Below, in pieces: positions 1 to 64,000 of a stretch of 64,000 nucleotides of DNA. A program made the position numbers and the translations under genes. Location: positions 62,001 through 126,000 of the forward strand of contig JAIZWL010000004.1 in NCBI GenBank assembly GCA_021498125.1, read 5' to 3'. Positions within the stretch are counted from its first letter, which is position 1. The number at the start of each line of letters is the position of its first letter. The stretch comes from Candidatus Thorarchaeota archaeon. Lineage in GTDB: Archaea > Asgardarchaeota > Thorarchaeia > Thorarchaeales > Thorarchaeaceae. A model generated the notes under the pieces. That model saw nothing but the letters and a program-made list of their open reading frames with translations. It was not told where the DNA came from and searched no databases.

Positions 1-2428
1 CAAGCCCAGTACCGATCACTGCAAGAGCCACTGCAAAAGCAATCCCAATCCAACTGGATCGAATACCTGCCATTTGAAAGGCGTCATTTTCTAAATTAAT
101 ATTCCGAGTTGTAATAGAATCCGTTGACGTCACTTCAGGATAGAGGGCCTTAATATCCTGCTCCAGTTGCGTACCGTTTGTAGACGGAGCCGTCTTGATC
201 AAGATGTGGGGTGTTGCATATTTAGCCCAACTCTGTGACTTGATAAAGGACAAAGGCACAAATGAGGGGTAATTACCAGAGAACGCAAAGCTACCGACCA
301 TATCCTCTAAAGGACTCGCAAAACCTACAAGTCCAACAATGGTCATCTGATGAATACCATTTGAGGGATCGCGGACAGTGATCTTGTTTCCAACACGAAG
401 CTCTAGACTGCGCGCAAGAGCAATGGTGAGAACGATCTTATCCCCTGTGAAATTAGAAAATATTTGGTCAACAGGCGCTCCTGAAAACCACGAGTCTTCA
501 TAGAATGCTGTATCTCGCCATGTCGTGGCGTTTATCCCTCGGACTTCCAGTGATCCTCGGACCGTACTCAGCGTGATCCATTCTTCATCCGTGATATGGG
601 TCACCCCATCGATCTGAGCGATCTTGTTCAAGTCCGCACCGGTCACGTTTGTACCAGTCGGGAAGATGGCATTGACATCAGATCCAACATTGTAGAGATT
701 AGTTCTGTAAAGTTGATCCTGCTGTGAGAAGAGACTGCCCACACTGAAGATCCCATAGGACACTATGAGCGAGACAACAAAGACCAATGCGGCATTACGC
801 ATGGGATTTCGTTGAACATTTCGAGTAGCCAGCTTTCCAAAGGTGCCAAAGAATCTCTTGGCAGATTTGACGATGCCCTCTTGGAATTTTTGGGAGCCGC
901 GTAAGAGAATCTTAGTCAACCCATAGAGGAACATGATAGGTCCAATAAAGTTGAGTAGTAGATCCACAGGAGACCAAAGTGCAACCACGATAAATAATAA
1001 GAAATTAACGCGCAATGAACTCGCCAACAATGTAGCCATATTGATACCCAGTGCCCACACTATGATCTTGTAGGTTCCCAACGCCAAGGCGATCCTTGGG
1101 AACAGATGCTTGTATTGTCGCTGCTCTTCGATATAGACGTACTGCTTGAGTGCATCTAATGGTTCCAGTTTCGACGCACGATCCGCAGGTCCGCGGATAG
1201 ACCAGCGCGCGAGAATTAATGCAAATATTATTACAACTACACTGTTCATGAGATGTCCTGATATGGATCCTAGTAGATTTGTCAGTGAGGCATTCGCAAT
1301 GATCATTGCCGTACCCGTTCCAGCAAAAAGACCCACGACCCCAGCGATGAGACCTATGATAACGCCTTCGAGCTGTAACATCTTCTTGATGGATTTGGGA
1401 CCAAATCCTTTAGTCTGTAGAAGACCAAATTCTCGCCGTCGAAGATTATAGCTCACATCACTCAGCATCGTAGAAGAGTACCAGCTCATGAAGATGATCG
1501 GCGCTGCAAGACTCACAAATGAGAGCATAAGAATACTCGATGTAAATGACAACAAAAGAAGCGGGTCACCGACGAGATCTTTAACCTGCGTATTGTATGC
1601 GGCTGTCCGATCCGAAATTTTCTCAATCGCCAGCTCTACATTTGAAATGGACGCACTGATATCGTAGGGATTAATGACTACGCTACGATCGAATCTACAT
1701 AAAAATCCCTGCGAGACCCCGATCTGGCCAACATTGCTCTGATGACTGTACCAGTCAAACAGTGGCTTCATGGTGGCATTCCAATCAGTCAACATGATGT
1801 GATAATCACGCCAGTCGCCCATTGAAATATGGATATATCCATAATCAACAGAATATGTGGGATTAAGGAGTTTAGCAAAACGCTCGGAGATATCCACAAA
1901 GCCTGCAATCGTAAGATTAACGGTGATAGTCTCGAAAGAAGGAGGCGAAGTTTTCAGCACTTTAATCGGCACTGAGATGACATCACCAATCGAAAACAAT
2001 GAGGCATTTTCCGAACTGGCAACAACATAGGTCTCATTAGCCTTCAGAGTGTGCGTCCCGTTAATATATTTTAATGACTGCCATATGATCGAACTTTGCT
2101 GCAGTCCAATCACATCAAATGTCGGACCAGTCGAGTAATTATAATTATACTTTATTGTCGAATAAGGTTCAACACTCTGGACCTCTGTAAGCCCATTCAT
2201 TATCGATGCTATTTTATCAACCTGCGATGGCGACCAAGTAATATTGTTGGCTGTCACCCGTGCATCATAATCAATGTCTTCGAGAGCCTTTTCGAGAGAA
2301 TTCTGTGTAAGTACATCTGCCGCCATGATCATGCTGGCAAAAAAAGTGGTGGCTATTAGAACTCCAATCGTCAAGGCCAACGAGAGCTTATAACCCCGGA
2401 TCACTCGTTTCAATGCGTATTTGAACAT
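1..2428 (-). CDS. FtsX/MacB-type ABC transporter permease, partial (C-terminus beyond left edge)
   Basis: The minus-strand reading frame is open from the ATG at 2428 to the window edge (about 809 residues visible, no stop), so the gene continues to the left. It begins MFKYALKRVIRGYKLSLAL with a first membrane span near residues 13-33, followed by a large extracytoplasmic domain (about 35-285). A cluster of hydrophobic spans follows near 289-313, 340-375 and 390-480, then a second repeat with RNPMRNAALVFVVS leading into a span near 540-560, another extracytoplasmic domain, and a last span starting at the edge. This duplicated FtsX arrangement is typical of lipoprotein-release/MacB-like permeases that act with a separate ATPase. 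No ATPase gene is visible here. The start is fixed by an in-frame TGA just upstream (2435-2437) and a GGAG about 12 bases before the ATG. The transported substrate cannot be told. Confidence 0.9.
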   Translation of the reverse strand, partial: MFKYALKRVIRGYKLSLALTIGVLIATTFFASMIMAADVLTQNSLEKALEDIDYDARVTANNITWSPSQVDKIASIMNGLTEVQSVEPYSTIKYNYNYSTGPTFDVIGLQQSSIIWQSLKYINGTHTLKANETYVVASSENASLFSIGDVISVPIKVLKTSPPSFETITVNLTIAGFVDISERFAKLLNPTYSVDYGYIHISMGDWRDYHIMLTDWNATMKPLFDWYSHQSNVGQIGVSQGFLCRFDRSVVINPYDISASISNVELAIEKISDRTAAYNTQVKDLVGDPLLLLSFTSSILMLSFVSLAAPIIFMSWYSSTMLSDVSYNLRRREFGLLQTKGFGPKSIKKMLQLEGVIIGLIAGVVGLFAGTGTAMIIANASLTNLLGSISGHLMNSVVVIIFALILARWSIRGPADRASKLEPLDALKQYVYIEEQRQYKHLFPRIALALGTYKIIVWALGINMATLLASSLRVNFLLFIVVALWSPVDLLLNFIGPIMFLYGLTKILLRGSQKFQEGIVKSAKRFFGTFGKLATRNVQRNPMRNAALVFVVSLIVSYGIFSVGSLFSQQDQLYRTNLYNVGSDVNAIFPTGTNVTGADLNKIAQIDGVTHITDEEWITLSTVRGSLEVRGINATTWRDTAFYEDSWFSGAPVDQIFSNFTGDKIVLTIALARSLELRVGNKITVRDPSNGIHQMTIVGLVGFASPLEDMVGSFAFSGNYPSFVPLSFIKSQSWAKYATPHILIKTAPSTNGTQLEQDIKALYPEVTSTDSITTRNINLENDAFQMAGIRSSWIGIAFAVALAVIGTGL

Positions 2429-2605
2429 ACCATTTCATCACTCCTGTTTTATCGAATTATTAGGAAAGTGATAATGTCTTAACGTCCAAAAACGAGCATG
2501 CTTATTCCATTATAGCACTTTCGATACAAGCGATAGTCTATGGTGGCGTTGCACGTTCGTGATGTGTGGCGTTCATTATCACGTGATCAGTATCTGTCCC
2601 ATATT

Positions 2606-2644
2606 TGTTAAACGTTTGATGTTTGTTGTCTGTCAAACGTTGAT
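2606..2644. promoter_or_regulatory. Paired AAACGTT sites, candidate operator
   Basis: Two near-identical copies of TGTyAAACGTT lie at 2606-2620 (TGTTAAACGTTTGAT) and 2631-2644 (TGTCAAACGTTGAT), with 25 bases between their starts. They sit in the 275-base stretch between the permease start and the small plus-strand ORF at 2704, just before a TATAAA box at 2657-2662. A repeated, partly palindromic site next to a TATA box is what a dimeric repressor or activator site looks like. No regulator is identified. The rest of 2439-2703 shows no gene. Confidence 0.4.
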
Positions 2645-2703
2645 TGAGGCAACCATATAAACATTATTACAAACGCAAGACCAATCCTACCCAAGGATCG
2701 GCA

Positions 2704-2850
2704 ATGAAACTGTCATTGGAACGGATATTACCTTACTTGGCCGAAGGAGTCTTCATTCCACTACAGGCGTCATATAGCATACATACGCCATCAGGCGCGG
2801 CACCAGTTTACTATATCCAAATGCTACAACGGACAAGAGCCATCTTATAA
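2704..2850 (+). CDS. Possible small protein (48 aa), uncertain
   Basis: This short ORF begins with an ATG 10 bases downstream of AAGGAT, and a TATAAA box (2657-2662) would place transcript start near 2685, giving a leader of about 19 bases. The product (MKLSLERILPYLAEGVF...) has no recognised domain or membrane span. It stops 35 bases before the convergent end of the next gene. Support comes only from the promoter-like upstream context and the ribosome-binding-like sequence. It may equally be a chance ORF. Confidence 0.25.
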   Translation: MKLSLERILPYLAEGVFIPLQASYSIHTPSGAAPVYYIQMLQRTRAIL

Positions 2851-2885
2851 TAAATATAATCGCACACGCGATTATCCGGTGACAG

Positions 2886-3422
2886 TTATTCCAGCGCTCG
2901 CAAATTGCACCGATGATAAACAATGGCAAGTAATATAGTGAGACCACCCAATAGCAGACTGGAAACAACAACAACGGGCATTGCACTATTTGGATCAAAA
3001 GTAGCTGGAGGCGTAGGGTGCGTGTCCACAGTGACAGAATAGCTCGTGGCGGAATTATTTGCAAGATCAAAAGCAAGGATATAGAGCGTGTACGTATGGT
3101 TCACAGGAAGACCGGGAATATCATGAGTATAGAGAGGACCGTCTCTCAACAGTTCGGTGACTGTAGTATTGCCAGTATCTTGTTGAGTGACTAAGGATAC
3201 ATTCCTGACACCCGTTCCGGAATCGCTCACATTGGCCCAGACAGAAAATGAGTTATCAGAGGATGGATCTCCGACAATTCCCCAAGCAGAAATCTCAGGC
3301 CGGAGTGTATCCTGAGAGATCATCAGTTTGCTCCCCAGAGTAGGAGAACAGCGAACACCAGGAGTACCAACTAATGCTATGATCATGATACCAATCATAG
3401 CGAGGAATTGTCGTAGACCCAT
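2886..3422 (-). CDS. Exported, membrane-anchored Ig-like domain protein, unknown function
   Basis: The 178-aa product has an N-terminal signal peptide or anchor (residues about 5-25), an extracellular beta-sandwich-like domain (about 45-135) and a C-terminal membrane span (about 148-168, MPVVVVSSLLLGGLTILLA) followed by a short basic tail. The extracellular part has the character of Ig/fibronectin-like modules (WANVSDSGTGVRNVSLV, then NHTYTLYILAFDLANNSA) and several N-x-S/T sequons, suggesting glycosylation. A similar Ig-like module closes the metalloprotease at 43987-46173. The folded RNA at 3500-3658 lies upstream on the same strand, 77 bases before this start, so it could be a leader of this gene. 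The function is unknown. Confidence 0.75.
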   Translation of the reverse strand: MGLRQFLAMIGIMIIALVGTPGVRCSPTLGSKLMISQDTLRPEISAWGIVGDPSSDNSFSVWANVSDSGTGVRNVSLVTQQDTGNTTVTELLRDGPLYTHDIPGLPVNHTYTLYILAFDLANNSATSYSVTVDTHPTPPATFDPNSAMPVVVVSSLLLGGLTILLAIVYHRCNLRALE

Positions 3423-3499
3423 GCACTAAATGATACAAATTCGCTAATTAGACAACCGATTGACGCATGGTCTCAATATTGATCATTAGAAGAAGAGGG

Positions 3500-3658
3500 T
3501 GGGCGCAGTGACCGGGGCAATACGACGCTTGCCGCGCCACCACCTATCAAATACATTTTGAGCGTCGTATTCCATACATCCTATTTTGAGAATGTACGCA
3601 AGATACCTGCCGCACGCCAAAGCAGGCTATCGACCCTCGGTTCATTCGACTGCGCCCA
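3500..3658 (-). ncRNA. Novel structured RNA (159 nt), unknown class
   Basis: The ends pair perfectly over 10 bases (TGGGCGCAGT / ACTGCGCCCA; 3649-3658 with 3500-3509). Inside, ACCG..GG pairs with CC.CGGT. A perfect 11-bp hairpin pairs 3519-3529 with 3561-3571 (AATACGACGCT / AGCGTCGTATT). One hairpin has stem TACAT..CT/AG..ATGTA (about 3574-3597), and another pairs GATA.CCTGC with GCAGG.TATC (about 3602-3632). Together they form a closed multi-branch fold. A U-G pair in the fourth stem favours the minus strand; an A-C mismatch in the second stem argues mildly against it. A CGAAAG-TTTATA promoter on the minus strand is centred about 26 bases before 3658, as archaeal transcript starts require. 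The RNA is followed by a pyrimidine-rich stretch. I find no RNase P CR-I, SRP helix-8, 5S or tRNA signature. It is either a free RNA or the structured leader of the gene at 2886-3422. Confidence 0.65.
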
Positions 3659-3680
3659 TATGTGAGAGGGATTGTTTCTG

Positions 3681-3692
3681 TATAAACTTTCG
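3681..3692 (-). promoter_or_regulatory. BRE/TATA promoter of the structured RNA
   Basis: Read on the minus strand, the sequence is CGAAAGTTTATA: a purine-rich BRE directly followed by a TATA box. Its centre lies about 26 bases upstream of 3658, the first paired base of the folded RNA, which matches the usual archaeal TATA-to-start distance. The closeness of this fit is the main evidence that the RNA is transcribed from its own start. Confidence 0.6.
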
Positions 3693-3803
3693 GTAATCAT
3701 CATCAATTTTGAAGTACATTGCCAAAGTCCTGAGAAAACATCCACTAGTTATAATATCAACTATGCATAAAAAACATATGGTCATATCATTCAATCGCGC
3801 CAA

Positions 3804-3853
3804 TTGAAAAAACAAAAAGAAAGGAACAGAAGACCGACCTATCAGATCGGCCT
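3804..3853 (-). terminator. Hairpin plus T-tract terminator after the giant-protein operon
   Basis: On the minus strand AGGCCGATC (3845-3853) pairs with GGTCGGTCT (3831-3839) around a 5-base loop. All nine positions pair, two of them as G-U, which works in RNA of this strand only. Two T-rich runs (TTTCTTTTTGTTTTTT, about 3807-3822) follow. It lies 15 bases after the stop of the gene ending at 3869. Confidence 0.75.
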
Positions 3854-3868
3854 CTGTAAGAGTTTATT

Positions 3869-6800
3869 CTATTTGACGAGTCTGCGACGCCTCTTGACGA
3901 GAACGACTATGCCTAAAACGAGAGGAAGTCCGCTCATGAAGGCGACTGTCGTTAGACCAAGACCGACAACATCAGAGGGTGCCACATCGACCGAGAACAA
4001 TGGTTGTGTTGGCCGCGTACCATTGGTCACAATCTGCAGTCGGGTGTCATAGTTCAATGCCAGATCAAGAGAGCCTTTGCCATCAAAGTTGCCCAACACG
4101 AAATCATAGATCGTGCGATGTGATGAGTAGATGCCAATATTGGTCCATGTCCCAACCTCATAGATAGAGAGCTGAGCGTCCTGTACCAGCACGACATCCT
4201 GCTTCCCGTTACCGTCAACATCACCAGTCGTCAACCAGATGTACTGTGGAGAAGCGACATTCAGGGAACCGAGTTCAAAGTACGCATCAGCACGCACTAT
4301 GAGCACTCCATGACCGCGCAAGCTCAACATGATCTCATCATTGGAGATCATGGTGTCGAACTCGCCAACTGCTAGCCCATCGATATTGCATCCATATGAA
4401 TGGAACCAGAAGGTGGTCTTGGTCTGCCCGTTAATAGTTCGTACAAAGCCATTAGCAGAGACTGCGATTACATCAGTATACGAATCGCCGTTGAAATTGC
4501 CAGCAGCAAGTTTGACGATTGTCCCACTAGCAGGCAAAGCACCCCTAAAGGTACAATCACCTGAATAGAACAATACCTCATTAGTTGTCCCAAATGCAAA
4601 GTCAAGACCAGTCGCGCCATCAAACTCGCCAGTCACAACCGCAAATGCATTACTGCTTTTGTTTGTCGAGGTCGTGTACCGCTTCGTGCCAGTATTGTCA
4701 TAGACAGCAGCACCAGTTGATGTGCCGTACTTCATCACGACGACATACTCGAGTCCTGACACACTCGGTAAGAAATTACCAACGGCAATTGCATTCACCG
4801 TGCCAGAACCATAGGACTTGTTGATCGCAGAGATAGGCACACCCGTCACGCCATCAAGGGCAAAGACCGTGAAGGTGTTTTCAGGTAGGCGAAGATAGTA
4901 CGCAAGGATGTCATCATGGCCATCCCCTGAGAGATCCCCAAAGGCAACATCATAGATCACTCCATGCACCGAATAGTTCCACAGGGTCATGTAATAATCG
5001 GTCTTGAGTGCTCGGATCTCGCTGCCATCGAGTATGATCAGCTCGTCCTGAGGATCAGTATTGATATTGTGACTGAACATCAGCCGCACTGTCTGGTTGA
5101 AGTTGTGATACCAATACTGGTTCCACGCAGAGAAGGCCTCAGGAGGCTCCTCGGTAGTCGGAATAGCCTCATCGTATGCTAATAGCTGACCGGTCGTAGT
5201 GGAACCAATCAGTTCATCGACACCATCACCATCAATGTCTGCGGCTGCAACTCCATCGAACTGAACATCAGCAATCTCAAAGTAGATAGGCAGACCAGTT
5301 AGAGCGTCAAGTGCAACCAAACAGCCATTGTTCAGTGCAAGTGCAAGGCCTAACCTACCATCTGAGAATGTTCCGAGGTAGCCCTTGGCAAGTGGTGATC
5401 CCAGAGGTTTGTATGACCATACCTGCCTTCCGGATGTGAGTTCTTCATAATATACACCCTTACTGGTACGCAACAAAGCCTCAGGTTGGATGTCATCATC
5501 AAAACTCGAGATCCAGATTTCTTCAATATCTTCGGCGAGTTCCGCAGTAGAATTGTAGAGCATATTACCAGCGTGTCCGTCAACAACAGCCAACCGTCGA
5601 TTAGCTATAGCCACATCATCATAACCATCGCCATTGTAGTCAAAGACGACTGGTGATACAGAACTAAATCCGTAGTCACCCTCTAGATGACGGATAATGG
5701 AGCCATTATTTCCATACAGGAAGGTCATGGTGTGGTTAACGTGGACAATTGCAATGTCCAAATAGTCACGACCGCTAAAGTTGCCAACAACCACAGCAGT
5801 TGTGAAAAGCCCGTTCCCAAAATCGGTTGACCAAAGCATCGTACCATTCTGAGCCCAGACACGTACGGCATCAGCCGTATTCGTGCCGATAATCTCAGTG
5901 CCCGGAGCATCAGATACATCACCAAAAATGACTCGACCAGGATAGTATGTTGTGGTAAAGAAGGTCAGAGAGAAGCCCGGAAATGTTGTATTCCAGAGCG
6001 TTAGACCTGTGGCCACATCGATGAGGGTATAGTTGAACCGCTCGTATGATACCGCTAAGACAAGACCAGTCGAGGTGTTGGCAAGAGCCATATCATAGAC
6101 GTAGCCTGTGAAGTCGTTGTTAGACCAAATCTCGGTTCCATCATGATCAAAGGCTCGAACTGAACCATTGTACTCACCACGAATAATCTCGTCGTAGCCA
6201 TCACCATCGATATCTGCCACAACCAATCGCTGACGAAAGCCATTGTACAAATCGGTACCACCTGTATTGTTCCACTGTAAACTAGCAAGATGCAAGTCTA
6301 AGGGGCGAGTGGCCGAATTATCAGTCTCAAAGACAAAGACATCTCCGCGTTCACAGGAAACGCCGATTTCTTCGAAGCCATTGCCATTCAGGTCATAGAC
6401 CGTGACGCCTGTGACATCGTGATCAAATGGGTCAGAAAGCCACGCCTCTCGGTGCTCCATCGCACCATTAGCACCATTCGAACTGACGAGTTCGTAGGTG
6501 GCAGCACGATCGTCAAATCCCACTGTCACTTCACGGCGATTATCACCGTCAGTGTCGCCGACATCAAGATCGACCACACCACGAATATTGTAGTGAGTAA
6601 ATCTAGATGAAGGATTAATCCCGTAGACAAAGTCTGCATATTCGTGATAGAGCTTGTAAGTATAGTAGGGATTAGATGGATCCAAGTTCCCTCCGCTAGG
6701 AAGTGAAGGATCATAGATTGTACGTGTTGAAAAGTCGAAGACGTACGTATTCATGAAACCGCCGCTTCTGAGCCCAAGTACACTTGGTGAATACACATAG

Positions 6801-9800
6801 GGATTCAATATGGGCACAAGATAGCCAGTTGAATTGCGACAGTAATAGCTCGCTGTACCGTCACCATTATCCAACCGGACTATGAAGTCAGGAATCGAGG
6901 CCAACGGCTCACCCTTTCGCCACATGGCATAGGTGCCTGTGAGAGAGTAACTCATCTGGACACTGTCGGGCAGTTCAGCATTAGGAACCTCATATACAAC
7001 CATAAGATTGTTCTCAGGGTTGCCCAGTTGACCCAGATCTGGATACATCTCATCCAAATACGATGAGGTCGCCGCATACATATGACTGTCCGCAAAGTTC
7101 CATGAAGAGTTGGAGGTCATGACATAGATGTCAAGATCAGTCTTTGAAACTGAAGCGTTACGTGCCGAAACTGCAATTGCCCAACCATCATCATTCATCC
7201 GTGCCATATCAAAGCTGGTCACGTAGTATGATGCGTAGTCATTATAGTAGAGGAGATGGCCGACACTCCAGCTACTTGTAGCAGGAATGTAATATCCCCA
7301 AAATAGGCGATTGAGGGTGGAACTCAAATATGCAATACCAAATGTGCCGTCAGAGAGCAAATAGATCTTGGATTGCCTCCGATACTGCGCATCTGTAATG
7401 TGTTGTGGCTCGATCCAAGAGAAGGTATTGCGATCGTATTTTGACCACCAGAAATCGTACTGGTCTGCGGAACCTGTCCACATGCGAGTACGCCAAGTGA
7501 TGTACAACGTCCCATTCGAATGATAGTACAAACTGGGATCCATCTCGTTGTAGACCGTATACGATGGAAAGTGCGCATAGGTCGTGGGGAATAGTTGATC
7601 GCCATTGCTCCACATTCCAATTGAAGGATTGTAAACTCGCCAGTAGATACGGGCATAAATATTGGAAGTAACATTCACATAGACACCAACGATAAAGTCG
7701 TAATCATTGAAGATATAGGCAATATCATTCTGGCCTCTACTTGTGAGCAGAGTATTAGGCTCAGGATTGTTCCTAACCGTCTTCATACCGATATACGGAT
7801 AGTTCGGCGAGGAAGTCACATATTCAACCTTATCATAGCCCGAGTCAGTACCATTCCACTCCCAGACATCAAAGCCCTTAGAATGACCGATGATGAGTTC
7901 TTGACGAGAGTCAAAGTCCTGATCGTCGATTGCAATATCTGTGACCGGATTCCAATAGGTCAGTTCGGATGGCGCATTCCAGACCTCCTCAAAGAGAAGA
8001 CCTGTCCACTCGTATATCTTCACGAAACCATCAGAGCGACTCTGTGTCACATTAAGCTCACCACCGATGATGAGCTCGCGGTAGCCATCCTCATCTGTAT
8101 CCCCAGTGATTATGGCCTGTATCTTGGCATGTCGGTATGAGTTGTCAGCGCCGTTTCCGAGGAGGTAATGTCTTCCTTCAAGAGCATCACCCATGAAGTA
8201 TTCATCTGTCGAATCCCAACCATTGTAAGGCACATTAAAGACAAAGAGATACGGACCAAGACCCACAATGAGCTCGTTCATGTGATTGTAATCAAGATCA
8301 TCAGCCGAAGCCAAGGCTGTGATTCCATCTACATAGTTCCAACCGACAGTTGTATTGAACTGTGAATTACGGAAGTCAATTGTATAGGCCAAGCGGTAGG
8401 TATCATCAATGCCTGTACTCTCAAAGACGTAGAGTTGCATCCCTGCGGCTGCAACCAGTTCATTTCGTCCATCACGATCGATATCCATTCCTGCAAGAAC
8501 ATGATCGACATGATTCCATATCACTCGTTTGAACGATCCAGATATGCCTTCGAGTTCTTGCCAGTAGTAGGGACTGGTCGTGCTCTCTTCTGTGTAGTTG
8601 ATGTCAAAGGACCGGAAGGCCCTCTTGTAGGAATTGTTGACCATATGCTCAAAGATGTAGACGTTGTTATCATAGTCCCCTACAATCAGTTCGCCCTTAC
8701 CATCACCATCAACATCGTCGGAAGTGACAGAGAGCGTCCAGCCATTGAGATCATTCGTAGTACTCCAAGTCTCGTAGACATGGAAACCGTAGTTATGAAC
8801 AGTCTCACCATCACGTGGCATGAGTTCGTACCTCTTGACTTCAGGATAGGTGGCTACCACATAGCCTTCAGATTGATCATAGATCGGCCAGAAGTTGAAG
8901 AGCTGGTTGGTCGAGGGTTTGTATGCTAGGAGAGTATAGTCCTTGTCTACAAAGGCATTCCAGTTCAGGATTGATGCGTACATCTCTCCAGTATCAGCTG
9001 GAAGAGCATGACCCATAGGAGCCACGCGGATATCATAATACTCCTGATATCTGAAGCTTGCTTCGGGATCGGTATTCTTGAAGAGCCGCTTATTCTGCAC
9101 CCAAGTCGGCGCATTCATTGTGCCTGTATTCTCCCAGTAGGTGAACCCGGGCTTTCCAACATAGCCAAGAACAAGGTCTCGATCCCCATCATTATCGAAA
9201 TCTGCTGCTGTTGGTTGACCCCAGAAGTAGCTCATCTCGCCTGTATTAATATCTGCAAAATAACCTGGATGAAGCTTGAACTTGATGTGCGAAGCACCAG
9301 AAGGAATACCCAAGTTTTCACAGTAGTATAGGAATCCTGTTGAGAGAATCATGTCCTGATCCCCATCACCATCCCAGTCAACAAACTCCATATACGGGCC
9401 AGCCTTGGCTTTTGTCAGGGCTGCAACTATGTCTCCAGTGTAATCGATTTCCTCTACTTTGAGATAGGAGGTATAAGGACTCGAAGAATCCAAGCGGTAG
9501 TAAAATTGCAAATCACCAGCCATAGTACCTCCAAAATCAAAGGACTCGCCAGTACTTGGGTCATCGCTCAAATAGGATACGACTGCAAATGGAAGAGTGG
9601 TATCCTCAGGATTGAGAAGCATCTCAACTGATTGCATACTGTATCCCGACTCTGTAACTATAGGAGTGAAGAGATTAGTGAGTGTTGTATCAAGAGCAAG
9701 AGTGACATTACTAGGAGAGCCAGTATCAGTATAGACAAAAATTTCGTTGGCATCATTTACAAGAAGAATGTTGTAGGGATTGACGCCTCCAACCCAATCA

Positions 9801-11824
9801 AGAGGATCAACATCGCCAAGACTCCAATGCACATAGTTTGTACCACCTGGTGGAGTCAGATACGAATACCAGAACTGTAACCAGAAGGGTAGACGGCTAT
9901 CACCACCAACATGAACCATGTCCCAGATATTAGTACCAACTGCAAAACTATCATCGGTACCAGAGTCCCAAACAAGATCATATGAGGAGCCATGACTGAA
10001 AGCAAGAATTGTACCTATGACAGTTCCAACCAAAAGTTTGTTACCAAAATCAACTGGACCTGTGACAGAAACAGCATCGGGTAATGGTCCGATTGTTACT
10101 GTCAGAGCAGTTGTGACCTGAGTATAGACCTGAGCCAGCTTGATCGAATCGATGGCAAAGCTCTGATTCGCATAGACTGAGATCTTGATGTAGCGGAACC
10201 AGTCCCAGTGTCGAGCGCTGAGTGCATCATCAACATCAACGTAGAGATGAGTACCGGAGTATGAGAACCGCATATTATCGACCTGTTCCCAATCGGTGCC
10301 GCTCTGTGACACGGAGATGTTCATGGAGTAGTAGAAGCTACCCATGAGAGAGTCTCTGAATGTAATGTCGAGGTCCGGATCCGCACTGGCACTACCAGTT
10401 CCTTCCTCATCTTTCCCGAAGTCGATGATCGCGGTTGCATTATCCACCGACGGATCAGATGCATCAAAGATTGTATAGTAGCCATCGGTTTCATTTGCCA
10501 AGCCGGTATTGAACGGATAACACTCAGCATCAGGATGAGCATAACCTCCTACCATCGTGTAAGAGATAGGCTCGGGAATGAGAGTCCCATTTCCGAATTG
10601 ATATGAGACGTTGTTGGCTGACACAACACTGTCGGCCCAGAAGTCGAACCTCCATGGAGAAGGACTCTCGGATTGCCAAGCGTCCCACGGTCGATAGACC
10701 TTCTCATAGGTATAAGTCTGACTCGAAGGATTCCAGTCAAGGACGAAGACACCCTGCCCCTGAGCGACAAGAGCGATCTCCTCACCAGGGGTACCATCAA
10801 GCTCACCAGCCTCCATGTCCATAATTGGCGTCCAAGTATAGTTTTCTGAGGTCCAGACGACCTTGTAGTGATTATCATTGATCAACGGGAAGGGTTCTCC
10901 ATTGATCCACATCGTAACGCCGTCATTCTCGAAGACGTAGACACGACCCTCCCGAGTTCCAGCAATGATCTCTGGGAGACCATTGTTGTTGGTATCGCCA
11001 GTGGCCACAGTGTAAATGCGACCGTCGATCGTGTCACCAGAGTTCCAGACCTCATCGTATGTGATCCAGTGCTCTTCATTGAACGGATAGCCGCTGTGAT
11101 TACTGTACTCGAAACAGCGAACCTTACCGTCCCAAGAACCAACAACGATGTCAGGTCGATAATCACGATCAACATCATCGATTGTCACAGAGAATGCCCG
11201 GAAGGTGTATGGGCTCGTCCAGACGTGATCGAACATGTTCTCAGTATTGGCGTAAGGGTCGTAGATATGACGCTGCTCGAAGACATAGACACGGCCATCA
11301 GAGCTGGCAGCCGCGATCTCCATGAAGTCGTTCAGGTCAGTGTCACCAATTGCAAGAGAGAGAACATCGCCCTTGATGATGCTGTCACCACTGTCCCAGA
11401 CCTTGTCAAACTTGCCGGTCGTAGGATTGTAACGGTAGATGTGGATCTCATTATCATAGAGGTACCCACCACCGAGAGCGAGGAAACCTGAGTCCTCATC
11501 GTAGGCAATAGCATGGATGGCAGCCTTAGTCTTCCAAGGTTCATAGGTGACCTTGTAATTATTTGGATTATCTTTCAACACCAAGCCCACATCGTCCGTC
11601 AGGTCCACACCGGGATCAATATCGCCGGGCAATGCACTGGCCAGAGCGTCCTGCATATCCTGCGGCATGACATCGAGGTCTCCGACCGCATCTTGGATCG
11701 TTGGCTCCTCCGCTGTCGGGGCTTGTGTATTAACGGTAGTGACCGGAAGGCCGGGGACCACTGAAAAGGTCCCGACCAGCATGATCACAAAGGCGAATAG
11801 GGTTAGAATCTTTGTCTTATTCAT
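3869..11824 (-). CDS. Giant exported FG-GAP/beta-propeller surface protein (2651 aa)
   Basis: The protein begins MNKTKILTLFAFVIMLVG, a signal peptide, and ends with one membrane span (about residues 2621-2642) and a basic tail VKRRRRLVK, so the bulk is outside the cell. It is built from many FG-GAP/VCBS units with the calcium-binding pattern DxDxDG...E (for example DVDGDGKGELIVGD, DIDGDGYDEIIRGE), which form integrin-like beta-propellers. A discoidin-like insert lies near residues 395-575, and a BNR/sialidase-like stretch near 1360-1675 (DPSLYYHSNGTLYITW). The chosen ATG has GGAGGAGAG 7-15 bases upstream and lies 4 bases after the stop of the preceding gene. The longer open frame up to 12031 is rejected because its first 69 codons lie in the previous gene and are proline/arginine-rich. 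It is probably an adhesin or sugar- or calcium-binding surface protein; the ligand is unknown. Confidence 0.9.
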   Translation of the reverse strand: MNKTKILTLFAFVIMLVGTFSVVPGLPVTTVNTQAPTAEEPTIQDAVGDLDVMPQDMQDALASALPGDIDPGVDLTDDVGLVLKDNPNNYKVTYEPWKTKAAIHAIAYDEDSGFLALGGGYLYDNEIHIYRYNPTTGKFDKVWDSGDSIIKGDVLSLAIGDTDLNDFMEIAAASSDGRVYVFEQRHIYDPYANTENMFDHVWTSPYTFRAFSVTIDDVDRDYRPDIVVGSWDGKVRCFEYSNHSGYPFNEEHWITYDEVWNSGDTIDGRIYTVATGDTNNNGLPEIIAGTREGRVYVFENDGVTMWINGEPFPLINDNHYKVVWTSENYTWTPIMDMEAGELDGTPGEEIALVAQGQGVFVLDWNPSSQTYTYEKVYRPWDAWQSESPSPWRFDFWADSVVSANNVSYQFGNGTLIPEPISYTMVGGYAHPDAECYPFNTGLANETDGYYTIFDASDPSVDNATAIIDFGKDEEGTGSASADPDLDITFRDSLMGSFYYSMNISVSQSGTDWEQVDNMRFSYSGTHLYVDVDDALSARHWDWFRYIKISVYANQSFAIDSIKLAQVYTQVTTALTVTIGPLPDAVSVTGPVDFGNKLLVGTVIGTILAFSHGSSYDLVWDSGTDDSFAVGTNIWDMVHVGGDSRLPFWLQFWYSYLTPPGGTNYVHWSLGDVDPLDWVGGVNPYNILLVNDANEIFVYTDTGSPSNVTLALDTTLTNLFTPIVTESGYSMQSVEMLLNPEDTTLPFAVVSYLSDDPSTGESFDFGGTMAGDLQFYYRLDSSSPYTSYLKVEEIDYTGDIVAALTKAKAGPYMEFVDWDGDGDQDMILSTGFLYYCENLGIPSGASHIKFKLHPGYFADINTGEMSYFWGQPTAADFDNDGDRDLVLGYVGKPGFTYWENTGTMNAPTWVQNKRLFKNTDPEASFRYQEYYDIRVAPMGHALPADTGEMYASILNWNAFVDKDYTLLAYKPSTNQLFNFWPIYDQSEGYVVATYPEVKRYELMPRDGETVHNYGFHVYETWSTTNDLNGWTLSVTSDDVDGDGKGELIVGDYDNNVYIFEHMVNNSYKRAFRSFDINYTEESTTSPYYWQELEGISGSFKRVIWNHVDHVLAGMDIDRDGRNELVAAAGMQLYVFESTGIDDTYRLAYTIDFRNSQFNTTVGWNYVDGITALASADDLDYNHMNELIVGLGPYLFVFNVPYNGWDSTDEYFMGDALEGRHYLLGNGADNSYRHAKIQAIITGDTDEDGYRELIIGGELNVTQSRSDGFVKIYEWTGLLFEEVWNAPSELTYWNPVTDIAIDDQDFDSRQELIIGHSKGFDVWEWNGTDSGYDKVEYVTSSPNYPYIGMKTVRNNPEPNTLLTSRGQNDIAYIFNDYDFIVGVYVNVTSNIYARIYWRVYNPSIGMWSNGDQLFPTTYAHFPSYTVYNEMDPSLYYHSNGTLYITWRTRMWTGSADQYDFWWSKYDRNTFSWIEPQHITDAQYRRQSKIYLLSDGTFGIAYLSSTLNRLFWGYYIPATSSWSVGHLLYYNDYASYYVTSFDMARMNDDGWAIAVSARNASVSKTDLDIYVMTSNSSWNFADSHMYAATSSYLDEMYPDLGQLGNPENNLMVVYEVPNAELPDSVQMSYSLTGTYAMWRKGEPLASIPDFIVRLDNGDGTASYYCRNSTGYLVPILNPYVYSPSVLGLRSGGFMNTYVFDFSTRTIYDPSLPSGGNLDPSNPYYTYKLYHEYADFVYGINPSSRFTHYNIRGVVDLDVGDTDGDNRREVTVGFDDRAATYELVSSNGANGAMEHREAWLSDPFDHDVTGVTVYDLNGNGFEEIGVSCERGDVFVFETDNSATRPLDLHLASLQWNNTGGTDLYNGFRQRLVVADIDGDGYDEIIRGEYNGSVRAFDHDGTEIWSNNDFTGYVYDMALANTSTGLVLAVSYERFNYTLIDVATGLTLWNTTFPGFSLTFFTTTYYPGRVIFGDVSDAPGTEIIGTNTADAVRVWAQNGTMLWSTDFGNGLFTTAVVVGNFSGRDYLDIAIVHVNHTMTFLYGNNGSIIRHLEGDYGFSSVSPVVFDYNGDGYDDVAIANRRLAVVDGHAGNMLYNSTAELAEDIEEIWISSFDDDIQPEALLRTSKGVYYEELTSGRQVWSYKPLGSPLAKGYLGTFSDGRLGLALALNNGCLVALDALTGLPIYFEIADVQFDGVAAADIDGDGVDELIGSTTTGQLLAYDEAIPTTEEPPEAFSAWNQYWYHNFNQTVRLMFSHNINTDPQDELIILDGSEIRALKTDYYMTLWNYSVHGVIYDVAFGDLSGDGHDDILAYYLRLPENTFTVFALDGVTGVPISAINKSYGSGTVNAIAVGNFLPSVSGLEYVVVMKYGTSTGAAVYDNTGTKRYTTSTNKSSNAFAVVTGEFDGATGLDFAFGTTNEVLFYSGDCTFRGALPASGTIVKLAAGNFNGDSYTDVIAVSANGFVRTINGQTKTTFWFHSYGCNIDGLAVGEFDTMISNDEIMLSLRGHGVLIVRADAYFELGSLNVASPQYIWLTTGDVDGNGKQDVVLVQDAQLSIYEVGTWTNIGIYSSHRTIYDFVLGNFDGKGSLDLALNYDTRLQIVTNGTRPTQPLFSVDVAPSDVVGLGLTTVAFMSGLPLVLGIVVLVKRRRRLVK

Positions 11825-11828
11825 CTCA

Positions 11829-14800
11829 TCACTCTCCTCCTTTCTTCCCCTTGGAGGGGCCTTTCTTTTTCGTCGTCGAACTTCGTGTCGACTTCTTCGC
11901 TGAGGTGGTCGACTTCTTGGTAGAGGTCTTCTTGGACTTCTCGGAGGATTTGGTCTCTTCAGAATCAGAAGATCCATCACCGCCTCCTTTGCCGTCCTTA
12001 CCAAGACCGAGCTTGCGCCCAGCCTTTCCAAACCACCCCTTCTTGTAGGCGACTATACCCACCACCGCGACCAGACCAATGGCCCCAGCAGCAGCGCCTA
12101 CAAGCAACCATGGGAATGGAGTCATCCCTGCGATCACTCTGAACGAGATCTCTTGAGCATGAACGATCCCAGTAGCATTCCGACCAAATACACGTAGCGT
12201 GTAATTACCCGGCGCCCATGTGAAATTAGTCTCCTGCCACTGCTGTGCAGCAGGATTGTACTCTAGAGCGTATTCATCGCTCCAGCCGGATCCATTATTG
12301 TATTGGAACCACATGTCCTGAAACGCTGTGTAGTTCACCACACTAATGGCTGTGTCCTGATACACCTCAGAACCAGCAACAGGCATCATGATCTTCATTG
12401 TGGCCGTCCCTCGAGCGATCGCCAAGGCCATCTCAAACTCGTCTTGGGATGTGAACACGAGCGGATCTGTACCCACTGCGATCTCAGTCCCATCAGAGTA
12501 TCCGTCCCCATCTGTGTCTGTCTTTGCTGGATCCGTTCCGTAGACGTAGTACTCATCACCATCGAGCAGACCATCAAGATCGCTGTCTGGATTCATGATA
12601 CCTCCGCCTAGGAGCAACTGGGTCCCGAGCTTAAACTCAAGACCATCAGGCAGGCCATCAAAGTCCGTATCGAACTCGAGGCCATCATTAATCCCATCAC
12701 CATCACTATCAGACCGTGTAGGATCGGTATGGTAGAAGTATACTTCAGACCCATCAGGAAGATAGTCATTATCTGAGTCGGGATCTGTGGCAGATGTGGC
12801 ATAGAGGCCTGGGATAGCAGTCTGGGCTGGCACTGCTGTGGCTAATGCCGCACTAGAGGCAAGACCGGTCTCTGCGGACTCGTTCTCAGTGGTCATTCCA
12901 ATAGACCAGTCCGTGGGCGGCCAGGCCCCATATGGATAGACCTCATAGAGGGTCTCCTCCGAGTCAAGCAGGCCGTCACCATCAGTGTCATTGTAGAGGG
13001 CACTTGTGTTGTACACCCAAGTCTCCTCCCAGTCACCAAGTCCGTCACCATCAGTGTCGTTATTGGCAGGATTAGTATTGAACACACAGATCTCTTGATA
13101 GTCGATGAGTGTGTCGTTATCTGTATCCTGCAGGACTGGTGATGAATTGAACCTCAACACGGGTTGGACTGCAATGTACGGATAGGTGATATCACTGACA
13201 TTCTGAAGCATCAGCTCAGAACCGTCAGCCAACCAGTCGTCATCGGTGTCATTGTCCATAGGGTCAAGCGGAATTGGATCCATCCATGGAATCAGGCCGG
13301 ACCCGAGGTACAACTCAATGGAGTCGGAGAGACCATCAAGGTCGCTGTCGGCATCCGTTGCATTTGTGCCATAGATCATGACCTCATCATAATCAGACAT
13401 TGGCCAAGTGTATTGACCATACTCATTAGGTTCGGTTATTGAATCATGGTCTGTATCCCAGACCAGAGGATCTGTATTGTACAGGTTGATCTCCTGACCA
13501 TCGGAGAGACCATCACCATCGGTGTCATAGACGAACGGATCGGTCGCGTAGATAAAGAACTCCTGAAAGTCTGTAAGACCGTCATTATCACTGTCCTCGT
13601 CCATAGGATTGGACCCGGTCACTAGCACCTCGTAACCGTCACTCAACTTGTCACCGTCAGAATCGTCCATCATAGGATTAGTATGCCAGAAGAACAACTC
13701 TTCACCATCACTGAGACCATCGAAGTCGCTGTCTGCAACGGTAGGATCGGTCCCGTACTTGTAGAACTCGTCACCATCACTGACCATATCCAGATCAGTG
13801 TCAGCAGAGAGCGGGTCGGTTCCCAGCAACAGATCTAACATATCAGGAAGACCATCGTTATCAGTATCGGGATCAAGATAGTATGTATGGTTGCTATCCT
13901 GTCTGAGCATGCCTTCGAGCCCGTCAATAAGACCGTCACCATCAGAGTCACCATTGGTAGGATCACTTGGTGGGTCCTGTGCAAGCTCGTAACCGTCAGA
14001 CATGAGCCACGCACCTGCTGGTGGATTGGTCCTTTGACTCTCACTCACACCAGTGTCCCCGTCCGTGTCCGGATTACAGGGGTTAGTATAGACATGCTTG
14101 GCATAGGGTTCGCCATCCTCATCATAGAGAGTGATGACAAAGCCTCGGACCTCATTCCCATCGTTCATTGGATACTCCTGACCCTCCGTACCAGCAGGGT
14201 AGAGCTTCTGGTTAAGGGATTTATCGACCTCACCACTGTAGAGCTGCATCCACGAGTCATCATCTGTGTCTGCGTCGAGGGGATGTGTGTAGCCACCATT
14301 GAAGATGAGTGGGGCGGGATCACTACCCGACCCGGCCGTGTCGTTATAGAGAGAGTCCAGACCGTAGTACGGACCCATCGGTCCTTCCTGACCATCCAGA
14401 AGCGAATCACCATCCGTATCAGGATTGAGAGGATCAGTGTGATCGTCATACTTGACACCACCAATGACTACGTACTCGACCGTTGGAGTGATGCCGGTCA
14501 TGTTCCAAGAGGTGGTCACCTCATAGTAATCCGTCAGGCCATCACCATCCGTGTCTTGGGTCAGTGGGTCAGTACCATAGATCTTGACCTCAGCACTATC
14601 GTTGAGGCCGTCAAAGTCAGAGTCGATCCGCATCGGGTTCGTACCAAGGTCCCATTCCTCACCATCGAGGAGACCATCACCATCTGTGTCTGGGACGACT
14701 GGATCGGTCCCCATCGTCTGGACCTCGAGTTTGTCACTTGCACCATCATCGTCGGTATCGGGCTTGGTCGGATCAAGACCGGGGATTGTGGCCTCATACT

Positions 14801-17800
14801 CATCGGAGAGACCATCACCGTCGGTATCGAAGCCCATGCCCGACTTCTTGTACTCCTCATCACCGGGACTGGGCGAGAGGTCCCAAGGACCACCCGGCTC
14901 CCATGTCCACGTCTTCTTCCACGTGGACCACAGGAAGGTGATCTTTAGTTTAAGCGTCAGTATTAATCGAAGCGTTATTTTCATCGGACTTGACGCTGCC
15001 AGATCTTGGTAGAACGAGAAGATGATCTCCAGACTCCCCATCAATGATGCAGATGCCACAATAATATCTATCCCTAGGCTCACGCTTGCACCAATGGTGA
15101 GGATTAATGATAACGTTGAAACCTCAGCCGCAATTGCTGTGGCCGCTTTCTTTACGATATCGAGTTCCAGTCCAAACCAGATCTTCACATTAATAGAGTC
15201 AAGACCGATGTAGCTCGCAAGTTTTCCGAGGACACCTCCACCAACTCCTCCAGTGATGAAATCAAGCAGTGTGAATGTCCGTTGAATCGCAACCTTGAGG
15301 GAGAGACCCCACTCGACCAGTTTGAAGAAGTCATTCCACTCAAACATCCCATTTCGGAACGTGAAGATATTGAGCACGAACTTGGCACTTCCAGAGAAGG
15401 TCAGTTCAAGGCCGAGAGAGGAGAGAAGGAACTCCATGAATGGATTCTTGGAGGAATCAAAACCGCTCATTCCAAGCTCAGCATGGAACTGTGGAGCGAT
15501 CTCAAAGAACGACATCACCACATGGAAGAAGTCGCCTAATGAGGTGAGCATGAACGGATTTCGTCCCTCAAAGATAATTGCCTTCAGAAAGTCAAAGAAC
15601 GGATCAGGATTGAGATGGAAGTTCGCAACAATTCCCAAATCGAAGTTTAGTTCGAACAGGCTCCATTCTCCGAGTCCAATGGGAATGTTCCCTGCATAAC
15701 CGAGAAGGTCTGAAAAACTGTTCAGTGCGCTATTGATACTGGTCTCGAGCTGTTGCAAGAGAGGTGTGATCTGACCTGTCAACCAATCATAGACAATACC
15801 GAGAATCCACTGGATACCATCTGTGAAGATTCCTTTGATGTTAAATAAGAAGTTCAGCATGTCTGTCAGAAGTGAAGTGTCAAAGATGCCACTGAGTTTC
15901 CCTGCTGCAAAACTCAAGATCTCTTGAATGACCTCACTGGCCTTTGGAATGGCATCTCCGGTGAGTCCGAAGGTACTCGGGAAGAATGACTGCAACAGCT
16001 TCAGAAACGCATCAATAGGAACACCATCAAAGGAAGGATAGATCGCAACGATCGAACTGACCGACATGAGCAGTGACTGCATGATGCCCTGGAAAGACTG
16101 CCCTCGAACCATGCCGATCATATTGAAGATACCATTTGCAATTTGACCCAGAGTGTTCAGCACCTCGTCCACATTACCAATTCCAGAGAGCACACCCTCT
16201 TGGTCCAGCATCTTAATGACACTGACGATCATATCAGGTAATGAGCCGAGTTGGGACACGAAGTTATCCGCAGTCTTAGCGACAAGTTGTTTGAGACCAC
16301 CACTATTGGTGACCATAGCAATTATTCCAAGAAGAGGCTTGACTGCACCATTGATGGCCTCCATCACTGTATTGAACTGGGAGGTATCAAGACCGAGCTG
16401 TTGGACAAGAGCCTCTGCAATGTCAAAAATATCCGGCAATTGAGCCGGATCAAATCCATCATTATAGATACCTGCAATGAGTGTGATCGTGTCCTCAATG
16501 AGTGTTCGTGTGCTTGCAGGAACAGAGGACTGCAAATTAGCAAGAAGAATAGTCTCAAGTTGACTCTTGAATTCGGCCACACTGGAGAGACCCTCTTCTG
16601 CAAAGATCTTGGTGACATTCATGAGTTGGCGAGCGAGATCCTCAGCCTCCCCAATGATATTACTCGACCCTGCAAATTCTTCGACAATTTGACCTGCGAG
16701 AGACATTACTGATTCCATGTCAAATTGATCCATAAGATCGAGCGCGCTCATGCCTATCTTTACAACGGACATGATCTTGTCAATGACCTCCTGACCAGCA
16801 GTATCGGTCAGGACATTGAGAGCGGTATTGAGAAGTTCGTCACCAACATCTTCCAAGAACTTGGAAAAGTCAAAACTTGAGAGGTAGTCCACCACAGCTC
16901 GAATGAAGGTGATACCACGGTCCACCAGATTAGTGGCCTGGCTTGAGGTGATCCCGAGAGTGGCGACCAGAGTCTTGTTCAGCAATGCTTGAAGAACATT
17001 ATTCGTCATGAAACTGAGAATCGTGTCAAAGACACCCTTTCCACCGGAGATGACATCCGAGATCATTGTCCACAAGTCATCACCGATATTGAGAACATTA
17101 TCGAGAAAGTCCATGACCTCAGAGGGAATGATTGCAGGCAACAGCCCACTGATGAGTTCACCAAGGACACTGGTGATGCTACTGAGGTCTCCACGCAGAT
17201 TGAAGAGTGCCTTGAGAATAGGAGTGATGTAAGGTTTGAGATCGGCAGGGAAGGGGAACTGATCGGCAACAGCCTCGATGATTGATTTAATCGGGCTACT
17301 AGAATCAAAGTCCTTCACAATGCCAATAAGATCCATGATCTGTTGCAGAGTTCCCATCAGAGTGTCAATCGCATCTTCAGGAATTGAGAGAACACTGCTC
17401 CCTGCGGACATAAGAACATCAAGAAGAACGTCAACAACTTTGCCCACAGGACCACGCAGACCAGAATTCAGAGGGAGAAGACCAAGAATGAAATCGCCGG
17501 GATCAACATCGGCAGGTGTGGTCAGGGCAATCGCAGGAGTAAAGTTCGAAGGCAGATCGTCAGGATCAAGTTTCTCAAGCGACCCATCCTCTTGAAGTTT
17601 GTATGCCGCTGGCTCTGCATGACCCGGATGCCGCGCCCACATCGCGGTCTTACGCTCTTCTGCCTTGACCGGATCAATCTCACCAACCGGATTGACGGGC
17701 TCTACTGTACGCTTGAAGAACTCATTGAAATTATCGGCGTACATCTTCAAAGCCATATCTTTCAGGTCTTGAGCAGCACCAGCATAATCATCATCGGTTT

Positions 17801-18368
17801 CCGCCCGCATTTGACACATCTGACTCATTGCATAGACATCATAGAGAATCAGAAGTAGTCCATCTGTCTGCTCCGACTCGCTGGTATGAATCCATGACTC
17901 GTCACCTGTTCGCAGTGACTCCAGAGAGAGTGTGTTGCCCATTCCAACGATATGCTGAGTCGATTTATGCTCATGAAGCACCCCATAGAACTCGGACCAA
18001 GGCATCATTCGATCGGGAAACTGTATTCCTTGGAGATTCGACTGGAACGCATAGACTGCAATCCATGGTTCATCATATAACCAGAACGCAAGGTCCTCGG
18101 CAGACGATATCGGCACAAGTATGACATTATTCAATCGATAGGAGGCTATCTCATGAACACCTTCTGCTACAGCCCGCATGACCTCATCGGCTGAATCATA
18201 GAAGATGTATACAGTACCGAGATCGTAACCATTGAATGGCTCTGGAAATATCTTGTCACTAGTCTCATGATCTATCACTTGCCCGGCCCACACTGCCTGT
18301 GGGACAATTCCTAGCAGCATGATAGATAAAAATAAAATAGTAATAATCCTGATTCGTGTCTCTCGCAT
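11829..18368 (-). CDS. Giant exported TSP3-repeat calcium-binding protein (2179 aa)
   Basis: A signal peptide (residues 1-28, cleavage near VWAGQ) is followed by a globular segment (about 40-250). Next comes an unusually long hydrophobic/amphipathic helical region (about 290-1150) with motifs such as [19 protein letters not shown]. About 780 residues of thrombospondin type-3-like repeats (about 1179-1963, unit [16 protein letters not shown]) then bind calcium by analogy with the family. A beta-sandwich domain (about 1985-2085) and one membrane span (about 2090-2112, [21 protein letters not shown]) follow. The cytosolic tail of about 65 residues is rich in Lys, Ser and Thr ([15 protein letters not shown]). 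The downstream FG-GAP gene starts 4 bases after this stop, so the two are probably translated together and may form one surface complex. The helical region has no family I recognise. Confidence 0.9.
12480..14840 (-). repeat. Tandem thrombospondin type-3 repeats within the 2179-aa protein
   Basis: More than twenty units of roughly 36-40 codons carry the core DxDxDGLxDxxE followed by a Tyr/Gly-Thr-Asp-Pro turn. The bases repeat enough (for example CCATCACCATCxGTGTC on the plus strand) to create long open frames on the opposite strand, which I regard as artefacts. Array length is likely to vary between strains by recombination; that is an inference. Confidence 0.85.
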
Positions 18369-18991
18369 GAATAATACACGTCCAATTTATCAGTCACACT
18401 GGAAGATTTGTTGGCTTTCCATGGTGGTGGCTTGCCATATTGCAGAATCACTCGTTCGCGCGTACATCCTCTCAAGCATGACCTAGATGTAGGTTGCTTT
18501 ACTCAATCACTTTAATACTTTACGAAAATCGAGAAATATTTGAAAGTGGAAATTCGTATTTTTGTAATTGCCTCATTTTTACTTACAAATGGATACTAAA
18601 GACCATTGTTATGTTTAAATCATAAACTTTGTCGGAAAATAGAATGATTTTTCGTAAAATCGATAGTAAGAATTATAGATGAACCAGACGAAAAATTCAA
18701 AGCTCGATTTTTCGTAAGCATACCCAAGGACAGGTCGATGCGAAGATAAAGAATAAAATTAATATTTAACAGCATTCTGAAAAAGGTCCATCCCAAGACT
18801 ATACAAATTCAAGTAGGAAGTTCATTAAAAATATTATTAACTCTTTTTATTATGGCTGTACTCCACAAGGAATGGAAGAAACGGGATCGTTGAATCTAGT
18901 TTAATATAGCAATAGGTTGTTCAAAATATAGAACATTTCGTTCAATAAACAGAATATTGTAGAAAAGTGAGATGGTAAGTATGAGGCGTTT
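18369..18991. promoter_or_regulatory. Divergent AT-rich control region with repeated ATTTTTCGT elements
   Basis: There is no gene in this 623-base stretch between divergent surface-protein genes. It holds four copies of ATTTT(T)CGT in either orientation: TTTACGAAAATCGA (18519-18532), GATTTTTCGTAAAATCGAT (18646-18664), GACGAAAAATTC (18687-18698) and TCGATTTTTCGTAA (18704-18717). The first abuts a minus-strand TATTAAAG box (about 18510-18517) that could serve the 2179-aa gene. Plus-strand TATA candidates for the VIT-VWA gene are TTTAATATAG (about 18900) and AAAATATAG (about 18923). The same element occurs upstream of the 2890-aa gene (43937-43950). It is probably a regulator binding site. Confidence 0.5.
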
Positions 18992-20863
18992 ATGATGATG
19001 AGAAGAGAAAGACCCGCTATTACACTTGTAACGCTTGCAATGGTATTAACACTAATCGCCGCACCACCAGCTATTACACAAACAACATCTATGACACCAC
19101 AAGTGGTGAGGGTTACGGGAGAAATAATTGATAATTATATTAACGCGACATACGAACTCCAATTTGTGAATACACTCGCTCAAGCACAAGAGGTGTTTTG
19201 GAAATTTCCACTTCAGACAGGGATCCGACTCAGCAATATATCTCTGGAATTATCGAATGCAACCTATTGGGGTCATCTTCTAGACATCAATGAAGCAATC
19301 CAGAAGTATAACGAGAGCGTACAGCAAAACAAGAGCGCGATACTTATGACTCAATATTATGGGGGGTATGCATTATCATTTAACTTGGAAGCAAGAACAA
19401 GTGCCACTGTGAGAGTCATGATCGAGGGACTCCTCACACGAGTGAATGGAGTGTATACACTACGATTGCCCGTTGCAAAAGATCAGACTGTTCAAGCAGA
19501 CTTTGATATTGACCTAACAGTGAGATGTAATTACGGGACGATTGAAGGATATAATTTGAGAGGAGTGAATGGTCTGACCGTCACATATCTGAGCGATGGT
19601 GTAAGACTACAACACTCAGAAACAAACGTCTATGTGCCACAAGATCTCGCTTTGACGTATGCAATAATCAATCAGCCGGATAGTAAGATTATCACATATA
19701 CAAATGGCACAGACGAATTCTTTGGGTATCTCTTGGCCCCACTGATGACGGATACTGCGACTACATATCAAAGACGCTACGTGTTTGTGATCGACATATC
19801 CGGTTCAATGACCGGTGAAAAGATCGAGCAAGCAAAGGATGCATTCATTACCATGATGGATGATCTGACTGACAAGGATTTATTCAATGTGATTGCGTTC
19901 TCGACTACCGTAAGTACGCTCTGGACGGAGTTACATGCTGGAGTTACGGCCAATATCCAAGCAGCACAGAATTGGGTCTCGGGACTCACAGCTGATGGAT
20001 CAACCAACTTCTACGGAGCCTGTGAAACCGGGCTACAGATGTACACCGAATCTGAAACGAATTACATCAACGTAATGATGATCTTGTCTGATGGTATGCC
20101 GACAGCAGGAGAATATCAAGAACCTAGTGAGATAATCTCGCATCTGAATGAAAAGAACATACATGGCGTGTCTATTTCGACCATCGCATTTGGAGCGAAT
20201 GCTGATAGTTCGATGATGGCCGATCTTGCAGCTCAGAATGATGGTTACTTCACCTTTATCGAACCCGGTGAAGAAGCATCAACACAAATCCTTCAGTTTT
20301 ATAAGATGCTGTCTGTTCCAGCCGCCTCAAATTACTCGATAGGCATCACAGGTGCAACAGAGATTAATACACTCAGCCCCCTCTACGGATCACCATTCTT
20401 CAACGGAACAGAGATCCTTGTCACGGGGCGATATAATGGATCACTATCAATCCATACCTCCATCGAGTATAGTACGGGACCAGTTGAATACAAAGACACA
20501 GTGGGACCAGCAACTAATACCACACCACATCTTGAACGAATCTGGGCTCAAACAAGAATCTCGTTTCTTGTAAAGCAGTTTGCCAGCACAAATGACTTGG
20601 CACAGTATGATGAGATCATCTGGTTGTCATTTCATTATGGTATTGTAGTCCGCGGATACACAGCCCTATTTCTCGCCACCGAAACCGAATTCCGAGAACA
20701 GACCGCTACTCTAACGGGTACTCAGACAGTTATAATAGGAACTGGGTTTGCACCAGGAGTGGTTGCATCTGATGCACTCTTCTGGAAGCTGATTACATTT
20801 GGAGCCATCGGCATAGGAGCAGCTATGGTCATAATAGTCATATATGTCAGAGTTAAACGATAG
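18992..20863 (+). CDS. VIT and von Willebrand factor A domain surface protein
   Basis: The 623-aa product has a signal peptide (about residues 8-30, ending AITQT) and an N-terminal VIT (vault/inter-alpha-trypsin) domain (about 32-165) with the typical FxxP.....V..F. It then has a VWA domain (about 262-440) with an intact metal-binding MIDAS motif DISGSM, a Thr and Asp further on (SDGMPTAGEY), a C-terminal beta region, and one membrane span (about 595-618) with a short basic tail. Secreted VIT-VWA proteins typically mediate metal-dependent protein binding at the surface. Three ATG codons in a row open the frame. It is divergent from the giant TSP3 protein and converges on the NACHT gene with a 24-base gap. 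The binding partner is unknown. Confidence 0.88.
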   Translation: MMMRRERPAITLVTLAMVLTLIAAPPAITQTTSMTPQVVRVTGEIIDNYINATYELQFVNTLAQAQEVFWKFPLQTGIRLSNISLELSNATYWGHLLDINEAIQKYNESVQQNKSAILMTQYYGGYALSFNLEARTSATVRVMIEGLLTRVNGVYTLRLPVAKDQTVQADFDIDLTVRCNYGTIEGYNLRGVNGLTVTYLSDGVRLQHSETNVYVPQDLALTYAIINQPDSKIITYTNGTDEFFGYLLAPLMTDTATTYQRRYVFVIDISGSMTGEKIEQAKDAFITMMDDLTDKDLFNVIAFSTTVSTLWTELHAGVTANIQAAQNWVSGLTADGSTNFYGACETGLQMYTESETNYINVMMILSDGMPTAGEYQEPSEIISHLNEKNIHGVSISTIAFGANADSSMMADLAAQNDGYFTFIEPGEEASTQILQFYKMLSVPAASNYSIGITGATEINTLSPLYGSPFFNGTEILVTGRYNGSLSIHTSIEYSTGPVEYKDTVGPATNTTPHLERIWAQTRISFLVKQFASTNDLAQYDEIIWLSFHYGIVVRGYTALFLATETEFREQTATLTGTQTVIIGTGFAPGVVASDALFWKLITFGAIGIGAAMVIIVIYVRVKR

Positions 20864-20887
20864 CGACTATAGAGTAGAGTCATGAGT

Positions 20888-23800
20888 CTATCTACCGAAA
20901 CGTAGCAATGGACTCATGGCCGTCCCCAATGCGATACACTCCTCGCGTGTATAAGAGGTGCTCGAGGCCAGTGCTTCACTTATGACCAGACCATAGAGAA
21001 TTTCGGGTTCACGTCCAGCAATACCAAGTGCTACGGCTGCTGCGCGGCGATGGCCCTCATCAGGACTCTCAGCAAATGGTTTGAGTAATTCAAGACGTGA
21101 CTCATCGTTATCGAGATCGGACGCCGCCATACCCAGAGCCATGATTGCTGCTCGACGCACAGTCCGTTCTGAGTCATCAGTCATCCGTTTGAGCTGACTG
21201 ATTGCTTCTTGAGAATCACGGAACAGCCCTGAAGCATAGCCCAGACCAATAGCTCCCGCCGCACGGACGTATTCGTTCTTATGTTTGAACAGGGTCTCCA
21301 ATTCTTGTATTGGTTGCTTTGTTCTGAGACCAAGCATCGAATAGCCAATACCTGCACAAAACTTGACATCCTGTTCTTCGTCATTGAGAAGTTTCTTGAG
21401 AGCATCAAGCTCGACTTTCGGATCTACAATGACGCTCGACAAAAGACCTAAAGCTAGGGCCGCTGAACTTCGAAGGAGAGAGTTTTTGTCTGAGAGATAG
21501 TGACGAAGATATTGTGAGAGCCCTTCAGTATCAGTAGTTCGGGTCGAGAGAAGGCCCAGTCCAAGCAGAGCCATCATCTGCATTTTCCCATACCCATTCT
21601 TTAGAGCCTCTTTCAATTTGCTGATGATCCTATCCGCATCCTGTGCAACAGTACCAAATAGTGCCAAGGTGAGAACAGCAGCGCCACGGACTTCATCATG
21701 AGAATCATCAAGAAACTCCAGAATGGGAGCAATGGCCTCATCGGGATGCAATAATTGTGAAACACTGACACCAACACCGAGAAGCGCACCACTCCGGACT
21801 TGCCCATCGGCGTCCGAAAAGGCCTTCTTGAAGTCTTTTGCTAGTAGCTTGGAATCCACCCTCACCGTCACTAATCCAGAGGCAAAACCGCCAGCTTTGC
21901 GAACAGACCAGTCCTCATCCTCAACAAGATCCTTTGCGAGACCAATAATCGTATCATTGTCTAAACTCGCAGATACAGCAACAAGACCCCAGGCTGCACC
22001 ACCACGAAACTCGGGATCGGGGTCTTCAAGGAACGGACGAATCGTCGGGAAACGATCTTGTTTGTTGGGGATAGTGGAGAGAGCAATACCCAGAGAGATG
22101 ATTGCTGCACGACGAACCTGTAAATCAGAGTCATTAATGAGAAACATCAACCGCTTCACGAGTGGTGGATACGTACTTGACGTGGTTGGAGGTAATACTC
22201 CGGCATCAGTGGATTGCGAAGAGAGTTCAGAGGGAGCTGGTTCGCTGGATGTGCCAGTGAATGACTGGGACAAGCCCTTTGTTGTTGCTCGTGAAGGTAG
22301 TTCTTGAATGCTTGATCCCGAATCGATTCTGCGAGGCTCCTCTGGTGTGTCTGTGTGAACCGGAACGGTCTCCACCGAGATGACAGGAGGCTCAATTGAT
22401 GGAACTCCACTCTCGGTCAGTTGCTTGACGATCTTAGTGACAACTTCAGCTTTCTGAGGTATGAACGACTTGATGCGTTGGAGCATCTCTTCCAGCCTAT
22501 CAGGATTACTCTGATGGCGGAGAACAGTCAATGCCACAAGTGGGACAAGAAATTCAGGACTTAGAGAAACCGCGGTCCCACTCCGCTCAATTCGAATCTT
22601 GAGCATACCTGACGAAACAAGGGTGGTGAATGTACTGGACTCCGCTTCGATGGGTAGATCAAAGAGCGGTAACGATTCACACTGCGCCTCGATCAGTTTT
22701 TCTACAGTCGCATAAAGCGAATCGCGTTCAGCCAAGATTCCAAGCCGTCTGAAGACGGAATCGGCATATTTCGGTCCCCCTGCGAACAAGTCCAAGAACT
22801 CGGGAGAGGAAGGAGAAGGAAGAAAGCCGAGACGCTTGTACCAATCTGCGGACAATCTGAGAATGTATGGTTTACTCAGGAGTGGTAAGAGGTCAAAGGG
22901 GACTTCATTAGGAAGACCATAACGGGTCATCGCTTGACGTAACTCGGTATCGGTGAACTCGGTTATCAATACTGATACGGGCGTGTTGATTCCGTAACTC
23001 CTTGCATTATCAGTAGCCGTCTGATCTTTATATATATAATATTTTAACTCGTTCGTCCCACGCACGATCTCACGCCGTGAGGTCCAGTCTGCACATCTGC
23101 ATGACAGAATGAAGAACACATAATCGGATCTTGCAGAAGAGAGGCTACCCAAGAGATAACTGATACTTGAGGGGTCCATTTCATCAAGACCGTCGAGAAA
23201 GATGTACGCATTCTCGCCCGCCCCGCTGAGAATGGGATCTATCAGGTCTACAAGAGCAGGTAGGGTTTCCACTCTGAAAATACTAGTGAGCGCCTTCAGA
23301 CCGTGGAGCAATGGAACAAAGAAGGTCGGTGCGCCCAAGTCTGCAATCTTTCGCGACATTCGGGCCATATACCATGTCTTTCCCAGACCCGCATCACCCA
23401 GCACGACAAAGATATTGCGATCGGTCATTCCCGCATCGCCAATAAATCTATCAAAGATCATCTCGTGTTTTGTACGTGCAACATAGAGCGAATCATCATA
23501 CCGCACGCCGAAACCTGTGGCACCTGTGGTTCTCTGACGCTGAAGATTGCCTATCACAAGAAGACGAGAGAAATCAAGGGTCTCGGGCGAAGAATATTTG
23601 CCCATGAATTTTCTGAAAGAGATGTCGAGACCGCGCTCCATTGCTGCCAGTCTACGAAGAACCTCATCAAGGGCCTCATTGGTCTGCTGACCTTGGGCTA
23701 AGACCATGTCGATTTTAACACCCGTAGATGCGGCCAGCTCGAGTACTTGAGTGAGGAGTTCCTGATTGCCACGCAGTTGGCTGATAATATCATCCATATT

Positions 23801-24139
23801 GGCCTGAAGATCACGCAGACCATACTGAAGTCCTGCTGTCGCATCTTCAACGCTTATACCACTTCGCTCGGAGATACTGGACGCCAACTCCTCAATATCT
23901 TTAGGACGACCTAGATTCATCAGGCCACTGGCCGAGTCTTCAACCTTATTCTGAATGACTTCTCCGATCACTTCAGCACTGACGGAAACACCAATACTGC
24001 TCATTGAACGGGCAAGAAAGCTTCCTACAGCTGTTGCCGCTATTGGCCCCAAGGTTGCACCAGCCAAAACAGAGGCAGCAGTAATAACCAGTCCCTTTCC
24101 TGCTCGCTTTAGAAGATCTTTGAGTGCCACAGTAATCAA
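20888..24139 (-). CDS. NACHT-like STAND ATPase with HEAT-repeat C-terminus
   Basis: The 1083-aa protein starts with a glycine/alanine-rich hydrophobic segment (about 15-45) that could insert in or bind membrane, then a helical coiled-coil-prone region (about 80-175). The ATPase core follows: Walker A GDAGLGKT (248-255), Walker B YIFLDGLDE (312-320, the NACHT-type doublet) and VFFILSCR (341-348). After a winged-helix-like segment and a Ser/Thr/Pro-rich linker (about 575-650), about 425 residues of HEAT/PBS-lyase-type repeats follow (DSDLQVRRAAIISLGIAL is one unit). STAND ATPases of this build act as ligand-triggered switches in immunity and signalling. The repeats would sense, and the N-terminus would be the effector; those roles are inferred. 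A TTAGATATAC box about 45 bases upstream of the ATG fits an own promoter. Confidence 0.85.
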   Translation of the reverse strand: MITVALKDLLKRAGKGLVITAASVLAGATLGPIAATAVGSFLARSMSSIGVSVSAEVIGEVIQNKVEDSASGLMNLGRPKDIEELASSISERSGISVEDATAGLQYGLRDLQANMDDIISQLRGNQELLTQVLELAASTGVKIDMVLAQGQQTNEALDEVLRRLAAMERGLDISFRKFMGKYSSPETLDFSRLLVIGNLQRQRTTGATGFGVRYDDSLYVARTKHEMIFDRFIGDAGMTDRNIFVVLGDAGLGKTWYMARMSRKIADLGAPTFFVPLLHGLKALTSIFRVETLPALVDLIDPILSGAGENAYIFLDGLDEMDPSSISYLLGSLSSARSDYVFFILSCRCADWTSRREIVRGTNELKYYIYKDQTATDNARSYGINTPVSVLITEFTDTELRQAMTRYGLPNEVPFDLLPLLSKPYILRLSADWYKRLGFLPSPSSPEFLDLFAGGPKYADSVFRRLGILAERDSLYATVEKLIEAQCESLPLFDLPIEAESSTFTTLVSSGMLKIRIERSGTAVSLSPEFLVPLVALTVLRHQSNPDRLEEMLQRIKSFIPQKAEVVTKIVKQLTESGVPSIEPPVISVETVPVHTDTPEEPRRIDSGSSIQELPSRATTKGLSQSFTGTSSEPAPSELSSQSTDAGVLPPTTSSTYPPLVKRLMFLINDSDLQVRRAAIISLGIALSTIPNKQDRFPTIRPFLEDPDPEFRGGAAWGLVAVSASLDNDTIIGLAKDLVEDEDWSVRKAGGFASGLVTVRVDSKLLAKDFKKAFSDADGQVRSGALLGVGVSVSQLLHPDEAIAPILEFLDDSHDEVRGAAVLTLALFGTVAQDADRIISKLKEALKNGYGKMQMMALLGLGLLSTRTTDTEGLSQYLRHYLSDKNSLLRSSAALALGLLSSVIVDPKVELDALKKLLNDEEQDVKFCAGIGYSMLGLRTKQPIQELETLFKHKNEYVRAAGAIGLGYASGLFRDSQEAISQLKRMTDDSERTVRRAAIMALGMAASDLDNDESRLELLKPFAESPDEGHRRAAAVALGIAGREPEILYGLVISEALASSTSYTREECIALGTAMSPLLRFGR

Positions 24140-24563
24140 GCTTCCAACAATATGAACAAACTAGCACCTATAAGAATACTCAGTATATCTAATGGCCATC
24201 TAAAAATTACAACATCATTAACGTGGGAATGCAATGATTAGTCCAACACAGACACAACGTGGACAACCAGCGAACGTATATTGAACAATCGTAAACAGTA
24301 GATCCATAGCAGGCTCATCAACAACAGTGGATATCAACTCCTTCAACGTCATAGAGAGAGCCATTTTGCTTGAAAAGGTGGACGAAGTATTTTAATTGCC
24401 CGCCCACAATATCCAAGTTCTCTGCTGCTGTTGACTACCCGATTTTTGGGCAGGTTCTTCAAGTCACTGTCCCCAATTACTCACCACAACAAATGAGTTC
24501 ATTGTTATCGCGGATTAGTACTTGGAACAGACAGTATCAACTTGACTATCGTTGATATGAATG
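24140..24563. other. Intergenic stretch without a convincing gene
   Basis: The 424 bases upstream of the NACHT gene contain its likely promoter (about 24180-24190). A 48-codon minus-strand ORF at 24218-24364 begins MALSMTLKELISTVV and ends with a Cys-rich segment (CPRCVCVGL). A 61-codon plus-strand ORF lies at 24370-24555. Neither has a clear ribosome binding site or known domain. The composition is more AT-rich than the surrounding genes and matches the neighbouring DUF234 ATPase, so this may be debris of a former insertion; that is conjecture. Confidence 0.3.
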
Positions 24564-25964
24564 TCATTCGGATTCACTTAGTACTGAATCCAAATACGTT
24601 TCAAAATCTTTCAGGGCTAAGACGATCCATTTTTCTTCATTTAGTTTCTCAACTTTATCGATTTTTTTAGCGATTATACCATAATACTTTCTCCAATCGT
24701 CCAAGCCTACAAACTGTGACTTGTCGTCCAACTTTGTCAGTATTTCTTTTGCTACAGTGGCGTCAAGGTCGCTCCATTTAACCTCAAGAAATAGAGCTAT
24801 TTTCTCTTGTTCATTTAGTGCAACAATATCAATTTCTTGATCTTTATACCACCATCGTCCAATTTTGTAAAATCTGAACGGAAGTATTTTGGCATTGTTC
24901 AGTTTTAGCAGCAGCTGAATGGCGATATCCTCAAATACTTTTCCGAGATATTGATTGAAATCTTCCAGCACTTGCGTTACCAACAATTCACCTTGATCTG
25001 TTTCGATTAGATCAATATTCGGATGGACAAATCTGAACCAAAATAAGAAATATGGGTCATTGAGATAGTATCGCCCCTTTCGACTTTTCCAACTTGCCGT
25101 TATTGAAACCTCTCGACGTATTAATCCAAGATCAATTAGAACGGAGAGATATTTCCCAACAACCGCTCGTGCAAGGCCAGTCGCATTCACGATTGCCCCT
25201 AATGTTGTTTTTCCTCGTGCAACAGATTCCATAATTGCAAAGTATGTTCTTGGTTCATCTAACTCTTCTCTGAGAACAAAGAAAGCGTCTTGATACAAGA
25301 ATGAAGTTCTTTTGAAGTAGTTCGTGATATTTTCTTTAAGGCTTATTTTATCGTTAAATTCAAGCAGGTATGTTGGGGTTCCTCCAACAATCCCATAGGC
25401 TCTTACAAAATCCTCTATTGAATAACTTGGTAAGAATGCTTTGGCACTACCAAAATCCATTGACTTAAGTCTTAGCTGCGCAGTTCTTCTTCCATAAAGT
25501 GGATTTTTGTAACCGAACAATTTTTCCATCATACTAATTGAAGATCCACAAATTACAAAGAAGATTCTCGTGGAAGAGAGCTTTTGATCCCAATATTCCT
25601 GAAGTACCGAAGGCAAAGATGAATCACTCTTAACAAGGTAGGGAAATTCGTCCAACACCACTATTTGTCGATTTTGAATCTTCTGAGTGAGATATTCAAA
25701 AAATGAGTCCCAGTCATGCAGTGGATTTTTTCTTACAAGATCGTCATCAAAATAGTCGGCAAATTTCTGTGAGAAACGTCTCAGGTTTTCAATCTTGCTT
25801 GTTTCTCGCGCAAGTAAATATATCCCATTGTGCCGTCGTAATAATTCTAACAAGAGAGTAGTCTTACCTATTCTCCTCCGCCCATAGAGAACAATGAACT
25901 CGGCTTTGTTACGTTCAAACCGTTTCTCAAGAAGCCCAAGCTCCGTTTCCCGATCAACGAACAT
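24564..25964 (-). CDS. Archaeal AAA ATPase with C-terminal DUF234 nuclease-like domain
   Basis: The 466-aa protein opens with MFVDRETELGLLEKRF and a P-loop GRRRIGKT (28-35). Walker B is VVLDEFPYL (about 102-110) and CGSSISMME (about 139-147) fits the arginine/sensor region of archaeal ATPases (PF01637). A winged-helix part (about 255-330) precedes the DUF234 domain, which holds D..(about 15 residues)..FLEVKW near 393-397, the core of PD-(D/E)xK nucleases. This family is widespread and patchily distributed in archaea and often regarded as selfish or regulatory; its substrate is unknown. Base composition is clearly AT-richer than the giant genes around it, suggesting recent arrival. A TAAATAATATAC box lies about 34 bases before the ATG, so the message is nearly leaderless. 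Confidence 0.88.
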   Translation of the reverse strand: MFVDRETELGLLEKRFERNKAEFIVLYGRRRIGKTTLLLELLRRHNGIYLLARETSKIENLRRFSQKFADYFDDDLVRKNPLHDWDSFFEYLTQKIQNRQIVVLDEFPYLVKSDSSLPSVLQEYWDQKLSSTRIFFVICGSSISMMEKLFGYKNPLYGRRTAQLRLKSMDFGSAKAFLPSYSIEDFVRAYGIVGGTPTYLLEFNDKISLKENITNYFKRTSFLYQDAFFVLREELDEPRTYFAIMESVARGKTTLGAIVNATGLARAVVGKYLSVLIDLGLIRREVSITASWKSRKGRYYLNDPYFLFWFRFVHPNIDLIETDQGELLVTQVLEDFNQYLGKVFEDIAIQLLLKLNNAKILPFRFYKIGRWWYKDQEIDIVALNEQEKIALFLEVKWSDLDATVAKEILTKLDDKSQFVGLDDWRKYYGIIAKKIDKVEKLNEEKWIVLALKDFETYLDSVLSESE

Positions 25965-25990
25965 TGTATACTCACAAGTAATTTACTTTG

Positions 25991-26006
25991 GAGTATATTA
26001 TTTAGC
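25991..26006 (-). promoter_or_regulatory. BRE/TATA promoter of the DUF234 ATPase
   Basis: On the minus strand AAAAAGGC is followed by TAAATAATATACTC. Its centre near 25998 predicts a transcript start about 25972, only about 8 bases before the start codon at 25964. There is no ribosome binding site, consistent with nearly leaderless translation. Confidence 0.45.
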
Positions 26007-26216
26007 CTTTTTGTGTCACCCAAAATTGGATAAATAGAAAAACACAGGACCTCGAAAATTAAACCGAGAAAAACGATGTGATGATGTGTAAACTACGAAG
26101 TAATCAGATATGGAAACAACGCCCCAATCAAATAAACACCAACGACCGCAAAGCACAGCGCCAAGTTTAAGACATGGCCATTTGAGAACAGACCAAATGG
26201 TTTACAAACCTCCTCT

Positions 26217-27290
26217 ATGACAGGAGAAGACAGATCATCGGAGAGTGATACCGTGAGCAGTAATGACGAACGGGTCGCAGACCCATTTGAGATCGCAGCG
26301 AGCAATGCTGAAGAAATTGTGACTGATGAAGAGGTTCGAGCAATCGTCACCTCAAAGAAGAGTTTCAACTTTTACTATGGCACTGCACCCACTGGCCCCT
26401 TCCACTTTGCGTATCTCATCCCATTAACCAAACTAGTTCAACTTGCAGATATCGGTGGGAAAGGGACTATCCTGCTTGCGGATTATCATGCACATCTTGA
26501 TTCTCAAAAGACCTCATTTGAATTGATGGATTTGCGGTCTCAATATTATAAGGAGTGCATCAAAGGAATTCTTGGAGAACATGCCAAGAAACTCAAATTT
26601 GTTCGTGGCTCTTCATATGAATACAAACGCGACTATGTAGAGGATCTCTTCAAGATTGCGGCAAAAGTCACGACAAAACGAGCCCTAAGAGCTGCCAGCG
26701 AAGTGGTACGAATCAGGGGAGAGGCAAAGGTCTCAGAACTGATGTACCCGCTACTACAAATTCTTGATGTGAAATATCTCAAGGCAGACATCACAGTCGG
26801 CGGCATCGACCAGCGAAATATCTACATGCTCGGAAGAGAAATCCTTGAGTCGATCAAGTTCAAGAAAGGAGCCTATATCTTCATGCCACTGTTGCCATCG
26901 CTTCGAGGCGGTGGGGCAAAGATGTCAGCCAGTGATCCACTCTCGCATATTCGGGTCACAGACACACCGCAACAGATCAAATCGACGATCAAAAAGGCGT
27001 ACTGTCCAGCGGGAGACCTCGAACAAAATCCGATCACTGCGACAGTCCGTTACATTCTCATGCCAAGGTTTGGCAAGATCCTCATCAAGCGTAAAGAGAA
27101 GTTTGGTGGAGATATTGAGTTCAGCTCGATCGAGGAATTCGAGAAGGCGTACACAGAACAGAAACTGCATCCACTCGATGTGAAGCAGGCTGTGACAGAC
27201 GGACTGATCGAGATCCTATCACCAGCACGAGAATACTTCGAGGCGCACCCAGATATCCTGAATGAAGTCGAGAAGACCTTCGGTGAATGA
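26217..27290 (+). CDS. tyrS: Tyrosyl-tRNA synthetase, eukaryote-like
   Basis: This class I synthetase (357 aa) charges tRNA-Tyr. The ATP-binding HIGH motif is replaced by HFAY (in GTAPTGPFHFAY), matching the HVAY of eukaryotic cytosolic TyrRS (recalled sequence GTATTGKPHVAY) rather than the HLGH or HIGH of most archaeal enzymes. The stretch TILLADYHAHLD...ELMDLRSQYYKE also follows the eukaryotic form. Tyrosine-recognition residues are present: Gln and Asp in LLQILDVKYLKAD, then GGIDQRNIYMLGRE. KMSKS appears as KMSAS, followed by KKAYCPAG. The size is that of the catalytic core plus anticodon domain, without the C-terminal EMAP-like extension of animals. A GTG at 26253 with GGAG nine bases upstream is a good alternative start and gives an N-terminus of family length. 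It converges on the 2585-aa gene. Confidence 0.93.
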   Translation: MTGEDRSSESDTVSSNDERVADPFEIAASNAEEIVTDEEVRAIVTSKKSFNFYYGTAPTGPFHFAYLIPLTKLVQLADIGGKGTILLADYHAHLDSQKTSFELMDLRSQYYKECIKGILGEHAKKLKFVRGSSYEYKRDYVEDLFKIAAKVTTKRALRAASEVVRIRGEAKVSELMYPLLQILDVKYLKADITVGGIDQRNIYMLGREILESIKFKKGAYIFMPLLPSLRGGGAKMSASDPLSHIRVTDTPQQIKSTIKKAYCPAGDLEQNPITATVRYILMPRFGKILIKRKEKFGGDIEFSSIEEFEKAYTEQKLHPLDVKQAVTDGLIEILSPAREYFEAHPDILNEVEKTFGE

Positions 27291-27321
27291 TCATCACAGT
27301 AAGTCGAGAAAAATATTCGTA

Positions 27322-27358
27322 GAGGTCTCCATTGCCGCAAGAGAGCAAGAGAGACCTC
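27322..27358. terminator. Hairpin between convergent genes
   Basis: GAGGTCTC (27322-27329) pairs perfectly with GAGACCTC (27351-27358) across a 21-base loop. It lies between the tyrS stop and the convergent 2585-aa gene, with TTGTTTT following on the plus strand. It is a plausible terminator or message-end stabiliser for one or both genes. Confidence 0.45.
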
Positions 27359-27368
27359 ACTGGTTGTT

Positions 27369-30300
27369 TTAATCTAGGTCGATACCAAGACTGTCTAGGA
27401 GCGCATCAAGATCCGCCTTAGAGAGAGATTTGGCCTGCTCGAGGATGATCTCGATCTCATCAGCAGTCATGCCCTTCTTCTCCAGCTTCAGTCGTAGCTC
27501 TTCGAGCTCTGAAGGCGTCTCCGATAGAGTAGGTCGTTCTACTGCCTCCGGAGCTTTACCCTCAGCCGTGGCAAGGGCCTCGGCACGACGAGCCTCTTCT
27601 TGAGCGATGACCTCCTTGAGGAAGCCGGGTCGCTCACTCGCCTTCATTCGTGCAAGATCAGCCTTGAAGGCCTCAATCTCTTCATCGCCAAGACCAGTTA
27701 TCTCAGCAAGCCGAGCGAGAAGCTCGTCCACCTCTGGAATTATGGCCTTGATAGGATACCCCTCAATATCGGCCAAGTCCTTCTTGAGTTTGACAGGTTC
27801 CAACTCGGTATTCACGATGTCGAGGATCATCTCCTGACGTGAAGCAACAGGTGGAATCCGCGGAATCCGGCCCTTTCTCAGGAGACGAATCATTGCATTC
27901 AGCCACCGGATCATCTGGGGGACGCTATAGACCTTGACGTAGAAGAATAATAGCGCAGCCAAGATGACAAAGCTGACACTCCCGAAGGTAATAGCGGTCT
28001 GGACAGCAATCTGGGCAGCCGAGGGACTCGACTGAATAACGAACTGTATCTGCTGAGTCGCGTAGTTATTCTTACTGAAAGTCACACTCATTGGGAAGTT
28101 ACCCGCATCACCTACAAAGAAGGAGAGGACATAGGTGCCATTTCCTTCTGCTCGCATATAGTCGGGGAAGTAAGTCAGATTACCCGGACCAAGAGTGACC
28201 TGTGGAATGACACCATCAATACCAACATTGTGATCGAGATCCCAGTACTGGATAGTGATCTCAATGGTGGCACCGGGCACGGTCTTGATAGTCTGTGTTG
28301 CCACAAAGTATGTCGTCAATATTGGTCGGATTATCAGTTCCAAGTTTAGCGGGCTTATCTGATAGTACGACGCATCAAAGGTAATGCTTATGCTATACGT
28401 GTCGATCGGGAGATAATCTGGAACAGTCAGCGAGTAGGATCCATTGGCCATCGGAATAAGCTGTATGGAGCCGATGGTCTCCCAGATCGCGTAGCCATTG
28501 ATACCAGTGACCGTCTCACCAGTAAGCGAGTTTTTCACAGTGAAGATGATTGTCGAACTCTCATTGATTGGGACCGAGACACGTTTCAGACCCTGAATAG
28601 TAGTCGGGATCCGAGTCATGACCAGATTGACCTCTTTGAGCGCAGTATTGTGGTTTGGCTTGGCAAACTCCACATCCACATCATAGGTTCGGGGCACAGT
28701 CATGTTGAGAATCAATGCAACTGTGTACGTCCCATTATGCAGATCCGTGATTGTCACAGCGCCTCCATCCCAGTTGACTGTCACATCCGCATCCATAACA
28801 GGAGTGGAGTCATGCGTGTTGTTGAGGTAAAACCTGAAAATGACCATGTCACCATGATAGCCTGACTTGGTCACAGTGTCCGGAATAGCTTCAACGGGGA
28901 TCGCAAGAACATTGAAGCTGATAGTACGCTGAGAGATCGCGTAACCAGTCTTTGCGGCCGAAACACGCAGTTGATACGATTGGACGTTCAGCTCACTTGC
29001 ATTCAACTCGGCACGGTAGGTATGATCGGGTTGCTCAACAAAGAACCCTGAGATTCCGCCAACCTTGTAAGACACGCTGGCACCAGAGATGCGTTCTCCA
29101 AGATAGGTGTCATTATACTCGGCCGTGAGCACCACAATATCCCCGTAATAGGCGGACATCGTGATAACACCACCATTTACCCAAATACCAGTGAAAACTG
29201 GCGAAACCGTCACATCAAGGACGATATCGAGGAATGAATAGCTATCGGCAATAGCACGCACAACGGCCTGGTATTGACCCACTGCAAAACCACTAGCATC
29301 AATAATGCCACTATAGTATCCGGGAGTCCCATTGTACGTGAGCACATAAGCGGTATCATTCCAAGTGATAGTGACTGTTGCAAGATTGACCGGATTATGA
29401 CGAGCGTTATCTTCCAGATAGACCCAGATCGGAACTGATGTCGAAGCGACTATCTGAATACTCGAGCTCTGCGGCAGAATTGTGCCAGAGGCCTTTGTGA
29501 GAACCATGGAGATACTCTTTGAACGCGTCTGATAGAACTCACGCGACACTCGAACAGTCAGGTCATAAGTCCCATAGGACTGTGTTGTTGTGTCGAGGTA
29601 CAGGATGTAGGTCCCATTGTGAAGATCAGTAAAGTTGTAGACGGTAATATTCCACAACAGTTGCGCAGTCATCTCAGGAACTGAGGTATTATGGTAGGGT
29701 TCACGGACATCGATTCGAATCGGAATGATCGCGCCCCATTCGTCGTAATAGGATGTATGCTCAAGATATATCTCGACCGTGAGAGCCCCTGGCTGGATAG
29801 TGACCGATGCCTCTGCTGTACGATAATTGGATAACGACGCATTCACGGTAAATGGATAAGCTTGGGCAAGGAGCCCGGTCGTATTGATAGCAAGCTGATA
29901 TACTCCACCACCAATATAGTTTATCGAGACAGAGGTGCCATAAAGACTATACCAATCGGTTTCAACGGTTGCCCCAGTCAATGCAACATCGTGATCAACG
30001 TCGTAAAAGGTGACATTCACTATCTGTAGCTCACCAATAGGCAGCGATGCCGCTGGAGGAGCCTCACTGATCAGGTTTGTCTGGATCAAGCGAATCACGC
30101 CCACCACATTTGTAATAGTACGTGATCTGTAGAAGGGCGAACCGCTCTTACTGGCTGTTAAATTGAAATAGACAGAACCAGTGCCACCGAATTGATCTGT
30201 TGGAACCAGCACAGTATACGAGCCATTACCATTGTCCGTAAGATAGTAGGTGGGAGAACTCACATTGACAAAAGTCAGTGCAACAGCAGCTCCACTTATC

Positions 30301-33300
30301 CCCTCATCAGAGATATAGTCGATGTATTGGAAAATAATTGACATATTATCGAGATAGGGAGTGGACTCGACAAGGGAGAAGAAGATCTGTGTGGGCCGTT
30401 CCACAGTTGTGGCAGTAGTCGTTGTACTACGGGGAGCATAGTACGGAGCCCCAGAACTTCGATCTATGGCTATCTGAATCTCTTCATTTGTCACCAACGA
30501 GGTCGAACTCAGAAGTGAAGAGTTAAAGCTGATCTCATAGTATGTACCGTGATTGATCAATGCATAATTGCTGTCTGTTATGACCGTATGGCCAACGCCA
30601 TGGCTCAGAGTGATGTGCGACTTTGCGATTGCTATCAGATCACCAGTCAGGAAATCACTGAACTTGAAAGTAAAGGTCACATTCTCCTTGAATGGAATCT
30701 CGCCTGGTGTCTGAACAAGAATTATCTGCGTATATCGCTGTATCACACGAGCGTTGATGGTCTTTGAGGCTGACTGATAGAATGGTGCACCACTACGACT
30801 CAGCGCCACATTAATCGGGAACGAGGCAACCGAACCGAGTGCAACTGAATCGATCTCAATACGATACTGGCCATTACCGATATAGGTGACCCAGTAATTG
30901 GAGGCATCGAGTGCCGAAGAGGAATTACTACAACTCACAACAACTGTTGCACCTTCAATTGGAGACCCGGTGGAATCATCTGTATAGGTCACGACAAAAG
31001 TAACGTTCTCTGCATAAGGAGTCGGGTCAGGAATATCATACCCCAATTGGGTCACTCTCTTGCTTACGGAGAGTGATAAAAGATCAGTGGCATCAGCCTC
31101 ATAATTTGAGCCTGTATAGACAATGGTGACATTGAGGATAAAGGTGCCATCTGACGAGAATGCAGAACTATTGAGCTCAACACTATAGTGGCCGTTTCCA
31201 AGATCGGTCACTGTGTACCAACCTGCAAGTGAGGCATTGAGCGTGAGGATGCCCACCATGTTCGCTGAAGAACCACTCACAAGATCAGTGTAGACGAATT
31301 CAAGGGTCACGTTGTTCTTCCACTGAACGCCCGGAACCGAGATATGAGACAGCTGGGTACTTCTACGAGACACATAGACAGTAAAACCAAAGGAGGCGAC
31401 ATCTTCGTAGAAGGGCGAACCTGTCCAAGCAACATTCAGATGAAGGGTGAAAGTGCCAATGCCACCCAGACTTGATGTGTTGATAGCCATTGTAAAGAGC
31501 TTGGTAGTGCCGTCATAAGATAGTGTATACACAACACTCCCCTCAGATAGACTGATCGTCAGGGAACTACTATTAGCAATTCGTGCAGTGCTTAGGGAGT
31601 CAACATAACTGAAAGAGAGATTTGCAAGCTCACCATATGGTGTCCCCTGAACTGGACTGTTATCAACATAGGTTGGTCGCTCTAATACGATGAGGGTCAC
31701 ATCCATTGTCTTGTTCTCGTACAGTGGGGGTTGACCCGATTTCCACATGAATTCAATTCTAAAGACAAAGGATCCCACAGCGTTGAACAGAGAAGAGTTG
31801 AGTCGGAACTCGTAGGTCCCAGGATTCCCGGACAATTCCATTATGACAAAATCGGACTGTGTGACAGGATGTCCAGTAGTCAGCGGGGTGATACGGACAA
31901 AGACACCATTTGTTCCATTTGAGATACGTGTGGAATTCACTACATCCCAATAGACTGCGGTGAAGGTGAAATTCTCAAGATAGTATTTTGCTGTCGGAGC
32001 CTGTTCAAGGTAGAGATCTGTGTCCGTACCAAGAACACGAACAGTCGTGTCAATGGTCCCATTCTTGTATTTGGTAGTCCCGGGATCGGTCCACCGAACA
32101 GTAATTCTGAGATCTTTCCACCCGATAGTGCCCCACTGTTCTGCCTTGAGGGTGATGTTATAGTGTCCCGCGCCCAGACTTGAAACAGCCACATTCCATG
32201 TGAGAGTTGCTGTTGGTGAGCTGACTTCGATACGGACGTAACCAGTGCTGTTGACTATCCCCTCTCCAAGATCCGTGTCACGGTATTCAACAAGGATGAC
32301 TATGTCAGTCTGATATGGAGTCTGCTCAACTGGACTGTCTAAGACAAACAGGGTATTGTGACTGCGGACTTGAACATCGACTGTGAAAGTATGGTTCTGA
32401 TACCCGCCCTTGGTGACCGTGAAATTGACCACATAGTATTCACCCGGAGCAGTAAGAGGATCATCGCTCTCGGTGAAAATCGTGATCTCGTAAGTACCCG
32501 GCGAGGTCTCGATCACAGTATAGTTCTTCTCACCAGCAGAATGGAAACTTGTCCAGTTGCAGACAATTGAACTATTTGAACCCGTGATAGGCTGGTTGGA
32601 GTCGGTGTCGGTCCATGTCAATGAAAACGAGGCGGATTCACCAACTGGGATGGACAACTGATTTGCCGTGTAGGATATTGTATTGTAGATCTCACGTACT
32701 TCAACGAAAAGAATCATACTCTTTGTAAGTACAAAGGAAGCACTTGCCGTGATCGCAAGAGGATACTCGCCAAGATCAACGCCTGTCATGTCCAGAGTGA
32801 CGTGGTAGATGCCATTCCCAGACTCAACGACAGAATAAGAGCCAGTCCAGTTACAGCTGATTGTGGCACCGGTGATACCCGTACCATTCACATTCGTATA
32901 ATTGACATCAAACGACTGATCTTTACCGATTGCATCAGAGATGCCGGGATATTGTGGGGATGACACTGTGGCATCATAGTGAATATTGAACACAAGATGA
33001 GCAGTCGACAGGTCGTAGGCACCATGCGTCCAAGTGAAGTCCATCGTGTAGGCACCCTTACCAGTCACATTGGTGGTGTCAACAACCTTGGTATATTCAC
33101 CAGTACCACTATCGTCAAAGGAACCACTCCCGCCAGCCCAAGTGAACTGAAGTGTTCCACCCGAAACTAGAACATCACTGTCGGTATCGTTGACCTTGAG
33201 AATCACAAGTACAAGATCCCCATAGGTCACATTAGTCACCCATGTTCCCACAGCATCTGAGGGATAACTGATGACTATGTCCGATGAGTGGATCACGTTA

Positions 33301-35126
33301 AAGGCGCGCTTGAAGAATCCAACATTGCGAGTATAGGTATTGGTGCCCGAGTCCTCTGTAAATGCCTGAATCATCCAAGAACCAGCACTTGCATTAGCTC
33401 CTGCTAGAGTAAATGTCGGAGAGGTTGCATAGCCTGAACCGTCAACGGTCGCCAAGACCGAATACCAGCTGGAACCACTGGGATCGAACACGGTAATGTT
33501 GACCACTGAGTTCGTGTAAGACATGCCAACATTGACCCGGACTTGCGTTGTATCGTCGGCACGGAAGGAAATGGTGCGTGTCCAGCTTGACGTGCTTGGA
33601 TCCTTGACCTCAATATCAGTGATCATGTTCGGGGCCGTACTTAGGATTCGCCAGTAACCATACCTCCCTGCTTCAGTGGTCACCTGATAGGCTGACACAT
33701 TGAGATACCCATCACCGGGATCTCCACCAGACCAGCCAGTCGTGAGATTGGTCGCGGGATCTAAGGGTCGAGCAACTGAATAGACATCACGATTGAGGGG
33801 TATTGTCTGATTGAAGAAATATCGATTCGAGTAGCCAGTCGGAATATCTGCAAGATAGAATGTTGAGAAAGAGGCATCAGTACCATTTTGAACCGTGTAG
33901 GATTCCCCATATGCTGTAGGATTGATATCATAGACCGTTCGAGTGCCAGTGCGCCGAGCAAAGGTGTTGACTGCAATATCGAACTCCACCTGAATAAACC
34001 TGTTCGGATCAGGTGTCGAGGGAGTCGGAGCCCACGTAAAGTTCAACTTGACAGGATTTGTGGTCCAAGGTGATGCGGGCGTTTGGTAGATGTGGCCATT
34101 TCCCCAGCCTGCATCAGTGGTGACATCTTCACCGTTCATCTTTAGATTGACATTTGCAGGCGTGGCAAGCGTCTTGAGATACAAGCGGACATTATCAAAC
34201 TTGGCAGTAGGTCCAATCTCGGGATCATAACCGACATTCTGTTTACTCCAGAGCCCGATCTCAATATCTACAGTCGTGAGTGAGAAGATATCAGTGGGGA
34301 CACTCACAAGACCTGAATCAAACCAAGTCCGTTCCGCAGCAATGTCATCAAAGACAAGCTGCCAGACCATAGACCCTTCCACACGTGCATAGACTGCAAA
34401 GGATCCAGTCATATTATAGTGCGTATCATCTTTGGTCTGAGCCCAATAATCCAGTCTCAGACCCGCCCATACAACAGAGCCTCGATCAACGGTCATGGAC
34501 TGAGAGGCATATGCAAAATCCCCGTTATCATAGTAATAGGGTGCACTTCCAGAGTTGCTGCTGATCTCAACATCAATACAGCCACCACCAGAAGCATCAC
34601 CGGTGGAATTGTAGGAGGAAATGGGAGTACTATATGAACCAGCGTCCGTGTTGCCTAGGGACCAGTTGCCAGTACCAATCGCAGTTGAGAAGTCGTCATT
34701 CTTGATCCATGTGCGATTCTCCGTCAGTCCGGTGATTGTGGCCTCTGTATAGTACGCTTCCCAGTCGGTGCCTGTAGGTACATCTACTGACACATCTGTT
34801 GTCGTACCATTGGTAAGGTATTTCATCGATTGGTCCTGTAGACGATCGGTCCGGTTGCCATATTCACCACCCTGAAGATATTCGGACGTTCCACTCCACT
34901 CGACCCAGCCCTGATCGGTCAAGACAAATTCATGAAGCTCTTCACCGGGACCAAGCTTAATTTGTTGACCATCACCGATATCGACCACTCGCGAGCCAGT
35001 AGTACTATCAGTGGGACTCGGACCAGTCGTGGATAAGGGACTGGTGACAATCGCGGCCTGTAAGACAAACAGGGTCAGCGCAAATGCAACAAATGCCATG
35101 GGAACAAGTCTTCGACGCACATTCAT
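27369..35126 (-). CDS. Giant Ig-like repeat surface protein with cytosolic helical tail (2585 aa)
   Basis: After a signal peptide (residues 8-28) comes a conserved N-terminal part (IKLGPGEELHEFVL...ENRTW) and a jelly-roll-like domain (about 130-330). About 18 Ig/transthyretin-like units of 90-110 residues follow (about 620-2360), with the recurring pattern TPY.....F...Y.D...G..I..A..........G.Y. One membrane span lies at about 2372-2398. The cytosolic tail of about 180 residues contains two helical blocks: SERPGFLKEVIAQEEARRA and, at the end, MTADEIEIILEQAKSLSKA. It is a full-length paralogue of the upstream gene, whose stop overlaps this ATG by one base (TAATG). GGAGG lies 12 bases upstream. 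The layout suggests an adhesive stalk linked to a cytosolic binding module. Ligand and partner are unknown. Confidence 0.9.
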   Translation of the reverse strand: MNVRRRLVPMAFVAFALTLFVLQAAIVTSPLSTTGPSPTDSTTGSRVVDIGDGQQIKLGPGEELHEFVLTDQGWVEWSGTSEYLQGGEYGNRTDRLQDQSMKYLTNGTTTDVSVDVPTGTDWEAYYTEATITGLTENRTWIKNDDFSTAIGTGNWSLGNTDAGSYSTPISSYNSTGDASGGGCIDVEISSNSGSAPYYYDNGDFAYASQSMTVDRGSVVWAGLRLDYWAQTKDDTHYNMTGSFAVYARVEGSMVWQLVFDDIAAERTWFDSGLVSVPTDIFSLTTVDIEIGLWSKQNVGYDPEIGPTAKFDNVRLYLKTLATPANVNLKMNGEDVTTDAGWGNGHIYQTPASPWTTNPVKLNFTWAPTPSTPDPNRFIQVEFDIAVNTFARRTGTRTVYDINPTAYGESYTVQNGTDASFSTFYLADIPTGYSNRYFFNQTIPLNRDVYSVARPLDPATNLTTGWSGGDPGDGYLNVSAYQVTTEAGRYGYWRILSTAPNMITDIEVKDPSTSSWTRTISFRADDTTQVRVNVGMSYTNSVVNITVFDPSGSSWYSVLATVDGSGYATSPTFTLAGANASAGSWMIQAFTEDSGTNTYTRNVGFFKRAFNVIHSSDIVISYPSDAVGTWVTNVTYGDLVLVILKVNDTDSDVLVSGGTLQFTWAGGSGSFDDSGTGEYTKVVDTTNVTGKGAYTMDFTWTHGAYDLSTAHLVFNIHYDATVSSPQYPGISDAIGKDQSFDVNYTNVNGTGITGATISCNWTGSYSVVESGNGIYHVTLDMTGVDLGEYPLAITASASFVLTKSMILFVEVREIYNTISYTANQLSIPVGESASFSLTWTDTDSNQPITGSNSSIVCNWTSFHSAGEKNYTVIETSPGTYEITIFTESDDPLTAPGEYYVVNFTVTKGGYQNHTFTVDVQVRSHNTLFVLDSPVEQTPYQTDIVILVEYRDTDLGEGIVNSTGYVRIEVSSPTATLTWNVAVSSLGAGHYNITLKAEQWGTIGWKDLRITVRWTDPGTTKYKNGTIDTTVRVLGTDTDLYLEQAPTAKYYLENFTFTAVYWDVVNSTRISNGTNGVFVRITPLTTGHPVTQSDFVIMELSGNPGTYEFRLNSSLFNAVGSFVFRIEFMWKSGQPPLYENKTMDVTLIVLERPTYVDNSPVQGTPYGELANLSFSYVDSLSTARIANSSSLTISLSEGSVVYTLSYDGTTKLFTMAINTSSLGGIGTFTLHLNVAWTGSPFYEDVASFGFTVYVSRRSTQLSHISVPGVQWKNNVTLEFVYTDLVSGSSANMVGILTLNASLAGWYTVTDLGNGHYSVELNSSAFSSDGTFILNVTIVYTGSNYEADATDLLSLSVSKRVTQLGYDIPDPTPYAENVTFVVTYTDDSTGSPIEGATVVVSCSNSSSALDASNYWVTYIGNGQYRIEIDSVALGSVASFPINVALSRSGAPFYQSASKTINARVIQRYTQIILVQTPGEIPFKENVTFTFKFSDFLTGDLIAIAKSHITLSHGVGHTVITDSNYALINHGTYYEISFNSSLLSSTSLVTNEEIQIAIDRSSGAPYYAPRSTTTTATTVERPTQIFFSLVESTPYLDNMSIIFQYIDYISDEGISGAAVALTFVNVSSPTYYLTDNGNGSYTVLVPTDQFGGTGSVYFNLTASKSGSPFYRSRTITNVVGVIRLIQTNLISEAPPAASLPIGELQIVNVTFYDVDHDVALTGATVETDWYSLYGTSVSINYIGGGVYQLAINTTGLLAQAYPFTVNASLSNYRTAEASVTIQPGALTVEIYLEHTSYYDEWGAIIPIRIDVREPYHNTSVPEMTAQLLWNITVYNFTDLHNGTYILYLDTTTQSYGTYDLTVRVSREFYQTRSKSISMVLTKASGTILPQSSSIQIVASTSVPIWVYLEDNARHNPVNLATVTITWNDTAYVLTYNGTPGYYSGIIDASGFAVGQYQAVVRAIADSYSFLDIVLDVTVSPVFTGIWVNGGVITMSAYYGDIVVLTAEYNDTYLGERISGASVSYKVGGISGFFVEQPDHTYRAELNASELNVQSYQLRVSAAKTGYAISQRTISFNVLAIPVEAIPDTVTKSGYHGDMVIFRFYLNNTHDSTPVMDADVTVNWDGGAVTITDLHNGTYTVALILNMTVPRTYDVDVEFAKPNHNTALKEVNLVMTRIPTTIQGLKRVSVPINESSTIIFTVKNSLTGETVTGINGYAIWETIGSIQLIPMANGSYSLTVPDYLPIDTYSISITFDASYYQISPLNLELIIRPILTTYFVATQTIKTVPGATIEITIQYWDLDHNVGIDGVIPQVTLGPGNLTYFPDYMRAEGNGTYVLSFFVGDAGNFPMSVTFSKNNYATQQIQFVIQSSPSAAQIAVQTAITFGSVSFVILAALLFFYVKVYSVPQMIRWLNAMIRLLRKGRIPRIPPVASRQEMILDIVNTELEPVKLKKDLADIEGYPIKAIIPEVDELLARLAEITGLGDEEIEAFKADLARMKASERPGFLKEVIAQEEARRAEALATAEGKAPEAVERPTLSETPSELEELRLKLEKKGMTADEIEIILEQAKSLSKADLDALLDSLGIDLD

Positions 35127-38100
35127 TATTCCATTCCTCCTTCCTTGAGCTGGTCGAGTAAGGCATCTATCTCCGCCTTAGTCAGATTTTGTGCTTGCTC
35201 AACTAAGATATCGACCTCAGACTCATCTATCCCAAGTGATAGAAGCTGTTCTCTAAGATGAGCCAACTCATCCTCCGTGAGCTTCCGAGTCAGCTCCTCC
35301 GGAGGCACCTCCTCGGCCGCTTCGGCAAGATCACGAGCACGTCTTGCCCGCTCTTGTCGAATGACCTCCTGAACGAAGCCCGCACGTTCACTGGGCCTCA
35401 TCTTTTCAAGGTCGGTTCGTAGAGTCTCTAGGTCCTTCTCCGTCAATCCCACTATTGCGGCCAGCTCTTCGAGTAATGCCTCAACATCAAGAGCCGAGAT
35501 ATCGACCGTCGATAGCGCGACATCCTCCATTGTCTTGGTGATACGCACAGAGGCAAGATCCGCATTCATCTCGTCTAGAAGCATCTCTCTTCGTGTGCGG
35601 ACCTTCGGTTTCTCAGGAACACCACCCTTCCGGACCTTCTTCCACATCGCAATGATAATCCGTAACATCTTCGGAACTGAGAGAACCTTGATGTACAACG
35701 CACCGAAACCGCTCAGCAGAAAAATCGCAGCGGCAAGCCATCCAATTCCTGTGTAGAGCGATTGCTGCTCTGGAGTCATGATTGTATAGACCGCAAGAGA
35801 ATATTCGGAGGTGGCGTAATCAGATTTTGAGAGTACTATATTGATATCAAACGCCTTGATACCGTGACCAACAAACCCGAACTCGTAAGTACCATTACCA
35901 AAGTCGCGTGTGAGTTCAGGTACTGCATCAGCAGTGGTATCAGCAGTGCTGTTCATCGCACCCGGGATCGCAACATTATGATCCTCATCCCAATAGGTCA
36001 CCCGAACTACGAACTCCTCCCCATCATAGAGAGTGACTGGTGGTGGAGTGACCAACAGCTTTGTTCGAATTGTCCGGATAGTCAGACTCACTTGGGAGGT
36101 CGCCGCGGAATAGTTGCCTTTCGTGAGGGAGATTCGTATGAGATACGGTGTTGATCGTATCGAAAGGCGACTTGCCTCGGTTTCTGTGGGACCGAACCGA
36201 TACGACCCATTCGCTAAGGGGGTCAATGAGACCGCCCCAAACTCCCAGATCGCTGCTGCTGTTGCACCTGTAATTAGCTGACCTGTCAGGGTGTCGCGGA
36301 ATGTAAACAGGATCGTATAGTCATCTCCAACAGGGAAATCGATCTCATATGGTCCTTCAAGTGCTGTAGGCCGCGGCCTGACAACAAGTTTGACTAAGGT
36401 AAAACCGGATTTGTGTCTCGGCTTCTGGAAGGACACAAAGACATCATATCCAAGTGGACCAGCGCTCACACTTGTCGAATCGATTGACAAGACATAGGTG
36501 CCATTATTCAGGTCTTCAAGAACACCAGTTATGCTACCAAGCTCGAACGACGCGGTCGAACCGTTAATACCTTGGTTATTGTAATCATCCCAGAAGACAA
36601 AGGTAAAAGTGGCATTTGTCCCATAATAGACTTCCACCAGTGCATCATAGACGATGACCCTTGTTGGAATCGATTCCACAGTGAGAAGGAATTGGGTCGT
36701 AGCCGGAGTATGAGCAGACTTTGAACTGGAAACAGTAATGACCCAATTCTGAACATCAAGAGCACTAGTATCAATGAGGGCTGTATAGTAACCAGGTTCA
36801 ACAGCTGGGCTGAGGTTGCCAATTAATGGACCAACACCATATACAACAGTCGCATCGACTACTGGTGCATTGAGATCTGTGTTGTTCAAGTAGACTGTAA
36901 TATTGATCATATCACCGTAGACTGCGGAGATCTTCGAAATACTGTGATATGGCATCATATCCGTTGAGATCTCGCGCACCTCGAGAGATACTTGGGTACT
37001 TGAGCTTCTGTAATTAGTAGAGACCGCCTGCACAAGTACTTGATAGTTACCCACAGGTACATCTGTAACTGTAAGAGTTCCCAAATACTTGCCCTGCGAA
37101 GCGTTCCAAGTGAGAGTCCCATTTCCGCCAGACCAACTGAAGACAAGAGTCCCAACGGAAATAACACTACCATTACTTGCCAGTGCATAGACAGCCTCTA
37201 CTGCAATAGTCTGACCATTTACAACACTTAGTGAACTGAGCGCCAGAGAGATAGTTGCAGGCACTTTACCTAATCGGAATTCAACATCCATATCTCGAAC
37301 TTCGTGATTGGTCTTTGTGAAGTGCAAAGACACAGTGTATACTCCTGCATTGTAGGTCTTTGAGGGCACAGTGACGTTGTAAAGGCCGCCGCCAACATCG
37401 GTCATAGAATAATTATCCCCATGAATCTGGATATTCACCGTACCACCGAGTATCGGCGATCCGTCACGAGCATCTGTCACATTCGCGGTGAAGACTATCG
37501 CTTCGCCCCAGATCGGGTAGACCGGGTTATTACTCAATTCTATGGCAACGGGGACCGGCGAGAGGACTATATCGGCAGTCACAGTCTTATTGAAATGCAG
37601 ATATTTGGACGCATTCACATCAAAGATGTATGTCCCGGCCACCAGACCCGTAGTGTCTATTGTCAGATTGTATACACCGTCACCCAATTCAGTCAATGTG
37701 TAAGAAGTGCCATGCTGAGAACCCCAATTGGTCTTGACATCTGCATTGATGATACCAAGTCCCGACTTGATATTTATAAATGTAATATTCACTTGAACCA
37801 TGTCACCAGAGTAATAGGTCACACCAGAGGGGACAACCACTGAGAGAACAGTGGCAACAGGATTGACAATGATACTATACCTGATATTGGTGTGATTCTG
37901 ATAATACGGTGAGCCAGTAATACTGACGTTCACAGAGAAATAGTATCTGCCAGTTGAAACAAATGTACTCGTGTTGACACGGACCTCATATGTACCATCG
38001 TTGTTGTCAATGAACCATGCTTGAATCGGGGTCGTGTTTAGACATGCCACGGTAAATGTGGCACCAGTTATCCCTACAGAAGTGGAATAATCGCTGAATT

Positions 38101-41100
38101 CAATGAGCGCCGTGGCATTATAGTAAATATCACTTGGGGGAGTTGAGACAACTGCAACTTGAGTTGCACGTCTAGTAATGGTCACCTCTGTAGAAGTTGT
38201 AGAATTGGAATAGTATGGTGATGAATCGCCCCAGTGGAAAAGTATCGTTATGGGGTGACCACTGACAAGAACGGATGTCAGATCAGTCGAATTGATTGAG
38301 ATCAGATAATTATTACCGGATTGTGTCAAAGTGTACTGAGCATCCGTAATTGGAAGGCCTGAACCATGCGTCAGAATGAGAACAGACTTGTCAAGACTCA
38401 CACTTGTTCCTGACAGAGAATCGGTCACGGTGATTTCAAACTCTACATTGTCCAAGAACTGAGTATTGAGGGGGGACTTCACAACAGACAATGTAACAGG
38501 TCGTCGTGAAACCTCAATCTGAACGGATATCGTTCGAGACTGATAATAAGGTGTCCCCGTGTACGATGCGGTTATGTCGATCACATATGAACCAAAATTG
38601 CCGAGCGCTTCTGTGGAAATTCGTATACGGTATTTCCCTACACCAACAACATCTACCCAGTAATTGGAATTATAGACAAGTGGTGAAGATGCAGTCGCAC
38701 AAGACGCTCTAACAGTTGCACCATTTATCCCAATGTTAGTATTATCATCAAGATAGGTCACTGTCACATTCGCTTGACCAAGATATGGAGCAGGACTGGG
38801 AAGATCACTTGTCAACTGAGTCCTTCGTTCCACGATGGTGAGGTAGAAGAGGTCAGAAGCATCATCACAATGTCGTGATCCGCCATAGGTCATTGTCACA
38901 TTTATTGCGAAAGTGCCAAGAGTACCAAAGGCCGTAGTGTCAAGGATCAGAGTATACGTACCATCGCCATTATCCGTTACCCAGTAATAGCCAGTCAGAG
39001 ACGAATCGAGTGTTAAAGTGCCGCCATCCATCCCTGATGTGGAGAAGTCGTCAAGATCACGGTACGTGAAGAGAAGGGTCAGATTATTTGCGTACTGTAT
39101 TGGTGTGAAAGCACCATGAACCAGTTCCGTATAACGTGTGCGTACTGTGATCGTCACCGCCACAGATGTTCGATTCTGATAGTATGGACTTCCCACCCAT
39201 GTCACATTGACATGGAACGTATGAGTTCCGGGGGTCCATGACGATGTGTCAAGTTCCAACTGGAATTCCCCAGTAGCATCACCATCATAATATAGCGTGT
39301 AAATAATAGACTCCTGAATTGAGATGTATAGATTAGGGCTATTGAGAATGACATTACCCGAGAGAGAGTCCCTATACGTGATCGTAAGGTTGACCAGTTC
39401 ATCATAGGGAGTTACCGGAAGAGGCTGCCAATTAACAATCGTCTGCCGCTGTGTCGTATACACAGTGATGATGAGAGTCTTGTTTTCATAGAGCGGAAGT
39501 TGGCCCTTTGTCCAGTTAAACCAGATTTCAAGGTCGCAGGAGATCAGGCCGCTGAGAAGGGTCGAGTTGAACTCGAAGCGATATTCGCCCGGGCTTCCAG
39601 AAGGATCGACCTCTGTAATTACCATCTTCGACTGGTCCAGAGATTGACCAGATGTGAGAACAGTCACAGTCAGATGAACATTCCCTGCGTAGAGACCGGT
39701 CGCGTTTACAATTCCCGTGTCACCAGCAACATCATAGTAGATGAGTGAGAAGGTGATGTTTTCACCATACGGTGTTGAAACCGGATTCTCACCAATGAAG
39801 ATATCCGTTGGCGTGGCAGTCACAGTGACTGTCAAGTCAATAGTCTCATTTGTGTATTTCACGGTCGGTCCAGTCCAATTCGCATAGATCGTGAGATTCT
39901 TGGAACCGACTGACCCCCAAGCACTTGCAGGAATAGTGATGAGGTACTCACCCGCGGCTGAACCGTTGGTCACCGTATAGCTCAAGTCGGGTTCACTGCT
40001 CACTACATAGATAAGGACATAGTAACCAACAGCAGAACCATTCTCAATACCAGCATCCGCATCTACATCAAAATAGACCACACGAATCTCAATATTGGCA
40101 GTATAAGGTGTAGGATCAACAGGATTCTTGAGATAAAATGAGGTCAGATGAGTGCGCAGCTCTAGGTCTATATTGAAGGTATGATTTTGTGCTGCTGCAC
40201 GCTCGACCTTCACCTCAAGAACATACGTACCAAGAGTGTCATCTGAATACGAGTGAACAGTCACATTATAGACTCCAGGGTCGGTGGTCTCAACTACTGT
40301 GTAATAGCCATGACTGCCGGTCCAATTCAACGAGATAGCACTCTCATATCCTGTGATCGGCGTATCATGGTCTGTATCAGTATAGGTGATGGTGAATGAT
40401 GTGATATAACCGACTGGAAGAGAGAGATGACTGGTCGAGGGTATGGCCGAGGTATGCAGTTCACGGATTTGAACTGAGAGAACGATCGTACGCGATTCTA
40501 CATAGTCTTTGGTGGATGTGATCTCGACCGTGTATGTTCCTATTGAAACGCTATTGGTGCTGAGCGTAAGGGTATAATGACCATCACTTCCTCCAACAGG
40601 AGTCACGGTATAGGAACCCAGCGTCCAATTACAGGTGATACTTGCCCCAGTGATCCCGTTGCCAAGTTGATTCTCATAGTAGAGAGCTAGCTCGGCATCA
40701 TAGCCCTGTGGCACATCAACACCCGGAGCATCTGAGGACAAGAGATTGCTGGTGAATATGACATTGAGCCTAAATGTCCGTGCTAACGAATCATAGTACG
40801 TCTTGCTCCAGCTCAGGGACACATCAACAGGCCCGTTACTGGCCAGCTTGCTCGTGTTCAATGCAATACTGTATTCACCAGTACCAAGATCGTTCATTGG
40901 ACCTGAACCCGCAGGCCACGAGTACGTCATGGTGCCGCCGGGGAGTAGATCACCATTGTCAGAATCATTAACGCGCACTTGAAGAAGCACAACGTCGCCG
41001 TATGTCACATTGACCTCCCAAGTGGACACGCCTTCAACAGGATACTTGACAAACATACCAGTAGCGTGTTGGATCTCAAAGCCACGCCTGAAGAAGCCGA

Positions 41101-43798
41101 CATTGTGCACCGTACCACCGGACACTTTGTCCGTCACATAGGCCTGAACCTCCCACGATCCGACGGGAGCTGTTGCGGGGTCGAGCGTGACGGATCCTGT
41201 TGTCGCGTGGCCAGTACCGTCAACGGTCGCCTGCAGCGTAGTCCAAACTGCCCCTGTAGAATCATAGAGCGTGAAGTTGACCACGTCATTTGCATAGCTT
41301 GTGGGCAGAGTTGCACGGAACTGTGTCACATCATTTGCCCTGAAAGTTGTAGTACGAATCCATTGACTGCCATCCCAGACTTCAAGATCAGTAATGATGT
41401 TTGGAGAGCTCCCTTTTAGATACCAGAAGCCATTCAAAGAGGTCGTAGTGATCTCATACGCTGAAACATTAAGTAATCCATCCCCAGGATCACCATAGCT
41501 CCAGCCAGACGTGAGATTTGTCAGTCGATGAGACGGTTCTCCCACATGATAGATGTCCCGTGTCGTTGGTAATGACACATTGAAGAAGTACCGTGACTCG
41601 TAGCCCCCAGGAACAGCGGCATAATGATTAGTGGCCCATTCGACATCAGAGGCGTTAGTGACCGTATAGGCATCACCTCTTTCAAATGTGCCAGTATTTT
41701 CTACCGTTTCCACATTATACCGTCGTGCAAAGACCGTGACATTTGTGTCGATCTCAACCGTGATATCAAGATCAGGAGAGGGCGGGAATGGACTCGGTGT
41801 CCAACTGAAGTTTGCATAGGCCTTACCATTACTCCAAGGAGCGGCAGGAGTGTATGATGCGGTCCCCTGCCCCCAGAGAGTAGTAGAACCCTGAACGATA
41901 TTCGCCACATCGACCCCGTTCATCTTTAGATTGACCTGTGAAGGTGTCGCCTTTGCCTTAATGTAGATAACAATATTGTCCAGCCTGCCTTCTGGAAGAA
42001 TGTCATTGCTTCGATACCATTCACTTTGAGTGACGCGCAGGCCAGCCATTATATTTAGATTAGGTAATGAGATTGAGCTATAATCAACAGGTACTAGCCC
42101 TGAGGAATACCATGTATTGTCGTCGTCAATATAATCAAATTTTGAACTCCATAGATAAGAACCACCAAAATCAGGATCACCAACGGACACGAAGAGCTCA
42201 AAGAAACCGGTCATATAAGAGCCCCATCCACGACAATCAGCATAGTAATCTAACGAAACACCCATCCATGTGATATCACCACGATCCACGTTTATCGTCT
42301 GATTCACAAAAGCCTTCTCACCCGGGTTATACCAGAAGCCGTAAAGATCGCTTGGATTCCTGTGATAATAACCACCAATCTGAAAGATTGGAGCAGCATT
42401 ACCAGTCCCATGAGCGTCTTGATCCCAAGTGACGGATTTCCGGGAGGTCCCACCCCGCTCAACAGCATAGACGTAACCCGAACTATTAACAGCAATACCA
42501 TAAAGAATTCTGAAATTGCCATTACCAGTACCATCAGTTCCCCAGTTACCTTGATAACTACCAGTTGAACTGAAGTATTGTATTCGGTCATTGCCCATAT
42601 CAGCCACATAGATAATCCCTCCAGAACTCACGCTCACACCAATTGGATTCCTGAAATAGCCAGTTGAACCGGAGCCTCTATAGTTACCACCTGAACCAAC
42701 TAGGCTCTGATAGCTGCCAGTTGCAGAAAATCGCTGCACACGATTATATGTCGTGTCAGCAACAATGACTTCACCATTATTCTGATTGACCGCAATTCCA
42801 GTTGGATCATTGAACGAGCCAGTACCAGTTCCCTGCGATCCCCAAGTTCCTTGATAGTTACCATTAGCATCAAAATATTGCACGCGGTCATTGCCCATAT
42901 CTGTGACATAGACATAACCGTTGGAGTTTCGGATTGCGACTCCGACTGGCTGGTGGAACTGCCCTGTACCAGTGCCTGTGGATCCCCACTCGCCAATATA
43001 ATTTCCAGAGGGGTCAAAGATCTGAATTCGGTCATTGCCCATATCTGCAACATACACTCGGCCATTGGTTGCAATAGCGATCCCCATGGGCATATTGAAC
43101 TCCCCATGGTCAGTACCACGAGTGCCCCATTGGGTCACAAAATTGCCGTTCATGTCGAAGACCTGGACCCGATGATTACCGGTGTCCGTCACGTAGACAT
43201 ACCCCGAGGAGTTGATGGCCACGCCCCAAGGATCAATGAACTGACCAGAGCTTGTACCTCGTGATCCCCACTGCCCCTCGTATGTACCACCTGTACTAAA
43301 GAACTGTACGCGATTGTTCCCGGTCCAGTAGCCTTCAGTGTAGTTAGTATTATAGTCCCAAGTTGATTGTGTCGAGAACCCGTAGTTGTTCAGCCAAGTC
43401 CTATTTTCTGTAATGTCGGTCACTCGCGCATCGACCTGATACCCCTCCCAATTTTCACCGAGGGGCACCGATTGGTTCGAAGTGGTTGTCGTCTGTGACC
43501 CTGAATCATATTGCATAGATAGGCTTGAGAATGTGTCCGTTCGCTCACCATATTCAGCAACTATCAACGGATCCCCTGAACCAGTCTGCGAGGTCGGAGC
43601 CTGCGAGATCACATACTTGTAGAGGATCTCATCGGGACCCACCTTAATGGTATCCCCATTCCCAAGATCAACGGTCCGCGTTCCATCATCGGACTCGCCT
43701 GTGGAGCTTGGGATTGTCATAGTTGGAATGTTAGCTGACACCAGTAGTAGCATTGGTATCAAAATGGCGACAAAGTAAATGGACTTGGCTAATCTCAT
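35126..43798 (-). CDS. Giant NHL-propeller and Ig-like repeat surface protein (2890 aa), paralogue of the next gene
   Basis: The start is the ATG at 43798 (MRLAKSIYFVAILIPMLLLV, signal peptide), preceded by GGAGGAAAGAAG. The longer frame to 43870 would need a GTG without a ribosome binding site. The order is: conserved N-terminal part (IKVGPDEILYKYV...ENRTW), six NHL beta-propeller repeats (about 158-448), the remainder of a jelly-roll-like domain (about 450-620), about 18 Ig-like units (about 900-2660), a membrane span (about 2680-2702) and a cytosolic tail of about 185 residues. The tail matches that of the downstream protein (SERAGFVQEVIRQERARRA; DESEVDILVEQAQNLTKAEID). NHL propellers commonly bind proteins, RNA or sugars. 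The gene is translationally coupled to its paralogue. Expression may depend on the TATA box and ATTTTTCGT element at 43920-43950. Confidence 0.9.
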   Translation of the reverse strand: MRLAKSIYFVAILIPMLLLVSANIPTMTIPSSTGESDDGTRTVDLGNGDTIKVGPDEILYKYVISQAPTSQTGSGDPLIVAEYGERTDTFSSLSMQYDSGSQTTTTSNQSVPLGENWEGYQVDARVTDITENRTWLNNYGFSTQSTWDYNTNYTEGYWTGNNRVQFFSTGGTYEGQWGSRGTSSGQFIDPWGVAINSSGYVYVTDTGNHRVQVFDMNGNFVTQWGTRGTDHGEFNMPMGIAIATNGRVYVADMGNDRIQIFDPSGNYIGEWGSTGTGTGQFHQPVGVAIRNSNGYVYVTDMGNDRVQYFDANGNYQGTWGSQGTGTGSFNDPTGIAVNQNNGEVIVADTTYNRVQRFSATGSYQSLVGSGGNYRGSGSTGYFRNPIGVSVSSGGIIYVADMGNDRIQYFSSTGSYQGNWGTDGTGNGNFRILYGIAVNSSGYVYAVERGGTSRKSVTWDQDAHGTGNAAPIFQIGGYYHRNPSDLYGFWYNPGEKAFVNQTINVDRGDITWMGVSLDYYADCRGWGSYMTGFFELFVSVGDPDFGGSYLWSSKFDYIDDDNTWYSSGLVPVDYSSISLPNLNIMAGLRVTQSEWYRSNDILPEGRLDNIVIYIKAKATPSQVNLKMNGVDVANIVQGSTTLWGQGTASYTPAAPWSNGKAYANFSWTPSPFPPSPDLDITVEIDTNVTVFARRYNVETVENTGTFERGDAYTVTNASDVEWATNHYAAVPGGYESRYFFNVSLPTTRDIYHVGEPSHRLTNLTSGWSYGDPGDGLLNVSAYEITTTSLNGFWYLKGSSPNIITDLEVWDGSQWIRTTTFRANDVTQFRATLPTSYANDVVNFTLYDSTGAVWTTLQATVDGTGHATTGSVTLDPATAPVGSWEVQAYVTDKVSGGTVHNVGFFRRGFEIQHATGMFVKYPVEGVSTWEVNVTYGDVVLLQVRVNDSDNGDLLPGGTMTYSWPAGSGPMNDLGTGEYSIALNTSKLASNGPVDVSLSWSKTYYDSLARTFRLNVIFTSNLLSSDAPGVDVPQGYDAELALYYENQLGNGITGASITCNWTLGSYTVTPVGGSDGHYTLTLSTNSVSIGTYTVEITSTKDYVESRTIVLSVQIRELHTSAIPSTSHLSLPVGYITSFTITYTDTDHDTPITGYESAISLNWTGSHGYYTVVETTDPGVYNVTVHSYSDDTLGTYVLEVKVERAAAQNHTFNIDLELRTHLTSFYLKNPVDPTPYTANIEIRVVYFDVDADAGIENGSAVGYYVLIYVVSSEPDLSYTVTNGSAAGEYLITIPASAWGSVGSKNLTIYANWTGPTVKYTNETIDLTVTVTATPTDIFIGENPVSTPYGENITFSLIYYDVAGDTGIVNATGLYAGNVHLTVTVLTSGQSLDQSKMVITEVDPSGSPGEYRFEFNSTLLSGLISCDLEIWFNWTKGQLPLYENKTLIITVYTTQRQTIVNWQPLPVTPYDELVNLTITYRDSLSGNVILNSPNLYISIQESIIYTLYYDGDATGEFQLELDTSSWTPGTHTFHVNVTWVGSPYYQNRTSVAVTITVRTRYTELVHGAFTPIQYANNLTLLFTYRDLDDFSTSGMDGGTLTLDSSLTGYYWVTDNGDGTYTLILDTTAFGTLGTFAINVTMTYGGSRHCDDASDLFYLTIVERRTQLTSDLPSPAPYLGQANVTVTYLDDNTNIGINGATVRASCATASSPLVYNSNYWVDVVGVGKYRIRISTEALGNFGSYVIDITASYTGTPYYQSRTISVQIEVSRRPVTLSVVKSPLNTQFLDNVEFEITVTDSLSGTSVSLDKSVLILTHGSGLPITDAQYTLTQSGNNYLISINSTDLTSVLVSGHPITILFHWGDSSPYYSNSTTSTEVTITRRATQVAVVSTPPSDIYYNATALIEFSDYSTSVGITGATFTVACLNTTPIQAWFIDNNDGTYEVRVNTSTFVSTGRYYFSVNVSITGSPYYQNHTNIRYSIIVNPVATVLSVVVPSGVTYYSGDMVQVNITFINIKSGLGIINADVKTNWGSQHGTSYTLTELGDGVYNLTIDTTGLVAGTYIFDVNASKYLHFNKTVTADIVLSPVPVAIELSNNPVYPIWGEAIVFTANVTDARDGSPILGGTVNIQIHGDNYSMTDVGGGLYNVTVPSKTYNAGVYTVSLHFTKTNHEVRDMDVEFRLGKVPATISLALSSLSVVNGQTIAVEAVYALASNGSVISVGTLVFSWSGGNGTLTWNASQGKYLGTLTVTDVPVGNYQVLVQAVSTNYRSSSTQVSLEVREISTDMMPYHSISKISAVYGDMINITVYLNNTDLNAPVVDATVVYGVGPLIGNLSPAVEPGYYTALIDTSALDVQNWVITVSSSKSAHTPATTQFLLTVESIPTRVIVYDALVEVYYGTNATFTFVFWDDYNNQGINGSTASFELGSITGVLEDLNNGTYVLSIDSTSVSAGPLGYDVFVSFQKPRHKSGFTLVKLVVRPRPTALEGPYEIDFPVGDDYTILFTFRDTLTGQLITGATAAAIWEFGAVSLTPLANGSYRFGPTETEASRLSIRSTPYLIRISLTKGNYSAATSQVSLTIRTIRTKLLVTPPPVTLYDGEEFVVRVTYWDEDHNVAIPGAMNSTADTTADAVPELTRDFGNGTYEFGFVGHGIKAFDINIVLSKSDYATSEYSLAVYTIMTPEQQSLYTGIGWLAAAIFLLSGFGALYIKVLSVPKMLRIIIAMWKKVRKGGVPEKPKVRTRREMLLDEMNADLASVRITKTMEDVALSTVDISALDVEALLEELAAIVGLTEKDLETLRTDLEKMRPSERAGFVQEVIRQERARRARDLAEAAEEVPPEELTRKLTEDELAHLREQLLSLGIDESEVDILVEQAQNLTKAEIDALLDQLKEGGME
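42455..43325 (-). repeat. Six tandem NHL repeats (beta-propeller) inside the 2890-aa protein
   Basis: Each unit of about 47 codons has the form GNDRIQ(Y/F)F...G.Y.G.WGS.GTG.G.F..P.GVAI....GYVYV.D. The bases are also well conserved between units (for example CGGTCATTGCCCATATC recurs on the plus strand near 42588, 42889 and 43033), which points to recent duplication. Six units would close one six-bladed propeller. The block begins and ends inside a domain that is continuous in the paralogue. Confidence 0.85.
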
Positions 43799-43919
43799 CT
43801 TCTTTCCTCCGTCTACACAGTATGCCTCCATAGAGGCTCCCAACCGCGTGTACTCGGATTCTCGTCTCACTGTTCACTGGGAAATTCACCCTAAAAAAGA
43901 TACTTGCCCTTCTTGGTTC

Positions 43920-43950
43920 CATAAATAGACGTGTCTGACGAAAAATTTGA
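43920..43950 (-). promoter_or_regulatory. TATA box with upstream ATTTTTCGT element for the 2890-aa gene
   Basis: On the minus strand TCAAATTTTTCGTC (43937-43950) lies just upstream of CTATTTATGG (about 43918-43927). The TATA position predicts a transcript start near 43898 and a leader of about 100 bases. The first element is shared with the control region of the other giant-protein operon (18519-18717). Confidence 0.5.
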
Positions 43951-43954
43951 GGTT

Positions 43955-43980
43955 AAAAAAATAGGCGGGCCGTTCGGTTT
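43955..43980 (-). terminator. T-tract terminator after the metzincin gene
   Basis: Seven bases after the stop codon, the minus strand shows a GC-rich stretch (CCGAACGGCCCGCC) followed by seven consecutive T residues (43955-43961). Only a weak stem can be drawn, so this fits the U-tract termination usual in archaea rather than a classic hairpin. Confidence 0.45.
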
Positions 43981-43986
43981 TTTGAC

Positions 43987-46173
43987 TTAAACCAGACGCC
44001 TCCGCCTATGGAGAATAATTATTACCACACAGATCACAGCCGCGATTGAACCAATGATCAATATGAACTCGAGTTGTAACGGGGGAGATGGCACACCAGT
44101 CGCTCCATCACTCACAAGAGTGGCAGATAGTGAGGCCTCATTGAGTCCTCGATCAAGAGCAGTAATCAGCATAGTGACCGAGTGAACGCTCGTAGAGAGA
44201 GCATCGAAGGAAGCAACCCATCTTCCGTTCTCGAAGGTACAGTTCTTGGTCACGACCACCGAATCCACGGTGAGTTGGATCTCTACCGAGAGCACAGAAC
44301 TATCGGCATCAGTGACTTGAACTTGAATTACAAAGTCATCGTAGACAGAATTATCGGAGATCATATCCCAGCTGACTATCGAGGGGGGTGTCGAGTCCTG
44401 CTTGGTGATTGGAATGATATCAGTCCACATCTTTGCTTTGAGGAGCAACTGGTATGCAGCGGACCAGTCCATTGAATTCAGAGCAGAGAGCCCATGATTC
44501 AGATATTTCGAGGCAGTCTGATATGCAGTCCATGCCCGAGTCTCGTTTTCGTCACTCACACTATTCCACGTAGTTTCAAGATCCTTAGCAACTTTCACGA
44601 TCATCTGGTCAAGATACGTGCTCTGCGCCCAGTTCTGATCATAGACCGACGTACCGTTATGAAAACTGAAGTAACCCATTGGTGATGATGAGAAGTCCCC
44701 TGCATAGTGTGGAGTGCTCCACGTGTGGCCGAAGCCAATAGCGTGCATAGACTCATGGAGTTGGATCACCGAGACCCCGGCCTTCGGAGTGACCCCATCA
44801 GAGAGGTAATAACGTTCCCAACTCTTCCAGATAACCGTCTGGCCTCCACCACCAAGGCCTGTAAAATAATGCCCTGCATATTCCATGACCATGTTCTTCT
44901 TGATGAAGACGACACCAAAGACTTCGGCAGTGTTCGAGGCACCAGTGACATAGTGCGGTCTCATCTGAGTATAGATCGCATCGAACATGCTGCCCCCATC
45001 AGCCACAGTAAGGCCACCAGATGTAGAGGCATGACTCCAGAACAATGTCTTCCAGTCTGTATACGAGTCGATATCAAGATAGTCAACATCAACAGTCCAG
45101 TTGATGAAAGGGATCAACTGAGTGAGATGCTCCTGTTGCATCTTTGCATTCGTCACCCAACGCAGACTGTCTACAGAAACCCCATTTTTCACATCCATGT
45201 CAAAGACCAACGCACGCAGTCGGCCATTACTCACATATTTCGTCGGCGAATGGAGCGTCGGGAAAAAGAGGTAGCTGACAGGATCGTAGACATAGCCTGC
45301 AATATAGGACACGAGCTTTGCAGCATCGGAGGGAGTTGTCAGATCAAGAGTCTGCACATAGGAGTCCATATCCATGAAGGTACTGAGTGGACAGTTAGAG
45401 TAGGGGGGATCGTTCCACCAGATCCGTGCCCACTTCAGGTACCACTCATCAGCAGAGGGATCGAGGACATAGATATTCCCTCGCTTCCCACCGAATCCTG
45501 CAAACTCGAACTTTACACCAGCATTCAGATCATTGTCCCACTCCAGACGGAAGAAGTCCTGTAGTCGCCCAGAGTCGGGGTCTATCGGATGATAATCGAA
45601 CCAGTGTTCAAGAGCGTGATCCGTTGAATCGAATTTGCTGAAATTTAATAGATAAAATATGTAGCCCATCTTGGGAGGAGTCACATATGGGTGGTCCAAC
45701 AACCATTGTTCGACAACATCGGCATCAATAGATCGTCCAGCCCGTGGATAGAAGATTCTCTGAGGTTCATCGGGGTGCTCTTTCTGGTAGACCAGAGCGG
45801 TCTCGTTCAGCCAAGTCCCCGTCTCCGAACTGTTCACCGAATTGGTAAGCATGACCTGCTCCAGAGCAGCAGACCAAGTCACATTGGCATAGTGAAAATT
45901 GTAGGTGATGTCATAGTGAATATGCACATCAGCGGTCGTGTAATCACGAGTGTGCGGAAGATTTGTTGTCATCAGATTGGTATCAATCACGTTCGCATCA
46001 TAATTCACCAACACGAACTCAACAGTCCATGAATGATCCACCTTGCCATCACTCAGAGCAGAGAGGACCATGGGGGATGTGATAGCCCGATCTGCATGGT
46101 TCGCAGTCACAGGAACCATCGGCATCACGAACAGGACAAGCAACAGGATCACGTGATAGCGCATGATACTCAT
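43987..46173 (-). CDS. Membrane-anchored extracellular metzincin-type metalloprotease
   Basis: The 728-aa protein starts MSIMRYHVILLLVLFVMPMVPVTA, a signal peptide. The frame is open 21 codons further, to 46236, but those residues precede the signal peptide. Near residues 468-480 it has HESMHAIGFGH, the full metzincin zinc motif HExxHxxGxxH, with a Met-turn-like SSPMGY shortly after. An Ig-like domain (about 595-690) and a C-terminal membrane span (about 700-722) with tail HRRRRLV follow. The first 450 residues are Trp/Tyr-rich without a recognised family. Proteases of this layout cut surface or environmental proteins. The giant surface proteins directly downstream on the same strand are possible substrates, which is inference. 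MRYHV (46164) is an alternative start. Confidence 0.82.
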   Translation of the reverse strand: MSIMRYHVILLLVLFVMPMVPVTANHADRAITSPMVLSALSDGKVDHSWTVEFVLVNYDANVIDTNLMTTNLPHTRDYTTADVHIHYDITYNFHYANVTWSAALEQVMLTNSVNSSETGTWLNETALVYQKEHPDEPQRIFYPRAGRSIDADVVEQWLLDHPYVTPPKMGYIFYLLNFSKFDSTDHALEHWFDYHPIDPDSGRLQDFFRLEWDNDLNAGVKFEFAGFGGKRGNIYVLDPSADEWYLKWARIWWNDPPYSNCPLSTFMDMDSYVQTLDLTTPSDAAKLVSYIAGYVYDPVSYLFFPTLHSPTKYVSNGRLRALVFDMDVKNGVSVDSLRWVTNAKMQQEHLTQLIPFINWTVDVDYLDIDSYTDWKTLFWSHASTSGGLTVADGGSMFDAIYTQMRPHYVTGASNTAEVFGVVFIKKNMVMEYAGHYFTGLGGGGQTVIWKSWERYYLSDGVTPKAGVSVIQLHESMHAIGFGHTWSTPHYAGDFSSSPMGYFSFHNGTSVYDQNWAQSTYLDQMIVKVAKDLETTWNSVSDENETRAWTAYQTASKYLNHGLSALNSMDWSAAYQLLLKAKMWTDIIPITKQDSTPPSIVSWDMISDNSVYDDFVIQVQVTDADSSVLSVEIQLTVDSVVVTKNCTFENGRWVASFDALSTSVHSVTMLITALDRGLNEASLSATLVSDGATGVPSPPLQLEFILIIGSIAAVICVVIIILHRRRRLV

Positions 46174-46532
46174 TCCCGCATTTTCGAATATGTACAATTC
46201 GGTCTCAGCCATGCGATTTATTATGACCACAACCATAAGTATATTAGGAGATAATATGTTACATTATTAGCGTCGGCAGTACCGCATGCAAGCAGAGATC
46301 CTTTCAATAATTCATCGATGCCCCCCCTAAGACTCTGCGCACCTTTGATTCGCCGACGCATCATATTTTTCTGATCCGGCCCATTTCTTCAATTCTCCGA
46401 GTGCACTATCACGATGATAGACAGCGGACGGCTTCAGCCCACAAATTGGCACGAAGAACGCCGACAAAATCAATGGTAAAGAAAACAAGACCAGCCATAA
46501 TGAAAAAGCGAAGTCCTTTTTAGACACGGTTC
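46174..46532. other. Intergenic region between the protease and the BMP transporter
   Basis: The left part holds the protease promoter (ATATACTTATG or CATAATAAATC on the minus strand near 46215-46240). An 8-base inverted repeat GCGTCGGC / GCCGACGC (46270-46277 and 46352-46359) encloses 74 bases without further clear pairing. A 66-codon minus-strand frame from a GTG at 46527 to 46327 encodes one hydrophobic segment (SLWLVLFSLPLILSAFFVP). It has no ribosome binding site, and I do not call it a gene. Confidence 0.3.
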
Positions 46533-46599
46533 TTAAATATTCCAGTAACTTGGACTTCAGGTAGTTAGTCTGATCGCAGGAGATTAACTCGAAGGAGAG
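46533..46599 (+). promoter_or_regulatory. TATA box and ribosome binding site of the BMP gene
   Basis: TTAAATAT at 46533-46540 predicts a transcript start near 46563 and a leader of about 43 bases. GAAGGAGAG at 46591-46599 is a strong ribosome binding site six bases before the ATG at 46606. Confidence 0.5.
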
Positions 46600-46605
46600 A
46601 AGAAA

Positions 46606-47673
46606 ATGATCTCTAAAAATGCAATACTTGGCCTCGTTGTCATTTTTATAATCGTAGGTGCTGGTGCTGGCATCTATCTCGTGACACAACCCGTCCACAA
46701 TCCCTATGAAGTTGCAATAGTCTTTGCAACAGGGGGACTCGGTGACAAATCATTCAACGATGGATGCTACACAGGAGCGCAGAAGGCGAAGACGGATTAT
46801 AATATTAATTTTACCTATTCCGAACCTGAAAAAATATCCGATTATGAAACCTTCTTGCGGCAGTACGCATCCCATGCCGGATATATTGAACCATTTGACC
46901 TCATCATCAGTGTCGGCTTCGATCAGGCAGATGCTGTAATGGCGGTAGCAAAGGACTATCCGAACCAGAAGTTCGCAATTGTTGACATGTTCATTGATCC
47001 AACAAACTATTCGAACGTGGCGTCACTCTTGTTCAATGAGAACGAGGGATCGGCCCTTGTCGGTGCGATCGCAGGCCTGACAACCAAGACAAACAAGATC
47101 GGATTCCTTGGTGGCATGGATATTCCGCTGATCAGAAAATTTGCCGCTGGCTATGTCTGGGGTGCAAACTACACCAATCCTGGAATCCAGCACACAGAAC
47201 AATATGTGGGAGACTGGGCTGACCAAGCAAAGGGTAAGACCTTGGCAAGTGGAATGTACACGGACGGCGCAGACATCATCTTTGCTGCTGCCGGACGATC
47301 GGGACTCGGTGCTTTTGACGCAGCTAAAGAGATGAATGCAACCTCTTCGCACCCACTCTGGGTAATCGGCGTGGATTCACCGCAGATGTACCTCGGCTGC
47401 GCAGACACAGATAATCCGGCACCACCTACAGTAGGCCTGACATCTATGCTCAAGCGAGTCGATGTTGCAGTATACAGTATCATGCACGAGGCGGTTCTCG
47501 GCACGTGGACTGGCGGTCTCAAGTTCTTCAACTTGGCCAATGGTGGCCTCGACTATGAGATTAATGAGTCGCTTCTCACACTGCCGCAGTCGGTCAAGGA
47601 TACTGTCAATGATCTCAAGCAGGCAATCATCAACGGGACCTTTACGGTACCTAGTGATATCTACTGGACATAA
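46606..47673 (+). CDS. BMP-family ABC transporter substrate-binding protein (nucleoside-type)
   Basis: The 355-aa protein has an uncleaved-looking N-terminal membrane anchor (residues 6-27, ILGLVVIFIIVGAGAGIYLV) with no lipobox cysteine. The PF02608 (Bmp/Med/PnrA) domain follows, with the family signature GLGDKSFNDGCYTGAQKA, then IGFLGGMDIPLIRKFAAGYVWGA and WVIGVDSPQ. In characterised bacteria this family binds purine nucleosides. The ATPase and two permeases that follow are the matching partners, so the four genes form one importer. A terminator-like hairpin separates this gene from the rest, which would allow more binding protein than membrane parts. Exact substrate specificity is not shown by the sequence. 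Confidence 0.9.
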   Translation: MISKNAILGLVVIFIIVGAGAGIYLVTQPVHNPYEVAIVFATGGLGDKSFNDGCYTGAQKAKTDYNINFTYSEPEKISDYETFLRQYASHAGYIEPFDLIISVGFDQADAVMAVAKDYPNQKFAIVDMFIDPTNYSNVASLLFNENEGSALVGAIAGLTTKTNKIGFLGGMDIPLIRKFAAGYVWGANYTNPGIQHTEQYVGDWADQAKGKTLASGMYTDGADIIFAAAGRSGLGAFDAAKEMNATSSHPLWVIGVDSPQMYLGCADTDNPAPPTVGLTSMLKRVDVAVYSIMHEAVLGTWTGGLKFFNLANGGLDYEINESLLTLPQSVKDTVNDLKQAIINGTFTVPSDIYWT

Positions 47674-47683
47674 TTCTAAAATA

Positions 47684-47716
47684 ATGTGGGGACCATTCCC
47701 CACATCTCTATTTTTT
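47684..47716 (+). terminator. Perfect hairpin plus T-tract after the BMP gene
   Basis: ATGTGGGG (47684-47691) pairs perfectly with CCCCACAT (47698-47705) around a 6-base loop, followed by TTTTTT at 47711-47716. It lies 10 bases after the BMP stop codon. Together with the separate promoter at 47743-47767 it suggests independent expression of the binding protein. Confidence 0.75.
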
Positions 47717-47742
47717 ACAATTGATTTCTGAATCAAGTTCTC

Positions 47743-47767
47743 CGAAAAAGGCCTATGCATATATAGG
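47743..47767 (+). promoter_or_regulatory. BRE/TATA promoter of the ABC ATPase-permease genes
   Basis: CGAAAAAG (47743-47750) followed by CATATATAGG (47758-47767) predicts a transcript start near 47788. AGGTGG at 47791-47796 is then the ribosome binding site for the ATG at 47805. Confidence 0.5.
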
Positions 47768-47804
47768 ACCGTGCTGGTAAGCCTATACTAAGGTGGACAG
47801 TCGA

Positions 47805-49634
47805 ATGACAACCATGACCGATCCCACTGATCACATGCCTTATGCGGTTGAGCTTGAAAACATATCCAAATCTTTTCCCGGAGGAGTTCAGGCTAACAAA
47901 AACATCACATTACAAATTAAAGAAGGAGAGGTCCATGGTCTTCTTGGGGAGAATGGAGCAGGAAAGAGCACACTGATGAATGTACTCTATGGTCTCCTCG
48001 GAAAAGATGCTGGGCGTATCGTCATTCGCGGAGAAGAGGTGACATTACGGTCCCCCGAAGATGCCATATCCCGAGGCGTGGGAATGGTCCATCAACATTT
48101 CAAACTCATACCTACACTCACAGTGACTGAGAATGTGATGCTGGGTGCAGAACCCAGTGCTAGTAAAATTGGAAAGGACTCATTATTTATTCTGGTTATT
48201 TTGGCGTTTTCAGTGATCGTATTTGCTGGTTATTTCCATGGAATCCTTACCAGCATGATACTATTAGGCGTCATCATATTATTAATATTAATATCGCTAA
48301 GAATGAATGCATGGCTTTCAAATGTGCACAATAGAATCATCTCAAAACAAAAAACATCGTCGGGGTTGAAGGCGAGAATATGGGGTGCAATTGCGTCCAC
48401 AATACTTGCAATTAAAGCGATCTTTCTGAGCCTGCGCCCATTAGGATACGACGAGGCCCGCAAGAAAATCATGGAGGTCGCAAAGGCCAATGGTATGGAG
48501 ATCGATCCGGATGCGAAAGTGCAGGACATCTCGGTAGGCCTTCAGCAACGTGTAGAGATCATTAAGGCACTCTATCGCAATGCCGAGATACTGATCTTGG
48601 ATGAACCGACCTCTGTTCTCACACCACAGGAGGTCGATGACCTCTTTGAGACCCTGAAGCAATTCCGCGACAGTGGAAAGACGATCATTCTCATCACCCA
48701 CAAGTTGAGAGAGACTATGGCATTGTGTGATAGAATCAGTGTCCTCCGCGATGGCGAACTTGTTGGTACAGTTAACAAGACGGACACAACTCCCGAGGAA
48801 CTCGCTCAGATGATGGTCGGAAGACCATTTGTATTCGGTCTTGAGAAGGAACCAGCCAGACCGGGAGATGTTGTTCTCTCAGTCGAGGACTTGGTTGTGA
48901 AGGACATTCGCGGAGTGACCATGGTCAAGGGGGTATCGTTTGAGGTCCGAGCTGGCGAGATCCTTGGAATAGCGGGAGTAGAGGGCAACGGACAGACGGA
49001 ACTGGTGGAGGCAATCACAGGATTGACCAAGGTGGATAAGGGGAAGATCACCATTGACGGGGTCGATATCACTCAGGCCGATTCCAGAGCTGTCAAGGAG
49101 GCGAGGGTGGCGCACATTCCAGAGGACCGACAAAAAAGAGGTCTCATCCTTGCGTTTTCAGTAGAGGAGAATATGGCCCTTGGAGCACACTATAGAGAAC
49201 CCTTTGCCAACAAGTGGGGGGTATTGCAACCATTTGAGTTTCGTAGGAATGCGATAGCGCTAGTAGACAAGTACTCGGTAAAGGTCACTGATGTCGCGGA
49301 TCCGGCCTCCACACTCTCAGGAGGCAATCAGCAAAAAGTAGTGGTCGCTCGCGAACTCAGTTCAGACCCGCGCATCGTTATTGCAGCACAACCAACAAGA
49401 GGGCTTGATGTCGGAGCCACCCAGTATATTCACAATGTGCTTCTTGCCCTGCGAGACTCGGGTGTAGCGGTTCTCCTAGTTTCAGCAGAACTTGATGAGA
49501 TTCGTGCCCTATCGGATCGTATCGCTGTAATCTTTGACGGCCAGATAATAGCATCTCGTGATTCCACATCAGCGACAGCACAAGAACTTGGGCTTCTGAT
49601 GGCAGGTCATTCAGTAGAGGAGGCTACCACATGA
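47805..49634 (+). CDS. Double ABC ATPase of BMP-type importer, with membrane-segment insertion
   Basis: Two nucleotide-binding domains are fused as in the RbsA/YufO family. The first has Walker A GENGAGKS (about 48-55), ISVGLQQR as signature and LILDEPTSVLTPQE as Walker B. The second has the degenerate P-loop GVEGNGQTE, signature LSGGNQQK and AAQPTRGLD. The family is normally about 510 residues; this protein has 609. The excess lies in the first domain, between NVMLGAEP and the signature. About 92 residues (about 48160-48435) there hold two strong hydrophobic segments (LFILVILAFSVIVFAGYF and ILTSMILLGVIILLILISL) and a third weaker one. The inserted bases are more AT-rich than their flanks. 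The ATG at 47805 is chosen over the GTG at 47793 for its spacing from AGGTGG. It overlaps the permease gene by ATGA. Confidence 0.9.
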   Translation: MTTMTDPTDHMPYAVELENISKSFPGGVQANKNITLQIKEGEVHGLLGENGAGKSTLMNVLYGLLGKDAGRIVIRGEEVTLRSPEDAISRGVGMVHQHFKLIPTLTVTENVMLGAEPSASKIGKDSLFILVILAFSVIVFAGYFHGILTSMILLGVIILLILISLRMNAWLSNVHNRIISKQKTSSGLKARIWGAIASTILAIKAIFLSLRPLGYDEARKKIMEVAKANGMEIDPDAKVQDISVGLQQRVEIIKALYRNAEILILDEPTSVLTPQEVDDLFETLKQFRDSGKTIILITHKLRETMALCDRISVLRDGELVGTVNKTDTTPEELAQMMVGRPFVFGLEKEPARPGDVVLSVEDLVVKDIRGVTMVKGVSFEVRAGEILGIAGVEGNGQTELVEAITGLTKVDKGKITIDGVDITQADSRAVKEARVAHIPEDRQKRGLILAFSVEENMALGAHYREPFANKWGVLQPFEFRRNAIALVDKYSVKVTDVADPASTLSGGNQQKVVVARELSSDPRIVIAAQPTRGLDVGATQYIHNVLLALRDSGVAVLLVSAELDEIRALSDRIAVIFDGQIIASRDSTSATAQELGLLMAGHSVEEATT

Positions 49635-51118
49635 GCGACGATACCGAACAGAGACCCACTCAGGAAAAAGAGAGTCATGCCGAACCAAACATGATAGAAC
49701 GGATAATAGTCAAGCTCACAACTAAACAGTTCAAAAAGGACATGCTATCGACGCTCATATCTATACTCTTGGCACTTGCTGTTGCGGCGATCTTGATGGT
49801 AGCTACTGGCTATGACCCGGCCAAGGCATTTGGCGCACTCTTCATCGGTGCGATCATGCAATTCGACCAAGTCCTCTATCAAGCAACCGCTCTCACTCTC
49901 GCCGGACTCTCTGTCGCTCTTGCGTTCAAGTGTGGTCTGTTCAACATCGGTGCCGAGGGCCAGATCTACATTGGGTCAATTGTTGCAACTGCTGTAGGGT
50001 ACATAATCGCACTGCCAATTGTCGTTCATCAACTGGCGTGCTTGCTCATCGGCGTGCTGGCTGGGACTCTATACGGGCTGTTGCCGGGGATCTTGAAGGC
50101 ATATCGTGGAGCGCATGAGGTAGTCACAACCATGATGCTCAGCTATGTGGCAGTCCTGCTCACACAATGGTTCGTGTCACAAGGACCTATGCATAATCCC
50201 GGTGACTGGCGCAGCGTGTCGCCATTCATTCTACCAACAGCAGAGCTCCCGAAGATCTTAGGTTCTTCCTTTCTTAACGTGGGATTCCTTCTCGCAATAT
50301 TGGCAGTGGTCGGCGTTGATTTCTTCATCAATAGAACTGTCATGGGTTATGAGATGAGAGCGGTTGGACAAAATGAGGAGGCTGCTAAGACCGCAGGAAT
50401 CAACTCTAAACGAAACATGGCCCTTGCCCTCGCATTCAGCGGCGGTCTCGCAGGCCTAGCCGGGGCTGAAGAGATCATGGGTTACTACCATCGGTTCTAT
50501 GATGGATGGTCGGCGGGTCGTGGCTTTGATGGCATCACAGTTGCAGTCCTCGGAAGAAACAATCCGTGGGGCGTCTTTGCGAGCGCCATATTCTTTGGAC
50601 TCCTAAAGGCAGGGGGCGGAAATATGCAGACCTTCGCAGGAGTGCCAAGTGAGATGGTGAATGTGATCCAAGGCCTCGTAGTACTCTTTGTCGCAGCCCC
50701 AAAACTTGTTGACTGGCTCGCCGAACATGGATCAAGAAATGCAATCCGACTCAAAGAGTCCCCACGTGAGGGCATCCCGGCTATTGCGGGAATCGGGTAT
50801 GGCGTTATGACAGTCATAGTCGCTGTGGCCTTTGTTGGGTCCACAGGTACAAACAGCCTGACACTGCTGATTCTAATAGTGACGATGTTAGCGGGATTAT
50901 TTACAACTGTATATCTCTACAAAGGCGATGAGTTCGGAATATGGTCACTGATCATCACTTCCATTGTCTGGTTGGCGGTTGCCGTCTCATATCTTGGTGC
51001 ATTCCAGGGAGCGTTGGGCACAACAACTGCGCTCATAGGCGGCGTGGGAGTACTTCTCTTCATATGGCTGCTCAAACTAACAGAGAGAGAACTGAATACG
51101 GGGGTTGAAGAAGAATGA
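49631..51118 (+). CDS. ABC importer permease 1 (YufP/NupP-like), with extra C-terminal spans
   Basis: This is a BPD_transp_2 family inner-membrane permease of 495 aa. The conserved core covers about residues 40-375, with AFKCGLFNIGAEGQIYIGS, MLSYVAVLLTQWFVSQGPM and GFDGITVAVLGRNNPWG, typical of the nucleoside/simple-sugar BMP systems. After EHGSRNAI a further 110 residues carry three or four hydrophobic segments not present in the usual protein of about 350 residues. The start overlaps the ATPase stop (ATGA), and the stop overlaps the next permease (ATGA), so the three are translated together. Confidence 0.9.
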   Translation: MSDDTEQRPTQEKESHAEPNMIERIIVKLTTKQFKKDMLSTLISILLALAVAAILMVATGYDPAKAFGALFIGAIMQFDQVLYQATALTLAGLSVALAFKCGLFNIGAEGQIYIGSIVATAVGYIIALPIVVHQLACLLIGVLAGTLYGLLPGILKAYRGAHEVVTTMMLSYVAVLLTQWFVSQGPMHNPGDWRSVSPFILPTAELPKILGSSFLNVGFLLAILAVVGVDFFINRTVMGYEMRAVGQNEEAAKTAGINSKRNMALALAFSGGLAGLAGAEEIMGYYHRFYDGWSAGRGFDGITVAVLGRNNPWGVFASAIFFGLLKAGGGNMQTFAGVPSEMVNVIQGLVVLFVAAPKLVDWLAEHGSRNAIRLKESPREGIPAIAGIGYGVMTVIVAVAFVGSTGTNSLTLLILIVTMLAGLFTTVYLYKGDEFGIWSLIITSIVWLAVAVSYLGAFQGALGTTTALIGGVGVLLFIWLLKLTERELNTGVEEE

Positions 51119-52071
51119 TGCAGGCAGGAGATATCTTCACACTTGTAATGATCGGTTGGCTGATCAAGACGACACTCCAGATGGCGACACCACTCGTATT
51201 GACTGCGCTGGGCGGTATGTTCAGTGAGAGAACGGGAGTTGTCAATATCGGCTTGGAAGGTATGATGCTCATAGGGGCATTCTCAGCAGTCGCAGCGACG
51301 TACTTCACATCGGACCCATGGATTGGAGTTCTTGTCGGAGTGATTGCAGGCGGTATGCTCGCCGCAATTCATGCAATAATCTGTGTGAAATTAAAAGGCG
51401 ATCACATTGTAAGTGGGACCGGAGTCATTCTCTTTGCTGGAGGGTTTACCACACTCATGCTTGATGTGATCTGGGGGGCGAAAGGGATCTCTGATGAGGT
51501 CTCCAAACTCCCGCAGGTGGTCATCCCCGGAATCCAAGATGTACCACTCATTGGAACCATCTTCGGTTCTCTGTCACCGATCGTATACTTCATGTTCATT
51601 GCAACGATCCTATCATGGTACGTCTTGTATCGAACACCACTTGGTCTTAGAATCAGGGCGGCCGGAGAAGACCCGAGTACTCTTGATGCCGCAGGAGTCA
51701 ATGTCGAGATCATCAGAATTGTGGGCGTGATACTCAGCGGTTGTCTAGCCGGGCTCGGTGGGGCCTACCTTTCAATCGGCTTTGGCTCAAGGTTTGGAAA
51801 GATGATGACTGCTGGAAGAGGCTTCATCGCTCTTGCCGCGTTGATCTTCGGAAATTGGTCTCCAAAGGGCAGCTTCCTTGCCGGCACATTCTTCGGATTC
51901 CTCGAAGGGCTCCAGATGTACATCGCTCTCAGTTTTCCTGATCTCCTACCATTCAGCAACTTCGTGCGGATGATCCCTTACATTCTGGTCGTGATAGCAC
52001 TGGCTGGAATCAGGCGTTCAGTCCCACCAAAGGGTATTGCAATACCGTACGAGAAAGAAAGACAAGGATGA
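51115..52071 (+). CDS. ABC importer permease 2 (YufQ/NupQ-like)
   Basis: The 318-aa BPD_transp_2 permease contains the family pattern LGGMFSERTGVVNIGLEGMMLIGAF at the first spans and GEDPSTLDAAGVNVEIIR in the cytosolic coupling loop that contacts the ATPase. GGAYLSIG and AGRGFIALAALIFGNW follow. Eight to nine hydrophobic segments are visible. It would pair with permease 1 to form the channel of the importer. It is the last gene of the operon, and a hairpin at 52076-52096 follows its stop. Confidence 0.92.
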   Translation: MMQAGDIFTLVMIGWLIKTTLQMATPLVLTALGGMFSERTGVVNIGLEGMMLIGAFSAVAATYFTSDPWIGVLVGVIAGGMLAAIHAIICVKLKGDHIVSGTGVILFAGGFTTLMLDVIWGAKGISDEVSKLPQVVIPGIQDVPLIGTIFGSLSPIVYFMFIATILSWYVLYRTPLGLRIRAAGEDPSTLDAAGVNVEIIRIVGVILSGCLAGLGGAYLSIGFGSRFGKMMTAGRGFIALAALIFGNWSPKGSFLAGTFFGFLEGLQMYIALSFPDLLPFSNFVRMIPYILVVIALAGIRRSVPPKGIAIPYEKERQG

Positions 52072-52075
52072 TTAT

Positions 52076-52096
52076 GCGCAGGTACGAATCCTGCGC
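52076..52096. terminator. Hairpin between convergent genes (resembles a tRNA T-arm)
   Basis: GCGCAGG (52076-52082) pairs perfectly with CCTGCGC (52090-52096) around the 7-base loop TACGAAT. It lies between the importer operon and the convergent flippase gene and could end both messages. The sequence differs by one base from a standard tRNA T-arm (loop TTCGAAT), but no other tRNA part is present. Confidence 0.45.
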
Positions 52097-52122
52097 TATC
52101 TATCCAGAATACCATGAGAAGA

Positions 52123-53163
52123 TTAGGTCGCTGATTGACGACGTTTTGCTCGATGGGAAATTATGGCCGCAGAGATGAAGCCCACAATCACACTAAACCA
52201 GAGTGTCACAAAGCGTATGAGAATCGTTGCAGCTCCAGCAATTGAGGCTGTGAGACCCAACATTATTGTCATGACATAGATCGCAAAGGGCTCGTACCCA
52301 CCGAGTCCACCGGGCAAAAACACGAGCAATGCACCGACAGTAGAAGCACCTGCATGGATAAAGGTGGCCTGAGCAAGAAGCATCAATGACGCAGGAGTCA
52401 GACTTGGGAGACCCGCCCCGGTGAAGAGGCTGAGAAGAAGCCACATCTCAAGACACTCCATGAACCAGCCGGGAACACTGATAGCCGTGGCCAAGGCCAT
52501 TGGGCGGGGGGAGAGCGTCGTGACCATCGTGCCCTCGATGACATCACAGCTGTCCTGAAATCGCTTGAGAAAACCGAAAGAAGTCATCTTCTTGACGATC
52601 TTCTGATAGAATGCACTTCGCCCGAGGATGATGGCTCCAACAAGAGTGGCACCTCCAACCAATAGAAGCAGCAATAATTGATCACCACCCGAGAAGCCAA
52701 TGAGAAATGCAAAGACAGAGAGAATGACCATAGCAAGTAGGTCAGTGACCCGCTCGGAGATCACAACCGGAACCGTCTTGGCCAGAGGGGTCTTGTCTAT
52801 CTCGTAGATGAAGACACCCTTGACTGCCTCTCCAACTTTCCCGGGAGTGGCTGTGAGCGTGAAGCCAGCCAGAAATACATTGAACGAATCAACATGGGAG
52901 AGATGCACACCGATCTTACGAAGGTAGTATTGCCATTTTCCAAACCGGATAATATAATTAAGAAATGAGAGGCCCATCATTACAGGAATGACCCAATACC
53001 AAGGTATGCTGAGCACTGCCGCGGCGACCTGATCGAACTTCCCATAGAGCCCTACAAGAAGATACACGATGACGCCGACAAATACGAACAACACAAGCTT
53101 CTTGATGCTGACGATCGTCTGTGCCTCTTCAACAAGTTCTTCCGTTACTTCATTCTCAGTCAT
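52123..53163 (-). CDS. LPG_synthase_TM (UPF0104) flippase-like membrane protein
   Basis: The 346-aa protein has a cytosolic N-terminus (MTENEVTEEL...) and about eight membrane spans. Family motifs include YIIRFGKWQYYLRKIG, TATPGKVGEAVKGVF (the conserved P-G-K-x-G-E) and ISERVTDLLAMVIL. Known relatives include AglD-associated and MprF-type flippase domains that move or modify lipid-linked groups across the membrane. The ATG at 53163 overlaps the stop of the PHP gene (ATGA), which favours it over the frame opening at 53229. Gene order with a UbiA-type prenyltransferase and a phosphoesterase suggests it flips a polyprenyl-linked sugar; that is inferred. Confidence 0.85.
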   Translation of the reverse strand: MTENEVTEELVEEAQTIVSIKKLVLFVFVGVIVYLLVGLYGKFDQVAAAVLSIPWYWVIPVMMGLSFLNYIIRFGKWQYYLRKIGVHLSHVDSFNVFLAGFTLTATPGKVGEAVKGVFIYEIDKTPLAKTVPVVISERVTDLLAMVILSVFAFLIGFSGGDQLLLLLLVGGATLVGAIILGRSAFYQKIVKKMTSFGFLKRFQDSCDVIEGTMVTTLSPRPMALATAISVPGWFMECLEMWLLLSLFTGAGLPSLTPASLMLLAQATFIHAGASTVGALLVFLPGGLGGYEPFAIYVMTIMLGLTASIAGAATILIRFVTLWFSVIVGFISAAIISHRAKRRQSAT

Positions 53164-53828
53164 TGCGCTAACTTCCTGACTCTCTGCCATAACATCGTTG
53201 GCACCTGCCATAATGGGAAAGAGGGCCAACCAGATATCTGTGTGCGACCCGCTTTTAGTTCCTCATAAATGTCATTAACGGTCTCAATATTCTGAAGCCA
53301 AGTCTGGGCATGACCGATCTCAAGAAAACTGTGACCGTCACTCCCAGCGGTCATCGGCTTGTGAAGTCGTTTAGCAAGACGCTGTGCCCATTTGTTAGAC
53401 ACAGGGAGGATACATCGAGAATTGAAACCCTCAATGAGATCGATGTACTTGACAATTAATCTCTCCGGGAGACCTCGACGCATTGCTGTATGCTTCCGTA
53501 GTGGGTCTCGTGGATGTGGCAAGATCGTGATCGCATTCTGGTCGCGGAGGTCTTCAGCGATCTCTTCAAAGGAGCGGTTCTCTACAGGCTCCGTGATGAA
53601 CAGACCGATTATCTCACCGTAGTCAGTTGATTTGTACTCGCACCCGGGAATGAGGAATCTGTTACCGCGCACGATCGGTTTTGTAAAAGAGGGACGTAAG
53701 TGTTCAGTGACAGCAATCCCTCTGAGACCGTGCTTCTTCATGAGTGAGAAGAGGGTCTTTGGCCGTGTGAGGCCATCCTTTGAGTGAATGGTATGCGTAT
53801 GCAGGTCAAAGGCCGAGAACTCCACCAT
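53160..53828 (-). CDS. PHP-domain metal-dependent phosphoesterase
   Basis: The 222-aa PHP protein shows the metal-binding motifs in order: FDLHTHTIHSKDG, GIAVTEH, IPGCEYKS, ILPHPRDPLRKH and AGSDGHSFLEIG. PHP enzymes hydrolyse phosphoesters with two or three metal ions. The ATG at 53828 follows AGGTGA; an open GTG at 53837 directly after the upstream stop is less likely. It sits between a phosphoribosyltransferase-like gene and a flippase-like gene and overlaps the latter by four bases. It could therefore remove the 5-phosphate from a polyprenyl-phosphoribose intermediate. No sequence feature proves that substrate. Confidence 0.88.
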   Translation of the reverse strand: MVEFSAFDLHTHTIHSKDGLTRPKTLFSLMKKHGLRGIAVTEHLRPSFTKPIVRGNRFLIPGCEYKSTDYGEIIGLFITEPVENRSFEEIAEDLRDQNAITILPHPRDPLRKHTAMRRGLPERLIVKYIDLIEGFNSRCILPVSNKWAQRLAKRLHKPMTAGSDGHSFLEIGHAQTWLQNIETVNDIYEELKAGRTQISGWPSFPLWQVPTMLWQRVRKLAQ

Positions 53829-53837
53829 CACAATCAC

Positions 53838-54800
53838 CTACGGGGTCGGCGGGAACAGCGGAGGAAAGAGTTCGTAGAAGAACTGGAACACAGGCTGCCA
53901 GAAGAACAGGGTCCATAATAGGACGAGGCCAAACAGCATAGCGCCAAGAAAAATGCCCTTGTCCTTGAAAGCCTTGTGCGGTTTCCGTCCCACTGGGCTC
54001 CCCGACTGGATCAGATAGACGTATCTCAAGATTAGACCAGCAGCAATAGGAACCGTGAGCAGAATCGGTTGAGCCTGCATGACATCTTTGAAGTTCTCGT
54101 AACAATAGATCGTGTAGAAGAAGACCACCCACGTTGCGGACATGACTATACCTTGATCCAGCATCGCCTCAGTGTACTGCCTGAACACGGGTTTATGCAG
54201 CTCCGCATCACCACCCAGAAGTTGAAGTTCATTCTTACGCTTCCCAAAACCCAAGACGAGCGCAAAGAAGAACACTCCGATGACGAGCCATGAAGTAAAC
54301 GGCACATCAATAAGAAAAGTGCCAGCTATTGCACGGATGATAAAACCGACTGCAATTGTGATCACATCAACGATGGCCCAATTTCGAAGGTACCGATTGT
54401 ACAGCTGAGAATTAATAATATACAGTATTACTAGAATGAAAAAGACCGGGTCGAGTATGTAACCGACGACAAGTCCCACAATCAATAGAACTCCCGCCAA
54501 TAGCCGCGCAAAATGGACACTGGCACTTCCAGAAGGAAGCGGACGGTTCTTCTTTTCGGGGTGTGCCGCATCCTTTTCGAGATCAGCAATATCGTTGAGG
54601 ATATATCCCGCACTGGAGACCGCACAGAACACTAGAAAACCAATGATTAGTGGCGGATAGTAATTCCATCGAAAGATTGCGGGTAAGGTCTCCCAAGGCC
54701 ACTGCTTTGGAATACCAACAAAGATGATAGCAAGAAACACTAACAGGTTCTTGTACCATTGCCACGGGCGCATAAGATTGACATAATCTCGAAAGGTCAT
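53838..54800 (-). CDS. UbiA-family polyprenyl-phosphate phosphoribosyltransferase-like protein
   Basis: The 320-aa membrane protein begins MTFRDYVNLMRPWQWYKNLL, close to decaprenyl-phosphate phosphoribosyltransferase (DPPR synthase, Rv3806c type). It has the Asp-rich motif NDIADLEKDAAHPEKKNRP with the family's HPxKxxRP ending, LRNWAIVDVITIAVGFIIRAIAG, and FGKRKNEL after the second half. Eight or nine spans are visible. In mycobacteria the enzyme joins phosphoribose from PRPP to a polyprenyl phosphate, the first step towards lipid-linked pentose. Here it lies 18 bases after the DUF362 gene and directly ahead of the PHP and flippase-like genes. Archaeal substrates are not established. Confidence 0.88.
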   Translation of the reverse strand: MTFRDYVNLMRPWQWYKNLLVFLAIIFVGIPKQWPWETLPAIFRWNYYPPLIIGFLVFCAVSSAGYILNDIADLEKDAAHPEKKNRPLPSGSASVHFARLLAGVLLIVGLVVGYILDPVFFILVILYIINSQLYNRYLRNWAIVDVITIAVGFIIRAIAGTFLIDVPFTSWLVIGVFFFALVLGFGKRKNELQLLGGDAELHKPVFRQYTEAMLDQGIVMSATWVVFFYTIYCYENFKDVMQAQPILLTVPIAAGLILRYVYLIQSGSPVGRKPHKAFKDKGIFLGAMLFGLVLLWTLFFWQPVFQFFYELFPPLFPPTP

Positions 54801-54818
54801 CGGAACAACTCCAGTGAA

Positions 54819-56381
54819 TTACTCGGAATAGGACTTCCATAACTCGCCCCACTCGGTCTCTTCAAAGAACCATTTGACCCATTTTTTGCCTTTCAGCGGG
54901 AGCCAAATACCGTCATGATAGAGCCCGGAGAGTTGAGTTGGTAGCCACATCAATGGCGATCTAAATAGAAGCCATTCCATTCCCGGGAAGCGAAGAAAGC
55001 CACGATTCCAAGTGATCACAGGACTTCGACCAGTCGAGAGATGGAAGTTCGGAAGATCTTTCCACGACTCGAAATCACCAACGAGCTCGATGTTCTCGGG
55101 GTCCGACTCGCCAAGGCCTAACTCCTTTGCGATCTGTAGCTTTCTGACAAGCCTCTGGTCAAGACCCATGATCCGAGTCTGAACAGTATCGGCTGCAACC
55201 ATATCGTTCGTTGCAAGAAGTATATTTCCGACCTTTGGGATCATAGTACGCGGACCCGCCCCATCCCCAACAATGGTACCGTCGGTGAGCACAAACTCGG
55301 AATTGGAAATTGTCTTTTGAAGGAAAAGAAGATCTACTAGCACCTCATGGATCTTCAGATGAGCAAGATGCCGATTCTTGGTCAAATAGAGACCAAAAGA
55401 GTCCTTCAGAGCCCCAGTCATCTCCGTGTGGCCGTGTGTGTTGTGAAGAACAATTCCGTTTCCTACAAAATTGTTAGTCCCGGTAACACTCAAATCGTAT
55501 AGATATTTAACATCACTGTCAATTTGAGTTACTTCAGTCACATGATCCCATGCAATATTGTCGAACGTAATCTCTTCATTTTGAAGAGCTGCGATCATAT
55601 CACCTTGTGTAATACGATCAGCTCGTTTCCAGCCTGTTGGTGTCAAAAATGGATGGCGCCCAGAAACTTTGACTTCCTTAGAGGTCTTTGTCTTAACTAG
55701 ATAGAGCTTCTTTGGAGAAGGAGTTCTCCAAAACTGATAGGCGAATCCTTCTTTGACCGACCCATCCGGATTCAATGTAACAATACCCACACGAGATTCT
55801 GCGACAGCATCCCCATCGGGAGTAGCAATCACATCGGTGCTCTCATGGATATCATCCACAAGATCGGAAATGGGCAAGATGCGTCCATCTGCAAGATGAA
55901 CCTGGGTATCGGGATGAACGCACTTAATTGTAGGCAAGTGGACTATGTTTGTCCCGAAGATCTCTTTGGGAGCGATGACTTCTCCAAATATGTTCTCCAG
56001 CTCGAGTGTTCTTCGCGAGAGTTTGACAGGAACGTAGTGAGCATAGATTAGTGGAAAGAATTTGATCTTGTGCTTTCGCAGGACGGGATACCAGTTATTT
56101 TGTCGAGTGCCTTCAAAGATATTTGTCACGACGGTCTCGTTTTCAACCGCCTGTATTCGTCGTGGCTCATAGCCATCAGCAATTAGTTTTTTGAGGAACC
56201 CATCAAGAATATACGGGTTCGTCGAGCAGGCCGGATAGAACTTGCTCCATGAAAGATTAAGTTTGATACTGGTTAGCTTGTTTTTATCGATGTGCTTATC
56301 ATAATCAGCCAAGTCCATCAGACGGGCGATATCATCAAAAATGGTCTTTGGACTTGTCTTGACAACTGCAACTTTGACCAT
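54819..56381 (-). CDS. DUF362 domain protein interrupted by a mini-intein
   Basis: The host protein (about 359 aa after splicing) belongs to DUF362 (PF04015): KLTSIKLNLSWSK near residue 35-47, an internal PTIK|THGHTEMTGALKDSFG junction that restores the conserved K-T-H-x-x-x-T-G-A-x-K motif, and GDGAGPR with a later MVAADTVQTRIMGLD. Residues 154-314 are a 161-residue intein. DUF362 proteins are sometimes joined to ferredoxin domains; none is seen here. The catalytic role is unknown. It is the first gene of a four-gene minus-strand set with a UbiA-type prenyltransferase, a PHP phosphoesterase and a flippase-like protein. Splicing of the intein would be required to make the active protein. Confidence 0.88.
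   Translation of the reverse strand: MVKVAVVKTSPKTIFDDIARLMDLADYDKHIDKNKLTSIKLNLSWSKFYPACSTNPYILDGFLKKLIADGYEPRRIQAVENETVVTNIFEGTRQNNWYPVLRKHKIKFFPLIYAHYVPVKLSRRTLELENIFGEVIAPKEIFGTNIVHLPTIKCVHPDTQVHLADGRILPISDLVDDIHESTDVIATPDGDAVAESRVGIVTLNPDGSVKEGFAYQFWRTPSPKKLYLVKTKTSKEVKVSGRHPFLTPTGWKRADRITQGDMIAALQNEEITFDNIAWDHVTEVTQIDSDVKYLYDLSVTGTNNFVGNGIVLHNTHGHTEMTGALKDSFGLYLTKNRHLAHLKIHEVLVDLLFLQKTISNSEFVLTDGTIVGDGAGPRTMIPKVGNILLATNDMVAADTVQTRIMGLDQRLVRKLQIAKELGLGESDPENIELVGDFESWKDLPNFHLSTGRSPVITWNRGFLRFPGMEWLLFRSPLMWLPTQLSGLYHDGIWLPLKGKKWVKWFFEETEWGELWKSYSE
55440..55922 (-). other. Mini-intein (161 aa, no homing endonuclease) in the DUF362 protein
   Basis: The first residue is Cys154 in the block-A sequence CVHPDTQVHLADGRILPISD. 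Block B is VSGRHPFLTPTGWKRAD, with the T-x-x-H-type histidine position filled by GRHP. The end is YLYDLSVTGTNNFVGNGIVLHN, with terminal His-Asn (residues 313-314). The following extein residue is Thr315, a permitted nucleophile. The middle is too short for a LAGLIDADG or HNH endonuclease. Removal joins K153 to T315 inside the most conserved motif of the host, typical of intein insertion at active-site-like positions. Confidence 0.9.
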
Positions 56382-56506
56382 AGTAATTCATCTCGTTGAA
56401 GTGAAATCATTAACGAGTTATCCTAAGTTAATGCGGATATAATCCCTTAAGAAAGTAACTCCATGGCAACGTAAGAATTCAGATTGAAAGGGGGCCAAGT
56501 CACAGA

Positions 56507-56863
56507 TTAGTGCTCAATCTTGTCATCGGAGATGTTTGGAATCTTGACGGCAAGAATCAACGTATCAGTATTTGATTCGGCCTCTAACCAGTGCTCTTGT
56601 CCGCGATCCACAATTGCCACATCCCCTTCATTTAGGGAATACATCTCTGAACCGATACCGATGCGTGCGGGAGTCAGGGCGACCATCACTTCATCAACGT
56701 GTTCATGAAAATGTGGACAAGTTCGTCCGCCCGATGGAACCCGGACTAGTATGAACCCTGCTGTTGTGATCGGTTCCCGAAAGACAACATCGGCAATATA
56801 TTGGGCGCTATACCCATGCCGGCGCTGAGGTGGATTGGATGATGCACGAAAGATTTTAGCCAT
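56507..56863 (-). CDS. Small cupin-domain protein
   Basis: The 118-aa protein is a single cupin_2 barrel. Motif 1 is GGRTCPHFHEHVDEVMVAL (metal ligands His-x-His and Glu), and motif 2 is SLNEGDVAIVDRGQEHWLEA with its His. The frame is open to 56890, but a TAATTTAAG box near 56893-56900 would start transcription about 56871. This favours the ATG at 56863 (MAKIFRASSN). It is divergent from the pseudo-GTPase operon. Cupins of this size act as metal-dependent enzymes or ligand sensors; the substrate is unknown. Confidence 0.8.
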   Translation of the reverse strand: MAKIFRASSNPPQRRHGYSAQYIADVVFREPITTAGFILVRVPSGGRTCPHFHEHVDEVMVALTPARIGIGSEMYSLNEGDVAIVDRGQEHWLEAESNTDTLILAVKIPNISDDKIEH

Positions 56864-56990
56864 TGATTGTTCCCATGATGCAGACATCATATGCTTAAAT
56901 TAGTGTTACGCCATAGACAAAGTATCATACACCAGTGGAATCTTAAGCGCCCAGTACAATGATATCACAAAGAAAACGGAGCAAAATTCT

Positions 56991-58097
56991 GTGCAAGTGA
57001 AGCATTCAAGGACCACCAAGAGAATACTGCTCAAGACAGTGGTCCTCGGCTTCGATCCTGCACTTCAGGCGGGCTATCTCAATATGGCTGCTGGGTCTAA
57101 TCTCTCCCACCAGTTATTCAATGCAGTTGGCGTCTGCATTGGAGTGGTGAATGTCCAGCAGGAACACGAACGTGTTGCAATTCAGATGTGGTCATTACCG
57201 CTAGAAGAACGATTACAGGGTCTCACACAATCGTTCATGAGAGGACGCCATGTTGTGATCATAGTACTTCGGCCCGAAGAAGTGAAAGAGGTACAGAGGA
57301 TTCTCAACGCGAGCGGCATCACGGATCACGAACGTATCATGTATGTCATTATCGGAGATGAACCAGAAGCATCAGAAGCAATCACACGTCTCCAATCAAC
57401 GCTTGACCGTTCGGTCAACATAGGTGTGAATAACTCAGTCATTGATACGGTACTAAATATGATCAAGCATTTTTCATTCTTCAGTGAGAAACCAGATAGT
57501 CCACTCATTGTCAAGCTAAGCCCTGAGATTTGTAGACCATTCGTGGCCACCATGGGCACAGAAAAATTCCCGGCCAATACACCAGAAGAAGTTGAGGCAA
57601 TCATTCATCTTGCAAGAGGTTATAAACTTGAAATCTCCGACGACGAAACGGAAGTGATCTTCGCTCTGCCCTTGGGCAAGGTCAAATTGAACATTGTCAC
57701 AGGGTCAGTGATATTCTACCCTACCGCATGTGAATTGTGCAAGAACACGTGTAAACGTAAAATAAGACTCTGTATCGTCACGGCAGACTCGGGGTGGACG
57801 AACACACCATTCAGTCCGGGGGCCCTCTTTACGATCGCAAAATTGTACGCCTTCGCAACTCAAGATCTTCCGCAAGACGTAGAGTCACAGATGCTACGTG
57901 CGGTCCAATGCTCAAAGTTCAACCCGATTGATAGCTTTGACAATGAAATGAAGAGAGCAATCATGCCACCTCAAGGTCATCCTCACCTTCAAGAGTCACT
58001 CATGCAAATTGCGCTACGGAGATTACGAAGCGGTAAATTAAATCGTGAGACTTTTGAGATGTTAAAGAAACGATTGAAAAGTGCACGTCAGGGATAG
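56991..58097 (+). CDS. Degenerate small-GTPase-like protein (pseudo-GTPase) with Cys cluster
   Basis: The first 170 residues follow the Ras/Rab/Gtr fold pattern. The strand ILLKTVVLGFD occupies the place of the P-loop, but the next residues are PALQAGYL, so the GxxxxGK(S/T) motif is lost. IQMWSLPLEERLQGLTQSFMRGRHVVIIVLRP corresponds to the W-D-x-x-G-Q-E-R-x...YYRGA..VVFD region, with the DxxG also lost. Residues about 175-250 form a second domain. It is followed by CELCKNTCKRKIRLC, a likely metal site, and a helical C-terminus. The GTG start has GGAG nine bases upstream. The gene lies 20 bases ahead of the LOG-family gene and shares its operon with a PPP phosphatase. A non-hydrolysing scaffold or regulator is the most likely role. 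The family assignment is by pattern and is not certain. Confidence 0.7.
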   Translation: MQVKHSRTTKRILLKTVVLGFDPALQAGYLNMAAGSNLSHQLFNAVGVCIGVVNVQQEHERVAIQMWSLPLEERLQGLTQSFMRGRHVVIIVLRPEEVKEVQRILNASGITDHERIMYVIIGDEPEASEAITRLQSTLDRSVNIGVNNSVIDTVLNMIKHFSFFSEKPDSPLIVKLSPEICRPFVATMGTEKFPANTPEEVEAIIHLARGYKLEISDDETEVIFALPLGKVKLNIVTGSVIFYPTACELCKNTCKRKIRLCIVTADSGWTNTPFSPGALFTIAKLYAFATQDLPQDVESQMLRAVQCSKFNPIDSFDNEMKRAIMPPQGHPHLQESLMQIALRRLRSGKLNRETFEMLKKRLKSARQG

Positions 58098-58117
58098 GCA
58101 CGAAGGTCGAATCACCA

Positions 58118-58633
58118 ATGGTAAAACCAATGATTGCAGTAGTTGGAGGTTCTAGCGCAGATGAGGAGGTACTCGTTCTTGCAGAAGAAGTCGGACGAGA
58201 AATCGCACGTAATGGAGCAGTGCTTGTCTGCGGCGGACTCGGCGGAGTCATGGAGGCTGCCTGCCGTGGGGCGAAGGCCGAGGGAGGAATCACCGTAGGC
58301 ATACTCCCCACAGATGACCACGACCATGCTAATGCATATGTAGACATCGCCATCCCAACAGGTCTAGGGTATGGGAGAAATGTGCTTGTTGCAAAGAGTG
58401 GAATGGGGGTCATTGCAATAGCGGGTATGGCAGGAACACTTAGTGAGATGGCCATTGCATGGTTCTCGAATCGACCGATAGCCGGACTTGTCTCATCCGG
58501 CGGCTGGGCCAAACGCCTTGCAGGAGAACGCATCGATGAAAGACGTTCGGATCAAGTCTATTCTGCAACCTCGGCCCGCGATGCTGTCGAGTACATACTC
58601 AAAGAGATTCAGAGGGTTCCCACAAGTGAATGA
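58118..58633 (+). CDS. TIGR00725 / LOG-like Rossmann-fold protein
   Basis: The 171-aa protein has the family layout: an N-terminal strand MIAVVGGSSADEE, the nucleotide-binding LVCGGLGGVMEAACRGAKAEGG.TVGILP, and GMAGTLSEMAIAW in place of the PGGxGTxxE motif of cytokinin-activating LOG enzymes. LOG enzymes release free bases from nucleoside 5-monophosphates; TIGR00725 members lack a proven substrate. Its stop overlaps the phosphatase start by eight bases, so the two are translated together. Confidence 0.88.
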   Translation: MVKPMIAVVGGSSADEEVLVLAEEVGREIARNGAVLVCGGLGGVMEAACRGAKAEGGITVGILPTDDHDHANAYVDIAIPTGLGYGRNVLVAKSGMGVIAIAGMAGTLSEMAIAWFSNRPIAGLVSSGGWAKRLAGERIDERRSDQVYSATSARDAVEYILKEIQRVPTSE

Positions 58634-59471
58634 ACAATTTATTGAAGACTTGAGTACTGGTCAGAGAAAATTGGAACGGGACGAAGCTGTACGACTCTTA
58701 CATAAAGCAATCGAACTCAATAAGAAAAAGAAAAACGTCGTACGAATTCCTGATCGTGATGTCGTATTTGTCGGAGACCTTCATGGCGAGCTGAATTGTC
58801 TCAGATCGGTCATAGAACAGTTCGTAAAATCTACTGAAAAACATATTGTGTTTCTTGGAGACTATGGTGACCGTGGCCCACTTCAGGTTGAGACCTTCAA
58901 TACTGTCGTTGCTCTCTTGACCACCTACCCAGAACGAATCACCATGCTAAGGGGAAACCATGAGGCAATGAGTGTTGCTTCGAGATATGGGTTCCGCGAT
59001 GCGATTTCAAAGGTGTACGGTGGAGAGATGTTTGATGAATATTGCAACGTCTTTGCGGCCCTGCCTATCGCGGGCAAATCCAGAGATGGCCTCTTTTGCT
59101 GTCATGGGGGTGTTCCTGAGGGCGTAACCTCTATCTCTCAGCTACAATCAATCGACCGGCATCAAATAGACCCCGAACAGGGAATGCTTTTCCAGATCCT
59201 ATGGAATGATCCTTCGGAGGGCGATTTTAGATTTACAGATAATATTCGCGGCGGTAACTCTCGCTATTTTGGCCGAATTGCATTTGCCGAATTTCAAGAG
59301 AGGCTAAATATCCATACTATGATTAGAGCGCATCAAGTTTTTCCCGAGGGCTACAAAATCTTCTTTGATGGCGGACTCATTAGCGTTTTCAGTGCTACGT
59401 ACCTCGATAGAGTCAACCCAAAAGTCATTGTGCGAGATAATGAAAACGGTATCCGACCAGTTGACATATGA
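58626..59471 (+). CDS. PPP-family serine/threonine protein phosphatase
   Basis: The 281-aa protein has all PPP metal and catalytic motifs: GDLHGE (GDxHG), GDYGDRG (GDxxDRG), RGNHE (GNHE), CCHGG (HGG) and RAHQ. These match eukaryotic PP1/PP2A-type enzymes that remove phosphate from Ser and Thr with two metal ions. The GTG at 58626 (VNEQFIEDL) has AGAGGG nine bases upstream and is preferred over the ATG at 58488, which lies deep in the previous gene. Co-transcription with a pseudo-GTPase suggests regulated signalling. No membrane span is present. Confidence 0.9.
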   Translation: MNEQFIEDLSTGQRKLERDEAVRLLHKAIELNKKKKNVVRIPDRDVVFVGDLHGELNCLRSVIEQFVKSTEKHIVFLGDYGDRGPLQVETFNTVVALLTTYPERITMLRGNHEAMSVASRYGFRDAISKVYGGEMFDEYCNVFAALPIAGKSRDGLFCCHGGVPEGVTSISQLQSIDRHQIDPEQGMLFQILWNDPSEGDFRFTDNIRGGNSRYFGRIAFAEFQERLNIHTMIRAHQVFPEGYKIFFDGGLISVFSATYLDRVNPKVIVRDNENGIRPVDI

Positions 59472-59480
59472 TGGGAACTT

Positions 59481-59506
59481 CGATATATCCATACATTGTT
59501 ATATCG
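59481..59506. promoter_or_regulatory. Inverted repeat upstream of the BASS-like transporter
   Basis: CGATATA (59481-59487) and TATATCG (59500-59506) form a perfect 7-base inverted repeat with a 12-base spacer. They are followed by the partly palindromic TGTAAATACA. It lies in the 134-base gap after the phosphatase gene and could be an operator of the transporter gene or a weak message end. No T-tract follows. Confidence 0.3.
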
Positions 59507-59605
59507 GAATATGTAAATACATTATGAGATGTTCCCCGAAATCAACATACCATGAGTTCTAGCACTTGAAAGCCACGCTCCTAGTCTTCAGGGGAATAAA
59601 CAGTC

Positions 59606-60649
59606 ATGAACAAAGAATCATCCGAAAATCCTAATACAAGATCCATTGATAGAATCAAGAACAATCTCTCAAAATATCTGCTACCGTACACATTTATTGT
59701 CATGCTACTTGGTTTTACTACTGGCTATTATTTTCAAAGTAAAATATACTCACAACTAGTGTTGCCAGTGGTCTTCATTATGATCTACCCCATGATGATC
59801 AACATGTCTATCTCACATCTTAAGAAAGTCAAGGGTTCTATTAAACCATTAATCTTAGCGCTTATTCTCAATTTTGTCTATGCACCGATCATCATGTACT
59901 TTCTTGTTGACATCTTTGTACCCGATATTGATCTTGCAATTGCACTGATATTCTTAGCAATTGCACCAGCGTCAAGTATGGGCTTGGGCTACATCGGACT
60001 GGCGGAGGGGCATATGTTGACGGGGTCCATCATCGTGACAACTGCCTTTCTTGTTTCACTCGTGGCCTATCCAATCTTTGGTATATATCTCGCAGGAGTA
60101 GGGCACATTACAATACCAGCAGCTCTGCTCATTCAAAACCTGATAATAGTAATCGTCCTGCCCTTTGCCCTTGGGATCGGAACTCGCGAGTATATCGAAC
60201 GACATCATGGAATTAAAAAATATGGAGAAATAAAAGCGTACTTCTCAACAACGACTCTGGCTGCATTGTATGTTCTAATGTTTTTGATCTTTGCTTCTAA
60301 AGCCCATCTTATCCTCGAAAAATACACGATATTTTTCATGATAGCCCCGGTGGCACTCATCTTCTATCCACTTACGACCTACTTGATTACACATGTCAAC
60401 AAGAGAATCTTAAATCTAGAATATGGAACGCATCAATCCGTAGTCTTCACATCAGTGAGCAAGAATGTTGCACTAGCAATTGCCATCTTCATTGCAGTCT
60501 TCGGAGAGGTAGGACAGTACATGGCAGTAGCCCCCGCAATAATGTCTCTGTTTCAAGCTCCATTTTTGATGGGCTATCTAAGACTGTCAGATCGCGTCAA
60601 ATCATTTTTCTCTCTAAAAGAGGATGATGCTGATATAGACACACCATGA
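59606..60649 (+). CDS. BASS/ACR3-like membrane transporter
   Basis: The 347-aa protein has about ten membrane spans. YPMMINMSISHLKKVKGSIKPL near residues 60-85 and SVSKNVALAIAIFIAVFGE near 283-302 resemble the bile-acid:sodium symporter superfamily, closest in pattern to ACR3 arsenite exporters. The cysteine that ACR3 needs in span 4 is absent: the corresponding stretch reads AIAPASSMGLGYIGLAEG. Arsenite export is therefore doubtful and the substrate is open. A TDT-family transporter follows about 110 bases downstream on the same strand. Confidence 0.8.
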   Translation: MNKESSENPNTRSIDRIKNNLSKYLLPYTFIVMLLGFTTGYYFQSKIYSQLVLPVVFIMIYPMMINMSISHLKKVKGSIKPLILALILNFVYAPIIMYFLVDIFVPDIDLAIALIFLAIAPASSMGLGYIGLAEGHMLTGSIIVTTAFLVSLVAYPIFGIYLAGVGHITIPAALLIQNLIIVIVLPFALGIGTREYIERHHGIKKYGEIKAYFSTTTLAALYVLMFLIFASKAHLILEKYTIFFMIAPVALIFYPLTTYLITHVNKRILNLEYGTHQSVVFTSVSKNVALAIAIFIAVFGEVGQYMAVAPAIMSLFQAPFLMGYLRLSDRVKSFFSLKEDDADIDTP

Positions 60650-60758
60650 TTATAATTTATGAAAATGAGGTAATAGCAATAAAAAAGAACATTGTAGTGT
60701 GTACATCGAAATATTGAGATATAGTAATTTTCCCGAAAAATGCAACGAAGGAGATAAA

Positions 60759-61790
60759 ATGGATTCAAAGTGGATTCAAAACTTCGCCCCCTCATGGTTT
60801 GCTGTAGTGATGGGGACAGGTATCCTTGCAATGACAAGCCTTCAATACGCAACAATGTTGCCTTTACTTGGATTTGTGGCGTCTGGATTGGCTATTTTTA
60901 ATATAATAGTCTTCTTTATTTTATTGATTCCTTGGATACTAAGATGGATCTTCTATCCCAAGGAGGCATCAGACGATCTAAAACATCCAAACATGAGTAA
61001 TTTCTATCCCACTATGACGATTGCACTTGTGGTTCTTGCAGCCCATTTTGGACAGTTCGGATTCAGTAGTCTTGCATTCCGAACATGGCTTCTCGGGGCA
61101 CTTGGTACAGTTATCTTCAGTATACTAATTCCATATGAGATGTTCAAGAAAGAGGAAATTGCTCCTGAGCATATCTCACCAGCATGGTTCATCCCTCCAG
61201 TTGCTCTGATTGTCATTCCTCTTGTGGGAGGACCATTTATCGCTCAGGCTAGCGGCCTTATGCAGGAGTTCTTGATTCTACTGAACTACTTCGGTTTCGG
61301 TGCAGGATTTTTACTATATATTTCACTCCTCGCAATCTGCCTTTACAGGTTTATCATCCATCACCCGATGCCAAACACAATGGCCCCAACAGTATGGATA
61401 AGCCTTGGACCTATTGGTGCTGGAACTGTTGCCGTTGTAAATGTGATAACCAATTCATCATTTGTAACAGTTAAGGAGCCTTTCTTCATCATGGGATTCC
61501 TGTTCTGGAGTTTTGGAATCTGGTGGCTCTTCATGGCAATCATCATGACAGTTCACTATATTCGAAGGTTGACACTCCCGTATGCAATGACCTGGTGGGC
61601 GTTCATCTTTCCCCTCGGCGCTTTTGTTGCAGGATGTCACGTGATTGGGCAGACGTTAGGGTTCCAGTTGATCGATTTCATTGGTTTTGGTCTCTACTGG
61701 TTGTTATTCACATTTTGGATAATCACAAGTATTGGTCTGGGATTTATGCGAATCCACAAAAAAGACAAAAGACCGGAACAAGACCAATGA
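60759..61790 (+). CDS. TDT/SLAC1-family transporter (tellurite-resistance/dicarboxylate type)
   Basis: The 343-aa protein has ten predicted spans and opens with MDSKWIQNFAPSWFAVVMGTGIL, the usual start of the C4-dicarboxylate/tellurite (TehA/Mae1/SLAC1) family. The ATG at 60759 follows GGAG with ideal spacing; the frame open to 60699 lacks one. Relatives are anion channels or exporters for sulfite, malate or chloride; the substrate here is not evident. It converges tightly on the small membrane protein gene (one base between the stops). Confidence 0.86.
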   Translation: MDSKWIQNFAPSWFAVVMGTGILAMTSLQYATMLPLLGFVASGLAIFNIIVFFILLIPWILRWIFYPKEASDDLKHPNMSNFYPTMTIALVVLAAHFGQFGFSSLAFRTWLLGALGTVIFSILIPYEMFKKEEIAPEHISPAWFIPPVALIVIPLVGGPFIAQASGLMQEFLILLNYFGFGAGFLLYISLLAICLYRFIIHHPMPNTMAPTVWISLGPIGAGTVAVVNVITNSSFVTVKEPFFIMGFLFWSFGIWWLFMAIIMTVHYIRRLTLPYAMTWWAFIFPLGAFVAGCHVIGQTLGFQLIDFIGFGLYWLLFTFWIITSIGLGFMRIHKKDKRPEQDQ

Positions 61791-61791
61791 T

Positions 61792-62223
61792 TCAAAAATC
61801 ATTGAGATCATCATCATAAGATCGTTCGTGCTCATCGAGTACTACTGTTCCATCAGGCAAGACACGCTGCAACAGGTCATAATCTTCATTCCATTCACGG
61901 TATCGTCTTCTACGACCTAAAAATCCAGCTACGGTAATTACAACAAAGACAATAATGGCAACTGAATAAAGCTCTGTTCGCGAGTCAAAATAACTTGAAG
62001 ATACTGCTAGTGCAGCAACAGCAATTGCTCCAATAAGAACCATGTTCAGACAGCAATCACATTGGAGCGATGCACCCTTCGGCCCAAGGGCGTAATCTTC
62101 AGGAGTTGTTCCTGGAGCATAGTTTAGGTAGTAGTTGAAGATGGCCATGAGAATAGTGACTGCACTGATCGATAACAGAAGCATTAGGTCCATCTTCAAC
62201 CAAGTCCTCCGTTCACGCATCAT
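61792..62223 (-). CDS. Small three-span membrane protein, unknown function
   Basis: The 143-aa protein has three hydrophobic spans (about 10-32, 58-80 and 86-105). A cysteine cluster CDCC lies at the second span, and the acidic cytosolic tail (DLLQRVLPDGTVVLDEHE) follows a GRRRRYREW basic stop signal. I know no family. Its ATG overlaps the stop of the PIN-domain gene (ATGA), so the two are co-translated and may work together. Confidence 0.75.
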   Translation of the reverse strand: MMRERRTWLKMDLMLLLSISAVTILMAIFNYYLNYAPGTTPEDYALGPKGASLQCDCCLNMVLIGAIAVAALAVSSSYFDSRTELYSVAIIVFVVITVAGFLGRRRRYREWNEDYDLLQRVLPDGTVVLDEHERSYDDDLNDF

Positions 62224-64000
62224 TCATCTTCTGGACGAGAAACATGCATCCTGCTAAAACCGTACTCGCCCTCACAGGTGATCTCTGCACGCTTCTCGGG
62301 ATAGACCAGAAGCATCACACGATACTTGGAGATCACGGAATCGGGAGCGTTTTCAAGCCTGTACTTTCCTGTGACCAGTGCGATCTTGTGACCGGTCTTC
62401 AAAGTTGTGAGTTCAGGATGATAAGCAACACTCAATCCGACTCGGGCCTGTAGTTCATTATTCCGGACTACCAAGATCTTTTCACCATTGATCGTCTGGA
62501 TTGAGAGGACATCCATCCACCCACGGAGCTCAGCAGGTAGCTTTGAGGCGGCAACAGCAGACTCGGTCGTCATGTCGGGGATCGGATCGGGATTGCCCTG
62601 TATCTCGTTCAGTATCGGTGTGATCTGGCTGGTGTTCCAGCCCTTCTTTACAAAGATCTTGAGAGCATGCTCGGCAATACGTTCAAGGTTCTGGTGGTAG
62701 CGATCACCGACCGAGGAGGAGATCTTGTAGAGCATGAGGAAGGACTGAAGCGTTCCTTCTTCATTACCGTATGCAACGCCGATCTTGTACGCATTCGCAG
62801 AGAGCTGCCATGCACTATCTTGCTCATCAAATTGAACATAGTATTTTGCCAAGTCGTTTAGCATATCGATAGTGACACCCGGATACTTGAGCCGGGCCTT
62901 TGCTACCGAGAATCCCCCCATGAATTTTCGGAGGATCTGCATGGTCACATAGAGACCCTCGGAGGTCTCCTTCATGTGATCGAGTCCAGCCCTGTCCAGC
63001 ATTCCTTCATAGAGGGAGAAGAAATAATCAATGTCGTCATAGTCATGGCGCACAAGTCCAAGAATGATCCTGAGGAAAAAGACTGAGGCTTTCAGCTCAT
63101 CATCTTTGACTGTGGCAAACATTAGTAGGCGGTTTGCCTCCTCAGAGATCTGTACAGCATCATGAACACCCTCACGTGTGCCACGATAGAGATGACACAT
63201 CATCTCAAAGTAGTACAGGAACAAGGTCAGATCAGCAGCGTGCTCGACAAGAGCACGATGGGTGTCGGGAGCCTCGGTGAGCGTGGACACGATCAGGAGA
63301 CGCTCTATCTCATTTTGAACAGCCTCGATCTCCTGTGCCAGTGTCTCGTACTTTCCAGCCTTGAAATCTTCAAACATTCCGGGGATACTTGCCTTTATGT
63401 CATCAAGAAAGTCAAGGACAAAAAGACTCTGACCGCGCTGCAATTTTTTATCGTACGTGGTCGATTGCTTGACCGTGCGCAGAACTCGTAGAGCATGCTC
63501 CTCTATGATTCTGATACGAGTCACCGGATCATAAGACTCTCTGCGTGCAATACTATACCGTACTTCTTCGGCATAGATCCTATCACGGATTGGCCTGAGC
63601 TTCTCCTTGATCTTCTCATCATCAACAGACTCGATAAGCTCCAGCATGAAGGCCGAACCTACAATCCCCTCAACCTCGACTTTAAGATCCTGAATCGTGT
63701 TGAGCAACTTGAGATCACTCGATACAATCTTGGAGTTCTTGGCCCGCATGGCTGCAAGTACCAGAGACATATCATTCGGTTGTGGAAGTGAGGACTCAGG
63801 ACGATGAAGACTCTGCATGAATTCTTTGATGTCTTTCTTCAAGGTTTCATCAATATTGATGATATTCTCAACCTCTCGCCGTAGGTACCAACGGAGCTCG
63901 TGAAACACCTGTCGTGTGATCCACAACTCAATTCCAACAATGTCAGCAGCCTCTTTTACAGCATAGACATCTTTCGGTCTGTCACTAAATCCACTAATGA
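62220..64000 (-). CDS. PIN-domain and helical-repeat protein, partial (N-terminus beyond right edge)
   Basis: The frame is open to the window edge, so the start lies outside. The first visible residues (FSDRPKDVYAVKEAADIVGIELWITRQVFHELRW) and DMSLVLAAMRAKNSKIVSSDLKLL show the central part of a PIN nuclease fold: an acidic residue in the FHEL helix, then Asp in DMSLVLAA and Asp in SSDL. The first catalytic Asp would be off the edge. About 350 residues of helices (TPR-like) follow, then a short beta-rich C-terminal domain (ILVVRNNELQARVGLSVAYHP). PIN domains cut RNA, often rRNA or tRNA. The helical part could bind partners. The downstream gene overlaps by four bases. Confidence 0.8.
   Translation of the reverse strand, partial: ISGFSDRPKDVYAVKEAADIVGIELWITRQVFHELRWYLRREVENIINIDETLKKDIKEFMQSLHRPESSLPQPNDMSLVLAAMRAKNSKIVSSDLKLLNTIQDLKVEVEGIVGSAFMLELIESVDDEKIKEKLRPIRDRIYAEEVRYSIARRESYDPVTRIRIIEEHALRVLRTVKQSTTYDKKLQRGQSLFVLDFLDDIKASIPGMFEDFKAGKYETLAQEIEAVQNEIERLLIVSTLTEAPDTHRALVEHAADLTLFLYYFEMMCHLYRGTREGVHDAVQISEEANRLLMFATVKDDELKASVFFLRIILGLVRHDYDDIDYFFSLYEGMLDRAGLDHMKETSEGLYVTMQILRKFMGGFSVAKARLKYPGVTIDMLNDLAKYYVQFDEQDSAWQLSANAYKIGVAYGNEEGTLQSFLMLYKISSSVGDRYHQNLERIAEHALKIFVKKGWNTSQITPILNEIQGNPDPIPDMTTESAVAASKLPAELRGWMDVLSIQTINGEKILVVRNNELQARVGLSVAYHPELTTLKTGHKIALVTGKYRLENAPDSVISKYRVMLLVYPEKRAEITCEGEYGFSRMHVSRPEDE

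Follow-up and report, generated by a model that had tools for sequence, protein, structure and literature searches.

A predicted membrane-crossing hairpin inside the ATPase of a BMP/Nup-type ABC importer from an Asgard-type archaeon

The importer operon and its two-domain ATPase

The stretch of DNA analysed here, referred to as the window, spans 64,000 nucleotides of a Candidatus Thorarchaeota genome and contains a four-gene operon (Table 1). The gene for a binding protein is followed by that for an ABC ATPase (gene 2) and by those for two BPD_transp_2 permeases, an order that is kept in relatives. To judge from sequence, the ATPase and its operon make up a nucleoside importer of the BMP/Nup type, from an Asgard-type archaeon, as three traits of such importers are found together: a BMP/PnrA receptor in the operon, a single two-domain ATPase, and two adjacent BPD_transp_2 permeases. 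Nucleosides are presumably the substrate, by analogy with characterized members of the family (PMC12628685, PMC7093131). Related nucleoside importers are TK0657-0660 of Thermococcus kodakarensis and BmpA-NupABC of Lactococcus (PMC12628685), and BmpD/BB0677-0679 of Borrelia (PMC7093131). All three have the same four components as the window importer, and the T. kodakarensis genes also share its order.

Table 1. Genes of the importer operon and parts of the ATPase insert, in window positions. Sums are 19-residue hydrophobicity sums, lower values being more hydrophobic.
Feature	Position	Strand	Basis
BMP/PnrA-type substrate-binding protein (nucleoside receptor family), operon gene 1	46606..47673	+	PF02608 (Bmp), E 1.2e-62
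Two-domain ABC ATPase (NupO/NupA-like), carrier of the insert	47793..49634	+	ORF; PF00005
Insert, residues 122-215	48156..48437	+	Alignment with 30+ relatives, bacterial homologues, LptB and MalK
Predicted transmembrane segment 1, residues 130-148, SLFILVILAFSVIVFAGYF	48180..48236	+	Sum -2.3; AlphaFold helix 128-149
Predicted transmembrane segment 2, residues 151-169, ILTSMILLGVIILLILISL	48243..48299	+	Sum -4.9; AlphaFold helix 151-188
Cationic continuation of the second helix, residues 170-188, presumably cytosolic	48300..48356	+	AlphaFold helix 151-188
Return helix, residues 192-214, borderline hydrophobic or amphipathic	48366..48434	+	AlphaFold helix 192-214; hydrophobic moment
Permease 1 (NupP-like)	49631..51118	+	PF02653 at residues 79-354 of 495
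Permease 2 (NupQ-like)	51115..52071	+	PF02653, E 8.4e-44

The ATPase reading frame holds 613 residues and two ABC ATPase domains, with two stretches matching PF00005 (ABC_tran, E 1e-52). Translation likely starts at the ATG at 47805, which is preceded by an AGGTGG motif. A preliminary description of this DNA had the motifs kept in both ATPase domains, which is not so for domain 2, where Walker A is degenerate (GVEGNGQTE) and Gln replaces the catalytic Glu (AAQPTRGLD). This degeneracy is also usual among relatives without the insert, and the retrieved bacterial BMP-type ATPases match the window ATPase in their motifs, degenerate second site included.

Permease 1 is extended at its C terminus by ~130 residues that include several predicted spans. 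The extension is present in the family members checked, whether or not their ATPase has the insert, and in the related family f9; in all of these the ATPase loop at the insert site is at least 50 residues long. The extension is missing from the bacterial BMP-type operons and most of the other operons checked, where the loops are 35-36 residues. It therefore tracks the longer ATPase loop, yet a single clade shares both, and the association is weak. The extension was considered as a partner of the insert and was ruled out in that role, since insert-less relatives have it too. In another family of the same phylum (L192 of genome G109 and L193 of G101), one ORF of ~970-1020 residues, which looks like a fusion, makes up the importer permease.

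Position, composition and predicted structure of the insert

The insert lies in the first nucleotide-binding domain and is part of a single uninterrupted reading frame. On one side it is bounded by the helix that follows the Q-loop (TVTENVMLGAEP), on the other by the helix preceding the signature (YDEARKKI...ISVGLQQR). The alignment places its ends within a few bases of those first proposed (48160-48435). The distance from GxE to the signature ISVGLQQR is 125 residues in the window ATPase. Of the 79 bacterial homologues in which it was measurable, 77 have 35-37 residues here and two have 43; in family members without the insert it is 50-68, mostly 51. The excess is thus ~90 residues relative to bacterial homologues and ~74 relative to insert-less members of the family. 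With the loop of 51-76 residues in family f9, lengths at this site are graded, from 35 in bacteria through 51 in the family and 51-76 in the related family to 106-125 with the hairpin and 151 in G059. The insert is richer in AT than its flanks, as had been noted: its GC fraction is 0.376 (0.326 in the transmembrane part), whereas the remainder of the gene has 0.507. Because GC1 and GC3 are both lower in the insert, this AT-richness is more than an effect of hydrophobic codons.

Hydrophobicity was summed over 19-residue windows on a biological hydrophobicity scale. Two strongly hydrophobic segments stand out in the insert (Table 1). The preliminary description had allowed for two or three; the third, at residues 196-214, is borderline (+1.4) and hydrophobic in few relatives, so that the count is two. 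No window at or below +3 occurs outside the insert in the ATPases scanned, nor anywhere in the insert-less ATPases, and the permease spans of the same importer range from -3.2 to +2.5. Every complete insert shows such a pair of strongly hydrophobic segments, separated by a very short turn; across carriers their sums run from +0.9 to -4.9, and charged residues in them are few or absent. Among ten inserts, the turn contains no Lys or Arg, the N-terminal flank one to three, and the C-terminal flank three to five; in the window ATPase, the 25 residues after segment 2 include five Lys or Arg and no acidic residue. A turn free of these residues between flanks that bear them fits a hairpin with both ends in the cytosol.

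An AlphaFold2 model of the window ATPase, built from 32 sequences, has a mean pLDDT of 85, with block means of ~60-85 for the three insert helices listed in Table 1. These are long, additional helices that do not belong to the canonical fold. Since the canonical flanking helices (111-116 and 219-232) persist, the insert sits inside the helical subdomain of domain 1 without destroying it. The preliminary description was right that membrane-type segments interrupt this subdomain, and right to call this unexpected. From its sequence and the model, the insert is predicted to cross the membrane twice with both ends cytosolic; the return helix may serve a different purpose. A soluble, peripheral ATPase is the usual property of BMP/Nup importers, and the two spans in domain 1, which are a prediction, speak against it here.

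None of ten members gave an above-cut-off Pfam match for the insert, and the TgpA_N and DAGK_prokar matches were discarded as they were below cut-off, confined to single members and not shared. The insert sequence matched none of the solved structures, and a Foldseek search with the whole ATPase model returned only ordinary ABC ATPases, a result uninformative on the insert. Derivation of the insert from a different gene of this genome was rejected because the genome has no second copy of it. The hairpin occurs in none of ten other ABC ATPases checked in this genome and is not a common habit of its ABC ATPases.

Distribution and evolution among relatives

Of the 47 genomes in the family, 13, which belong to four genera, carry an insert at the same site and in frame. 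It is complete in 11 of these (G000, G003, G006, G017, G020, G043, G048, G052, G057, G059, and G060) and is cut by a contig end in the other two, the contigs of G047 and G051 beginning inside it. G051 has one version with the insert and one without. The AT-rich segment and its low similarity might suggest an assembly chimera, contamination, or a frameshift. However, 13 separately assembled genomes share the insert, always in frame and under purifying selection, which rules out an artefact and leaves this explanation a vanishingly small probability.

The hairpin diverges quickly. Between the sister species G000 and G003, its transmembrane part is 44% identical, compared with 85% for the rest of the ATPase, and the corresponding values for another carrier pair are 58% and 87%. 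Inserts from other genera are 9-21% identical to that of the window ATPase, and no residue of the hairpin is invariant among the inserts compared. Over the whole insert, dN/dS is 0.17-0.27, compared with 0.04-0.14 in the remainder of the ATPase and, where measurable, 0.1-0.2 in the transmembrane part; in the more distant pairs, synonymous sites are nearly saturated. The insert is under purifying selection. Given the low identity of the transmembrane part, it is hydrophobicity, charge pattern and reading frame that are kept, not particular residues.

Trees were computed from the ATPase without its insert and from a concatenation of all four importer proteins. In both, the carriers fall into three main groups and three changes are needed, although a single carrier clade, with one origin followed by losses, is not rejected (AU p 0.265). 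Many inserts start with a shared EPxSxK, which hints at one origin. The ATPase of G048 (L166) groups with the insert carriers while its whole operon groups with insert-less ones, a conflict suggesting that gene exchange within the operon may have occurred. The most elaborate ATPase is that of G059 (L173:5176-7266, minus strand), with its 151-residue loop and a third hydrophobic segment in the first insert. It also has a second hairpin-like insert in domain 2, directly before VREAGVSHIPEDR, with two moderately hydrophobic helices; this second insert is missing from its relatives G006 and G017. AlphaFold models the first hairpin of the G059 ATPase with good confidence (77-90) and its additional segments with low to moderate confidence.

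Membrane anchoring and its alternatives

The insertion point was compared with E. coli LptB and MalK, taken from the MG1655 record. Residues E120 and P121 of the window ATPase, immediately before the insert, align with LptB Q104 and I105. Photo-cross-linkers at these two LptB positions gave UV-dependent products in vivo, and those at D97 and M100 gave none (PMC5082905). The study assigns this LptB groove to contact with the permeases LptFG (PMC5082905), and the F508 region of CFTR lies at the NBD1-ICL4 interface (PMC3434365). The stretch preceding the insert appears, by its EN motif, to correspond to the F508 segment. From the match to Q104 and I105, the insert probably faces the permease and the membrane, and a hairpin leaving at this point could, by homology with LptB and CFTR, reach the bilayer beside the permease.

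These observations point to a membrane anchor. A helical hairpin would have been inserted in the loop between two helices of the domain 1 helical subdomain, on the permease-facing side. It would turn a normally peripheral ATPase into an integral membrane subunit and tether it beside its own permease pair, which would make the assembly more stable or ensure that the ATPase stays with matching permeases; the tethering role is one that we infer. That the insert is a membrane-crossing hairpin anchoring the ATPase beside its permeases, and not a sensor or translocation element, is reasonably probable. The operon and the ATPase motifs are otherwise unchanged in insert carriers, as far as the four importer genes compared. 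Together with this unchanged operon, a hairpin that is near-uncharged and fast-diverging yet always hydrophobic makes an anchor the best-supported explanation. A sensor or translocation element would be expected to conserve polar or specific residues, and none such is seen. Against an anchor, a tether is expected to be useful everywhere, yet many sister species lack the hairpin.

The preliminary description had proposed a new regulatory module. Such a module would sense a membrane property or bind a partner and alter coupling through the helical subdomain, and would draw on the location of the insert in this mobile subdomain, next to the expected coupling-helix contact, and on the long cytosolic helix pair that follows the hairpin in the AlphaFold model. 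The proposal finds no support, however, in segments that have few or no charges and no invariant residues, that fall to 9-21% identity to the window insert across genera, and that diverge several times faster than the remainder of the protein while keeping their hydrophobicity; nor was an extra gene noticed in insert operons among the four importer genes compared. Regulation is accordingly considered unlikely. A soluble hairpin, buried or oligomerising without crossing the membrane, would agree with the helices predicted by AlphaFold, which does not model membranes. Set against this are near-uncharged 19-residue segments with a hydrophobicity comparable to or above that of the importer's permease spans, and a turn without Lys or Arg, so that a soluble hairpin is given very little credence.

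A serious alternative to the anchor is a near-neutral, tolerated elaboration, in which an extended loop near the membrane gained hydrophobic sequence and now crosses without specific benefit. The gradation of loop lengths from 35 to 151 residues, the second hydrophobic insert in domain 2 of G059, the fast evolution of the insert, and its patchy distribution are all in keeping with such a history. Drift of this kind is nonetheless difficult to reconcile with the same two-segment pattern and charge bias in all complete cases despite great divergence, or with the low dN/dS of the transmembrane part, and its probability is put as quite low. A bolder proposal, held only tentatively and doubted, is that the hairpin packs on the permease as part of the coupling machinery and that this lineage gained membrane hairpins in the ATPase on more than one occasion, 13 genomes having one in domain 1 and G059 another in domain 2. 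If true, a hairpin in the coupling machinery would be a different architecture for ABC importers.

The ATPases of ABC importers are usually seen as soluble motors whose only docking contact with the permeases is through coupling helices. In ABCG proteins, MacB, RbbA, and ABC exporters, the ATPase is covalently joined to membrane helices, as in the window ATPase, but in those proteins the membrane domain constitutes the permease and precedes or follows the ATPase domain. The window ATPase instead has two helices inside the ATPase domain and separate permeases, and the lack of a Pfam match to the insert is also unlike a fused permease. The regulatory insertion in NBD1 of CFTR is a soluble one at a different place in the domain, whereas the window insert is hydrophobic and follows the F508-equivalent segment. 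The literature searched, which took in only a minority of subscription papers, gave no account of membrane helices within the ATPase domain of an ABC protein, and the arrangement is likely new. A conserved hairpin at the coupling interface would offer a natural experiment to show how tightly an ATPase has to be held and whether covalent anchoring in the membrane alters coupling. Direct comparison is possible between related species whose operons differ only in having or lacking the hairpin, and between the two versions in G051.

Other features of the window and genome are recorded here. Between 3869 and 43870, on the minus strand, lie four very large ORFs of 2179-2914 amino acids; FG-GAP beta-propeller, TSP3, and NHL repeats occur among them, and the ORF at 27369-35126 (minus strand) has no Pfam match. 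In the same genome, the ESCRT-II family PF05871 scores above cut-off, as it does in none of 14 control genomes, a sign that this archaeon is an Asgard one. At 54819-56381 of the window (minus strand) lies a gene for a DUF362 protein, whose residues 162-314 form an intein splicing domain (PF14890, E 6.3e-19).

Follow-up and report, generated by a model that had tools for sequence, protein, structure and literature searches.

A Rab-like pseudo-GTPase encoded beside an SLOG-family protein and a eukaryote-type PPP phosphatase in Thorarchaeota

Gene content and setting of the locus

The window analysed here is a stretch of 64,000 nucleotides (positions 62001–126000 of its contig) from a 3.1 Mb Candidatus Thorarchaeota genome. 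Three genes follow one another on its forward strand. The first, P1 (56991–58097, +; GTG start), encodes a pseudo-GTPase of 368 amino acids, with a Rab-like G domain at approximately residues 10–160, a C-terminal cysteine domain at approximately residues 165–312, and a helical tail; the part of the cysteine domain that is conserved Asgard-wide covers residues 198–312 (57582–57926, +). P2 (58118–58633, +; 171 amino acids) is a Rossmann protein of the TIGR00725/SLOG cluster 4 type, similar to molybdenum cofactor (MoCo) carrier protein, and P3 (58626–59471, +; 281 amino acids, GTG start) is a minimal eukaryote-type PPP phosphatase with the catalytic motifs and both clamp arginines. P1 and P2 are separated by 20 bases and P2 and P3 overlap by 8, so that the tight packing described in the original prediction, which was made from this DNA alone, is correct in coordinates and gaps, and the three genes are probably co-transcribed. 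Close relatives that share the locus mostly carry the label Candidatus Thorarchaeota, among them SMTZ1-45, AB_25, and OWC2/3/5, which supports the Asgard origin assumed in the original prediction.

In Thorarchaeota the trio is accompanied by genes for a PIN-like protein (a call made by eye, with no Pfam match) and a membrane protein, a divergent cupin gene, and DUF362-type, UbiA, and PHP genes. Because the trio lies inside this larger conserved neighbourhood, adjacency by itself says little about a functional link. The flanks are more variable than the trio, with P3 and the DUF362-type gene tens of bases apart at the least and about 3 kb at the most. In the window, the Cupin_2 gene (56507–56890, −), which stands beside the operon in most loci, forms with the trio a block whose orientation is reversed with respect to the flanks; the spacing within the trio is still tight. 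Two transporter genes, of the SBF and SLAC1/TDT families (59606–61790, +), lie between the operon and the membrane-protein and PIN-like genes, an insertion absent from the other Thorarchaeal loci compared. That the trio has stayed intact despite the inversion and the two inserted genes favours cohesion.

The DUF362-type gene of the window (54819–56381, −) is interrupted in frame by an intein (PF14890, E = 6e-19). Among the related copies in Thorarchaeota, some have no intein (L068, L070, L071), some have a much larger one (L072, L074), and one, on a contig that is cut short, shows where an intein starts (L076).

A G domain without nucleotide-binding motifs and a conserved cysteine domain

Searched as a single sequence, P1 matched Roc in Pfam at E = 0.0014, which is under that family's cut-off, and Rab35 and Rab7 in the PDB at 4e-5 to 1e-4. 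A profile of 24 family members matched Rab23 over the G domain at E = 1.9e-22, and single members of the family matched PF00071 with values down to 1e-24. The AlphaFold2 model of P1, built from 20 sequences, has a mean pLDDT of 83.5 and shows the strands and helices of a G domain complete and in order. Foldseek matched it to Rabs in the PDB with probability 1.00. Structure prediction and fold search thus agree on the small-GTPase-like fold that had been proposed, and speak against a fold outside the P-loop class.

The motif pattern first read from the sequence is equally borne out: P1 lacks GK(S/T) and DxxG and keeps W-x5-E-R. The window copy has GFDPALQA where GxxxxGK(S/T) is expected and WSLPLEER where DxxG is expected; NKxD is also missing. 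A GxxxxGK(S/T) P-loop is absent from all 39 family members that were inspected and from all 22 full-length orthologs in the class, while the genome's 28 matches to the Ras family retain it in 27 cases. P1 therefore belongs to the Ras superfamily by fold and lacks the P-loop, DxxG, and NKxD of an active switch, the combination of G-domain fold and missing nucleotide-binding motifs that characterizes a pseudo-GTPase. It is a Rab-like protein that has lost its GTP-binding motifs, and, judging from its sequence, it probably does not bind nucleotide. Several relatives outside Thorarchaeota keep the P-loop lysine, some with the serine or threonine after it, and have lost the preceding glycine; in Thorarchaeal copies the lysine has gone as well, together with the second glycine. 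This gradation suggests that decay of the nucleotide site started before Thorarchaeota branched off.

The C-terminal domain has the pattern CxxC-x3-C-x6-C, one later cysteine, and a Gly-Trp pair at 268–269. C247, C250, C261, and C307 are invariant in the 24 aligned family members and C254 is present in at least 90% of them; all five are common to the 22 full-length orthologs of the class. The cysteine cluster pointed out at the start is thus conserved across relatives. The domain belongs to no Pfam family and has no relative among PDB sequences, and Foldseek gave no convincing match to PDB folds (best E = 1.0). It is present in 74 of the 228 genomes of the phylum (Asgard archaea) and was not found in 38 non-Asgard genomes, a small sample picked by P2 homology in which a negative outcome carries no weight by itself. 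Because the cysteines are invariant, they probably hold a metal, with zinc likelier than an Fe-S cluster. Short open reading frames of 142–177 codons encode a domain of this type apparently without a G domain (G111:C131, G112:C15, G113:C22, G115:C76, G116:C192, G117:C50).

The SLOG-family protein and the phosphatase

P2 passes the curated cut-off of TIGR00725 (142.7 vs. 106.9 bits) and that of SLOG cluster 4 (143.2 vs. 26.3 bits), and falls short of those of the LOG-type models TIGR00730 (45.5 vs. 96.35 bits) and NF058542 (36.6 vs. 300). The LOG active-site motif PGGxGTxxE (PMC4979012) occurs in 0 of 22 P2 sequences. Together, the cut-offs and the missing motif rule out a canonical (cytokinin-type) LOG enzyme. 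The term “LOG-like” used in the original prediction consequently holds at the superfamily level and not for LOG itself, and the suggestion that P2 makes a nucleotide found no support; P2 is instead a TIGR00725/MoCo-carrier-like SLOG protein whose presumed role is to bind or process a ligand resembling a nucleotide. It matches the Chlamydomonas MoCo carrier protein (PDB 2iz5) at E = 6e-20, although nothing in this locus connects P2 with the molybdenum cofactor. P2 homologs, mostly single genes, occur in 164 of the 228 genomes of the phylum.

The PDB matches of P3 are to PP1, PP2A, and calcineurin, with E values between about 1e-34 and 1e-40 (an engineered form of calcineurin is lower). The motifs GDxHG, GDxxDRG, GNHE, HGG, and RxH are all present, as they are in nearly all Thorarchaeal copies; the exceptions are GGLHG in motif 1 of one copy (L026) and GDYGERG in one other. 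P3 also has the counterparts of the PP1 clamp residues Asp208 and Arg221, given as the mark of eukaryote-type PPPs in PMC8249667. Motifs, clamp residues, and PDB matches agree with the assignment to eukaryote-type PPP phosphatases first made by inspection. P3 is the sole eukaryote-type PPP match in its genome, and most PPP-bearing genomes of the phylum likewise have one; homologs occur in 165 of the 228 genomes, mostly as single genes. By its sequence, then, P3 appears to be a bare catalytic domain and the cell's single eukaryote-type Ser/Thr phosphatase. Genome-wide, a single match to the protein kinase family PF00069 was found, outside the window (G000:C2:101786-102088), in a 219-codon open reading frame of Bud32-type size.

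The EukaryoticPPP-like archaeal phosphatases resemble P3 in their PPP motifs and in the two-arginine clamp of eukaryote type, and no operon partner or regulatory subunit is reported for them in the part of that article consulted (PMC8249667). The link of P3 with P2 and P1, in contrast, is specific to Thorarchaeota among the loci examined. In several non-Thorarchaeal Asgard families, the PPP gene follows, with operon-like spacing, a gene for an amino-acid-kinase-family (carbamate-kinase-like) protein, an adenylate kinase, or an XPD-like helicase (L087, L088, L089, L091, L092, L095, L096, L105).

Recurrence of the trio and the role of P1

Of the 47 genomes of the class, 26 have a P1 ortholog, spread over 10 of 13 genera, and in every Thorarchaeal P1 locus not cut by a contig end the order is P1-P2-P3 on one strand. 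Gaps between P1 and P2 range from −98 to 23 bases (20 pairs; the large negatives are over-long mechanical start choices) and those between P2 and P3 from −14 to 52 bases (32 pairs). The trio thus recurs widely in the class, contrary to the possibility that no related genome would have it. In ten genomes whose upstream sequence is readable, P2-P3 stand without P1 (G003, G018, G027, G036, G038, G039, G041, G042, G044, G045), and whole-genome searches did not find P1 elsewhere in them. These P1-less species are scattered over about five places in the topology of a P2+P3 tree, which suggests several losses of P1. Its absence from scattered branches while P2-P3 stay fits an accessory subunit.

Outside Thorarchaeota the P1 family is patchy. 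All three genes exist there, but P1-P2-P3 adjacency was not found in the loci examined, in which P1 relatives stand beside neither P3 nor P2. In two other Asgard genomes a P1-like gene (L124:3070-3501 and L133:5844-6266) is followed by a UPF0047 (YjbQ-like) gene.

The best explanation, to which as a whole we give a probability of roughly 0.4, is that the Thorarchaeal operon was assembled from three old Asgard genes and that P1 would serve the P2-P3 unit as a non-switching regulatory or targeting factor, with the surface of its G domain retained as a fixed face for binding proteins. Gene order, also the one line of evidence behind the original proposal that P1 directs the phosphatase or senses a nucleotide, suggests that P1 may contact P3 physically and regulate it. 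The other neighbours that P1-like and PPP genes have elsewhere in Asgard archaea, and the single PF00069 kinase match in the genome, count against this explanation. The role is proposed by analogy with eukaryotic pseudo-GTPases that act as scaffolds, such as CENP-M (PMC4080450), or as activators, such as Rnd1/3 acting on p190RhoGAP (PMC10211241). Like P1, CENP-M, the dynein light intermediate chain, and the pGTPase domains of p190RhoGAP have a Ras/Rab fold from which nucleotide motifs were lost (PMC4080450, PMC4359372, PMC5593906); in these proteins the fold is kept for protein contacts, and the same is proposed for P1, known here from sequence and predicted fold. CENP-M also has relatives with a better-kept P-loop, as in the P1 family. 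P1 differs from the eukaryotic cases in being archaeal, in having a C-terminal cysteine domain without known relatives, and in sharing an operon with a PPP phosphatase.

The main rival, somewhat less probable than this regulatory or targeting role, is that P1 is a pseudo-GTPase adaptor whose job has nothing to do with the phosphatase and which shares the operon only through a frozen Thorarchaeal neighbourhood. The conserved cupin, DUF362-type, UbiA, and PHP genes nearby, the unrelated neighbours of P1 relatives in other Asgard archaea, and the many species that have P2-P3 without P1 are all consistent with such an adaptor. Against it stand the greater variability of the flanks and the tight P1-P2-P3 spacing in a block that has been inverted. 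P1 might alternatively be a sensor, in which the cysteine domain binds a ligand derived from P2, an Fe-S cluster, or a metal, and what is left of the G domain signals to P3. We consider this unlikely: the near-complete conservation of the five cysteines and the membership of P2 in a nucleotide-binding superfamily fit a sensor, but four invariant cysteines would equally suit a purely structural zinc site, and P2 lacks the LOG motif and has no known product. Continued binding of guanine nucleotide through altered residues is very improbable, since the K(S/T) remnant that would speak for it is confined to some non-Thorarchaeal relatives, whereas Thorarchaeal P1 lacks the lysine and second glycine of the P-loop, DxxG, and NKxD. 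The rapid divergence of P1 (about 30% identity) and its frequent absence would suit an artefact of sequencing or binning, or a pseudogene in decay. That explanation has hardly any weight, however, because more than 20 independent genomes carry an open frame of about 370 codons in which certain residues are invariant.

Asgard archaea also have Rab-like small GTPases, among them Thor-Rab and the MK-D1 set (PMC10933270), which share superfamily, fold, and organisms with P1. Those described in the portion of that article consulted are nucleotide-binding Rab/Rag/MglA-like proteins or fusions with roadblock or longin domains, whereas P1 lacks a P-loop and is joined to another kind of partner domain. 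The article also shows MK-D1 GTPase fusions with unknown “?” domains, and P1 family members may already be among them. In the open-licence literature we found neither an Asgard pseudo-GTPase family nor the P1-P2-P3 operon described, and no archaeal partner of PPP phosphatases.

Eukaryotic PPP phosphatases require regulatory subunits. As a conserved operon partner, P1 is a concrete, testable candidate for an archaeal PPP partner. The origin of PPP enzymes has been traced to Asgard archaea (PMC8249667), and Thorarchaeota are relatives of the ancestors of complex cells; the place of its gene in the conserved operon makes P1 a candidate ancient accessory subunit of a eukaryote-type PPP. Ras-family proteins without nucleotide-binding motifs are already present across Asgard archaea, while the well-studied pseudo-GTPases cited above are eukaryotic. 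A broader proposal, which we regard as improbable though less so than the sensor, is that an Asgard-wide pseudo-GTPase family with a new cysteine domain gave rise, in one branch, to a regulatory subunit dedicated to the ancestral PPP of eukaryote type. If this is true of the P1 branch, both pseudo-GTPase scaffolding and dedicated PPP regulatory subunits would predate eukaryotes.
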